Assembly (NCBI GenBank): GCA_030524055.1
Contig: JAUNHH010000016.1
Location: 8,447-51,043, forward strand
DNA from: Actinomycetaceae bacterium
Lineage (GTDB): Bacteria; Actinomycetota; Actinomycetes; Actinomycetales; Actinomycetaceae
Reading direction: 5' to 3'
Length of the DNA stretch: 42,597 nt
Each line of letters begins with the position of its first letter. Position 1 is the first letter of the stretch. This document shows, piece by piece, positions 1 to 42,597 of this stretch. Under the pieces are notes generated by a model that searched no databases, was not told the origin of the DNA, and saw nothing but the letters and a program-made list of their open reading frames with translations. Made by a program: the position numbers and the translations under genes.

Positions 1-29
1 TGTCGCCGCACACTCACCCATTCTTTTAG
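1..29 (+). other. possible 3' end of an upstream gene (window edge)
   Basis: One forward frame is open from the window edge to a TAG at 27-29, directly before the ribosome binding site of the next gene. It could be the tail of a transporter permease gene coupled to the downstream binding protein, but only eight codons are visible, so the identity is a guess from context. Confidence 0.25.
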
Positions 30-37
30 GAGCTCTG

Positions 38-1051
38 ATGATTACTCGACCCTTTATCCGCGCCACAACAGTTGGCTCCCTAGCCACCGCTGCTCTGGTT
101 CTTGCTGCCTGCGGCACCACTTCCTCACTTGAAGGCGAATCCGCCTCAAGCAGTGCTGCTGGCCAGAGCGGTTCCTCGCAGACTCTGGTTATTGGTTCGC
201 AGGACTATTACTCGAATGAGATTATCGCCCAGGCTTATGCTCTGGCTTTAGAAGATGCTGGGTATACGGTTCAGCGGGATTTACGTATTGGTCAACGTGA
301 GGTTTATATGCCAGAACTTCAGGCTGGAAAAATCGATGTTTTCCCTGAATATACGGGGAATCTCCTCCAGTATTTAGATGCGAAAGCCACTCAGCGCACT
401 GCGGATGAGGTCCATGCGGCCCTCGGTAAAACCATGCCGAAAGGTTTACGTGTTCTTGACCAAGCGCAGGCTTCTGACCAGGATTCCTTTGTGGTCACCT
501 CTGATTTTGCTAAGCAGCACAATCTGAAAACCATTGGTGACCTGGCAAAAGTCAAGGACATTACTCTGGGTGGAAATTCCGAGTTAAAAACCCGCCCTTA
601 TGGTCCCGACGGCTTGAAATCCACCTATGACGTCACGGTGAACTTCACGCCTATTGAGGATTCTGGAGGGGCCCTCACCGTTGATGCTCTGCGCCGCGGC
701 CAAGTCCAATTAGTCGATATTTACTCGGCGAATCCTGCTCTGGCTTCTGACGACCTGGTGGTATTAGAAGACCCCAAGGGTTTACTGCTCGCCTCCCATG
801 TGGTGCCAGTCGTTTCTGATCGCGTTGACGAGGGCGCAGTCGAAGTTATTAATAAGGTCTCTGCTGCCATGGACGCTAAAGACCTCCAGCTGATGAATCA
901 GCGCTCTGAAAAAGAAGGCACACCGGCAGAAACTATTGCTAAAGACTGGTTAGCTTCTGAAAAGCTCCTTGGTGGTGGAAGTGGCGCCAGTAGCGGCGCA
1001 CCCGCCTCTGGCGCTTCCACCTCGCAAAGCGCCCCAGCCCAGAGCCGCTAG
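38..1051 (+). CDS. Osmoprotectant/glycine betaine ABC transporter substrate-binding lipoprotein (OpuAC/ProX type)
   Basis: Encodes a 337-aa extracytoplasmic solute-binding protein, likely tethered to the membrane and delivering betaine- or choline-like solutes to an ABC importer. The N-terminus is a lipoprotein signal with a hydrophobic stretch and lipobox LAAC, placing the lipidated cysteine at residue 25. The body (about residues 48-310) resembles the OpuAC/ProX quaternary-amine family: an IGSQDYYSNEIIAQ start, a GKIDVFPEYTGN segment typical of the ligand-binding cleft, and a late DLVVLEDPKG segment. The last 25 residues are Gly/Ser/Ala-rich and disordered. ATG 38 is preceded by AGGAG at 29-33. 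Substrate is inferred from family only; permease and ATPase genes would lie to the left of the window. The gene ends convergently with cca. Confidence 0.85.
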   Translation: MITRPFIRATTVGSLATAALVLAACGTTSSLEGESASSSAAGQSGSSQTLVIGSQDYYSNEIIAQAYALALEDAGYTVQRDLRIGQREVYMPELQAGKIDVFPEYTGNLLQYLDAKATQRTADEVHAALGKTMPKGLRVLDQAQASDQDSFVVTSDFAKQHNLKTIGDLAKVKDITLGGNSELKTRPYGPDGLKSTYDVTVNFTPIEDSGGALTVDALRRGQVQLVDIYSANPALASDDLVVLEDPKGLLLASHVVPVVSDRVDEGAVEVINKVSAAMDAKDLQLMNQRSEKEGTPAETIAKDWLASEKLLGGGSGASSGAPASGASTSQSAPAQSR

Positions 1052-1074
1052 TCTGCCCGCCAGGGGCGGGGCAC

Positions 1075-1138
1075 GAAGTTATGTAGGCGATACGCAGTAT
1101 GCCAGCGATAAAACGCGGTATAGCGCTTACATAACTTC
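1075..1138. terminator. Long inverted repeat between convergent genes, probable bidirectional terminator
   Basis: Arms at 1075-1089 (GAAGTTATGTAGGCG) and 1124-1138 (CGCTTACATAACTTC) pair over 15 positions with one G-U wobble. A smaller stem inside (ATACGC against GCGGTAT) is possible. It sits between two convergent stop codons (1051 and 1147). There is no long T tract, so terminator function is inferred from position and structure. A separate small GC-rich hairpin (about 1054-1073) lies just before it. Confidence 0.5.
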
Positions 1139-1146
1139 TGGGCTGA

Positions 1147-2730
1147 TTATTTCGCCCGGCCTCGCCCTCGTTTAGCAGCAGCCATTTCCTCATACTTGGC
1201 TTGCTGAGCCTGGTATTCCTCTGCGAGGTCGCGAACCTCATCAGAGGCCCACCAGCGCAGTAATTCTTCTCGCGCTGCTTCCTCACCCAAAGGACCATTG
1301 TCCATACGCAGGGCCATCAGGTGATCCAGGGCCATTTTCACTGCTTTAGAGGGCCGCAATCCGAGAATCTCCATAATCTGATTGCCATCTAAATCAGGGC
1401 GAATCGCATCCAGTGCTTCCTGCTCGCGCAAGGCAGTAATGCGCTGTTCTAAATCGTCATATGCCGCCGATAAAAACTGTGCTTTCCTCCGATTGCGCGT
1501 TGTGCAATCCGCTCGCGTCAGCCGATGAAGTCGCTCTAATTGCTCGCCGGCATCTGCAACATATCGGCGCACTGCAGAATCTGTCCACGCAGATTCTCCA
1601 TATCCGTGGAAACGCAAATGGAGGAACACTAAATGTGCGACGGCCTCCGTTGTTGCTTTATCAAAGCGCAGTGCTTTCATGCGTTTGCGGGTGAGTTTTG
1701 CGCCCACAACTTCATGGTGATGGAAAGTCACGGCCCCGCCCTCGAAACGACGAGTATCTGGCTTGCCGCAATCGTGCATTAACGCTGCGAAACGCAAAAT
1801 AAAGTCGGGGCCAGGAACGGGCCCATCGTCGCCGCTCTCCAGTGCAATGGCCTGCTCAACAACGGTCAGGGTGTGCTCCCACACGTCTTTATGGCGGCGG
1901 TGTTCATCTTTGGTATCCACCAACGCCGCGATTTCTGGCAGCACAATATCGGCCACGCCCGTATGCACCATCAGCTCTAGGCCTCGCCTGGGCCACGGCG
2001 AGCAGATCAGGCGTTCTAATTCCGCTCGAATCCGCTCCGCTGACACAATCTCCAGCCGGTGAGCCATCCCCACCATGGCTGCCATTACGTCTTCATCCAC
2101 ATCTAATGCCAACTGGGCAGCAAAACGCAGCGCCCGCATAATCCGCAGCGGGTCATCGTCAAAAGACTGCTCAGCACCCACAGGGGTCCGCAGGCGGCCC
2201 TGCGCGAGATCTTCCAACCCACCATGAGGATCGACCAATGCCATTGACGGTAGGCGCATGGCCATCGCATTGACAGTAAAGTCTCGGCGCGTCAGATCAC
2301 CTTCGAGGGTGTCACCGTAGGCGACCTCAGGTTTACGGGAAGTCGCATCATAGGATTCGGTGCGGTAGGTGGTGATTTCAACAATGAGGTCGCCTTTGCG
2401 TCCACCAATCGTGCCGAATTCTCGCCCTAAATCCCAGGTATGTCCCCCCCATTGCCGAATCAATTCTTCGGTACGTTCAGGCCGAGCTGACGTCGTCAGA
2501 TCGAAGTCATGGGGAATGGCTCCAAGGAATGCGTCGCGTACCGGCCCGCCGACAAGCGCAATTTCTTCTCCCGCTCGATCAAAAACGAGGGCGAGGTCCG
2601 AAATTTCTTTCGGGAGAGCAGCGAATGCGCGTGTGGCATTCGCCATGAGGTCGGCCAGGGTTGGCGCTGGCTGGTGGGGCGCAGAAATCGGAGAATCGTG
2701 CTCAGTGTCCATCACAGACAAGGGTGCCAT
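1147..2730 (-). CDS. cca: CCA tRNA nucleotidyltransferase
   Basis: Adds or repairs the 3'-CCA end of tRNAs using CTP and ATP, in the cytoplasm. The N-terminal class II polymerase-beta-like domain shows the flexible GGPVRD motif followed by HDFDLTT, whose two aspartates bind the metal ions. The central domain has the RRDFTVNAMA and DPLRIMRALRFAAQL motifs of the tRNA nucleotidyltransferase family. A C-terminal HD domain is visible from HKDVWEHTL and ALMHDCGKPDTR. The start is uncertain: ATG 2730 has a GGAAAG about 10 nt upstream and gives 527 aa; ATG 2712 (MDTEHDS...) or GTG 2787 are alternatives. The position beside the NUDIX-DUF6049-murJ run matches Mycobacterium tuberculosis pcnA (Rv3907c). 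It is divergent from the NUDIX gene. Confidence 0.93.
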   Translation of the reverse strand: MAPLSVMDTEHDSPISAPHQPAPTLADLMANATRAFAALPKEISDLALVFDRAGEEIALVGGPVRDAFLGAIPHDFDLTTSARPERTEELIRQWGGHTWDLGREFGTIGGRKGDLIVEITTYRTESYDATSRKPEVAYGDTLEGDLTRRDFTVNAMAMRLPSMALVDPHGGLEDLAQGRLRTPVGAEQSFDDDPLRIMRALRFAAQLALDVDEDVMAAMVGMAHRLEIVSAERIRAELERLICSPWPRRGLELMVHTGVADIVLPEIAALVDTKDEHRRHKDVWEHTLTVVEQAIALESGDDGPVPGPDFILRFAALMHDCGKPDTRRFEGGAVTFHHHEVVGAKLTRKRMKALRFDKATTEAVAHLVFLHLRFHGYGESAWTDSAVRRYVADAGEQLERLHRLTRADCTTRNRRKAQFLSAAYDDLEQRITALREQEALDAIRPDLDGNQIMEILGLRPSKAVKMALDHLMALRMDNGPLGEEAAREELLRWWASDEVRDLAEEYQAQQAKYEEMAAAKRGRGRAK

Positions 2731-2823
2731 GCCGAAAGGACTTTCCACCACGCACTGTGTCACAACCTCAGCTGACCATGGTGCCACCGGCGCTGGTCTC
2801 TATAGGGCAACTACAGTTGGAGT

Positions 2824-3357
2824 ATGTCCGTCCGCCGCCATGATCATCACTTCGGGGTGCCTACACCCCCGCGGCGGCATACCTCTTTACGGGTGATCCG
2901 CTCTCACCAGCCCTCTTTGCCGGTGTCATCGGAAACCTCGGCGGGCGGAATTGTGGTCGATGTCCGCGACGGCGTGCCCTATGCGGCGCTGATTGCCAGG
3001 CGCAATCGGACTGGCAGGATTGAATGGTGTCTACCCAAGGGGCACCTTGAACGCGGTGAAACCCCTGAACAAGCGGCACTTCGGGAAGTTGCTGAAGAAA
3101 CCGGGATCACCGGGTGTATTGTCCGTCACCTTGCCTCGATTGACTATTGGTTTTCGGGCACTGATCGCCGCGTTCATAAAGTGGTCCACCACTATCTCAT
3201 GGCCTATATTGATGGACAGATTTCCGTTGAAGGAGACCCTGATCAGGAAGCGGAAGACGCTGCCTGGTTCCCCTTAAAAGAAGTGGCACGCCGCCTGGCG
3301 TATCCCAATGAACGTCGAATCGTGGGAATCGCCCTGGACCTTTTGTATAGGAATTAA
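2824..3357 (+). CDS. NUDIX hydrolase
   Basis: A 177-aa MutT-like pyrophosphohydrolase. The Nudix box is complete: G73, E79, then REVAEETGI at 87-95 with the metal-binding glutamates. Residues 40-170 form a single Nudix fold; the first 35 residues are basic and probably disordered. Substrate cannot be read from the sequence. The position next to DUF6049 and murJ equals that of M. tuberculosis mutT4 (Rv3908), so it is likely the local orthologue. A GGAG lies only 1-2 nt before ATG 2824, so initiation could be leaderless or use ATG 2840, and the start is not firm. It is followed 8 nt later by the DUF6049 gene, suggesting one operon. Confidence 0.88.
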   Translation: MSVRRHDHHFGVPTPPRRHTSLRVIRSHQPSLPVSSETSAGGIVVDVRDGVPYAALIARRNRTGRIEWCLPKGHLERGETPEQAALREVAEETGITGCIVRHLASIDYWFSGTDRRVHKVVHHYLMAYIDGQISVEGDPDQEAEDAAWFPLKEVARRLAYPNERRIVGIALDLLYRN

Positions 3358-3365
3358 GGCGGCCA

Positions 3366-6074
3366 ATGTTCACAGCCTCTCGCACAACCTGGATTCGCCT
3401 CTGGGCGGTCCTCACTTTTGTGGGGATCTGCCTGGGGCTGGTTGTGCCCGCCGCAGCAGCGACACCAATGGACACAGGCGCGCCTGGGGTTGCGGCGCAG
3501 GCGCAAACCCCGCCCGCTACTCCCGCTGAAGAGCCCGCCCCGCCAGAAATCCCGATCCCAGACATTCTTGACGCTCAGGGCGCGTCTGCAGGTTTAACAG
3601 TCACTATTGATGGCATATCTCCACGGATTATTACCCACCAGGATTCTTTTACTATTTCTGGCACTATACGTAATGACAGCGAAGAAACCGTGTCAGCTCC
3701 CTCGCTGACCGTTGGTGGTAGCAGCACTGCCTACACCACGCTGGCCGAAATTGACGAGCATTTTTCTGGTGACAGTTGGCTGCCTCAAGATCTCGCGCAG
3801 CAGACCCTTGACCTTGATCTTCCCCCTGGCTCCGCAACTACCTTTTCCCTCACTATTTCCTCTGATCAAGCGGGCCTGACCGATTCCACCCAATGGGGTC
3901 CACGCGGAATTGAAGTCACTGCCAGCGCAGGTGGCGTGGAAGGATCAGACCCCGCCCTCGTTATTTGGGTACCCGACACCCCCAAACGGTCAACAACCAC
4001 ATCAATCGTTGCCCCCTGGACACGCAGCACAACTGATGCTTCCGCCATTGGAACGCTAGCCTCCACATCGGGGGTCACCATTGGCATTGACCCGACCGTG
4101 GTCCCTGACATCCTTCCGTCAGATACACCCAACGAGGACGGGGCCGACAACCCCTTAGAAAACGTCCTCAAAGCACTCACGGGTGCGGGGGGCGATACGA
4201 CCGACTCCATCCAATCCGCGTCCAGGGCATTGGATCGAGCTCAAAGCCAAGGCTGGATTGATATCTTAAAATCCGGCAATGAGGTTATTGCCCTGCCCGA
4301 ATATGACGCTGACCTGGGCCTTGGTGCCAAAAGTTCCGACCGCCTTTTCTCTTTAGCGGCAGCCAGCCGCGGAAATCTCCAGACACGCCTCGCTGATCTC
4401 AATGCGGATTTAGGGGCGTTAGAAACCTTCCGGTCAAACTCAGAAAAACCCATTACCCCTCAATCCGGGCCTGAAAACACCCCAGCTCAAAGCGGCAATG
4501 GAACGGGGGTGAATGGCAGCCCACCCAGCAATGGCAATGGCGCGCAATCTGCTGATAGCTCCACAAGCGCAGGGGGCAACGAGGAACCTCAGAGCCCACC
4601 CACCAACGCTGAGAACCCCCACGACGCTGGCACTGCCCCAGACAGCGCCCCCAGCAGCGATACCCCTCAAAGTGGAAGTGTGGCCAGCCCGAACTTACCC
4701 CAATCTGCTCCGCGCGCCAGCGCTCGCGGCGGGCTCATCCCAGCGGGGGTGCCTGTCCGTGAAGACGTCGTATGGAGTTCCGATTCTTTTGGCCTGCCTC
4801 TGCTTCAGCGTCTGCCCGGCGATATTCATATGGCCACCGCCGGCCAGGTCCGCCCCGTTGAAGACCTGGGTTTTATTTCCGTATCCCGCGTTGAGGTGGA
4901 TCCTTCTAGCGGGGAAACGGTGACACCCGAATCACCTGAGACGGGCAGTGAATCTGGCGAAGGTTCCACTGATACGGCCACTGTGTTGACCTCGGAAGAA
5001 TCCCTCATCCACCTGCTCGCGTGGAACCCACCCAATCCTGGTCTTGCATTAGATCAGCAGCAGATTCTTGCCGCTTTAGGTGCGGTGATTGCCCGCCAAG
5101 ACGACTCTGGTCAACAGTCTCTTTTCCTGCCCTTGCCACGAGGAATCGCCTTAGATTCAGGGCTGGCGGCGCGAGCCAATGCGGTCATGTCCTCGCCCTG
5201 GGTTCAACCTGCGTCAATCAGCCAGTTGGCGGCATCAACAGCTACCGATGTTGAGCGGACGCCTGTCACTGAGGCGCCCATCTCGCAGGTGGCTACTGAT
5301 GCTCTTGCGTCATTGGAGCAAACCTTAGAGTCAGCACATGCGTTGATTGCCGCAACGGAAGATCCGCAGGCTGCAATGGATTCGGTTGAGGGGACTTTCC
5401 TTGCGCCCCTGGCAACTGGAACCAGCGACGCCTCGCGGACAGGGTTGGTGGGCCGAGCTGAAGCGGAAGTCGATACCCTGCTTCATTCGGTGACGGTTGA
5501 ACCGTCTGTGACAATTAACCTCATTAATAAGTCGGCGAATTTCCCTGTCCGTATCCGCAATTCGCTGCCGTGGCCTGTCACGGTCCGCGTCACTTTAGAT
5601 CCGTCAGATCCGCGCCTGAGCGTGGTGCGTCCTGTGGATGTCACGATTCCTTCTGAGTCCGCGACAACAGCTGAGGTCCCTGTGGCGGCCATTGGGTCGG
5701 GGGATATTACCGTGGCCTATAAAGTCACCACTGTTGATGGGTTTTCGTTGGGAGACTCCGATTCGGTCATGGTCCGAATGCGGGCCGAATGGGAAGATGC
5801 AGCTACTGCGGTCATTGCCATTGTTGTCGCGATTGCTTTTGTCGCAGGTTTAGCGCGAACCATTGCCCGACGTATGAAAGCCAAACGTGCCAGTGGTGAC
5901 AGTTTGCCGAAAGCGCTTCTTCCCGGCATTGGCGGGGGCAGTGCAGATTCATTGACGAGGGCGGAGGGCGCCTCTTTAGGGACCCCACCGCCAAGTGAAT
6001 CACCTCATCCATCTGCGTCACCGCTGGGCCGCAGCTCGCCAGATGAGTCTCCTCCAGGCGACGTGACACCCTGA
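3366..6074 (+). CDS. DUF6049 family secreted/membrane-anchored protein
   Basis: A 902-aa exported protein of unknown biochemical role, found in actinobacteria immediately upstream of murJ (compare M. tuberculosis Rv3909). It has an N-terminal signal peptide (residues about 1-35), a beta-rich ectodomain, a low-complexity Asn/Gly/Ser/Pro stretch at roughly 365-460, a second large ectodomain, and a single transmembrane helix near 812-835 followed by a basic then Ser/Pro-rich cytoplasmic tail. This layout suggests a cell-surface protein anchored at its C-terminus. Synteny with murJ suggests a role in envelope assembly, but that is inference. ATG 3366 follows the NUDIX stop by 8 nt, with AAGGCGG as ribosome binding site. 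Confidence 0.85.
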   Translation: MFTASRTTWIRLWAVLTFVGICLGLVVPAAAATPMDTGAPGVAAQAQTPPATPAEEPAPPEIPIPDILDAQGASAGLTVTIDGISPRIITHQDSFTISGTIRNDSEETVSAPSLTVGGSSTAYTTLAEIDEHFSGDSWLPQDLAQQTLDLDLPPGSATTFSLTISSDQAGLTDSTQWGPRGIEVTASAGGVEGSDPALVIWVPDTPKRSTTTSIVAPWTRSTTDASAIGTLASTSGVTIGIDPTVVPDILPSDTPNEDGADNPLENVLKALTGAGGDTTDSIQSASRALDRAQSQGWIDILKSGNEVIALPEYDADLGLGAKSSDRLFSLAAASRGNLQTRLADLNADLGALETFRSNSEKPITPQSGPENTPAQSGNGTGVNGSPPSNGNGAQSADSSTSAGGNEEPQSPPTNAENPHDAGTAPDSAPSSDTPQSGSVASPNLPQSAPRASARGGLIPAGVPVREDVVWSSDSFGLPLLQRLPGDIHMATAGQVRPVEDLGFISVSRVEVDPSSGETVTPESPETGSESGEGSTDTATVLTSEESLIHLLAWNPPNPGLALDQQQILAALGAVIARQDDSGQQSLFLPLPRGIALDSGLAARANAVMSSPWVQPASISQLAASTATDVERTPVTEAPISQVATDALASLEQTLESAHALIAATEDPQAAMDSVEGTFLAPLATGTSDASRTGLVGRAEAEVDTLLHSVTVEPSVTINLINKSANFPVRIRNSLPWPVTVRVTLDPSDPRLSVVRPVDVTIPSESATTAEVPVAAIGSGDITVAYKVTTVDGFSLGDSDSVMVRMRAEWEDAATAVIAIVVAIAFVAGLARTIARRMKAKRASGDSLPKALLPGIGGGSADSLTRAEGASLGTPPPSESPHPSASPLGRSSPDESPPGDVTP

Positions 6075-6138
6075 TAACAGGCACAATGGGACCCACCCAC
6101 TTCACCGACAACTACAACCCCCAAGAAGGAGATCGCTA

Positions 6139-9100
6139 ATGGCGAAGGATGGCAGCTCTAAAGGACGAGCTGGATCGCTTCTACGTAGTAGCGCCATTAT
6201 GGCCTCGGGCACCCTGGTGTCCCGTCTTCTTGGCTTTATTAAAGCCGCCATGATGTTGGCGGCTTTAGGTGCGGCCGCTGGTGGCGTTAACGCTGCTTTC
6301 CAAACAGCGAATACTCTGCCAAATACAGTCTTTAACCTGATTGCTGCTGGCGTTCTTGACGCTATTTTAGTGCCGCAGATTGTGGCGGCCCTCAAACGTA
6401 GTGGCGGCCAGCAATATGTCAATCGGCTATTGACTTTAGCGGGGTTAATTGTCTTTGTTCTTACCGTTGCTGCCATGGTCCTCGCGCCAGTGCTGGTATT
6501 CATTAATGCGACTGGTTATGACGAAGAAATCCGCGCCCTCGCTGTTGCTTTTTCTCTCATCTGTTTGCCGCAGCTTTTCTTCTATGGTGTCTATACCCTT
6601 CTTGGGGAACTTCTCAATGCCCGCGGGATTTTCGGCCCCTATATGTGGGCGCCCGTGGTCAATAATGTTGTTGGTATTGCGGGGCTCGCGGTTTTCCTTG
6701 TCCTGTGGGGTTCACCTGAAGAACGTATTGAAGTTGCTGACTTCACCAGTGCCCAATTCTGGGTTCTTGCTGGGTCAGCCACCCTTGGCGTGATTGCACA
6801 AGCCCTTGTCCTGATTATTCCTATGCGCCGGGCAGGTATTTCTTTCCGGCCTGATTTCCATTTTTGGGGCACCAATTTTGGGTCGGCTTCTAAAGTGGCG
6901 GGCTGGACTTTTGCCAATTTGGGTATTAGCCAAATAGGTGTCCTTTCGACGAATAACCTGGCGGCACAGGCCGATAACTGGGCAAAATCCGGCAATGAAG
7001 CAATTGCCGGTATTGCCGCCTACTCGAACTCATTTATGATCTTTATGGTCCCGCAGTCGCTCATTACCTTGTCTTTAGCGACTGCGGTATTTACGCGTAT
7101 GGCAACGGCTGTTGCGGAACGCGATAATCGCGAAGTAGCGGACACCTACCATATGAGTATCCGCACGATTACGTCGATTAACTTGCTTGCGGCGGCAATT
7201 CTCATGGCCGGTGCGGTGCCAATGATGCAAATGTTCCTATCCTCCACTTCGGATATGAGCATTATTCATTCCTACGCGTGGGTGCTGATTGCTCTCATGC
7301 CTGGGGTGGCGTCCACCGGTATGGTGCTGATGAGCCAGCGCGTCTTTTATGCCTATGAAGATGCCAAACCCGTATTCCTTATGGGGATTATTCCCACCAT
7401 GGTCCAGGTCATTGTGGGGTGGACGGTGTTCTTTACGGCCCACGCACGCTGGTGGGTGGTTGGCGCTGCCTTTGCTGAGACTGCGTGCCGACTGGTGCAG
7501 GGCGTTATTGGCGTCAATATGGTGGCCCGTCGTAACCGTGCTGTTCGCCGCCTTGATTTATTGCGTTCTTACGCGGCGTATCTCATCTGCGCGGGCATCG
7601 CTTTCTTGGCAGGTTGGGGCGTCCTCTCGCTTATTGGTGTGGAGACCCATGTGGATATTGCGCTGTTGCGTGTGCTGATATCCATAGTCAAACTTTTCGT
7701 AGTGGCCATCGTCGTGACACTGACCTATTTCTTGGCGATGCGCGTCATTGCCAAGCGAGAGTCGGCGGCAACGTTGTGGCCGGTGCTGACACGTTTCAAA
7801 GTGCCAGAACGCATCCGAATTATCCTCGCGGCACGCCCCGTGGATGTTGTTGTTCGGGTTGCTCCCATTACCGCCGATGACCTCGTCGCTTTAGGCTATA
7901 ACCCCACGATGGTGTTTGGCGTCGTGGAAAATCCCCTTACTGGGGGAATAATGATTAGTGGATTACCCGCTAGGAGGGAGGCCAGGATGGACCAGGACGA
8001 CCGCTTTGCGCCACCAGAGCGCGACGGCGATGCTGACGTGCCCAAGGAGTCCGCGCAGGATTCACAGTGGGAGGGGGAGATCCAACCGGAATGGCTTGCC
8101 CACAGTGACGAGGGCGAGGCTCCACCGGTATACAACGAGCCCCCCGCCCTCGACACCTCTTATCCTGCCCAAGCAGATGGCACTTTTGCGCCACCACCTG
8201 AGCCACCAGCAGAGGCAGGCGGATGGCCACAATATGGCGCTGAAACACCCTATGGGATGGCGCCTGCACCCGATGCTGCTTTTGCGCCCCCGCCTGCTCC
8301 TGAGGAGCAGGGGTGGTCTGCGCCAGGCCAGGATCAACAGTGGATTGCGCCCGAAGAACCTGCTACCGCAGCCTATGGGGAGCAATCCGCACCAGAAGGT
8401 TTTCCCGGAGGCGATGCCTATGGGGAAGTGGCCGCAGGGTTGACTACTGACGATGACGACCCAAATGCCACTCGTATTGCTGGACTCCCTGCAACATTCC
8501 CTTCCGCGCAGGACCCAGCCACAATCTTGCTACAAACGGGTGGGGGCTCATCTGCCCTGGGTGCTGATCTCATTGCCGAGGGCGAACAGGCGCCTGAATC
8601 ACCTTCAAGTGAGTGGACTGCACCAGAAAATGCAGGGGACGCTCCCTATTCTGATGCCGATTCGCCCACTGACAATAGTGAGTCCTCGTGGGTACCGCCC
8701 GTTGAGGATGCTCCACTAGGTGAGGGCGATTCTGAGGTTGCTGACCAGGTCGAATATGAAGGGTTGCCCGGCCACGAGGGTGCAGCCGCACCAGAAGGGT
8801 TGCCCTCGGAACACAGCGGCCACGAGACTGCCTCGTATAGCGCCAACGAGGCTCACCCCTACGGTGAGGATAGTGACCCCTCAGGGCACATTGACGCCGC
8901 ATGGGCCGAAGTTGATTCTGCTGCTGGGCACACTGCACCACCGGAGTTCACCGAGGATGCACACCCACAGGATCACACCTGGGATGAGGCAGATCCTGCC
9001 CTGATTGATAGTGAGGCCGCAGCGGCGTCAGATGATGGCTATGGGGAGGTTGCTGCCCCCACATCTGATGGCGATACAGAGCCTTTTGATGATGGTGGGT

Positions 9101-10311
9101 ATGCAACAACAGCTGCGCCTATTGATGCAGCGCAGCTAGCGGATCCTGCCTCCGCGTCCGATGAAGGCACCCCTTCAGAGTTTGACCACACTTCGGGGGA
9201 CGTGGACTTCGTTGAGGCTGGCGCCCCGTCCTCGCCAACTGCTGATCTTGACGAAACAGCTATTTCTGAGGCTGTTGGCGGGACGTTTGCTGCACCTGAG
9301 GCAGAGTCTTTCCCACCTCCACCTGAGGCTACTGACCTTCCTGAGGCTCCGTTGCAGGTGCCCGATGGCCCGTGGGCAACCACAGAAGACTCCAATTGGG
9401 ATACACCCAGTTGGAGCGAGGCCGATTGGCCCACTGAACCCGCTGCTGAATCTGAGGCTGCTGGTTCGGCTGCCGCTGCTGCGGAGGGTCCGCGCTATGG
9501 ACAGATGGCGCCAGAATCCCATGAGTCTGCTCCTTTAAGTGGCGCTGCCGCTTTGGGGGCTGCTGCTGCGGGAACAGGCCCAGCAATGTCTTCTCCACGC
9601 CCCTCTTCCGGTGGCTTTAAGAATATTGTTCAGCGCGATCAAGACGGTAAAACACTGATTGACCCGACTATTCCAATGCTGATTCTTGGCGGCATTCTTG
9701 TGGTCTTCGGTGGCTGGTGGGCGCTAGCTACCGCACTGTCTCCCGCTGGTGGGCCCGGTTTTGCTGGCTCTGATGAGGCCGACCAATCAGCTCCCGCACA
9801 GTCAGCTGCACAATCTGCACAGGCTGCCCCAGCTCCTGCAGAGGAAGAAAAACCTGCTGAAGAAGCAGCTCCACCGCCTAAAGTCACCTCGGCAACGATT
9901 TTGTCATGGAATGGGTCGGGCGATAACGAAAATGAGGCGATTAACCTTATTGACGGAAATCCCGAGACCACGTGGCATTCGCGCTCGTATTATGCGGGCC
10001 CGTCATTTGCTGAAGACAATACTGTGGCCATCTTGCTGAAGTTGGAGAATCCTGCGAAGGTCTCTGAAATCACAATGGAGATGGATCCCTCGACATCTGG
10101 CGGATTAGTGGTTGTGAAATCAGCGGATCCGAATCTGACTCAGGGTCGGCAGGGAACAGAATTGGCGACTTCGCCGTTATCTGGAAAGACGGTCATTAAA
10201 TTGCCCCAACCCACTGAGGCTTCCGCAATCCTCATTTCCTTCCGGGAAATGCCAAAAGCGATTGACGGTTCCAGCAACTGGGCATGGGTCAAAGAAATCA
10301 CCGTGAAGTAA
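6139..10311 (+). CDS. murJ: MurJ-type lipid II flippase with long acidic linker and C-terminal discoidin-like domain
   Basis: The N-terminal ~545 residues are a multi-spanning MurJ/MviN flippase (MOP exporter fold) that moves lipid II across the membrane for peptidoglycan synthesis; the start shows the typical SGTLVSRLLGFIKAAMM segment. After the membrane domain comes a low-complexity stretch of about 560 residues rich in Glu, Asp, Pro, Ala and Gly (about 615-1170). A single transmembrane helix follows near 1177-1200, and a C-terminal domain (about 1248-1390) has the AINLIDGNPETTWHS signature of a discoidin/galactose-binding-like fold, presumably extracellular. The mycobacterial homologue (Rv3910) also ends in such a domain but carries a pseudokinase in the cytoplasmic part; I see no kinase motifs here. 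ATG 6139 has AAGGAG upstream. Confidence 0.9.
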   Translation: MAKDGSSKGRAGSLLRSSAIMASGTLVSRLLGFIKAAMMLAALGAAAGGVNAAFQTANTLPNTVFNLIAAGVLDAILVPQIVAALKRSGGQQYVNRLLTLAGLIVFVLTVAAMVLAPVLVFINATGYDEEIRALAVAFSLICLPQLFFYGVYTLLGELLNARGIFGPYMWAPVVNNVVGIAGLAVFLVLWGSPEERIEVADFTSAQFWVLAGSATLGVIAQALVLIIPMRRAGISFRPDFHFWGTNFGSASKVAGWTFANLGISQIGVLSTNNLAAQADNWAKSGNEAIAGIAAYSNSFMIFMVPQSLITLSLATAVFTRMATAVAERDNREVADTYHMSIRTITSINLLAAAILMAGAVPMMQMFLSSTSDMSIIHSYAWVLIALMPGVASTGMVLMSQRVFYAYEDAKPVFLMGIIPTMVQVIVGWTVFFTAHARWWVVGAAFAETACRLVQGVIGVNMVARRNRAVRRLDLLRSYAAYLICAGIAFLAGWGVLSLIGVETHVDIALLRVLISIVKLFVVAIVVTLTYFLAMRVIAKRESAATLWPVLTRFKVPERIRIILAARPVDVVVRVAPITADDLVALGYNPTMVFGVVENPLTGGIMISGLPARREARMDQDDRFAPPERDGDADVPKESAQDSQWEGEIQPEWLAHSDEGEAPPVYNEPPALDTSYPAQADGTFAPPPEPPAEAGGWPQYGAETPYGMAPAPDAAFAPPPAPEEQGWSAPGQDQQWIAPEEPATAAYGEQSAPEGFPGGDAYGEVAAGLTTDDDDPNATRIAGLPATFPSAQDPATILLQTGGGSSALGADLIAEGEQAPESPSSEWTAPENAGDAPYSDADSPTDNSESSWVPPVEDAPLGEGDSEVADQVEYEGLPGHEGAAAPEGLPSEHSGHETASYSANEAHPYGEDSDPSGHIDAAWAEVDSAAGHTAPPEFTEDAHPQDHTWDEADPALIDSEAAAASDDGYGEVAAPTSDGDTEPFDDGGYATTAAPIDAAQLADPASASDEGTPSEFDHTSGDVDFVEAGAPSSPTADLDETAISEAVGGTFAAPEAESFPPPPEATDLPEAPLQVPDGPWATTEDSNWDTPSWSEADWPTEPAAESEAAGSAAAAAEGPRYGQMAPESHESAPLSGAAALGAAAAGTGPAMSSPRPSSGGFKNIVQRDQDGKTLIDPTIPMLILGGILVVFGGWWALATALSPAGGPGFAGSDEADQSAPAQSAAQSAQAAPAPAEEEKPAEEAAPPPKVTSATILSWNGSGDNENEAINLIDGNPETTWHSRSYYAGPSFAEDNTVAILLKLENPAKVSEITMEMDPSTSGGLVVVKSADPNLTQGRQGTELATSPLSGKTVIKLPQPTEASAILISFREMPKAIDGSSNWAWVKEITVK
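7972..7989 (+). promoter_or_regulatory. Strong internal ribosome binding site and in-frame ATG inside murJ
   Basis: AGGAGGGAGG at about 7972-7981 lies just ahead of ATG 7987, which is in frame with murJ (codon 617). Initiation here would give a 774-aa product holding the acidic linker, transmembrane helix and discoidin-like domain without the flippase. Whether it is used is unknown. Confidence 0.3.
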
Positions 10312-10341
10312 ACCCGCCTACCTGCACGACTGGAGTTTCCA

Positions 10342-11349
10342 TTGTCCTCGTTGAACTTCTCCGTTCCTGTGTCACTGCCGCTTGGGCAAAAAGAGGCTGC
10401 CCCGGAAGAAAAAGCCACGGACACTGTCCATGAGGTAGTGATTGTGGGTTCGGGGCCAGCAGGCTATACCGCTGCTATTTACACTGCTCGCGCTGGGCTT
10501 AAGCCCGTTGTCGTCGCGGGTGCTGTTACCGCAGGCGGGGCGCTCATGAATACCACGGAGGTCGAGAATTTCCCCGGATTCCCAGAGGGTATTCAAGGCC
10601 CGGATTTAATGGATCAGATGCGCGCCCAGGCTGAACGTTTTGGTGCGGATATTCGCTTTGAAGATGCCGCGGAGGTCTCTTTAGAGGGCGACATTAAAAC
10701 GGTGACCATTGAGGATGAGGTGCTCCAGGCCCGCGCGGTGATTTTGGCTACGGGGTCCGAATATCGCCACCTCAATGTCCCCGGTGAGGATGAACTTTCT
10801 GGCTATGGGGTCTCCTATTGCGCAACCTGCGATGGCTTTTTCTTCCGCGATAAGGAATTAGTTGTGGTCGGTGGCGGGGATTCGGCCATGGAGGAAGCGA
10901 CTTTCCTGACGAAATTTGCCTCGAAGGTGACGGTGGTTCATCGCCGCGACCAATTGCGCGCATCGAAAGCAATGATTGATCGTGCCCAAGCTGACCCGAA
11001 GATTGAGTTCATCTGGAATTCGACAGTGTCAGCGATTCGCGGGGAAGGGGCGGTGACCGGGGTAGAACTGACCTCTACTGTTGATGGTTCGGTGTCAGAG
11101 TTTGCCTGCGATGGTGTTTTTATTGCGATTGGGCACCTGCCACGTACCGGTATTGTGGCCGACACCGTTTCACTGGATGACGCTGGGTATATCCAGGTGG
11201 ACCATCCTTCTACCAGAACAAATGTGGAGGGCGTTTTTGCTTGCGGTGACGCGGTTGACCACATTTATCGTCAGGCCATTACGGCAGCGGGGTCTGGGTG
11301 CCGTGCGGCCTTGGATGCGGAGCGCTGGTTGGCCGCCCGTGGGCACTGA
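10342..11349 (+). CDS. trxB: Thioredoxin-disulfide reductase
   Basis: A 335-aa flavoprotein that reduces thioredoxin with NADPH. Visible motifs are the FAD-binding GSGPAG (36-41), the redox-active CATC pair at Cys160 and Cys163, the NADPH-binding GGGDSAMEEA, and the late GVFACGDAVD FAD motif. The usual thioredoxin gene is not present downstream. TTG 10342 is chosen because GGAG at 10332-10335 is correctly spaced; the first 30 residues precede the conserved core and are not typical. It lies 30 bp after murJ, probably in the same transcript, and is followed by a GC-rich hairpin. Confidence 0.95.
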   Translation: MSSLNFSVPVSLPLGQKEAAPEEKATDTVHEVVIVGSGPAGYTAAIYTARAGLKPVVVAGAVTAGGALMNTTEVENFPGFPEGIQGPDLMDQMRAQAERFGADIRFEDAAEVSLEGDIKTVTIEDEVLQARAVILATGSEYRHLNVPGEDELSGYGVSYCATCDGFFFRDKELVVVGGGDSAMEEATFLTKFASKVTVVHRRDQLRASKAMIDRAQADPKIEFIWNSTVSAIRGEGAVTGVELTSTVDGSVSEFACDGVFIAIGHLPRTGIVADTVSLDDAGYIQVDHPSTRTNVEGVFACGDAVDHIYRQAITAAGSGCRAALDAERWLAARGH

Positions 11350-11431
11350 CACCGCGCGCTGCGTAGGTGCGTATTAGTGGCGCGCTTTGCCGAATTTTTG
11401 GTGTGGTGAGCCACGTCTGAAGAGTCGCCGG

Positions 11432-11464
11432 TGCCCCGTCCTCGTCAATTACGAGGGCGGGGCA
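11432..11464. terminator. Hairpin made of two inverted copies of the G-rich repeat, downstream of trxB
   Basis: TGCCCCGTCCTCGT (11432-11445) pairs with ACGAGGGCGGGGCA (11451-11464) with one G-T wobble and a 5-nt loop. No clear T tract follows, so rho-independent function is likely but not certain. Confidence 0.5.
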
Positions 11465-11510
11465 GCCCGTATCTCGCGCACTTTTACTCAATCGCGGCGA
11501 GAATGAAGCT

Positions 11511-11984
11511 ATGAACACCACAGTTTCACTCCGCTCTTTATCCGCCCTTGCCGCTATTGGCCTTGCTGCAGCTTCATTGAGCGCCTGTATGCCAACCACA
11601 GTTGCTGATGGATGTAAGCAATTGGAAGCCGAAATGGCTCCCCTCAAGGAAAAGTCCAAGGAGATCTTCGCTAACCCGGCCAATATTGCTGAGGGTTTTG
11701 ACACCCTCCTTGGCGATATGAAGGCCGTTTCAGGCAAGGTTGGTAATCCAGAGGTCAAACAGGCCTGGGATGAAATGGTCACCTCCTTCGAAGGCACCCG
11801 GCCATCTTTCCAAAAGCTCAAGGAACTGACCGGAGATCCCAGCAAGGCATTGCAAAACGCTGACGAGATCCAGAAAGTGGCTGAAGAAGTGCGGCCTCAC
11901 ATGGAGAAAGCAAAGGTTGCCGCCGACAAACTCAACGAGCTCTGCCCTGGAGCGAAGGATCTTCCTTCAATACCCTCCAACTGA
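11511..11984 (+). CDS. Small putative lipoprotein, paralogue of the next gene
   Basis: A 157-aa protein of no recognised family. It has a basic N-terminus, hydrophobic core and lipobox LSAC with the cysteine at residue 26, so it is probably lipidated and extracytoplasmic. The mature part is predicted helical and charged, with a conserved-looking cysteine soon after the signal (DGCKQL) and another near the end (ELCPG). The same two-cysteine layout occurs in the downstream gene, so the pair probably arose by duplication. The genes sit where thioredoxin genes are often found next to trxB, which may hint at disulfide handling, but that is speculation. It ends before a clear terminator. Confidence 0.75.
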   Translation: MNTTVSLRSLSALAAIGLAAASLSACMPTTVADGCKQLEAEMAPLKEKSKEIFANPANIAEGFDTLLGDMKAVSGKVGNPEVKQAWDEMVTSFEGTRPSFQKLKELTGDPSKALQNADEIQKVAEEVRPHMEKAKVAADKLNELCPGAKDLPSIPSN

Positions 11985-12058
11985 CCTCTTCGCTCTCCTG
12001 TAGAGGAAAGATCCACTTCTCTGACCGTCTTTTCTGACCGTCCACTGGCATCAAACGC

Positions 12059-12097
12059 GGGCGGGGTTAATAGGGCCAACCCCGCCCTCCCATTTTT
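12059..12097 (+). terminator. Rho-independent terminator
   Basis: GGGCGGGGTT (12059-12068) pairs perfectly with AACCCCGCCC (12078-12087); a T run follows at about 12092-12097. It closes the transcript of the first lipoprotein. The right arm is a copy of the GAGGGCGG repeat in CCGCCCTC orientation. Confidence 0.75.
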
Positions 12098-12207
12098 GTC
12101 TCCACTTAGGCAAACTTCGAGTGGATTTAAGTTTGATCGCAATTCTCTGTTGGAATAAACTCGCTTTACGTTAAGCACGATCTCCTCAGAGACAGGACAC
12201 CGGTCCC

Positions 12208-12732
12208 ATGAACATCTCTCTCACACCCCGCACTTTCGCTGCAATTGCCACCTTTTCCCTCGCCAGCATGAGTTTAAGCGGCTGCGCTGTCTCCGGACTG
12301 TCCCAAGGGAATGCTTGTAGTGGACTTAAAGATGCCAACCTCTCTTTAGCGGATGCTTTTAATGATATCCTTAGTGGCAACGACGCTTCTGGCTCCCTGG
12401 AGAGCGCATTGGAAGAAATGGAAGCTGCCAATGAGGACCTGCCCGAAGGCGAGATAAAGGACGTCTGGGAAGAACTCATTGTCACCGTCGAAGAGCTCAT
12501 TCCCCTTTACGAGAAGCACCAAGAGCTCACGAGTGCCGATCCTGAGACCATCGTAGAGAATAAGGAGGAGCACCAACAAAATGCTGACGAAATGAACCAA
12601 AATACAGAAGCTCTTCTCAAAGCAGAAAAAGACTTAGTTGAGCTCTGCCCGGAATTGGGTACTGAAGGTGGTGGCGGCTCAGGCTCCGAAGAACCTGGCG
12701 ATTCCTCAGATTCCGAGGGTCGCAAGGAATAA
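12208..12732 (+). CDS. Small acidic putative lipoprotein, paralogue of the previous gene
   Basis: A 174-aa protein of no recognised family. Signal peptide with lipobox LSGC, cysteine at residue 26, the same position as in the neighbouring lipoprotein. The mature part is strongly acidic and helical, with one cysteine just after the signal (ACSGL) and another in VELCPEL; the last 20 residues are a Gly/Ser/Glu tail. The matching EL-CP ending and cysteine spacing support paralogy. ATG 12208 lies after a GAGACAGG stretch. It has its own upstream region after the terminator at 12059-12097, so it may be transcribed separately. Confidence 0.75.
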   Translation: MNISLTPRTFAAIATFSLASMSLSGCAVSGLSQGNACSGLKDANLSLADAFNDILSGNDASGSLESALEEMEAANEDLPEGEIKDVWEELIVTVEELIPLYEKHQELTSADPETIVENKEEHQQNADEMNQNTEALLKAEKDLVELCPELGTEGGGGSGSEEPGDSSDSEGRKE

Positions 12733-12950
12733 CTTCTGAAAGCTCGGGATTTCGCCACCTGTGGGCGCGGCGCGTTTTTCAGGCGTGACCCCGCCCTCGT
12801 TCATTGCCAGAATGCGCCCCTCACACGGCCAGCGGGGCTGGAAGGAACCAGTCACCGACTCCTCATGGCAGCAGCTGCCGCAAAGTGGCACACTTAAACT
12901 CAGCACGTTAAGCGGGCTGAGCACAAACCACTACGAGGAAAGAAGGTGCT

Positions 12951-14294
12951 GTGAGCGACCAAGCACACCACCACGGTGATCCACAGGGAACAAGACTCGA
13001 TCCATGGTTCGATGCCTACGCCGAACGAGCTCATAACCTGCGAGCTTCCGAGATTCGAGCACTCTTCTCTGTCGTATCCCGACCTGAAGTGGTGTCACTC
13101 GCCGGAGGAATGCCAAATCTTAAAGATCTTCCTCTGCCGGATCTCGCAGAAACAGCAAAATCTCTGATCCTCAATCATGGCGCCCAGGCTCTGCAATACG
13201 GATCGGGGCAAGGGTGGGAGCCTCTACGCGAGCAACTCACCGAAATCATGACCTATGACCACATTATTGGTGCCGATCCAGACCGCATTGTGGTGACTAC
13301 AGGTTCGCAGCAAGCACTGGACCTCATGGCCGAGCTTTTTATCGACACCGGCGATGTGGTTTTGGCCGAATCGCCATCCTATGTGGGGGCTTTAGGCTGT
13401 TTCCGTGCCCGCCAAGCTGATGTGATTCATGTTGATATGGATGATGAGGGCCTGATTCCATCAGCATTAGAGGAGACAATTGCACGCCTGAAAAAAGAGG
13501 GGCGGAGCATTAAATTCCTCTATACGATCCCGAATTATCAAAACCCGGCTGGCGTGACTTTATCTGAAGAACGACGCCCAATTATTGCCGCTATTTGCCA
13601 GCGGGAACACGTCCTTATTCTCGAAGATAACCCCTACGGTTTACTGGGCTTTGACGCGGATCCACTGCCTGCGTTGCATTCTTATGCCCCCGAAGGAGTG
13701 GTCTATTTAGGATCCGTCTCGAAAATGTTTGCCCCCGGTATGCGTATTGGATGGGCACTGGCTCCACATGCCATTCGGGATAAACTCATTTTGGCCTCTG
13801 AGGCAGCGATTTTATCGCCCACAATGTTCGGCCAAATGTTCCTGTCGCAATATCTGACTGATTATGACTGGTATTCACAGGTCAAAGCTTTCCGTTCGAT
13901 GTATCGCGAGCGCCGCGATGCCATGATGGGGGCCTTGGCCGAATATATGCCGCAATGTTCGTGGACAAAGCCCGCTGGCGGCTTCTATACCTGGGTAACG
14001 CTGCCTGATGGCTTGGATGCGAAGGCAATGCTGCCGCGCGCGGTGCGGGCCCTGGTGGCCTATGTATCTGGTACGGCCTTCTACTATGACGGTCGGGGAG
14101 CAAACCACATGCGCCTTTCTTTCTGCTATCCCACGCCTGAAGATATTCGCGAGGGTGTGCGCCGCCTCTCGACAGTGGTGAATGCGGAAATTGAAGTGGT
14201 CGAAATGTTTGGCACCGGTCAGGCAAAGTCCGATCCTCACCGCGATCCTCACCGGCCCGGCCCGGCCACAATCCCAGCCCCAGACACTCTCTAA
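12951..14294 (+). CDS. PLP-dependent aminotransferase (class I/II, 2-aminoadipate aminotransferase-like)
   Basis: A 447-aa fold-type I aminotransferase. The pyridoxal phosphate lysine is K258 in the SVSKMFAPGMRIGW motif, and the substrate arginine region FCYPTPEDIREGVRRL is present. An IPNYQNPAG segment and LEDNPYGLLGF carry the cofactor-binding asparagine, aspartate and tyrosine. The family includes LysN/Aro8-like enzymes; substrate is not readable. It lacks the GntR DNA-binding domain of MocR regulators. GTG 12951 is preceded by GAGGAAAGAAGG. The tail (DPHRDPHRPGPA) is an unstructured extension. The next gene starts 42 bp later, so the two are probably co-transcribed. Confidence 0.88.
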   Translation: MSDQAHHHGDPQGTRLDPWFDAYAERAHNLRASEIRALFSVVSRPEVVSLAGGMPNLKDLPLPDLAETAKSLILNHGAQALQYGSGQGWEPLREQLTEIMTYDHIIGADPDRIVVTTGSQQALDLMAELFIDTGDVVLAESPSYVGALGCFRARQADVIHVDMDDEGLIPSALEETIARLKKEGRSIKFLYTIPNYQNPAGVTLSEERRPIIAAICQREHVLILEDNPYGLLGFDADPLPALHSYAPEGVVYLGSVSKMFAPGMRIGWALAPHAIRDKLILASEAAILSPTMFGQMFLSQYLTDYDWYSQVKAFRSMYRERRDAMMGALAEYMPQCSWTKPAGGFYTWVTLPDGLDAKAMLPRAVRALVAYVSGTAFYYDGRGANHMRLSFCYPTPEDIREGVRRLSTVVNAEIEVVEMFGTGQAKSDPHRDPHRPGPATIPAPDTL

Positions 14295-14336
14295 TACTCA
14301 CTCGTGAAGCCCGCGACAAGTCGGAAGGACTGAGTT

Positions 14337-15311
14337 ATGGCTCTGAAAATCCTCATTATTGCTGGTGGCCTCACTCATGAACGCGATGTGTCTGTGCGTT
14401 CTGGGCGGCGCGTTGCCAATGCGTTGAACCATGTGGGCCACGAGGTCCGTCTGGCTGACCTAGATAAGAATCTGGTGTCCACGATCACCGAGTTTGCACC
14501 CGATGTGGTGTGGCCGCTGGTTCATGGCTCCTTAGGGGAGGATGGCTCACTGCAGACCTTGTTGGAAGCCACCGGTGTGCCTTTTGTGGGCAGTTCTTCG
14601 CCTCAGGCACGCCTGGCGTCGAATAAACCCACGGCTAAAGCTCTTGTGGGTGCTGCTGGTTTGGATACTCCTGGCTGGTTGGCGCTACCGCAGGCACTTT
14701 TCCGCCAATTGGGTGCGGGGCAAGTCCTCGATGTCATTGAGCAGGGCATCTCTTACCCGGTGGTTATTAAGCCTACTGATGGTGGGTCGGCGCTGGGGAT
14801 TTCTCGGGCGGACAATACAGAGGATTTACGTGCGGCCATGGTGGATGCTTTTGCCTACGGCGAGCATGTCATGGTCGAGTCCTTTATTGATGGCCGAGAT
14901 ATTGCGGTGTCTGTGGTTGATGCAGAGTCTGGGCCGGTTGCCTTACCGCCAGTCGAGATTGTGACTGATGACGGCACATATGACTACGATGCGCGGTACA
15001 CCACCGATGAAACGCAGTATTTTGTGCCAGCTCGCCTGGGCGCTGAAGAGATAGAGGATGTCATGGCTGCGGCGGTGCATATCCATACGCTTTTGGGTTT
15101 GCGGGATCTGTCGCGGATTGATTTTGTTATCGACCAGGGCGGAACCCCGTGGTTTATTGATGCCAATGTGGCCCCGGGAATGACTGACACCTCGCTTTTG
15201 CCTCAGGCAGCTGAAGCTGCTGGGTCTTTTGCGGAACTTTGCGGGCAAATCGCTGAGTTTGTTGCCAGTGGGCGAGGGGAAGAAAACGTCAACGCTCACG
15301 CGGAGGACTAG
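14337..15311 (+). CDS. D-alanine--D-alanine ligase family ATP-grasp protein
   Basis: A 324-aa ATP-grasp enzyme. The N-terminal GGLTHERDVSVRSG motif and VWPLVHGSLGEDG match the Ddl family; the ATP-grasp core shows YPVVIKPTDGGSALGIS and a C-terminal RIDFVIDQGGTPWFIDANVAPGMTDTS. The usual E-x-N-T-x-PG magnesium site is here D-A-N-V-A-PG. It could be the house-keeping D-Ala-D-Ala ligase or a paralogue using another amino acid; a second ddl elsewhere in the genome would favour the latter. ATG 14337 has GGAAGGA upstream. The gene follows the aminotransferase, and the two may act on the same amino-acid pathway (inference). It ends at a bidirectional terminator. Confidence 0.85.
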   Translation: MALKILIIAGGLTHERDVSVRSGRRVANALNHVGHEVRLADLDKNLVSTITEFAPDVVWPLVHGSLGEDGSLQTLLEATGVPFVGSSSPQARLASNKPTAKALVGAAGLDTPGWLALPQALFRQLGAGQVLDVIEQGISYPVVIKPTDGGSALGISRADNTEDLRAAMVDAFAYGEHVMVESFIDGRDIAVSVVDAESGPVALPPVEIVTDDGTYDYDARYTTDETQYFVPARLGAEEIEDVMAAAVHIHTLLGLRDLSRIDFVIDQGGTPWFIDANVAPGMTDTSLLPQAAEAAGSFAELCGQIAEFVASGRGEENVNAHAED

Positions 15312-15326
15312 ATCCGTTATTCATTG

Positions 15327-15385
15327 ACGAGGGCGGGGCGCGGAATCACAGGGAAGTTTTCCTTGATTTCACGCCCCGCCCTCGT
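15327..15385. terminator. Bidirectional terminator from inverted copies of the G-rich repeat
   Basis: ACGAGGGCGGGGCG (15327-15340) and CGCCCCGCCCTCGT (15372-15385) are perfect inverted repeats over 14 bp. They lie between the convergent ligase (stop 15311) and HAD (stop 15437) genes. The 31-nt loop can itself fold. This is the clearest case of the dispersed repeat serving as a gene-end hairpin. Confidence 0.7.
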
Positions 15386-15436
15386 TTATGGCAAAAGATC
15401 GACGTCACGCGATAGCCCACCTTGCTATGCGCCGCT

Positions 15437-16093
15437 CTATGCGGGGATACGAAGAACCCCTGCAGAAATGAATGCTTCGCGCGCTGTATCTGCACTGTCG
15501 AAGGGGATGGGGTGGATGCCAAGGAGCTTAGCGGCACGGCGGTTAACGGCACGGTCATCAACGAAGGCAATGGACTGGGGTGGAATATTGAGAGTATCCA
15601 AAGCCTTGCGGTAGATCGCTCGACGTGGCTTACAGACTCCAACCTCCGCTGAAATAATCACCTCGTCAAAGAGCTCTTGAACCCACTCAGATTTACGCAG
15701 TTCAGCGCCAACGCTATGGGCCGCATTGGAGACAATCATGAGCTTTAGGCCAGCGTCTTTGAGGTCTTGAGCCAGGGCAATAGCTCCCGGATTAGGTGAA
15801 TGCATTCTGGAAACGTCAGCAGCAACGAGGGCAGCTAGGGTTTCCTCGGAGATTTCGCCAAGCGCGCAGTCACCGGCGACGCGATCCCAAAACTCACGGT
15901 CGGAACAGCCTTCGTCATAGGACTGACGGTGTGCCCACAGGGCGTGGTCAACAAGTTCAATGCAGGTAGGGGTCGCGTTCAGACCGAGGATCAGGGCGAT
16001 TTCACGAGGGTCTGGGCGCATAGTGACCAGAACTCCGCCAACGTCGAAGATCGCGGCGAGCAGCGGTGCTTGCCTAGTCATGTGTGCCCCCAT
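15437..16093 (-). CDS. HAD superfamily hydrolase
   Basis: A 218-aa haloacid dehalogenase-type phosphatase. Motif I is FDVGGVL with nucleophile Asp17 (D-x-G rather than D-x-D), motif II is IVSNA, motif III the lysine in GVCKPRRAIY, and motif IV FVDDRAVN. The alpha-helical cap lies between motifs I and II (about residues 30-105). The sequence is like the YihX/epoxide-hydrolase-N subgroup of small phosphatases; substrate unknown. Start ATG 16093 is supported by AGGAGGAA at 16103-16110 with a 9-nt spacer. It is a single gene, convergent with the ligase gene and downstream of parB in the same orientation. Confidence 0.88.
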   Translation of the reverse strand: MGAHMTRQAPLLAAIFDVGGVLVTMRPDPREIALILGLNATPTCIELVDHALWAHRQSYDEGCSDREFWDRVAGDCALGEISEETLAALVAADVSRMHSPNPGAIALAQDLKDAGLKLMIVSNAAHSVGAELRKSEWVQELFDEVIISAEVGVCKPRRAIYRKALDTLNIPPQSIAFVDDRAVNRRAAKLLGIHPIPFDSADTAREAFISAGVLRIPA

Positions 16094-16260
16094 CCACTGG
16101 CGTTCCTCCTGGGTAATTCCAATTGTGGACCAACGGATGCCGATGCATCACCCCCTGTGAGACGTTCCACGCCGGCGGATATAGGAAATTTGAGGCGCGT
16201 ACTACAGATATATCGCTGGAAAATAGGGGCTTTCTGGCCAAAAAGAGATGAAGAGGAAAA

Positions 16261-16297
16261 GACTGTGCCGGTGGATTTTGAAGTCTACGGCACAGTC
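16261..16297. terminator. Terminator downstream of parB
   Basis: GACTGTGCCG (16261-16270) pairs perfectly with CGGCACAGTC (16288-16297). On the minus strand the stem is followed by TTTTCCTC, as expected for a parB terminator. A second small palindrome, GGACCC-GT-GGGTCC, lies at about 16314-16327. Confidence 0.75.
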
Positions 16298-16351
16298 TTT
16301 CGTCCACATAGTGGGACCCGTGGGTCCTCTGGGGGCGGAAAATTGGGGAGT

Positions 16352-18097
16352 CTATTCCGTCGGTCCACCAATAATGTCAGCAATTCGCTGTAAGTCTTCA
16401 GGACCAGCGAATTCAATAACAATCTTGCCCTTAGTGCGTCCTTCTGTAATCTGCACGCGAGTATCGAAACGGTGCTGAAGAGAAGCAATTACTGATTGCC
16501 CCAGGGAACTCACAGGGCGCGTTGCTCGTGGCTGGGTTTCACGTGGAGCTTTCACTTTACCCAGGCGCACAAGTTCCTCTGTTGTCCGTACAGACAGGCC
16601 TTCAGAAACAATCCGGTCGGCGAGGATTTCCATTTCCTCTGGCGTTTGCAAAGCGAGGAGAGCGCGAGCGTGACCAGCAGAAATCACCTGAGCGGCCACC
16701 TTTGTTTGGACTGCTGCGGGAAGTTTCAGCAGCCGCAGGGTATTGGCAATCTGCGGACGTGAACGCGCAATCCTTCGGGAGAGTTCCTCTTGAGTGGTGC
16801 CAAAGTCAGCGAGAAGCTGCTGATAGGCGGCTGCTTCTTCAAGGGGATTAAGTTGGGCGCGGTGGAGGTTTTCCAGAAGCGCATCGCGCAGAAGGTCGCC
16901 GTCTTCTGTTTGGCGAATAATTGCTGGGATTGAGGGGAGGCCCGCACGTTCGGAAGCACGCAGGCGACGCTCACCCATAATCAACTCAAAACGCGCATCA
17001 GGCTTGTCTTTGAGGTATTCCAAGAGACGCTCAGAAGGTGCTTCTGCCGTTGAGATCGGGCGAACAACAATAGGTTGGAGGACGCCAACTTCCTTAATCG
17101 AGTCGGAAAGTTCCGTTAAGTCCTCTTCATCGAAGTATTCACGTGGCTGGCGGCTATTCGGGATAATCCACTCAAGCGGGAGCTGCGCAAAAGAGGCACC
17201 TTCTACAACGGGGTAGGAGGTCTCATTCTCGTCCTCATGACTATCCACCTCAGTGGTGGTGTCAGCAGATTCGGTTACGGCATCTGGCGTCTCCGCCGCG
17301 TCCAGGGTGTCTGCCGTCGGGCTATTGTCTGCTGCAGGGGTGTCGCTTTCTGTTGCGTTCTGGTTGTCCAGCGCATCGTCGCTATTGTCATTAACGAGGC
17401 CGGGGCCAGATGAGGCAGAATCGCTCTCCGTAGATGCAGGTGCCTCGAAGGATTCAGAAGTATTCCGGACGTCCGGGGTAGGGGTGGGTTCTGCAGGGGC
17501 GTCCGCTGACGCTTCGTCTATTGCCACGTCTTCTGGAGTTGATTGCGTAGAGGAGGCATCGGTGTGCGGCTCTGCTGATTCAGGAACGTCTGGGATCGTG
17601 TTGGCTTCCGCTACCGTGGCTTGAGCATTGTCTTCTGGGGCCGGCGATGTTTCACGTGAAACAGTACTGTCATTGCTAGTAGAGACTTCAGGGGCTGACG
17701 CAGGTGTGTCAACGGGAACCACTGGTGTAGGTGTAACTTCGTCAACCTCTACCGGGGTAGGAGCGGCGTTCTCTGCCTTTTTGGAGGTACGACGTGACTG
17801 GGCAGACTTAGAGGTTGATCGCGAGGTCCGTGGATTGAGAAGATCGCGATGACTACTGGCACGCTGAGGAGCCTCTTCCGTTGATGTCGAACGTTCCGGG
17901 AAGAAAACATCAATAGGGCGTGCCGTCCGGACCACATCTTCAGTGGAAACCTCTGGAATAAGAGCCCCTAAACCCTTACCAAGCCCGGCTCGACGAGAGC
18001 GCGAACCGCTAGACGTGGATGCAGCGGACTGTGCCCCACTCTTCGGGGATGTTGCCCGAGCCGCGCGGGTAGACGGGTCCTTGTCAGCCTTTGCCAT
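16352..18097 (-). CDS. parB: Chromosome-partitioning protein ParB with extended acidic linker
   Basis: A 581-aa ParB, the CTP-dependent clamp that loads on parS and spreads to build the partition complex. GLGKGLGALIPE at about 39-49 is the N-terminal ParA-contact segment. Residues about 65-295 are a Ser/Thr/Asp/Glu/Pro/Ala-rich, surely disordered linker. The ParB/Srx CTPase domain begins near 300 (LPLEWIIPNSRQPRE), with the GERRLRASERAG CTP motif near 374. The helix-turn-helix is TQEELSRRIARSRPQIAN, and a C-terminal dimerisation domain ends the protein. Typical chromosomal ParBs are about 280-380 aa, so the linker accounts for the extra length. ATG 18097 has CAGGAGGAG upstream. A perfect parS lies 32 bp before the start codon and another within the gene. 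Unusually, parA is 8.2 kb away. Confidence 0.97.
   Translation of the reverse strand: MAKADKDPSTRAARATSPKSGAQSAASTSSGSRSRRAGLGKGLGALIPEVSTEDVVRTARPIDVFFPERSTSTEEAPQRASSHRDLLNPRTSRSTSKSAQSRRTSKKAENAAPTPVEVDEVTPTPVVPVDTPASAPEVSTSNDSTVSRETSPAPEDNAQATVAEANTIPDVPESAEPHTDASSTQSTPEDVAIDEASADAPAEPTPTPDVRNTSESFEAPASTESDSASSGPGLVNDNSDDALDNQNATESDTPAADNSPTADTLDAAETPDAVTESADTTTEVDSHEDENETSYPVVEGASFAQLPLEWIIPNSRQPREYFDEEDLTELSDSIKEVGVLQPIVVRPISTAEAPSERLLEYLKDKPDARFELIMGERRLRASERAGLPSIPAIIRQTEDGDLLRDALLENLHRAQLNPLEEAAAYQQLLADFGTTQEELSRRIARSRPQIANTLRLLKLPAAVQTKVAAQVISAGHARALLALQTPEEMEILADRIVSEGLSVRTTEELVRLGKVKAPRETQPRATRPVSSLGQSVIASLQHRFDTRVQITEGRTKGKIVIEFAGPEDLQRIADIIGGPTE
16536..16549. other. parS-like site, 2 mismatches, inside parB 3' part
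   Basis: Reads GTTTCACGTGGAGC. Lies in coding sequence and may be chance or a weak ParB site. Confidence 0.3.
17649..17662. other. parS: parS, perfect, inside the parB linker
   Basis: Perfect GTTTCACGTGAAAC within parB, read as V-S-R-E-T on the coding strand in the disordered linker, where sequence constraint is low. This leftmost perfect site brings the ParB-binding zone into the gene itself. Confidence 0.9.
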
Positions 18098-18128
18098 TGC
18101 TCCTCCTGGAAGTCACGTGCCTCCTATT

Positions 18129-18142
18129 GTTTCACGTGAAAC
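18129..18142. other. parS: parS, perfect, 32 bp upstream of the parB start codon
   Basis: Perfect GTTTCACGTGAAAC placed between parB and any upstream promoter, so ParB bound here could repress its own transcription (inference from position). Confidence 0.95.
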
Positions 18143-18411
18143 GTCCACACGTCAGCTCGACAGACCGTGATTTTTACTCAGATTCGCCATCGAGAACCTT
18201 CATCAACGATTCTCCCGCCTGACATGGGAAATGCTCCCTATAGTGCTCAGCTAAATGCGCGGCGGATGCGTACCTATGTCTGGAATACTTTCATCCTCTA
18301 CACACTCTGTCTGCTAGGGCGTAAGTATCAGCGGCAATTCATTGCGGCGGTGGAAATACACACTCGAAAGAGTCTCCACGGCTCAGGAAAGGGATGACAA
18401 TACGGCTCCAT

Positions 18412-18425
18412 GTTTCACGTGAAAC
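18412..18425. other. parS: parS, perfect
   Basis: Perfect 14-bp site extended to 16 bp as TGTTTCACGTGAAACA; 270 bp from the previous site. Confidence 0.95.
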
Positions 18426-18659
18426 ACAACGGCTTTCTGATTCCTCCTTCTGCTCACTCCAGATTCTCTATCTAAGAGGATTACAGCGGCAGCAACTGCA
18501 TTCTTCTCTATATTCGGATAGCTCGTCTCTGCGCGGCAAAAAGAGTTCCTCTAGTCGCCCTGTGAAAAGAGATCGGACCCCGCCCTCGCTTATCTCCCAT
18601 TCAGAGATGAGCGAGGTATTCAGCGGATATATCCTCACGTCCAGTAGGGGACCTCTGGC

Positions 18660-18673
18660 GTTTCACGTGAAAC
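18660..18673. other. parS: parS, perfect
   Basis: Perfect 14-bp palindrome; a G-rich repeat copy (18578-18588) lies 70 bp to its left. Confidence 0.95.
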
Positions 18674-18778
18674 AGGTCAGGTACTTCAGCGCTGACAAAT
18701 CCCTTGGAGAGAAGAGGGGGTTCCCTATAGAACACCTTCGCCATACCCCTAACGTACTCATTTCAGGCGGCTACAATT

Positions 18779-18792
18779 GTTTCACGTGGAAC
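18779..18792. other. parS: parS variant, 1 mismatch
   Basis: Reads GTTTCACGTGGAAC (A to G at position 11). The left half-site is perfect. Confidence 0.75.
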
Positions 18793-19096
18793 ACTTGCCT
18801 TTTGCGGCGATCGATTTCCGGGGCAGAAGCCTCTGTGAGCCGCTAGAGGCTGACGCCTATTGGCTTCGGCAATATCAAATGCCTGTATAGTGACGCTCCT
18901 TCGTATTCTCTGCCTCATTGCTCACTGACAGAGGGTGCGTGCATTGCGCTCCCTATACTCCCGCGGCCTAATATTCCCCCGCACAATAGTTTCAAGGGCT
19001 CATTCTGTCATTCTTATGCTGGACAGAATCCACTATTTTTACGCGGCCCGACATTTGTCGCCTACTAGGGAATAGGTCTATCTACACCTCGGCTCC

Positions 19097-19110
19097 GTTT
19101 CACGTGAAAC
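19097..19110. other. parS: parS, perfect
   Basis: Perfect site followed by ACTACTCGCC, the same right flank as the next two sites, marking it as the first of a duplicated series. Confidence 0.95.
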
Positions 19111-19406
19111 ACTACTCGCCGATATTTCTTCCACATGAGGGTGACTGGCACTGCTGACCAGAATCACCACCTTTTTGCGGGGTGGATTCTGCCCTAGGTG
19201 GGACAATCGGCATTGTCTGCGTAGCTCTATTCCCCTTGTAGGGATGCAGGACACTCAGGAACCAGCGCTGCGCGAGAATACTCTGCACAGTGTGGCGGGA
19301 GATTGACTTGAAAAACAGAGACCCGCAATTGCAATAAGAAGGCAGCCCCAAATCCGAGCAATAGGGCAAAGAGCAGCACGCAAAATAGCCCAGGCCTTCA
19401 CCCTCG

Positions 19407-19420
19407 GTTTCACGTGAAAC
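19407..19420. other. parS: parS, perfect
   Basis: Perfect site at the left boundary of a 301-bp repeat unit. Confidence 0.95.
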
Positions 19421-19707
19421 ACTACTCGCCTTAGTCTCTCCTAGGGGAGAAGTACTTTCCCTCAATAGACAGCGGCCTCCACACTCGGTACATCACTATT
19501 GTTTCGTAGTCGTGCTTGGACTGACCCTCCCGCATCTTTATGGCTAGTTATTCGCATTCGGAAGAACCAAGCAGTACCGCCCGCGCACTCGCTACTACCT
19601 CACCTTCGGAGAGCGTTTTGCTCCTCCACCATGGATAGACGCACAATACCGGGGAGAAGAGCCTTGAGGCAGCAGCATTCTCCACTCACCCTTTCCCGCA
19701 ATCCGAC

Positions 19708-19721
19708 GTTTCACGTGAAAC
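19708..19721. other. parS: parS, perfect
   Basis: Perfect site at the left boundary of the second repeat unit; preceded by ATCCGAC like the site at 19927. Confidence 0.95.
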
Positions 19722-19926
19722 ACTACTCGCCTTAGTCTCTCCTAGGGGAGAAGTACTTTCCCTCAACAAAGAGCGGAGCCCACATTCGGTACATCACTAT
19801 TGTTTCATAGTCGTGCTCGAACTGACCCTGTAGTTCTATGGCTAGGGAATTGCCAGCCAGTACCGCGCACTCACATTCTCCACTCACCCTTTCCCGCAGT
19901 GCCATCCAATTCTCCCGTGATCCGAC

Positions 19927-19940
19927 GTTTCACGTGAAAC
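19927..19940. other. parS: parS, perfect
   Basis: Perfect site closing the second unit of the 19.4-19.9 kb duplication. Confidence 0.95.
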
Positions 19941-20313
19941 ACTATTGCCCAGGTGAGTCTTACAGCGGGAGGACGTGTAACCTCTAACGTCACACGCACA
20001 GCGCAGATTCGTCAGGACGCTGAATTGGCGCGCTTATTATTCTCTACTTTCTGTAGGCCTATTCTGTAATGGCGACCGGCTATGCTGACTCACTTCCACT
20101 CCAGAAGGACTCCCTCTACTATGCTCGACATCCCGGCTAAAAGAGTAGGAAAGTAAATAGAGAGGAAGTCCGGTTAAACACGACGTATTCTCTACTCGCC
20201 CAGCAGGGGCCATTCTTTTTGAGCAGCGATATCCCCCGCAGATATCAACCAAACGCGAATTGCGGCAATACAGCACATAGCGCCACGTAAGGTATTGCCA
20301 CACACGATCCGCT

Positions 20314-20327
20314 GTTCCACATGAAAT
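20314..20327. other. decayed parS-like site, 3 mismatches
   Basis: Reads GTTCCACATGAAAT; loses the central CG. Probably a relic or very weak site. Confidence 0.4.
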
Positions 20328-20545
20328 GTAATGAGGGTACTTGTCGCGGGCACTAGGGCTCTCCCTCTTATGCCGCCCCACAATGCCCAACCTCCTCTGA
20401 TAAAAGTGACATCCGGTTGATAGAAGAGAAAAGGTGAGCGAAACGCCCTTATTGGCATCCTCAGCATTGTTCTTTGCTTGCGGGGCGTCCTCAGTGACAA
20501 GCAGTCCCTCCGCAACCACTCAGAAGGCATAGAGGGCAGTCTTTC

Positions 20546-20559
20546 GTTTCACGTGAAAC
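20546..20559. other. parS: parS, perfect
   Basis: Perfect 14-bp palindrome, 300 bp before the next perfect site. Confidence 0.95.
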
Positions 20560-20845
20560 ATTTGCTTCCCGCTAAGGGTCCGTCAGTACCCTGGGACAGG
20601 TCCCTTCACAGAGGTCTAGCCTTCCCAATGAAGTCTCACTTCGCTACCCCAAAGGAACCTCTCTCAGTCTGCACTAGGCACGGGTGAGTTGGAGGAGTGG
20701 CCCACCTGGGCTACCGCGGCTGACATATTTGGACTCGGTCAATTGCCGCTATAAAGCGATAGTCTCTTTTTACGCGCGCTCAGAATAGCCCCTTAGAAAG
20801 GTGGGACATATAATCCCAGGCATTTCTTTTTGCATCGCCACTGCC

Positions 20846-20859
20846 GTTTCACGTGAAAC
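20846..20859. other. parS: parS, perfect
   Basis: Perfect site at the left edge of a unit homologous to those at 21163 and 21736. Confidence 0.95.
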
Positions 20860-21162
20860 ATACGGAGCCGATTCGTGCAGAGCAACTCATTGGGAGAAAT
20901 ACGCATCTTCACTAATCTACGCCGACGAGAAACTCCGGGCATTAAATCCTCTCTCTCCCTTGCCACCGATACCTCCTTCCGTGGCAGTGAGGTCAGCGCT
21001 GAGGATTCCTCAGTGAATACATCGTGTACGCAAGCCGCTACCTATTCTCTCCTTAGGGTCAATGAGGACCTCAATTCGAGACCTGCCATCATTGGGATTC
21101 GCCTATTTCTGCAGCCCCAAATAATTAGCACCGTCTATCTATCCACTATAGGGTCACCTTCT
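20846..21162 (+). repeat. Diverged copy of the X half-unit of the parS array
   Basis: Starts with parS and shares patchy identity along its length with 21163-21434 and 21736-22012: the right flank of parS, a CCTCAATTCG block, a CCCAAATAAT block, and a CTATAGGGTCACC-like end before the next parS. Confidence 0.75.
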
Positions 21163-21176
21163 GTTCCACGTGAAAC
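21163..21176. other. parS: parS variant, 1 mismatch (T4 to C)
   Basis: Reads GTTCCACGTGAAAC; left edge of the first ~575-bp repeat copy. Confidence 0.8.
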
Positions 21177-21434
21177 ATATAGAGGTGATTTGTACGCAGC
21201 GATATATGGGGGGAAATAGTCATCGTCACTGCCTCCCTCCTCACCGCTCCTACCGGGCATAGCAGCAAGGTCTCTTCTCGCGCTTCCTCAATCAGCGCGC
21301 CATGGTGTGCCGCCCATTTGATCCCTAGAATCAGTGGGCGCCTCAATTCGGGACTTCCCATCAATTGGCATTAACCTATTTCCCCGCGCCCAAATAATAG
21401 GCACCAGCTTCCTTTCCGCCATAGGTCACCTTAT

Positions 21435-21448
21435 CTTCCACGTGGCAC
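21435..21448. other. decayed parS-like site, 4 mismatches
   Basis: Reads CTTCCACGTGGCAC. It is recognisable because the paired repeat copy has a near-perfect site (22013) at the equivalent place. Confidence 0.45.
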
Positions 21449-21601
21449 AGTGACCTCCTTGTATTCCTTCGCGACGGGGTATGGGGACCGCCGAGCTTTA
21501 GCAGGAGAGGCGAGTATTTATTCTTGTTGGTAGTGACGGGTGTCTGGAAGCAAGAAAGCAACTTCACCGACAGAATGTATCCACCTCTTAAGTCAGCCTC
21601 T

Positions 21602-21615
21602 GTTTCACGTGAAAC
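21602..21615. other. parS: parS, perfect
   Basis: Perfect site inside the first ~575-bp copy; its counterpart in the second copy is the one-mismatch site at 22189. Confidence 0.95.
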
Positions 21616-21735
21616 ACCTATCGCTAGTGAGTAGTCAACGCTCGCCGTCTCAAAGTGTTCCCTTTTTCAGAGTCTCGTCGGCGGAGAGGAATAGGCCTTT
21701 GCCTTGCCGGAATAAGGACATACGGGAGCAGGAAT

Positions 21736-21749
21736 GTTCCACGTGAAAC
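21736..21749. other. parS: parS variant, 1 mismatch (T4 to C)
   Basis: Reads GTTCCACGTGAAAC; junction between the two ~575-bp copies. Confidence 0.8.
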
Positions 21750-22012
21750 ATAGCCAGATGATTTGTGCGGAGCAATTCAGGAACGGAGATGCTTATCATC
21801 ACTGGCACTCTCCCCAGCACTCCTACCACCCAGAGCAGCGAGGCCAGTTCTCACACCTCCTCAATCAGCGCGCCATGGATGTGCGGCGCTGCCCACTCCC
21901 TCTCTAGAAGCAATGGGCTCCTCAATTCGCGACTTCCCATTGATTGGTACTCGCCTACTTTTCGCGCCCAAATAACATGCGCCAGCAATCTCTCCGCTAT
22001 AGGTCACCCTAT

Positions 22013-22026
22013 GTTCCACGTGAAAC
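22013..22026. other. parS: parS variant, 1 mismatch (T4 to C)
   Basis: Reads GTTCCACGTGAAAC; equivalent of the decayed site at 21435. Confidence 0.8.
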
Positions 22027-22188
22027 AGTGACCTCCTTGTATGCCTTCTCAAAGGCGCATGGAGTGTCGCTGACGGTATAGCGGGTGAGGCGACTACTCA
22101 CTCGTCGTAGTAGCGGAGCTCGCGACAGCAGGAGCTAACTACACCGACAGAATGTGCGCACCTCTTAAGTCAGCCTCTGCTTCACGTG

Positions 22189-22202
22189 AAACACCTATCG
22201 CT
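22189..22202. other. parS: parS variant, 1 mismatch (T2 to C)
   Basis: Reads GCTTCACGTGAAAC; equivalent of the perfect site at 21602. Confidence 0.75.
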
Positions 22203-22312
22203 AATGGATAGTTAACGCTCGCCGTCTCAAAGTCTTCCCTTTTTCAGAGTCTCGTCGGTGAAGAGGAATAGGGCCTTACCTTGCCGGAATATCGATATAC
22301 GCGAGTAGGAAT

Positions 22313-22326
22313 GTTCCACATGAGAC
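22313..22326. other. decayed parS-like site, 3 mismatches
   Basis: Reads GTTCCACATGAGAC; marks the right end of the second ~575-bp copy. Confidence 0.45.
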
Positions 22327-22615
22327 ATTCGAGGGCGCCACTCCGCTTTCCACTTTTGCCGAAGAATGGCTATTAGGGAGGGCTCGTAGTAGACCAGTGA
22401 AAGGAGTGGATCGCTAGGAGTAACGCACAGCAATTATTTTGCCCCGATCCCACAATCCTGCCAGTCGAGTTCCAAAGGCTTCAGGCTAGTGAGTCTCTAA
22501 TCTCAGCACTCCAATATTTCCGCCCCGCATCCGAAGGCGAAGCAGCATAGCGCAGTCTTATACAACTCCATGCCAGCCATCTAGGGCTGACACTTTGCTC
22601 CCGTGCAGTGCCAGT

Positions 22616-22629
22616 GTTTCACGTGAAAC
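22616..22629. other. parS: parS, perfect
   Basis: Perfect site, 16-bp form TGTTTCACGTGAAACA. No duplicated flank recognised. Confidence 0.95.
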
Positions 22630-23204
22630 AGCCGTCCAGATAGTGAGGAGCATTCATAATCCGACCTACATTAGATCTGGTATTTCCCCACAAGATGTCA
22701 TTGGGCTCAGCGCAACCCTGTTAAACGTCGGGGAAAGTGAAGGCAACACCTGATAGTGAACTCCGAGGAGTAACGACGTTGACAGAAGCATGCTGGTAGA
22801 ACTTGCGATAGATGCAGAGAGCAAAGATAACCACCACCCGCTTCAACATCCGCCTTCACTTCGCTTCATCAATTGTGCGGCAGTCGCCCGCCGAACCCAA
22901 GAACTCGGCAGTCGAAAGAAATACCTCTCGGCCCGGAGGAGGTATTGCGCTGATCCAATTCAGAAGATCCTCACGTTGGCCCGTCAGAGAAAACAGATCT
23001 GCCTAGGACTCTTACGGGGTTCATTGCTATATGGGCGAAGGTGAATAGTGGACCAAAGCTCCTTAATAGGGGCGGGCACGACCCGGTGTCACCCGCCTGC
23101 CTGCAGTGACTGCCAGTTAAATGCGGCATCCAAGTTAGAGGCCCCTCATAGCTAGCCCTCGCTATCAATCGACATTGCGCAGACTACCTTCGAGGAAAGC
23201 AGTC

Positions 23205-23218
23205 GTTTCACGTGAAAC
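23205..23218. other. parS: parS, perfect
   Basis: Perfect site; spacing widens here to nearly 600 bp on the left and 715 bp on the right. Confidence 0.95.
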
Positions 23219-23678
23219 AATTCCTATCTGCCCATCAGAAACGTAGCCTCCAGAAAATGCTCCGGTATGCAATGGGAGTATTTTCCTGCGCCCGTTAAAG
23301 GGGCCCTGCAATGCTAAGCCCAAAGTAATCGAGTCAGGAGGCCCACGCCTCCCTTATAGATGCACTACATTGCTGGGCAGCAAAAGGATCCGGTCTTCCT
23401 CGTCACCACATCGGCTTACGGGTCATTTTGTGTGTCAATAAATCCTACTTTTCGGTGTGATCACGGCCGAAAGGCAGAGTTTCTTAGCGTTCGAGGCTAA
23501 GAATTTAAGTGCTGGGTGACATCCCCTCCGATTGTGCTGGGCAGACGCGCTACTTAGGACATGCCTAAAAAGGACCCATCCCGACCGCTGTTTAGACTAC
23601 GGAGTCTCTCACACCAGGACAAACCCGACACACCTCTACCACCACGCCCTTTGGGCTGACAGTCTGCTACAGGGAGTG

Positions 23679-23752
23679 CAACACCAAACGGGCAACGGGC
23701 GACAAAAGCGGCGTCTTTGGCTGAAAATGTCGCCCTTTGACCGTCTGGTGCA
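23679..23752 (-). repeat. Dispersed stem-loop element, copy 1
   Basis: On the minus strand this ~74-bp segment matches 42003-42077 on the plus strand at roughly three quarters of positions. Both can form a stem GGGCGAYA / TRTCGCCC with an inner GCC/GGC pairing, then end in CGTTTGGTGT. Nature unknown: it could be a small mobile repeat or a structured RNA. Confidence 0.6.
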
Positions 23753-23919
23753 CCCAACCTGCCAGAGATAGCCTCTTTCAACGGGGCAGAATTCTCAGTC
23801 AAGTGTCCCCATAACACGGCGACAATAGAGCCATCTTTTCTCCCGTCACCCCCAAATCCAACCATAAAGTCCGCTGAATACACTATCTGCTTCAGGCGAG
23901 AGAGTGGAGACGGGCCGTT

Positions 23920-23933
23920 GTTTCACGTGAAAC
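23920..23933. other. parS: parS, perfect
   Basis: Perfect site after the largest gap in the array; the stem-loop element (23679-23752) lies inside that gap. Confidence 0.95.
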
Positions 23934-24409
23934 GGTGATGTCATTAAGTGAGCGCTTCCGCCAAGAGGCCATCCTCCCACACAGCAAAATCAATGACTAT
24001 GCTGCACGTGCCCGGGAAAGAGAGCAAGGAGTCTCTGTGAAATGACGCCCTCTCATAGTCGCGAATATCCAGGGCAATCATGCGAGAGGGGGCTAGTCCA
24101 AGCTCACCTTTATGGCGAATCCCTGCGCTATGAATAGGCTGCCGTTTTAAATTGCAGGCGATATATTCATTGCTGGGCTGCTCAAGTGGGTCACGAATGC
24201 AGAATAGAGCGGCTGTCAGGAGTGAAGAGATTGCTAGGTTTCTCCTTCCTATCGTGCCTCATTTGCCTCTAGTAGCGGAATGGCAAGTGTGCAGACAGCC
24301 TTCCCTTCGGTGCTGCCCATATTTCACGAGGGCGAAGCGCCGATAGCCCCACCTTTTTTCCTTCGAGATACTGTCCGCCCTATGTCGTCTAACTGGACTT
24401 CGCCAATCT

Positions 24410-24423
24410 GTTTCACGTGAAAC
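24410..24423. other. parS: parS, perfect
   Basis: Perfect site, followed 240 bp later by a T4-to-C variant. Confidence 0.95.
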
Positions 24424-24649
24424 GCTGCTTTTATATGGGCGCAATTTTTCTTTCACACAGCGGTATCGTCAAATAAGGGTCTTCCACTCGTCACCTCTAC
24501 CTAGGAGGTAAAGGAGTCTCTTTTTGCTTTCATTGAGGGAGGAAGTTCCACACATCTCTGGAGCAGAGATCCTCTTCGAGGAATAGCGCCAGCAAGTCCC
24601 CACTGAGAATCATGCTTCGCATAGGCACCTATATAATCGTGACTTCTCT

Positions 24650-24663
24650 GTTCCACGTGAAAC
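24650..24663. other. parS: parS variant, 1 mismatch (T4 to C)
   Basis: Reads GTTCCACGTGAAAC. Confidence 0.8.
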
Positions 24664-24923
24664 AGTCGCCTTTGCCCGCTCACTTTGCGAGCAGAACATC
24701 TTTTCTCAACGAGCACCCCTCCTCCACTTAGACCTGCCTGTAAAAGTGCGCCTACGCAAACCAAAGAATTACATGTAGCGCTGTATGGGAGCAGTAGGCA
24801 GGTGCAGTCTCAGCCAACGCAGTGGTGAGAAAATCTATGGGCGGAGACTTTCACTATGCCCCATATTTTGCCCCTATTTCTTCTCTCATACCGGAAAGCC
24901 GAGGCTTCTCTTTCCCTACTTCT

Positions 24924-24937
24924 GTTTCACCTGAAAC
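24924..24937. other. parS: parS variant, 1 central mismatch
   Basis: Reads GTTTCACCTGAAAC; the central CG step is changed, which may weaken ParB binding more than outer changes. Confidence 0.65.
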
Positions 24938-25274
24938 ATCCGCGCCCTACGGGAACTACTACCTTTTAGCATTAGGGCAATAGTCGAGTCCATCGTGTGC
25001 AGGAAACTCAGCCCAATAGAAAAGATGACGCCTTCGATAGCAGCAGACCCACATGCACCTCACATCGCTAACTAGGAACTATGCCCTCGCCAAGGCTGGC
25101 AGATTGAACTCATCAGGATAAAGACCGTGCTGAAATGAGAGGCGCTTCCCTAAAGGTATGCCGACGGCCCTTCTTTTGCTTCTGACCTCCACGCGGAAGT
25201 AGAGTGGCACCACTTCACGTCCGAAGCCTCCTTTAACTGAGTGCATTTCACCTATAGGACCCGACTCACTTGCC

Positions 25275-25288
25275 GTTTCACGTGAAAC
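25275..25288. other. parS: parS, perfect
   Basis: Last perfect site on the parA side, about 970 bp past the parA stop codon. Confidence 0.95.
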
Positions 25289-25868
25289 ATTCTCCAGGGC
25301 AAAGACGTGTGGCCTGTATTTGCCCGCTGTCAGCGTAGAAATACCTTTCGCGGACTACGGCAAACAGTACCTTTCAGGAAGCCCTTCTGATACGCCCCAA
25401 ACACCACCCCTACCCTGGCAGGGTTAACCACCTCTAGCATTAACAGGATTGCTTCTACCTCCTTCCACAGGCGGAATAGTCCATCGCCGAATCAAATCCC
25501 GTATCCCTTGCCTTCCTAAAGTCGCATGCACAATAGACTGGACGTACTATCCCACTATTCCTTGCATCTAGTCGCCTTCGCTGAGTGTCCTCACACGTGC
25601 TAGGAAGGGTGCGTTTCTCGTTTCCCATTTTTGCGAGCTTGCTAGAACAGGCATCCCTATTTCTCGGTCACGCTATCTAGGAGCCCTAGAGTTCCCTTCG
25701 CATGTGATATCTGCAGAGAAAAGCACGTTTCTCAGAAGGCTCCACTCCACTATTTTATGGCGTCAGCACACTCTGCATCGGATACCTTGCGACAGCGTGA
25801 GAAGGCAGGCCCACCATTTCGCGATCGACAGATAACACGGCAAAAGAGTTCTCCACACACGGCATTGT

Positions 25869-25882
25869 GTTCCACGTGAAAC
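25869..25882. other. parS: parS variant, 1 mismatch (T4 to C)
   Basis: Reads GTTCCACGTGAAAC; right border of the array, about 370 bp from the parA stop codon. Confidence 0.8.
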
Positions 25883-26255
25883 ATTCATTTCCTAGAAGGC
25901 GATGCCTCCTATTCACAGCGGAGTAGTGAATGCGGCTACTGCATAGCCCCTACGGTACAGAAATTCCCAACTCTCTATACCTAAGCTTCGGGATTGGCCA
26001 CCAAGCCAATGAAGCACAGACGTCCTCACATTTTTCAGAGTGGAAACCTTGCGTGGAAGCCTTGCGCAGCCAAACCCACCCCTACCCCGGAAATAGATCC
26101 TGGCATCCATTGGGACGCCACTTCATTATTGATCCCGCTAAAATCCGCATTCGCCAAGGCAGTGTCAGTATCTCTCGTGGCTGATATTCACAACAAAGCC
26201 GGAGATGTCTTAAACACCCCCGGCCTCGTCAATGGAAAAAGATGGCCCGACCTAC

Positions 26256-27155
26256 TTAAGCAGAACGATTTGCCAACTTCCAGCTCAACTCCAATGCTGC
26301 TTTCCGATACGCCAACGCACCAGAAGAGCGCGGATCATAGGAAATTACGCTTTGCCCATAGGACGGAGCCTCAGAAATACGCACAGCACGTGGAATCACC
26401 GTCTCCAATGCCAAAGCGGGGAAATGCCCGCGCACCTCTTCCTCTACTTCCTCAGAGAGACGCGTCCGCTTATCCACCATTGTCAGCAAAAGCGATGACA
26501 CTTTTAAGCGCGGATTCAAATGGGCGCCAATACGTTCAATCGTGGCCCACAACTGGCTTAAACCTTCAAGCGCATAGTATTCCGTCTGGATAGGAATCAG
26601 AACCTCATCAGCAGCAACCATGACATTTAAGGTCACTAGTCCCAGCGACGGCGGGCAATCAATCAGAATAACTTCAACATCGGGCCGCTCTTCTAAGAAG
26701 ACACTGACCGCATCTGCTAAACGATGCTCACGACGTTCCACATCCACCAATTCAATTTCTGAACCAGAAAGGTCGATCGTCGCCGGACAGACCTCTAAAG
26801 CATCAACTTCTGGACAAGTTTGGAGAACCTCAGAGATCTTTGCGCCAGCAATCATCACGTCGTAGGTCGAAGGGGTTCCTGCTGTGTGGTCAACACCGAG
26901 CGCACTCGAGGCATTCCCCTGCGCATCGGCATCAATAACGACAACCTTCAATCCACCTAAAGCAAGACCAACTGCTAAGTTAACAGCGGAAGTAGTCTTA
27001 CCGACCCCACCCTTTTGGTTTGCCACCGCAATGACCACAGGAGAAGCGGGATGACCAAATTCTGAGTCTTCCAGCAGCTTTCGATCACGCTGGTTCTGTT
27101 CTACCTGGGCAGACATCGACGTCAGCGCACTTGAAGCTTCAGTCACATTGACCAC
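26256..27155 (-). CDS. parA: Chromosome-partitioning ATPase ParA
   Basis: A 299-aa ParA/MinD-type ATPase that binds DNA non-specifically when ATP-bound and drives movement of ParB-parS complexes. The deviant Walker A motif is KGGVGKTT at 48-55, the A' motif DADAQGN, and Walker B LIDCPPSLG. The first 35 residues are a variable extension. The start is ambiguous: GTG 27155 gives 299 aa, while GTG 27146 has better spacing from AAGGAAAGG. It lies 105 bp downstream of rsmG in the same orientation. Its usual partner parB does not follow directly: 8.16 kb of parS-rich DNA separates them. No clear terminator is seen after the stop. Confidence 0.97.
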   Translation of the reverse strand: MVNVTEASSALTSMSAQVEQNQRDRKLLEDSEFGHPASPVVIAVANQKGGVGKTTSAVNLAVGLALGGLKVVVIDADAQGNASSALGVDHTAGTPSTYDVMIAGAKISEVLQTCPEVDALEVCPATIDLSGSEIELVDVERREHRLADAVSVFLEERPDVEVILIDCPPSLGLVTLNVMVAADEVLIPIQTEYYALEGLSQLWATIERIGAHLNPRLKVSSLLLTMVDKRTRLSEEVEEEVRGHFPALALETVIPRAVRISEAPSYGQSVISYDPRSSGALAYRKAALELSWKLANRSA

Positions 27156-27184
27156 CTTTCCTTGGACACTTCCAGTCTAGGCAG

Positions 27185-27197
27185 CCCCGCCCTCGTC
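27185..27197. repeat. G-rich repeat copy upstream of parA
   Basis: CCCCGCCCTCGTC, 30 bp upstream of the parA start; same word as at 31096 and 38804. Confidence 0.6.
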
Positions 27198-27260
27198 TGA
27201 GGCCACGGCCCTCCGAAGAAGGCACCTCAATAAACTAAGTGTGGTAGGCCTCACTCTTGA

Positions 27261-27947
27261 CTAACGGGACCGAATCCTCTCGCAGACAACCACGAAAGTG
27301 CCCTCTTCTTCCATGACAGACGGCACTTCATGTACCTGTGCACTGAGGTGATGCCTTTTCAACTCAAGGGCAGCTTCTTCCACCTCAATAGGAGCACGCC
27401 GACCTTTCAATGCCACCAGGCGTCCGCCCGGCGCAATAAGTTTCGACGTCATCCGCACCAACTTCGGCAACTTCGCCACTGCACGGGCAGTCACCACATC
27501 AGCTTTACCTTTGCCGCGAAGTTCTTCAGCCCGAGCCTGGTGAATAGTGACATTGTCTAGACCCAAACCATCAACAACGTCTTCCAACCACTCAACCCGG
27601 CGAAGCATCGGTTCAGCAAGATGGATATCAAGATCTGGCCGGCAAATGGCCACCACAATGCCGGGGAATCCAGCCCCCGACCCAATATCCAATAGCTGAC
27701 CTTTTTTGGGCAGGAAATCAAGGATCGCCGCAGAGTTCACAATATGGCGCGACCAAAGGCGCGGAAGTTCACGCGGACCCACCAGCCCACGCAATTCACC
27801 TTCAGCTTCGAGCATACGCACATACTCTTCCATATCTGGAAAAGACAGGCCGAAAAGGTCGCGCACCTGTTGAGTTGGGCTCTCGTATTCCATCGTAGAG
27901 CCCAACTCAGTCTCCTCGCGCTCAGCGAAGTCCCTGCCCTCGCTCAC
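27261..27947 (-). CDS. rsmG: 16S rRNA (guanine-N7)-methyltransferase RsmG
   Basis: A 228-aa SAM-dependent methyltransferase of the GidB/RsmG family, which modifies the G527 loop of 16S rRNA. The SAM-binding motif is LDIGSGAGFPGIVVAI, followed by the acidic LAEPMLRRVEWLE, and TARAVAKLPKLV plus LVALKGRRA later. Translation probably starts at GTG 27947, whose GTGA overlaps the TGA of the upstream jag gene, so the two are translationally coupled; ATG codons further in would shorten it. Position between jag and parA is standard for the origin region. Confidence 0.95.
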   Translation of the reverse strand: MSEGRDFAEREETELGSTMEYESPTQQVRDLFGLSFPDMEEYVRMLEAEGELRGLVGPRELPRLWSRHIVNSAAILDFLPKKGQLLDIGSGAGFPGIVVAICRPDLDIHLAEPMLRRVEWLEDVVDGLGLDNVTIHQARAEELRGKGKADVVTARAVAKLPKLVRMTSKLIAPGGRLVALKGRRAPIEVEEAALELKRHHLSAQVHEVPSVMEEEGTFVVVCERIRSR

Positions 27948-28585
27948 GCGTTGTCCTCAGGTTCCTCGCCCTCAGCAAGGTCAGTCGCTTCGAAAGCTGC
28001 GTCAGCATCGTCATATTCGGCAACATTATCTGCTGCCACGTCATTAATGTCCTCGTCGCCCTGATCTGCGTCAGCACCTGCCGCGTCTGCTGATTCTTCT
28101 TCAGTCAGAATAACTACGCGACGCCGCGGCTCAACACCTTCAGATTCGGAAACCAAACCAGCGGCAGCTACCACGTCATGGCAAACTTTGCGCTCAAAAG
28201 GATTCATGGGATCGAGTTTTTGACGTTCACCCGTTGCACGCAAACGCAAAATCGCTTCCTCAGTCAGTGCCTGAAGTTGCGCTTTGCGGTTGGCACGGAA
28301 TCCGCCAATATCGAGCATCAGACGCGAACGTTCACCCGTTTCAGTCTGAACGGCTAAACGGGTCAATTCCTGAAGAGCATCCAGAACCTCGCCCTCGTCA
28401 CCGACAAGACGATCTAAAGAGCCAGGGATATCGGAAATAATTTCGACGAGGGCGCGGCCATTCTCTACATCAATCTCAATATCGCCATCGAGATCGGCAA
28501 TGTCGAGAAGTTCCTCAAGGTAGTCGGCGGCAACTTCGCCCTCTTCTTCTAGAAGGGAGAGCTTTTCTTTCTGCGAGTCAGTCAT
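27944..28585 (-). CDS. jag: Jag/KhpB-type RNA-binding protein (KH and R3H domains)
   Basis: A 213-aa cytoplasmic RNA-binding protein. A KH-like domain (about residues 33-105) contains the GDEG loop at 62-65, and an R3H domain (about 108-165) contains R132 and H136 in ERKVCHD. The last ~50 residues are a very acidic, alanine-rich disordered tail. The N-terminal Jag domain of Firmicute homologues is absent, as usual in actinobacteria. ATG 28585 is downstream of yidC in the same operon, and its stop overlaps rsmG. Roles in other bacteria include small-RNA binding and control of cell-wall growth. Confidence 0.93.
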   Translation of the reverse strand: MTDSQKEKLSLLEEEGEVAADYLEELLDIADLDGDIEIDVENGRALVEIISDIPGSLDRLVGDEGEVLDALQELTRLAVQTETGERSRLMLDIGGFRANRKAQLQALTEEAILRLRATGERQKLDPMNPFERKVCHDVVAAAGLVSESEGVEPRRRVVILTEEESADAAGADADQGDEDINDVAADNVAEYDDADAAFEATDLAEGEEPEDNA

Positions 28586-28608
28586 GGCAATATCCTTTGG
28601 GTTGTTCT

Positions 28609-29976
28609 TTACTTAGGCCGACGCTTACGACGTTGGCGGTCGCGCTGATCTTTACGGCGTGCCTGACGGCGGCGCTCGAGTTCTTCAGGAGAGTAGTCGC
28701 CGCCCGCAGTGGCCCGGGATGATCCAGACGTAGAGCTGCTCTGCGATCCTTCTGCTGTCTCATCCTTATTCTGACGCGCTTTACGCTGTTCACGCGACAA
28801 CTTCCGGTGTTGTTCACGTGCAGCCTGTTGCGCCTTCTTTTCTGCAACGCGGTCAGTTGCCCGTTTAATAGCGCGCATCCACTGTTCATCGGGCAGTGTC
28901 CCTTCCCAACTACCAGTGGCAAGATTCCGGTAGACCTCAAGAACTTCCCCATCACTCATTGCTTCTGGGAAGTCAGTGGCAATGTGCTGAGCCTTGCCCC
29001 GCTTCTTTACTTCAGCAACAGTGGTGCGATTGAGTTCCGCTAACGCAGTGGTGTCAGAGGAAGAAAGAGCTAAACGCTGGCGATCGTAATCGGCGAAGAA
29101 TTCTTTTGCCCATCCCTGATAACGCGCTTGACGCTTTTCCACTAATTCGCTGTGTGCCGGAGAACCAGGGGTCGGCATAAACTTAATCGTGAAATAGGAT
29201 TGCGCTAAAGTAAATGCAGCGGTGGCTGCCGTATAAACCATTAGACCCATAGGGAAAATGAAACCTGTGGTCGCAAATATAAGCGGCATAATGTAAATCA
29301 TCATGCGCTGAGAACGCACCATTGGGTTATCAGGATCAGCCTGTGCTGGCATATTCTTTTTCATGCTCAGCAGCATGGAAAATGACTGCATAAGCACTGT
29401 TGCCACAAGAATCAGCGCGAAAACGACAATCCCGAAAATCGGCAAATTATCGGTAATCCGTAGCGACAAATTCACACCACCAACGGTGGAATTCTCAACT
29501 TCGGCCGCTAATGCTTTAGTAATAGGACCAATGGTATCCGTTGGTTTCCCATCGACCAGGTAAGTACCCTGAGTAATCTGCGAAACCCCAATGAAAACAC
29601 GGTACATGGCCAAGAAGATGGGCAATTGAGCCAACATAGGCAGACAGGAGGCAAAAGGACTGGTCCCATGCTTCTTATAGAGAGCCTGCGATTCCGCAGC
29701 CATTTTCTGCTGCGAGGCCGCATCTTTTTTGCCCTTATATTTCTCCTGGAGCTTTTTCAGCTCCGGCTGCATTGCTTGCATTCCTCGCGATGAACGAATA
29801 CTACGTATGGTTAAAGGCAGAATTGCTGTGCGGACAACAATGGTCACGAGGACAATAGAAATAACCCAGGCAACACCCGACCCTGCGGGCAGTCCAATCA
29901 TTACTAAAGCGTCATGGATCCAAATCCAGAGCCATGCAATTACCGTAGCGAGCCAGTGAAAAAACTGGTCCAGCAT
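28609..29976 (-). CDS. yidC: Membrane protein insertase YidC
   Basis: A 455-aa polytopic insertase of the YidC/Oxa1/Alb3 family. The first helices are followed by VVRTAILPLTIRSIRSS with the conserved groove arginine R49, and the cytoplasmic loop MQPELKKLQEKYKGKKD; later membrane segments include CLPMLAQLPIFLAMYRV and FPMGLMVYTAATAAFTLAQ. The C-terminal third is a long, basic cytoplasmic tail ending in KDQRDRQRRKRRPK, likely binding ribosomes. ATG 29976 (MLDQFFHWL) is chosen because AAGGAGAACC precedes it, rather than the upstream in-frame start at 30009, which would overlap yidD. Confidence 0.95.
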   Translation of the reverse strand: MLDQFFHWLATVIAWLWIWIHDALVMIGLPAGSGVAWVISIVLVTIVVRTAILPLTIRSIRSSRGMQAMQPELKKLQEKYKGKKDAASQQKMAAESQALYKKHGTSPFASCLPMLAQLPIFLAMYRVFIGVSQITQGTYLVDGKPTDTIGPITKALAAEVENSTVGGVNLSLRITDNLPIFGIVVFALILVATVLMQSFSMLLSMKKNMPAQADPDNPMVRSQRMMIYIMPLIFATTGFIFPMGLMVYTAATAAFTLAQSYFTIKFMPTPGSPAHSELVEKRQARYQGWAKEFFADYDRQRLALSSSDTTALAELNRTTVAEVKKRGKAQHIATDFPEAMSDGEVLEVYRNLATGSWEGTLPDEQWMRAIKRATDRVAEKKAQQAAREQHRKLSREQRKARQNKDETAEGSQSSSTSGSSRATAGGDYSPEELERRRQARRKDQRDRQRRKRRPK

Positions 29977-29989
29977 ATGTGGTTCTCCT

Positions 29990-30478
29990 TCAGGAATGGC
30001 GGACGTCAATAACGTCCTGGGTTAACCCGGAGAATTCCGGGGACGTTTGTGGGGCGCGCAATAGAGTTTGTGTGCGCGTATCCGCGTGAATTACTGACGC
30101 AGAATGATCAGAAACATGAAGTGACGCCGGGGCATTGTCGGATTCCGTACCATCATTCCATTCAGCAATACGCGGCAATCCAATGGGATAAGGCGGATCA
30201 AGATTCAAATGGCCAGGCCAATCATCCGGTGGAATCCATTCCGGTGCGCGCCACGATCCACGGGGTGGAACCTCATCAACACCACCCCTACTCCACGGAT
30301 TACAGCGGAGAATACGCCATATCGCTAAAAGAGGGCCTTTGAGAATGCCATGGGTTTCAATTGCGCCAATGGCATAGTTTGAACAGGTGGGGGCATATCT
30401 ACACGAGGGCGGGAAGGCAGGCGAAATAAAGCGCTGGTAAAAGCGAATAGGGGCAAGCGCAATACGTCGAAGAATCAC
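29990..30478 (-). CDS. yidD: Membrane protein insertion efficiency factor YidD, with C-terminal extension
   Basis: A 162-aa protein whose first ~75 residues are the YidD (DUF37) domain: [30 protein letters not shown] with three cysteines, and [14 protein letters not shown]. It helps YidC insert membrane proteins. Residues 76-162 form an extra tail with no recognised domain; most YidD proteins are about 70-110 aa. GTG 30478 overlaps the rnpA stop as GTGA, so the genes are translationally coupled. Confidence 0.93.
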
Positions 30479-30840
30479 GAAGGCTCCCCTCGTTTATTCC
30501 ATTTACGCCATGCACGACGCAAAGCGTCCTCTAAATGGTGGCGTAATTCAGCGCTGGTACATCCATATGCTGCACTGCTGGCACGGATCACTACTGCTGC
30601 ACCAGAAGGAAGCGAAGCTAATTGTTCCGCCATTAAATGGCGCAATTGGCGTCGTACTCGATTACGTCGAGTTGCTCGGGGAATTTGCTTTTTAGCCACG
30701 ACGAAACCGACGAGGGACGTTTTTCGTTCCTCGTCGGTTCGACAATGCACGACGACTACAGCGTTACCTGCACGCGACCCACTTCGGATCGCAGAGCGGA
30801 AGTCCGCCGGATCCACCATGCGGTGTGCACGTGGCAACAC
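30475..30840 (-). CDS. rnpA: Ribonuclease P protein component
   Basis: A 121-aa basic protein subunit of RNase P, which matures tRNA 5' ends together with the catalytic RNA. The RNR-type motif appears as [16 protein letters not shown] at about 55-70, and [11 protein letters not shown] precedes it. GTG 30840 starts 7 bp after the rpmH stop, so rpmH, rnpA and yidD form a tight operon. The ribosome binding site is weak, consistent with coupling to rpmH translation. Confidence 0.95.
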
Positions 30841-30847
30841 CGGAGTC

Positions 30848-30988
30848 TCAGGCTGACAGGCTCTTGCGGCCCTTGCGACGACGAGCAGCCAGAATGGCGC
30901 GGCCGGCGCGAGTGCTCATGCGCAGACGGAACCCGTGCGTCTTTGAACGACGACGGTTATTGGGCTGATAGGTCCGCTTCGTGGTCAC
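30848..30988 (-). CDS. rpmH: 50S ribosomal protein L34
   Basis: A 46-aa, very basic ribosomal protein: [19 protein letters not shown] start, [19 protein letters not shown] middle and KSLSA end, all characteristic of L34. The start is GTG 30986-30988 with GGAG about 10 nt upstream; longer in-frame readings extend into the DnaA-box region and are not real. It is first in the rpmH-rnpA-yidD-yidC-jag-rsmG operon and divergent from dnaA. Confidence 0.97.
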
Positions 30989-31072
30989 TGCTCTTACTCC
31001 AAGGGCGGGAATGGGACGGCTATCCCATTCATTGGTCAAAAAAGGGGTGTGGCCCGATGGTCGGGCACATAC

Positions 31073-31332
31073 GGTGGATAAGCCTAGGGTCAGGGCCCCG
31101 CCCTCGTCAATGGAGACCATCCACATGTGCTTCATTCCTCCCATCCGCCCGCCATCCACATCTGTGGATAACACTGTGGAGCGCGATACACAGAAGAGAG
31201 AAAACTTGGTCACAGTCAAAAATCTGCGCTACTGACACCTTTACCTGAGTTTTCAAGCAGAGCACCTCTGTAATTACACCCCTGTGATTCTGTGAACTTC
31301 CATCCACAGGTTCATCCCCAACCTGTGGATAG
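31073..31332. promoter_or_regulatory. DnaA-box cluster in the rpmH-dnaA intergenic region
   Basis: The 440-bp gap between rpmH and dnaA holds a perfect box TGTGGATAA at 31163-31171, near matches at 31073-31081 (GGTGGATAA), 31117-31125, 31152-31160 and 31300-31308 (CCATCCACA) and 31324-31332 (TGTGGATAG). A G-rich repeat copy sits at 31096-31108. The boxes nearest dnaA likely allow DnaA autoregulation; TAGAGT at about 31346 is a possible dnaA -10 element. It may form one half of a two-part origin. Confidence 0.75.
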
Positions 31333-31428
31333 CCGGTGGACGGGCTAGAGTGTGTTTTCTAGGCCTGACCGAAGGCGCTCCCGTCGTGTCAGATTTCACC
31401 TTCATTCGTGCAACCACTGGAGGCTCCT

Positions 31429-32820
31429 TTGACCACGGACTCCTTGAGCCAAGCCTGGTCTGATGTCCTGACGGGACTCGATACCAGCTCTATGCGGCCA
31501 TCTGTGCGCGGATTCCTGCACTCCGCTAAGCCGCTGGGAGATATTGACGGCACCATCCTCATTGCCGTGTCCTCTTCTACAGCGAAAAAATGGATCGAAG
31601 ATGACTCCTCTAATGTCGCTGCAGCCCTTTCTATTGCATTAGGCCACACCGTTCGTATTGCGGTCACCGTTGACCCCAGCCTGGTTCCTCAGCCGCTACC
31701 AGAACCGCCTATGCAGGTCACCCCTATTTTGCCAATAGCCTCCCCTGCGCCAGGGTCGAGTCCTGTCAATAAAGACGACTCAAGTACGCATCTGAACCCG
31801 AAATACACCTTCGATACCTTTGTGATTGGTCCCTCGAATCGTTTCGCTCATGCGGCAGCCTTTGCGGCAGCAGAATCACCTGGCACCGCTTTTAATCCCC
31901 TCTTTATTTATGGCGATTCGGGGCTCGGAAAAACCCACCTTCTCCACGCTATTGGGCACTATGCACTCTCCCTCTACCCTCACCTGCGGGTTCGTTATGT
32001 GAACTCGGAGGAGTTCACTAACGACTTCATTAACTCGATTCGTGATGACCGGGCTGAAGAATTCCAACGACGCTATCGGGAAACGGATATTTTGCTTATT
32101 GACGATATCCAATTCATCCAGGGTAAAGAGCAGACCGTCGAAGAGTTCTTCCACACCTTTAATACCCTCTATAACGCGAATAAGCAGGTCGTTCTCACTT
32201 CTGATATGCCACCACGAGAACTCTCTGGCATTGAAGACCGCCTGCGTTCTCGCTTTACAGCGGGCCTTTTGGTTGATGTTCAGCCGCCTGACCTCGAAAC
32301 ACGTATTGCTATTCTGCAAAAGAAAGCGGCCGCAGATAATCTCGAAGTCGATCCTGAAGTTTTGGCCTATATTGCCTCGCGGATTGCCTCGAATATTCGT
32401 GAGCTTGAAGGTGCGCTGGTCCGTGTTATTGCCTTCGCGAATCTGTCGAAAGAGCGCATTGATTTGTCGCTAGCGGAAATGCTGCTCAAAGACTTCGTAT
32501 CTGACCCGCATGACACGGAAATCACGGCTGCTCTGATTATGGGGCAAACAGCGCATTACTTTGGCGTCACGATTGATCAGTTATGTTCTCAAGAGCGTTC
32601 ACGCACTGTCGTTGAAGCCCGGCAAATTGCTATGTATCTCTGCCGGGAACTCACTGATTTATCGCTACCAAAGATCGGCGCCGCCTTCGGCGGACGCGAT
32701 CACACCACTGTGATGCACGCAAAAAAGAAGATCACCTCACAAATGGCGGAGCGCCGCGAAGTCTTCAATCACGTCAGCGAACTCACTACCCGCATTAAGC
32801 AAAAGGCCCGCGAAACCTGA
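31429..32820 (+). CDS. dnaA: Chromosomal replication initiator protein DnaA
   Basis: A 463-aa AAA+ initiator. Domain I (about 1-80) is followed by a short Pro-rich linker. The AAA+ domain has Walker [10 protein letters not shown] near 161 and Walker B LLIDDIQF near 220. The C-terminal DNA-binding domain carries the box-recognition signature [11 protein letters not shown] near 420. TTG 31429 is preferred because GGAGG at 31419-31423 is 5 nt upstream; GTG 31408 is in frame but lacks such a site. DnaA boxes flank the gene on both sides. The gene ends at a strong terminator. Confidence 0.97.
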
Positions 32821-32835
32821 AAACCTCTGCCCGTT

Positions 32836-32869
32836 GGTCCGTCACTCCACCACAGTGACGGACCTTTTT
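32836..32869 (+). terminator. Rho-independent terminator of dnaA
   Basis: GGTCCGTCAC (32836-32845) pairs perfectly with GTGACGGACC (32854-32863), followed by TTTTTCTT. It isolates dnaA transcription from the origin region behind it. Confidence 0.9.
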
Positions 32870-32989
32870 CTTGTCTCCCATCAGGCCAGATGCGCCCCGC
32901 CCTCGTGAATTCTTTTTCGGGAACGCTGCGGCAGGCGGCAATTCCAGCGTGGCCTTGCCACCCTCGCGCCCCCAGCTGTGTACGACCTG

Positions 32990-33309
32990 TTATCCACATA
33001 TTTTCCGCGAGCATTCCATCACCGACGACCGCCAGCCCCCAAGAAATTCACATCCGCTCACACAGCAACTCGTCTCAGCACGACATCCCACCCAAAGCCT
33101 TCCATTCGGTCAGATTTCTATCCACATCTCATGTGTACAGGCTGGGAATTCGCCACCAATTCTCCGTGGATAACCTGGGCTCACATGTGGACGAAGAAAT
33201 GAGGTGAATTCGACCATTCACATGCGCCCTAGAAATATCCACATCCGTCCCCACTTTCTATCCACCCGTGGAAAACCCGTGATTCCAACGGAAAATCGCG
33301 CAATCCACA
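32990..33309. other. oriC: Putative oriC: DnaA-box cluster between dnaA and dnaN
   Basis: The 668-bp dnaA-dnaN gap holds a perfect box TTATCCACA at 32990-32998 and near matches at 33118-33126 (CTATCCACA), 33165-33173 (CGTGGATAA), 33235-33243 (ATATCCACA), 33258-33266 (CTATCCACC) and 33301-33309 (CAATCCACA). An A/T-rich stretch at about 33336-33358 is a candidate unwinding site. In Streptomyces and mycobacteria oriC lies in this same gap. A G-rich repeat copy occurs at 32895-32906 and a variant near 33413. Confidence 0.85.
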
Positions 33310-33488
33310 GAATTCACACAGCCGATGACGATGATGAATCTAGAAAATTGTCTTTCCTGTGAACCCACCCGCAACGGCTGTGTGGCGAACTTTTCTCCTC
33401 CCCGACGATTTTCGAGGGCGAGGCACGGCCTCAAGATTCGGTAGAGTGGGACGGTAGTGCCCGTGCAAGCCCGTCGGAGGAAACAGGA

Positions 33489-34625
33489 ATGAAGTTCACC
33501 GTCGCACGCGACGTCTTGGCCGAGGCTGTATCTTGGACCGCCCGCGCTTTACCGGTTCGTCCTGCCTCCCCCATATTGGCCGGTGTGCGCATCAGTGCAG
33601 CGGATGAGGAACTCACCCTGTCATCCTTTGACTATGAGGTCTCCGCAAACTCACGCATTGCTGCTTCCGTTGAAGAAGCTGGAGAAGTTCTTGTTTCTGG
33701 GCGTCTTTTGGCTGATATCTCGAAGTCGTTGCCTAATAAGCCGGTGACGATTGAACTTGACGGCCAAAAAGTGAATCTGCGGTGTGGCTCGTCACATTTC
33801 ACTCTCGCTGTTATGCCTCTCGATGAGTACCCCCTTCTGCCCTCCCAGCCAGATTCCACGGGTTCCGTTGATGGCTCGGTGCTTGCCCATGCGGTTACTC
33901 AGGTTTCTGTGGCCGCCTCACGTGATGACACTCTTCCATTGCTGACAGCTGTCCGAGTTGAGGTTGAGGGCGAAAAGATGACTCTTCTTGCCACGGACCG
34001 CTACCGCTTGGCAATGCGCGAGTTGGAATGGACGCCCACAGATACCTCCGTATCTGACGCCGCCCTCGTCAAGGCAAAAATCCTTCAAGATGTGGCAAAG
34101 TCGATGACGTCCGGCGGTAGCGTCGAAATCGGGTTGTCCCATGATCGCCAGCCAGGGGCATCGGCTCTGATTGGTTTTGAAAGTGGGGGCCGCCGCACGA
34201 CCTCGACGCTGCTGGAAGGTGACTACCCGCCAGTACGCCGCCTCTTCCCTGAATCCACATCCATCCAAGCTGTCGCCGAACGGACCGTCCTTTTAGAAGC
34301 CGTCAAGCGCGTGTCTTTGGTGGCCGAGCGGAAAACCAGTGTTCGCCTGAGTTTTTCTGAAGGCCAGGTTATTTTGGAGGCCGGTCAGGGAGATAATGCC
34401 CAGGCATCGGAAGCTATTGAAGCCCAGCTTTATGGCGAAGATATTTCCACCGCCTTTAATCCTCAATTCCTGATTGATGGTCTGTCCGTGATTGATACGG
34501 AATATGTGCGTTTTGGATTTACCCATTACACCAAGCCAGCTGTTTTAACTGGCCAGGAAAAAGCCGATGGCGGGGAAGTTCCTCATTTCCGCTATTTGCT
34601 GATGCCTATTCGTTTTGGCGTCTAA
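33489..34625 (+). CDS. dnaN: DNA polymerase III beta subunit (sliding clamp)
   Basis: A 378-aa processivity clamp with the expected three-domain length. It starts MKFTVARDVLAEAVSWTARALPVRP, a standard beta-clamp beginning, contains TLLATDRYRLAMRELEW in the middle domain, and ends PHFRYLLMPIRFGV, close to the usual beta-clamp C-terminus. ATG 33489 has GGAGGAAA upstream. It is first of the dnaN-recF-DUF721 run on the rightward leading strand. Confidence 0.97.
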   Translation: MKFTVARDVLAEAVSWTARALPVRPASPILAGVRISAADEELTLSSFDYEVSANSRIAASVEEAGEVLVSGRLLADISKSLPNKPVTIELDGQKVNLRCGSSHFTLAVMPLDEYPLLPSQPDSTGSVDGSVLAHAVTQVSVAASRDDTLPLLTAVRVEVEGEKMTLLATDRYRLAMRELEWTPTDTSVSDAALVKAKILQDVAKSMTSGGSVEIGLSHDRQPGASALIGFESGGRRTTSTLLEGDYPPVRRLFPESTSIQAVAERTVLLEAVKRVSLVAERKTSVRLSFSEGQVILEAGQGDNAQASEAIEAQLYGEDISTAFNPQFLIDGLSVIDTEYVRFGFTHYTKPAVLTGQEKADGGEVPHFRYLLMPIRFGV

Positions 34626-34652
34626 GCGCTGCCTTAGCGTGGTGGTGGATCG

Positions 34653-35831
34653 GTGTACGTCAGTCATATAGCGCTTGACGACTTCCGGTCCTACCGTCAT
34701 GCCGTGGTTGAACTTGGCCCTGGGGCAACGGTTTTGCTGGGGCCTAATGGACAGGGCAAAACGAATCTGGTCGAAGCCATTGGGTACTTATCGACATTTT
34801 CAAGTCATCGGGTTTCTGCCGATACGGCTTTAGTTCGTGCGCCGCTTAATGCGCAAGAGACTCCACCTGGCGGGGCTGTTATTCGTGTGCGTTTAGTATC
34901 CGGTGATGGACGAGAATCCGTTATTGAATTAGAGATTGTTCGCGGAAAAGCCAATCGTGCCCGGGTCAATCGCACGCAAATGAGTCCGCGCGACATTCTC
35001 GGAATGGTGCGGAGCGTTGTTTTCGCACCAGAAGATCTGTCGTTAGTGCGCGGGGATCCATCTATTCGTCGCACTTTTATGGATGAGTTAGCTACGCAGA
35101 TGCGGCCCACCTATTCGCGATTGCGTGCGGATTTTGAGAAAGTGGCACGTCAGCGCGCCGCGTTAATGAAGCAGGCGCAGTCGGCTTTTCGACGAGGGCG
35201 GAGTCCCGATTTATCCACTTTAAGTGTCTGGGATGATACTTTCGCTCGATTATCAGCCCAGGTCAGCGCTCAGCGGGCCCAGGTTATTCATGCTTTAACC
35301 GATCCGTCCAGGCGGGCTCATAGTGCTATTGCTCCTCAGGGGCGCGACCTGGATATGGTTTTTGATCCCAGCGTGGGTAAGACGCTTGGTGAGGGCGACA
35401 CTACTGATCTGACTGATGTTGACCTGCAATGCCAACGCATTCTTCAGGCTTTCGCCCAGGTTCACGAGCGCGAAATTGAACGCGGAGTGAACTTAGTGGG
35501 TGCGCATCGCGATGATCTGATGTTGACCTTAGGTCACCTGCCAGTCAAAGGCTATGCCAGCCATGGGGAGTCCTGGTCGGTGGCTTTGGCGCTGCGCTTA
35601 GGTGCCTTTGAGGTTCTGGGTAGTGATGGTGATCAGCCCATTCTTATCCTTGACGATGTCTTTGCTGAACTTGATAGTGCCCGTCGGCAGGGTCTTGCGC
35701 AGATGGTGGCTGGTGCTGATCAAGTTTTAGTTACTGCGGCAGTGGCTGATGACGTGCCCGAACTTCTTGGTGCGCAGGTTATTCCTGTGCGTTGGGATGC
35801 TGAAGAAGGCACGGTTGTTGGCAATGAGTGA
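34653..35831 (+). CDS. recF: DNA replication and repair protein RecF
   Basis: A 392-aa SMC-like ATPase that helps load RecA at gaps. Walker A is GPNGQGKTN at 30-38 just after the ALDDFRSYRH opening, and the Walker B/D-loop is ILILDDVFAELDSARR near the end; VGAHRDDL precedes it. GTG 34653 lies 27 bp after dnaN. Its last codons overlap the DUF721 start by 8 nt. Confidence 0.95.
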   Translation: MYVSHIALDDFRSYRHAVVELGPGATVLLGPNGQGKTNLVEAIGYLSTFSSHRVSADTALVRAPLNAQETPPGGAVIRVRLVSGDGRESVIELEIVRGKANRARVNRTQMSPRDILGMVRSVVFAPEDLSLVRGDPSIRRTFMDELATQMRPTYSRLRADFEKVARQRAALMKQAQSAFRRGRSPDLSTLSVWDDTFARLSAQVSAQRAQVIHALTDPSRRAHSAIAPQGRDLDMVFDPSVGKTLGEGDTTDLTDVDLQCQRILQAFAQVHEREIERGVNLVGAHRDDLMLTLGHLPVKGYASHGESWSVALALRLGAFEVLGSDGDQPILILDDVFAELDSARRQGLAQMVAGADQVLVTAAVADDVPELLGAQVIPVRWDAEEGTVVGNE

Positions 35832-36510
35832 GGACATTACCGAGGGCGGGGCCAGTGACGAGGGGCGTGAACGCTTTGTTTCTGACGCCTTAGAGCGCGC
35901 CAGAGCCCAGGCCCATAGGCGTGGATACCATCGGACCTCACTGCCCTCGTTACGCAGCGCCAAAGGCCTCTCAGAAGACTTTTCTGACGCGCCTGAGGAC
36001 TCACCGTCACCGAATTCGGATGCCGCGCCTGCCGCACCCTCTCGCGGTCTTGAAGGTGACACTGAGGGCGATTTACTGGACCTTAGTCAGCGGCTAAGTG
36101 GTGTGGGCAGTGGGTGGATGACCTCCCCTGGATTGGCGGCGCACCGCCCTCGTTACCGCGACATGCGTACCCTCGGGGGAGCGCTGACCAGCCTTATTCA
36201 CCGCAATGGGTGGGATGGACCCACGCGAATGGGGTCGGTTTTATCGCGCTGGACGGCCATTGTTGGGCCGGATATTGCCAATCACTGTTCAATAGAGACT
36301 TTCGAGGGCGGGACCCTGATTGTCCGCACCACGTCAACGGCATGGGCCAAACAACTGACCCTTTTGCTGCCCACTATTGAACGTAGGGTTGCCGAAGAGG
36401 TTGGCACCGGAGTTGTGACCCAAGTGATTGTGCGAGGACCGGTTGCACCGTCGTGGAAAAAAGGCCGTTTATCGGTGCCGGGGCGCGGGCCGCGTGACAC
36501 TTATGGATAG
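35824..36510 (+). CDS. DUF721 (DciA-like) protein
   Basis: A 228-aa protein. The C-terminal ~110 residues are the DUF721 domain (W-x-x-IVGPDIANHCSIETFEGGTLIVRTTSTAWAKQL), a family that in several bacteria includes DciA, a loader or partner of the replicative helicase. The N-terminal ~110 residues are acidic and Ser/Pro-rich, likely disordered, and include a copy of the G-rich repeat in coding sequence (35841). ATG 35824 overlaps the recF stop; the longer in-frame reading would sit deep inside recF. The same place after recF is occupied by Rv0004 in M. tuberculosis. Confidence 0.88.
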   Translation: MSEDITEGGASDEGRERFVSDALERARAQAHRRGYHRTSLPSLRSAKGLSEDFSDAPEDSPSPNSDAAPAAPSRGLEGDTEGDLLDLSQRLSGVGSGWMTSPGLAAHRPRYRDMRTLGGALTSLIHRNGWDGPTRMGSVLSRWTAIVGPDIANHCSIETFEGGTLIVRTTSTAWAKQLTLLLPTIERRVAEEVGTGVVTQVIVRGPVAPSWKKGRLSVPGRGPRDTYG

Positions 36511-36689
36511 TTATTTCCACTTGAGTCAGGTGGGACTGCTCACACTTGCGTAATTGCAGGTAAAAACTGGTTTGAAGGGGTGACTTCAAGGGCGCGGCTG
36601 CGCGGGATGCCACCTTCCGATTGGTAGACTTTGGTAGGTATGTTCCGTTGGTGACAGGCCCTTTTAGGTGCCTGTTGTAGAGAGGTTGA

Positions 36690-38756
<2,067 letters not shown>

Positions 38757-38792
38757 TACGGGTGATTGGTTTATAGCCAGTTGCCACCCCTA

Positions 38793-38817
38793 GATGAGGC
38801 GGGCCCCGCCCTCGTCT
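38793..38817 (+). repeat. Hairpin from an inverted G-rich repeat pair before gyrA
   Basis: AGATGAGGCGGG and CCCGCCCTCGTCT can pair with a one-base bulge. It lies 20 nt upstream of the preferred gyrA GTG, so it could influence gyrA transcription or translation; this is inference. Confidence 0.45.
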
Positions 38818-38835
38818 ATGAAGAAAAGGACCCAC

Positions 38836-41424
38836 GTGAGCGATACGACAACCACTGAGGAAGCCCCGCAATACGACCGCATCCAGCAGGTCGATTTGCA
38901 GCATGAAATGCAGCGTTCCTACCTCGACTACGCAATGAGCGTCATTGTGGGCCGTGCGCTGCCTGATGTGCGCGATGGCCTCAAACCGGTGCACCGGCGC
39001 ATTCTCTACGCCATGTATGACGGTGGCTACCGGCCCAGTGCGTCATTCTCAAAGTCGGCCCGCGTCGTTGGCGACGTTATGGGCACCTACCACCCTCACG
39101 GTGATGCGGCGATTTATGACGCCCTGGCCCGCCTGGTCCAATGGTGGTCAATGCGTGCTCCCCTGGTAGCTGGGCAAGGAAACTTTGGGACCCCAGGAAA
39201 TCTCGGGCCAGCGGCTCCGCGATATACCGAATGTAAAATGGCCCCCCTGGCTATGGAAATGGTCCGCGATATCGACGAAGATACGGTCGATTTCCAAGAC
39301 AATTACGATGGCCGCGACCAAGAACCCACGATTCTGCCTTCTCGTTTCCCGAATCTCTTAGTCAATGGGTCTGAAGGTATTGCGGTGGGTATGGCCACCC
39401 GAATTCCTCCGCATAATCTGCGTGAAGTTGCCGCCGGCGTCCAATGGTATTTGCAGCATCCAGAAGCCTCCCGCGAAGAACTCCTAGAAGCACTCTTACG
39501 GATTATTCCTGGACCGGATTTCCCCACGGGCGCCACTATTCTTGGCCGCCGCGGAATTGAAGACGCTTATCGCACTGGGCGCGGATCTATTACTCAGCGC
39601 GCAGTTGTTTCTGTTGAAGAAATCCACGGCCGTCAATGCCTGGTTGTTACCGAATTGCCCTATCAGGTTAATCCCGACAATCTGGTTGATAAAATTGCCA
39701 GCTTAGTGCGTGATGGGGCTATTCAAGGCATTGCCGATATTCGCGATGAGACCTCTGGGCGTACTGGTCAGCGACTGGTTTTAGTGCTGAAACGTGACGC
39801 GGTGGCCAAGGTCGTCCTCAATAACCTCTATAAGCGGACCTCGCTACAAGAGAATTTCTCGGCCAATATGCTGGCACTGGTGGACGGTGTGCCACGCACA
39901 CTCAGCCTTGATGGCTTTATTCGCCACTGGGTCAATCACCAAATGCAGGTGATTGTGCGGCGCACTCAATATCGCCTGGCAAAGGCCAAAGAACGCCTGC
40001 ATATTCTTGAAGGCTACCTTAAGGCCCTTGATGCATTAGATGAGGTTATTGCCCTGATTCGGCGCTCTCCCACTGTGGATGAAGCCCGGACTGGCCTGCA
40101 ATTATTACTCACCATTGATGAAGTCCAAGCTGACGCTATTCTGGCTCTCCAATTGCGTCGTTTGGCCGCTTTGGAACGTCAGAAGATTCTTGATGAGCAC
40201 GCCGAATTAACTGCTCGTGTGGCCGACCTCGAAGATATTCTTGCTTCCCCTGCGCGCCAACGCACTATTGTTTCCGAAGAACTCGCCGAAATCGTCGATA
40301 AATACGGGGATGAACGCCGCACAACAATCATTCCTTATGACGGCGAAATGTCTATGGAAGACCTCATTCCTGAAGAGGATGTTGTTGTCACCATTACTCG
40401 TGATGGATACGCAAAACGTACCCGCACCGATAATTACCGTTCGCAAAAACGTGGCGGTAAAGGTGTGCGAGGCACCCAATTGCGTGACGATGATGTGGTG
40501 GAGCACTTCTTTGTCACTACCACTCACCACTGGCTGCTGTTCTTTACCAACCTGGGTCGGGTATATCGGGCAAAGAGCTACGAAATCCCCGAAGGCGGTC
40601 GCGATGCGAAAGGCCAGCACGTCGCCAATTTGCTGGCTTTCCAAACGGATGAACATATTGCCCAGGTGCTGGCAATCCGCGACTATGACCAAGCCGAATA
40701 TTTAGTGCTGGCCACTAAAGCCGGATTGGTGAAGAAAACTCGCCTGGAGGAATATCGCAGTGCTCGTACTGGCGGCATTATTGCCATTAACCTGCGCGAA
40801 GATGAAGCTGGACGTCCTGATGAGTTAGTGTCCGCTCACGTCGCTAATGCTACCGACGACCTCCTTTTGGTTTCTCGCGACGGACAGGCAGCCCGCTTTA
40901 GTGCCACCGATGAGACCCTGCGTCCCACAGGCCGGGCCACCTCAGGTGTGCGCGGTATGCGTTTCCGCGAAGACGACGAACTTCTCACCATGGAAGTGCC
41001 CCGCGAAGGTACTGACCTTCTGATTGTCACTGAGTCGGGTTATGCCAAGCGCACCCCGGTTGAGGAATATCCCACGAAGGGTCGCGGGACCCTGGGCGTG
41101 CGGGTCGGTAAGCTCGTAGAAGAGCGCGGCGGCCTGGTCGGAGCGCTCATTGTCGGACCCGAAGAAGACGTAATGGTCATCACAGAGTCCGGTAAATTAG
41201 TGCAGGTTAATGCTTCGGATGTGCGGCCAACATCGCGCAATACGATGGGCGTGATTTTTGCCCGACCTGAGGCAAATGACCGAATTATCGCCGTGACGCC
41301 TAACCCGGAGCGTGACGTCGAAGAAGAAGAAATCGAGACCAGTGTCGCGTCTGAATCACATGACGCCGATGGCGCTGACCCTGTAGCGTCAGGGGAAATC
41401 GTCGCACAGGAGGATAACGAATGA
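38836..41424 (+). CDS. gyrA: DNA gyrase subunit A
   Basis: An 862-aa breakage-reunion subunit of gyrase. The catalytic tyrosine is Y130 in APRYTECKM. The quinolone-pocket segment [11 protein letters not shown] has alanine at residue 91 (Ser83 of E. coli) and aspartate at 95. The C-terminal beta-pinwheel contains the GyrA box QKRGGKG. The last ~45 residues are acidic. GTG 38836 is chosen for AAGGA 5 nt upstream; ATG 38794 and 38818 are in frame but the first lies within a repeat hairpin. It ends in a 4-nt overlap (ATGA) with the next gene. Confidence 0.97.
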
Positions 41425-41810
41425 GCATGACCGAACAGCGCTCGGAGGATGCGCCGCGCCGCGTTGAATTGGCCATTGCGCGCATTGATGCGTGGACGGT
41501 GATGAAGGTGAGCTTCCTCCTGTCCGTCGCAGTGGGCGTGGCCACAGTGATTGCTACCGCCGTGCTGTGGTGGTTGGTCGATTCAATGCACGTTTTCGCG
41601 GAGATTGAAGCCTTCCTGAAGACTATTGGCGCGGAAAGCTTCGTGTCCCTGCTGGATTATGTGCGCTTCCAGCGGGTGCTGTCCTACGCGACCATTGTTG
41701 CTGTGGTGAATGTGGTGCTGTTGACCGCTATTGCGACACTTGGGGCGCTGCTTTATAACGTCATCGCTTCTCTTGTGGGTGGCATTCGCGTGTCGCTTAT
41801 GGATGAGTGA
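41421..41810 (+). CDS. DUF3566 transmembrane protein
   Basis: A 129-aa membrane protein with two predicted helices, about residues 28-52 and 90-122, separated by an amphipathic segment ([12 protein letters not shown]). It matches the DUF3566 family, found just after gyrA in actinobacteria (compare M. tuberculosis Rv0007). Function unknown. ATG 41421 overlaps the gyrA stop, with AGGAGG upstream, so it is translated together with gyrA. Confidence 0.92.
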
Positions 41811-42002
41811 GTGCGCTCTTCTTAGTGCCTGTAAAGGCCTGCGTTAGCTAGTAGTTCGCTGCTCGTGGCGTGCGGTCTGGCATTGAGGTCCATGCGCAGC
41901 CTTTTGCTCTTCTTGCCGTAGGGTGCACTGCAAGTTTCAGGTGAGTTTGTCTCGCCAGGAAGCTGCGGTGCACCCTTTGTGCTGCCTGCGGGCCTTGCGC
42001 CC

Positions 42003-42077
42003 TGCACGAGACGGGCAAAGGGCGATATTTTTGCCTGAAATCCGGCTTTTTTGTCGCCCTATGCACGTTTGGTGTCG
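42003..42077 (+). repeat. Dispersed stem-loop element, copy 2
   Basis: Begins TGCACGAGACGGGCAAAGGG and ends CGTTTGGTGTCG. The stem GGGCGATA / TGTCGCCC uses a G-U pair where copy 1 (23679-23752, minus strand) has a Watson-Crick pair, so the structure is kept despite sequence change. Confidence 0.6.
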
Positions 42078-42138
42078 TGGTTCCTCTTTCCATTTCATTG
42101 ACGAGGACGGGGCGTGCTGGAGCTCACCCTGTACTGCT

Positions 42139-42167
42139 TTGCCCGGAAGCACCTGGCTGTGTACGAT
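42139..42167 (+). promoter_or_regulatory. Candidate promoter for the tRNA genes
   Basis: TTGCCC (42139-42144) and TACGAT (42162-42167) with a 17-bp spacer, about 35 nt before tRNA-Ile. Based on similarity to a sigma-A-type promoter only. Confidence 0.4.
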
Positions 42168-42202
42168 TATCCGGTGCCCGCAAGGGCGGTCGTGAAAACG
42201 AC

Positions 42203-42279
42203 GGGCCTATAGCTCAGTAGGTTAGAGCGCAGTCCTGATAAGACTGAGGTCGGTGGTTCGAGCCCACCTAGGCCCACCA
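42203..42279 (+). tRNA. tRNA-Ile (anticodon GAT)
   Basis: The acceptor stem GGGCCTA pairs with TAGGCCC; D-arm AGCTCAG, anticodon loop CTGATAA (GAT) closed by CAGTC/GACTG, and T-arm GGTTCGAGCCC are all present. The discriminator A is at 42276 and CCA is encoded at 42277-42279. Confidence 0.97.
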
Positions 42280-42309
42280 TCCACATCACGTGTGGGAAGT
42301 GAGGTCCCA

Positions 42310-42447
42310 ATGAAAAAGTGGATTACCACTTTGGCTGTGATCGGTTCGGTTGCGGTTGTCGGTGTGATCATCCACCAGATCCGTCAGGACCTTTCTGAAG
42401 ACGCGGAGTTGTGGAAGTCCGTTACGGACACTCCCGCTTTGGGTTAA
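42310..42447 (+). CDS. DLW-39 family small membrane protein
   Basis: A 45-aa peptide with one N-terminal membrane helix (WITTLAVIGSVAVVGVIIHQI) followed by a short charged tail with DAELWKSVTD, resembling the DLW-39 family of actinobacteria that sits beside these tRNA genes. Function unknown. ATG 42310 has GAGG upstream. It lies between tRNA-Ile and tRNA-Ala and is likely on the same transcript. Confidence 0.8.
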   Translation: MKKWITTLAVIGSVAVVGVIIHQIRQDLSEDAELWKSVTDTPALG

Positions 42448-42457
42448 TCCCTAGCGA

Positions 42458-42530
42458 GGGGCCATGGCGCAATTGGTAGCGCACCTGCTTTGCAAGCAGG
42501 GGGTTACGGGTTCGAGTCCCGTTGGCTCCA
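42458..42530 (+). tRNA. tRNA-Ala (anticodon TGC)
   Basis: The acceptor GGGGCCA pairs with TGGCTCC (one G-T pair); anticodon loop TTTGCAA (TGC) closed by CCTGC/GCAGG; T-arm GGTTCGAGTCC. The discriminator A is at 42530 and CCA is not encoded, unlike in the neighbouring tRNA-Ile. Confidence 0.97.
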
Positions 42531-42545
42531 CTCCTTTTCGATGTG

Positions 42546-42582
42546 CTCCGGATGCGTTAGTTTCGCTCCGGAGTTTTTCTTT
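42546..42582 (+). terminator. Rho-independent terminator after tRNA-Ala
   Basis: CTCCGG (42546-42551) pairs with CCGGAG (42568-42573), followed by TTTTTCTTTT. It ends the tRNA-Ile/DLW-39/tRNA-Ala transcript. Confidence 0.8.
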
Positions 42583-42597
42583 TACGAGGCCGGGGCG

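Follow-up and report, generated by a model that had tools for sequence, protein, structure and literature searches.

The parAB locus and its parS sites

The window analysed here, a 42,597-bp stretch of DNA from an Actinomycetaceae bacterium, contains parB, parA and dnaA together with an array of parS sites (Table 1). The next gene beside parB on the gap side, 8158 bp distant, encodes a Walker-type ParA ATPase. The parB product consists of an N-terminal GLGKGLGALIP segment, a long linker, a ParB_N domain and an HTH, with weak matches for the C-terminal dimerisation domain (PF23552, 20.4 bits, below the cut-off of 23.8; Spo0J chain 5noc, 69 aa, E 0.00018). By sequence it matches ParB and Spo0J structures, best of all 7bnk (E 6.1e-44), and its GERRxRA and ENLHR blocks are invariant across 11 aligned ParB sequences. 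SMC is encoded on contig C41 (TIGR02168, 839.2 bits, cut-off 567.35).

Table 1. Genes, parS sites and repeats of the parAB locus, in window coordinates.
Feature	Coordinates	Strand	Evidence
parB, 581 aa	16352..18097	-	PF02195 E 1.6e-27, PF17762 E 7.1e-34, both above cut-off
parS site 1, perfect, in parB linker, read as V-S-R-E-T	17649..17662	.	motif scan, translation
Gene-free parA-parB gap, 8158 bp, 23 parS (15 perfect, 8 single-mismatch)	18098..26255	.	ORF, periodicity and Pfam tests
parS closest to parB, 32 bp upstream of the parB start codon	18129..18142	.	motif scan
Internal duplication, ~122 bp repeated at 301-bp distance, 92% identical, a perfect parS per copy	19407..19829	.	
Decayed parS, three mismatches (GTTCCACATGAAAT)	20314..20327	.	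mismatch scan
Internal duplications, 573-578 bp distance, 76-89% identical	21162..22328	.	
Decayed parS, three mismatches (GTTCCACATGAGAC)	22313..22326	.	mismatch scan
Final array parS (GTTCCACGTGAAAC), 374 bp short of the parA ORF end	25869..25882	.	motif scan
parA, 299 aa, AAA_31, KGGVGKTT P-loop	26256..27155	-	PF13614 E 2e-53
dnaA	31408..32820	+	by eye from translation

A motif scan identified 24 matches to GTTTCACGTGAAAC at no more than one mismatch within 17649-25882, 16 perfect and 8 single-mismatch, confirming the count of an earlier, sequence-only reading of this DNA and corresponding to 2.9 sites per kb over 8.2 kb. The expectation at up to two mismatches was 0.09 (100 shuffles, largest 1), and chance was rejected as the origin of the 24 sites; the one two-mismatch match lies at 16536, within parB. 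That reading had placed all sites between parA and parB, which holds for 23 of them, but the first, at 17649, lies inside the parB ORF, and a parS within parB is also found in 33 of 34 congeners. Its statement that the window holds no further copies stands at the one-mismatch limit and extends to the whole 3.03-Mb genome (3,034,260 bases, 47 contigs), which contains the same 24 sites and none other at this threshold, with one match in a reversed-pattern control. The spacing, given earlier as near 350 bp, averages 357 bp with a maximum of 715 bp, and its coefficient of variation is 0.44 compared with 0.94 for random placement, none of 20000 placements being equally even.

Six of the eight single-mismatch sites read GTTCCACGTGAAAC or its reverse complement, which we take to be a regular parS variant by consensus, and presumably GCTTCACGTGAAAC and GTTTCACCTGAAAC are not regular variants. 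In the flanks of the 24 sites, C occurs at -5 in 16 and T at -1 in 15; because the former is as frequent as the latter, the 16-mer is not claimed as the sole common element. The frequency of C at -5 stems partly from duplicated copies. The sites are of the parS palindrome type TGTTTCACGTGAAACA and, judging by dnaA 5.5 kb past the last of them, sit near the origin.

Character of the gap DNA

The DNA of the array had been described as lacking credible genes, and every test agreed: ORFs in the gap are of chance length, three-base periodicity is absent, and no Pfam match exceeds its cut-off. The longest stop-free run in the gap region spans 173 codons, and 100 simulations averaged 168 (p 0.39). 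Periodicity across 38 gap windows has a median of 1.2 and a maximum of 2.1, whereas four stretches of genes in the window gave medians of 6.7-10.1. Of seven ORFs that lie in the gap or extend into it, six have no Pfam match at E <=1, and the match of the seventh is far below its cut-off (E 0.1). An origin of the gap from gene remnants was considered and rejected.

That the genome is a draft in 47 contigs might suggest an assembly artefact, but we regard this as extremely improbable, since exact direct repeats in the gap are no longer than 59 bp and a similar array sits in a 2.56-Mb contig of the sister species G015. The array itself is interior to its contig (C12:26095-34328), and downstream arrays are present in the one-contig genomes G054 and G071.

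Several features of the gap would be expected if it had grown neutrally, by tolerated duplications and insertions, so that the extra parS copies would be redundant, with no selection to remove them, and few would matter. The internal duplications have diverged, a dispersed repeat occurs at 23657-23826, and some parS copies have decayed; within 21162..22328 some of the duplicated parS copies are retained while others have decayed, with four mismatches at 21435 and three at 22313. Decayed copies also count against reading the array as an enlarged centromere. Set against neutral growth are the even spacing of the sites and the absence of two-mismatch sites from the gap, where the counts at zero to four mismatches are 15/8/0/2/2, compared with shuffle means of 0/0/0.01/0.27/1.99 (300 shuffles), with no excess of four-mismatch sites over the shuffles.

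Recurrence and conservation of arrays in Actinomycetaceae

The host genus is the Schaalia/Pauljensenia group. ParB was searched for in 40 genomes, of which G196 gave no match and was dropped, and a tree was built from five proteins of the par-yidC region, with a support of 0.42 at the node of the large Actinomyces group. As the sequence-only reading had assumed, parA and parB are normally close, 28 of 34 congeners having 112-623 bp between them. Of the 34, 33 carry 2-8 parS sites; that these congeners manage with so few counts against an enlarged centromere, as does the non-uniform conservation of sites in Actinomyces. The search of relatives that had been proposed, for sites and for the parA-parB gap, did find comparable arrays: G015 carries 15 parS in a 6.7-kb gap (tree support 0.98), and two more members of the clade (support 0.999) have gaps of 2.5 and 1.4 kb with 3 and 2 sites, respectively. 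In comparisons among the gaps of the window, G015, G046 and G048, the five best matches per pair measure 18-47 bp and, wherever coordinates were compared, overlap parS sites, so common descent of the gap DNA beyond its position is neither supported nor refuted.

Across the family, dense parS arrays occur in 28 of 74 loci (35 of the host genus and 39 others chosen mostly for high parS counts), at three positions around parAB. They are scattered over several branches, with 9 changes by parsimony on the 74 loci, which argues against neutral growth. These positions also bear on a regulatory role, in which spread ParB would tune or silence parB and uncouple it from parA, the array acting as an autoregulator or ParB sink instead of a centromere. 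The perfect parS 32 bp upstream of the parB start codon makes autoregulation possible, and this site, the one within parB, and the separation of two genes that are near neighbours in most congeners are what such a role would predict. Nevertheless, 26 of the 28 dense loci carry their array either downstream of parB or upstream of parA, parA and parB are 18-151 bp apart in the 26 loci examined of genus g17, 24 sites go well beyond the need, and promoter-like (4 vs 6.7 in shuffles) and terminator-like (6 vs 8.4) matches in the region are not above chance. We therefore judge this role improbable.

Selection on sites was measured in Actinomyces arrays, the 24-site array having no alignable ortholog. 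In the orthologous arrays of G051, G070 and G071, sites are 99.0% identical compared with 79.3% elsewhere, and 11 of 15 site windows are invariant, as against 78 of 3278 other windows; with a fourth array, G091, the values are 0.811 vs 0.641, with 5 of 21 sites and 5 of 2015 other windows invariant. All 91 pairs among 14 Actinomyces arrays were aligned. In the six with a non-site identity of at least 0.60, 123 of 124 aligned site comparisons were kept, and the figures below this group come from the best 30 of the 91 by non-site identity: two pairs at 0.58-0.60 kept 16 of 19 and 14 of 23 sites, and 22 further pairs have site identities of 0.41-0.63 compared with 0.48-0.54 outside the sites, which we take as mostly failed alignment.

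The strong conservation in G051, G070, G071 and G072 speaks against redundant sites. Site positions can nevertheless turn over, as neutral growth would allow: of 17 aligned positions, G053 and G054, which adjoin each other in the tree, have none in common. Taking the duplications, spacing, conservation and recurrence together, we consider purely neutral expansion unlikely, though the most probable of the alternatives.

The same 14-mer occurs 110-135 times (perfect copies) in three genomes of another family of the phylum, and in one of them, G360, the copies are scattered and often paired, which would fit another palindrome-binding regulator with a parS-like sequence. For the array itself such a regulator is very improbable: all sites are at the parAB locus and fit parS, and all but one are in non-coding DNA with no target genes between them.

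A candidate regional centromere and its precedents

The occurrence of 24 canonical sites in ~8 kb of DNA that is non-coding apart from the end of parB, beside intact parA and parB, leads us to regard the array as very probably a regional centromere, grown from few parS, in an ordinary chromosomal ParABS system, a reading drawn from sequence. ParB-CTP clamps would load at each parS and then slide. In Caulobacter the fitted sliding length is 710 bp (PMC10387095); a similar value near 0.7 kb here, where sites lie on average 357 bp and at most 715 bp apart, would let adjacent ParB zones overlap into one continuous ParB-coated segment, which could serve both as ParA cargo and as a single compact SMC loading zone. 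Counting against this reading, a simple superposition estimate already gives an average of 2.0 single-site units inside a three-site congener locus, vs 3.7 inside the 24-site array. The array may have grown as the parA-parB gap widened, segments duplicated locally and new sites arose, with selection retaining enough intact ones, and the extra sites would most likely buy robustness. Its gene-free state may follow from having grown in an intergenic niche, no less than from a design against transcription; the Caulobacter model is reported to fit the ParB profile without a transcription effect, little effect of transcription having been seen. The same source raises the possibility that SMC loads better where parS sites lie apart (PMC10387095), and both points count against the present reading.

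The dedicated partition platform proposed earlier is partly supported, by a dense gene-free array near dnaA between parA and parB and by sites conserved in one Actinomyces group. The accompanying belief that no such array had been described did not survive: the cluster of Myxococcus xanthus is given as 22 parS in 3 kb, ~4 kb upstream of parA (PMC3899335), or as 24 parS (PMC3778016), it is bound by ParB in vitro (PMC3899335, PMC3778016), and clustering within 5-40 kb is called usual (PMC8357415). Both arrangements pack some 20 or more parS into a short interval close to parAB and the origin, but the Myxococcus cluster is denser (about 7 per kb vs 2.9 per kb), lies outside the parA-parB interval, has the consensus TGTTCCACGTGGAACG and belongs to another phylum; we assume an independent origin. 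Ten 16-bp parS form one cluster in Corynebacterium glutamicum, with ParB ChIP peaks at 10 of 10, 9 of 10 of them intergenic; that cluster differs in extending over 35 kb, 73 kb from oriC, and its reduction to a single parS leaves growth wild-type-like, a point in favour of redundant sites and against the reading as an enlarged centromere (PMC7083940). Plasmid centromeres with one parS cluster are also described (PMC10387095), whereas the present array is chromosomal, with chromosomal-type parS and ParB. Up to 20-23 chromosomal parS lie near the origin in Streptomyces coelicolor and Listeria innocua (PMC7333895). The 19 genomes of g58 in our phylum survey carry 8-35 sites. We take g58 to be Streptomyces, in which parS sites are dispersed over a much longer region. 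Site numbers in S. coelicolor and L. innocua are similar to those here, but the sites are not known to form one gene-free block.

A dense parS cluster as such is not unprecedented, as Myxococcus xanthus demonstrates. What is unusual, with Myxococcus compared by count, density and position, is that the array sits between parA and parB, is free of genes, recurs among relatives and forms part of a graded series; titles and abstract openings of mostly open-access literature describe no dense arrays in Actinomycetaceae, though a paper on the Actinotignum schaalii genome among them contains the words parS and ParB (PMC5720513). We propose tentatively, at a little short of an even chance, that Actinomycetaceae repeatedly turn point-like centromeres into regional ones, gene-free DNA by parAB expanding and being seeded with parS kept by selection, at three positions and, in one clade, with gaps graded from 1.4 through 2.5 and 6.7 to 8.2 kb; the size of the centromere would then itself be an evolving trait. 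The turnover of positions between G053 and G054 weighs against this proposal.

Why parS number varies so widely, though one site often suffices, is a question posed in PMC7333895. Because dense arrays recur in the family and their sites are conserved in at least one group, larger arrays would seem to confer a selectable benefit. The comparable arrays of some relatives suggest that centromeres of bacteria can enlarge over evolutionary time. A genus with 2 to 24 sites, mostly near parAB in the loci seen, constitutes a natural experiment: in a sister pair of dense arrays and their cousins with smaller gaps, ParB load, focus size, SMC loading and segregation fidelity could be compared against array size.

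Site content and coding potential of the window array

The pattern GTTTCACGTGAAAC, at up to one mismatch, occurs 24 times in the array (16 perfect copies and eight with a single mismatch), as the sequence-only reading had counted; the chance expectation at up to two mismatches is 0.09. Across the organism's own genome (3,034,260 bases in 47 contigs), the search returned 24 sites in total, every one in the window array, while a reversed-pattern control returned one. The proposed location between parA and parB holds for 23 sites and fails for one, because the first of the 24 lies inside parB. Beyond parA, the gene order is rsmG, jag, yidC, rnpA and rpmH, then dnaA, dnaN, recF, gyrB and gyrA, the names of window genes besides parA and parB having been assigned by eye from translations.

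Features of the par locus and of a dispersed repeat in the window
Feature	Position	Strand	Remarks
parB	16352-18097	minus	
parA	26256-27155	minus	
parA-parB gap	18098-26255		8158 bp, between parB and parA
parS array	17649-25882		
parS site 1	17649-17662		inside parB reading frame; encodes V-S-R-E-T in the window
Dispersed repeat	23657-23826		REP- or MITE-like
Copy of dispersed repeat	42003-42075	minus	

The sites are evenly spaced, with a mean of 357 bp and a coefficient of variation of 0.44 versus 0.94 for random positions, and none of 20,000 random placements was equally even. Counts in the gap at zero to four mismatches were 15, 8, 0, 2 and 2, compared with means of 0, 0, 0.01, 0.27 and 1.99 in 300 shuffles, and a few parS copies in the gap are decayed. 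Next to the 14-mer, the bases of the 16-bp parS are favoured, with A at +14 in 21 of the 24 sites and T at -1 in 15; C at -5 (16/24) and T at +16 (14/24) are also frequent, partly owing to duplicated copies. Duplications within the gap lie 301 bp apart (92% identity) and 573-578 bp apart (76-89%). Six of the eight mismatched sites carry C at the fourth base or its mirror, which we take to be the open position of the Bacillus parS consensus TGTTNCACGTGAAACA.

The description of the array DNA as gene-free was sustained, for the gap, by three-base periodicity, ORF length and Pfam searches. The longest run without a stop spans 173 codons, versus a simulated mean of 168 (100 simulations, p 0.39). 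Periodicity in 600-bp gap windows (n=38) has a median of 1.2 and a maximum of 2.1, compared with medians of 10.1 for parB, 8.5 for parA, 8.1 for the gene at 3366-6074 and 6.7 for dnaA-gyrA; at a window size of 402 bp, 99% of coding and 1.3% of gap windows exceed a threshold of 2.5. Among seven ORFs within or reaching into the gap, six had no Pfam match at E<=1, and the seventh had one match at E 0.1, under its cut-off. The gap also contains a short dispersed repeat with at least 42 further matches in the same genome, 30-171 bp long and 75-93% identical, when 40 of 107 candidates were scored. Folded as single-stranded DNA, it scores better than 200 shuffles (z -3.2), with a GGGCGACA...TGTCGCCC hairpin, and an Rfam search gave no match at this repeat.

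Gap length among congeners

The comparison of parA-parB gaps suggested by the sequence-only reading covered 35 genomes of the genus including the window's own, one per species, with par loci retrieved for all 34 others; the genus takes in Schaalia canis, Actinomyces culturomici and Pauljensenia hongkongensis. With congener parB starts placed by rule of thumb, 28 of 34 congeners have 112-623 bp separating the parB start from the parA match; five have 1436-2529 bp with one to five sites, and G015, the sister species, has 6738 bp. Under the same rule, one to three parS copies lie within parB in 33 of 34 loci and none in G015. Genome-wide, 33 congeners have 2-8 sites at up to one mismatch and G015 has 15, all inside its gap, which is likewise non-coding by periodicity.

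A local tree built from five proteins pairs the window with G015 (support 0.98); closest to this pair (clade support 0.999) are G046, with a 2529-bp gap and three sites, and G048, with a 1436-bp gap and two. The best matches among these four gaps extend over 18-47 bp and, in the cases compared, overlap parS sites; the G046 gap includes one stretch of coding-like periodicity (up to 7.3). Gaps of 1.6-2.3 kb also occur outside this clade, in G007, G008 and G009. The G008 gap holds an oppositely oriented 47-aa fragment, 62% identical to ParA (L042 8941-9081), perhaps a relic of gap growth by duplication. Separately, the par locus L113, from a record titled Xylanimonas cellulosilytica 352_XCEL, is placed as in G022 of the window's genus, and the record's species name therefore looks wrong.

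Distribution and conservation of arrays in the family and phylum

In the family, 27 of 213 genomes have at least 12 sites (counted by eye), the window's genome being highest with 24. We pooled 74 par loci, 35 from the genus and 39 from outside it, the latter picked mostly for high counts; 28 are dense, carrying 10 or more sites in a stretch of 8.3 kb, and 304 of their 396 sites fall in non-coding-like windows. The array occupies the parA-parB gap in the window and G015, lies downstream of parB in G138 and in 21 of the 26 loci retrieved from genus g17 (to which Actinomyces bowdenii and Actinomyces sp. oral taxon 170 belong), and lies upstream of parA in G140, G143, G151 and G157. Parsimony on the 74 loci required nine changes versus a mean of 22.5 with shuffled labels; the dense trait thus tracks descent, yet was gained or lost several times, and the changes are not a rate because loci were selected for high counts. 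Among 80 named-record loci found by ParB similarity, the highest counts in 8.3 kb were 15 and 14, in two Actinomyces that the pooled set had already included as G081 and G053; the remaining 78 loci, a number of them from short contigs, had nine or fewer.

Three Actinomyces genomes (G051, G070 and G071) carry orthologous arrays downstream of parB, each with 15 sites in 4.5 kb and closely matching one another in spacing. Identity among them is 0.990 in site columns versus 0.793 elsewhere, and 11 of 15 windows at sites are invariant versus 78 of 3278 others of equal width. With G091 added, the values fall to 0.811 versus 0.641 and to 5/21 versus 5/2015, as some of its sites stand elsewhere. In array pairs with non-site identity of at least 0.60 (6 of 91), 123 of 124 aligned sites are kept, each counted from both sides, and in G053 and G054, close in the tree, none of 17 is. 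Sites are therefore constrained in one Actinomyces group, and positions turn over in others; for the window's own array such constraint is putative.

A phylum sample of 396 genomes yielded a further dense-array candidate, G484 (family f16, same order), whose 3.2-Mb genome has 21 sites when one mismatch is allowed. G110, G226 and G195 have 19, 18 and 13 sites genome-wide, of which the retrieved par locus accounts for 5, 3 and 4, so these small genomes may hold further clusters outside it. Six genomes of family f40 (same phylum, another class; loci L192-L211), perhaps Eggerthellaceae, contain the 14-mer at up to one mismatch 159 (G506), 113 (G463), 128 (G360), 55 (G607), 34 (G516) and 64 (G547) times, with zero for controls; perfect copies in five of the six number 135, 110, 114, 49 and 28. 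Among 100 places listed for G360, copies are scattered chromosome-wide and denser at 2.2-2.4 Mb. Close spacings in fetched G360 and G506 loci are 34-35 or 48 bp in 10 of 15 cases, and a longer palindrome, ATGTTTCACGTGAAACAT, fits 11 of 14 copies among those listed for these genomes. As 45 of 66 fetched f40 sites fall in coding-like ORFs by a crude ORF rule, reading the copies as operators is unsure.

Precedents and a proposed ParB zone

The impression that no such array had been described was mistaken: passages of a Myxococcus xanthus study report a similar dense cluster, 22 parS in 3 kb near parA (PMC3899335). For Actinomycetaceae, we found no description of such arrays in search listings from an open-licence library. 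The array's parts and principle are already known; the novelty, as far as we have seen, lies in placing the array in the parA-parB gap, in the graded series, in recurrence at three positions and in the evidence of site constraint.

The window's ParB combines a CTPase domain with an HTH and matches the dimerisation domain weakly, and its GERRxRA and ENLHR blocks are invariant across 11 aligned sequences; ParA is a regular Walker ATPase, and the genome encodes SMC. It is established that clamps of ParB-CTP load at parS and then slide, and by analogy they would do so at the window's sites. With the 710-bp sliding length fitted in Caulobacter (PMC10387095, in part) and plain superposition without mutual blocking, modelled coverage in the array has a minimum of 2.1 and an average of 3.7 single-site units, compared with an average of 2.0 at the three-site congener locus L046, and total coverage scales with site number. 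Portions of the same Caulobacter work suggest that genes affect sliding mildly and that SMC loading could benefit from sites set apart (PMC10387095). Excerpts of other studies name preferential use of a parS cluster among factors limiting SMC collisions in Bacillus (PMC8357415) and suggest robustness as the role of ten sites in Corynebacterium (PMC7083940). On the coverage model, the array would form one continuous ParB zone, which may serve both as a large ParA cargo and as a single compact start for SMC.
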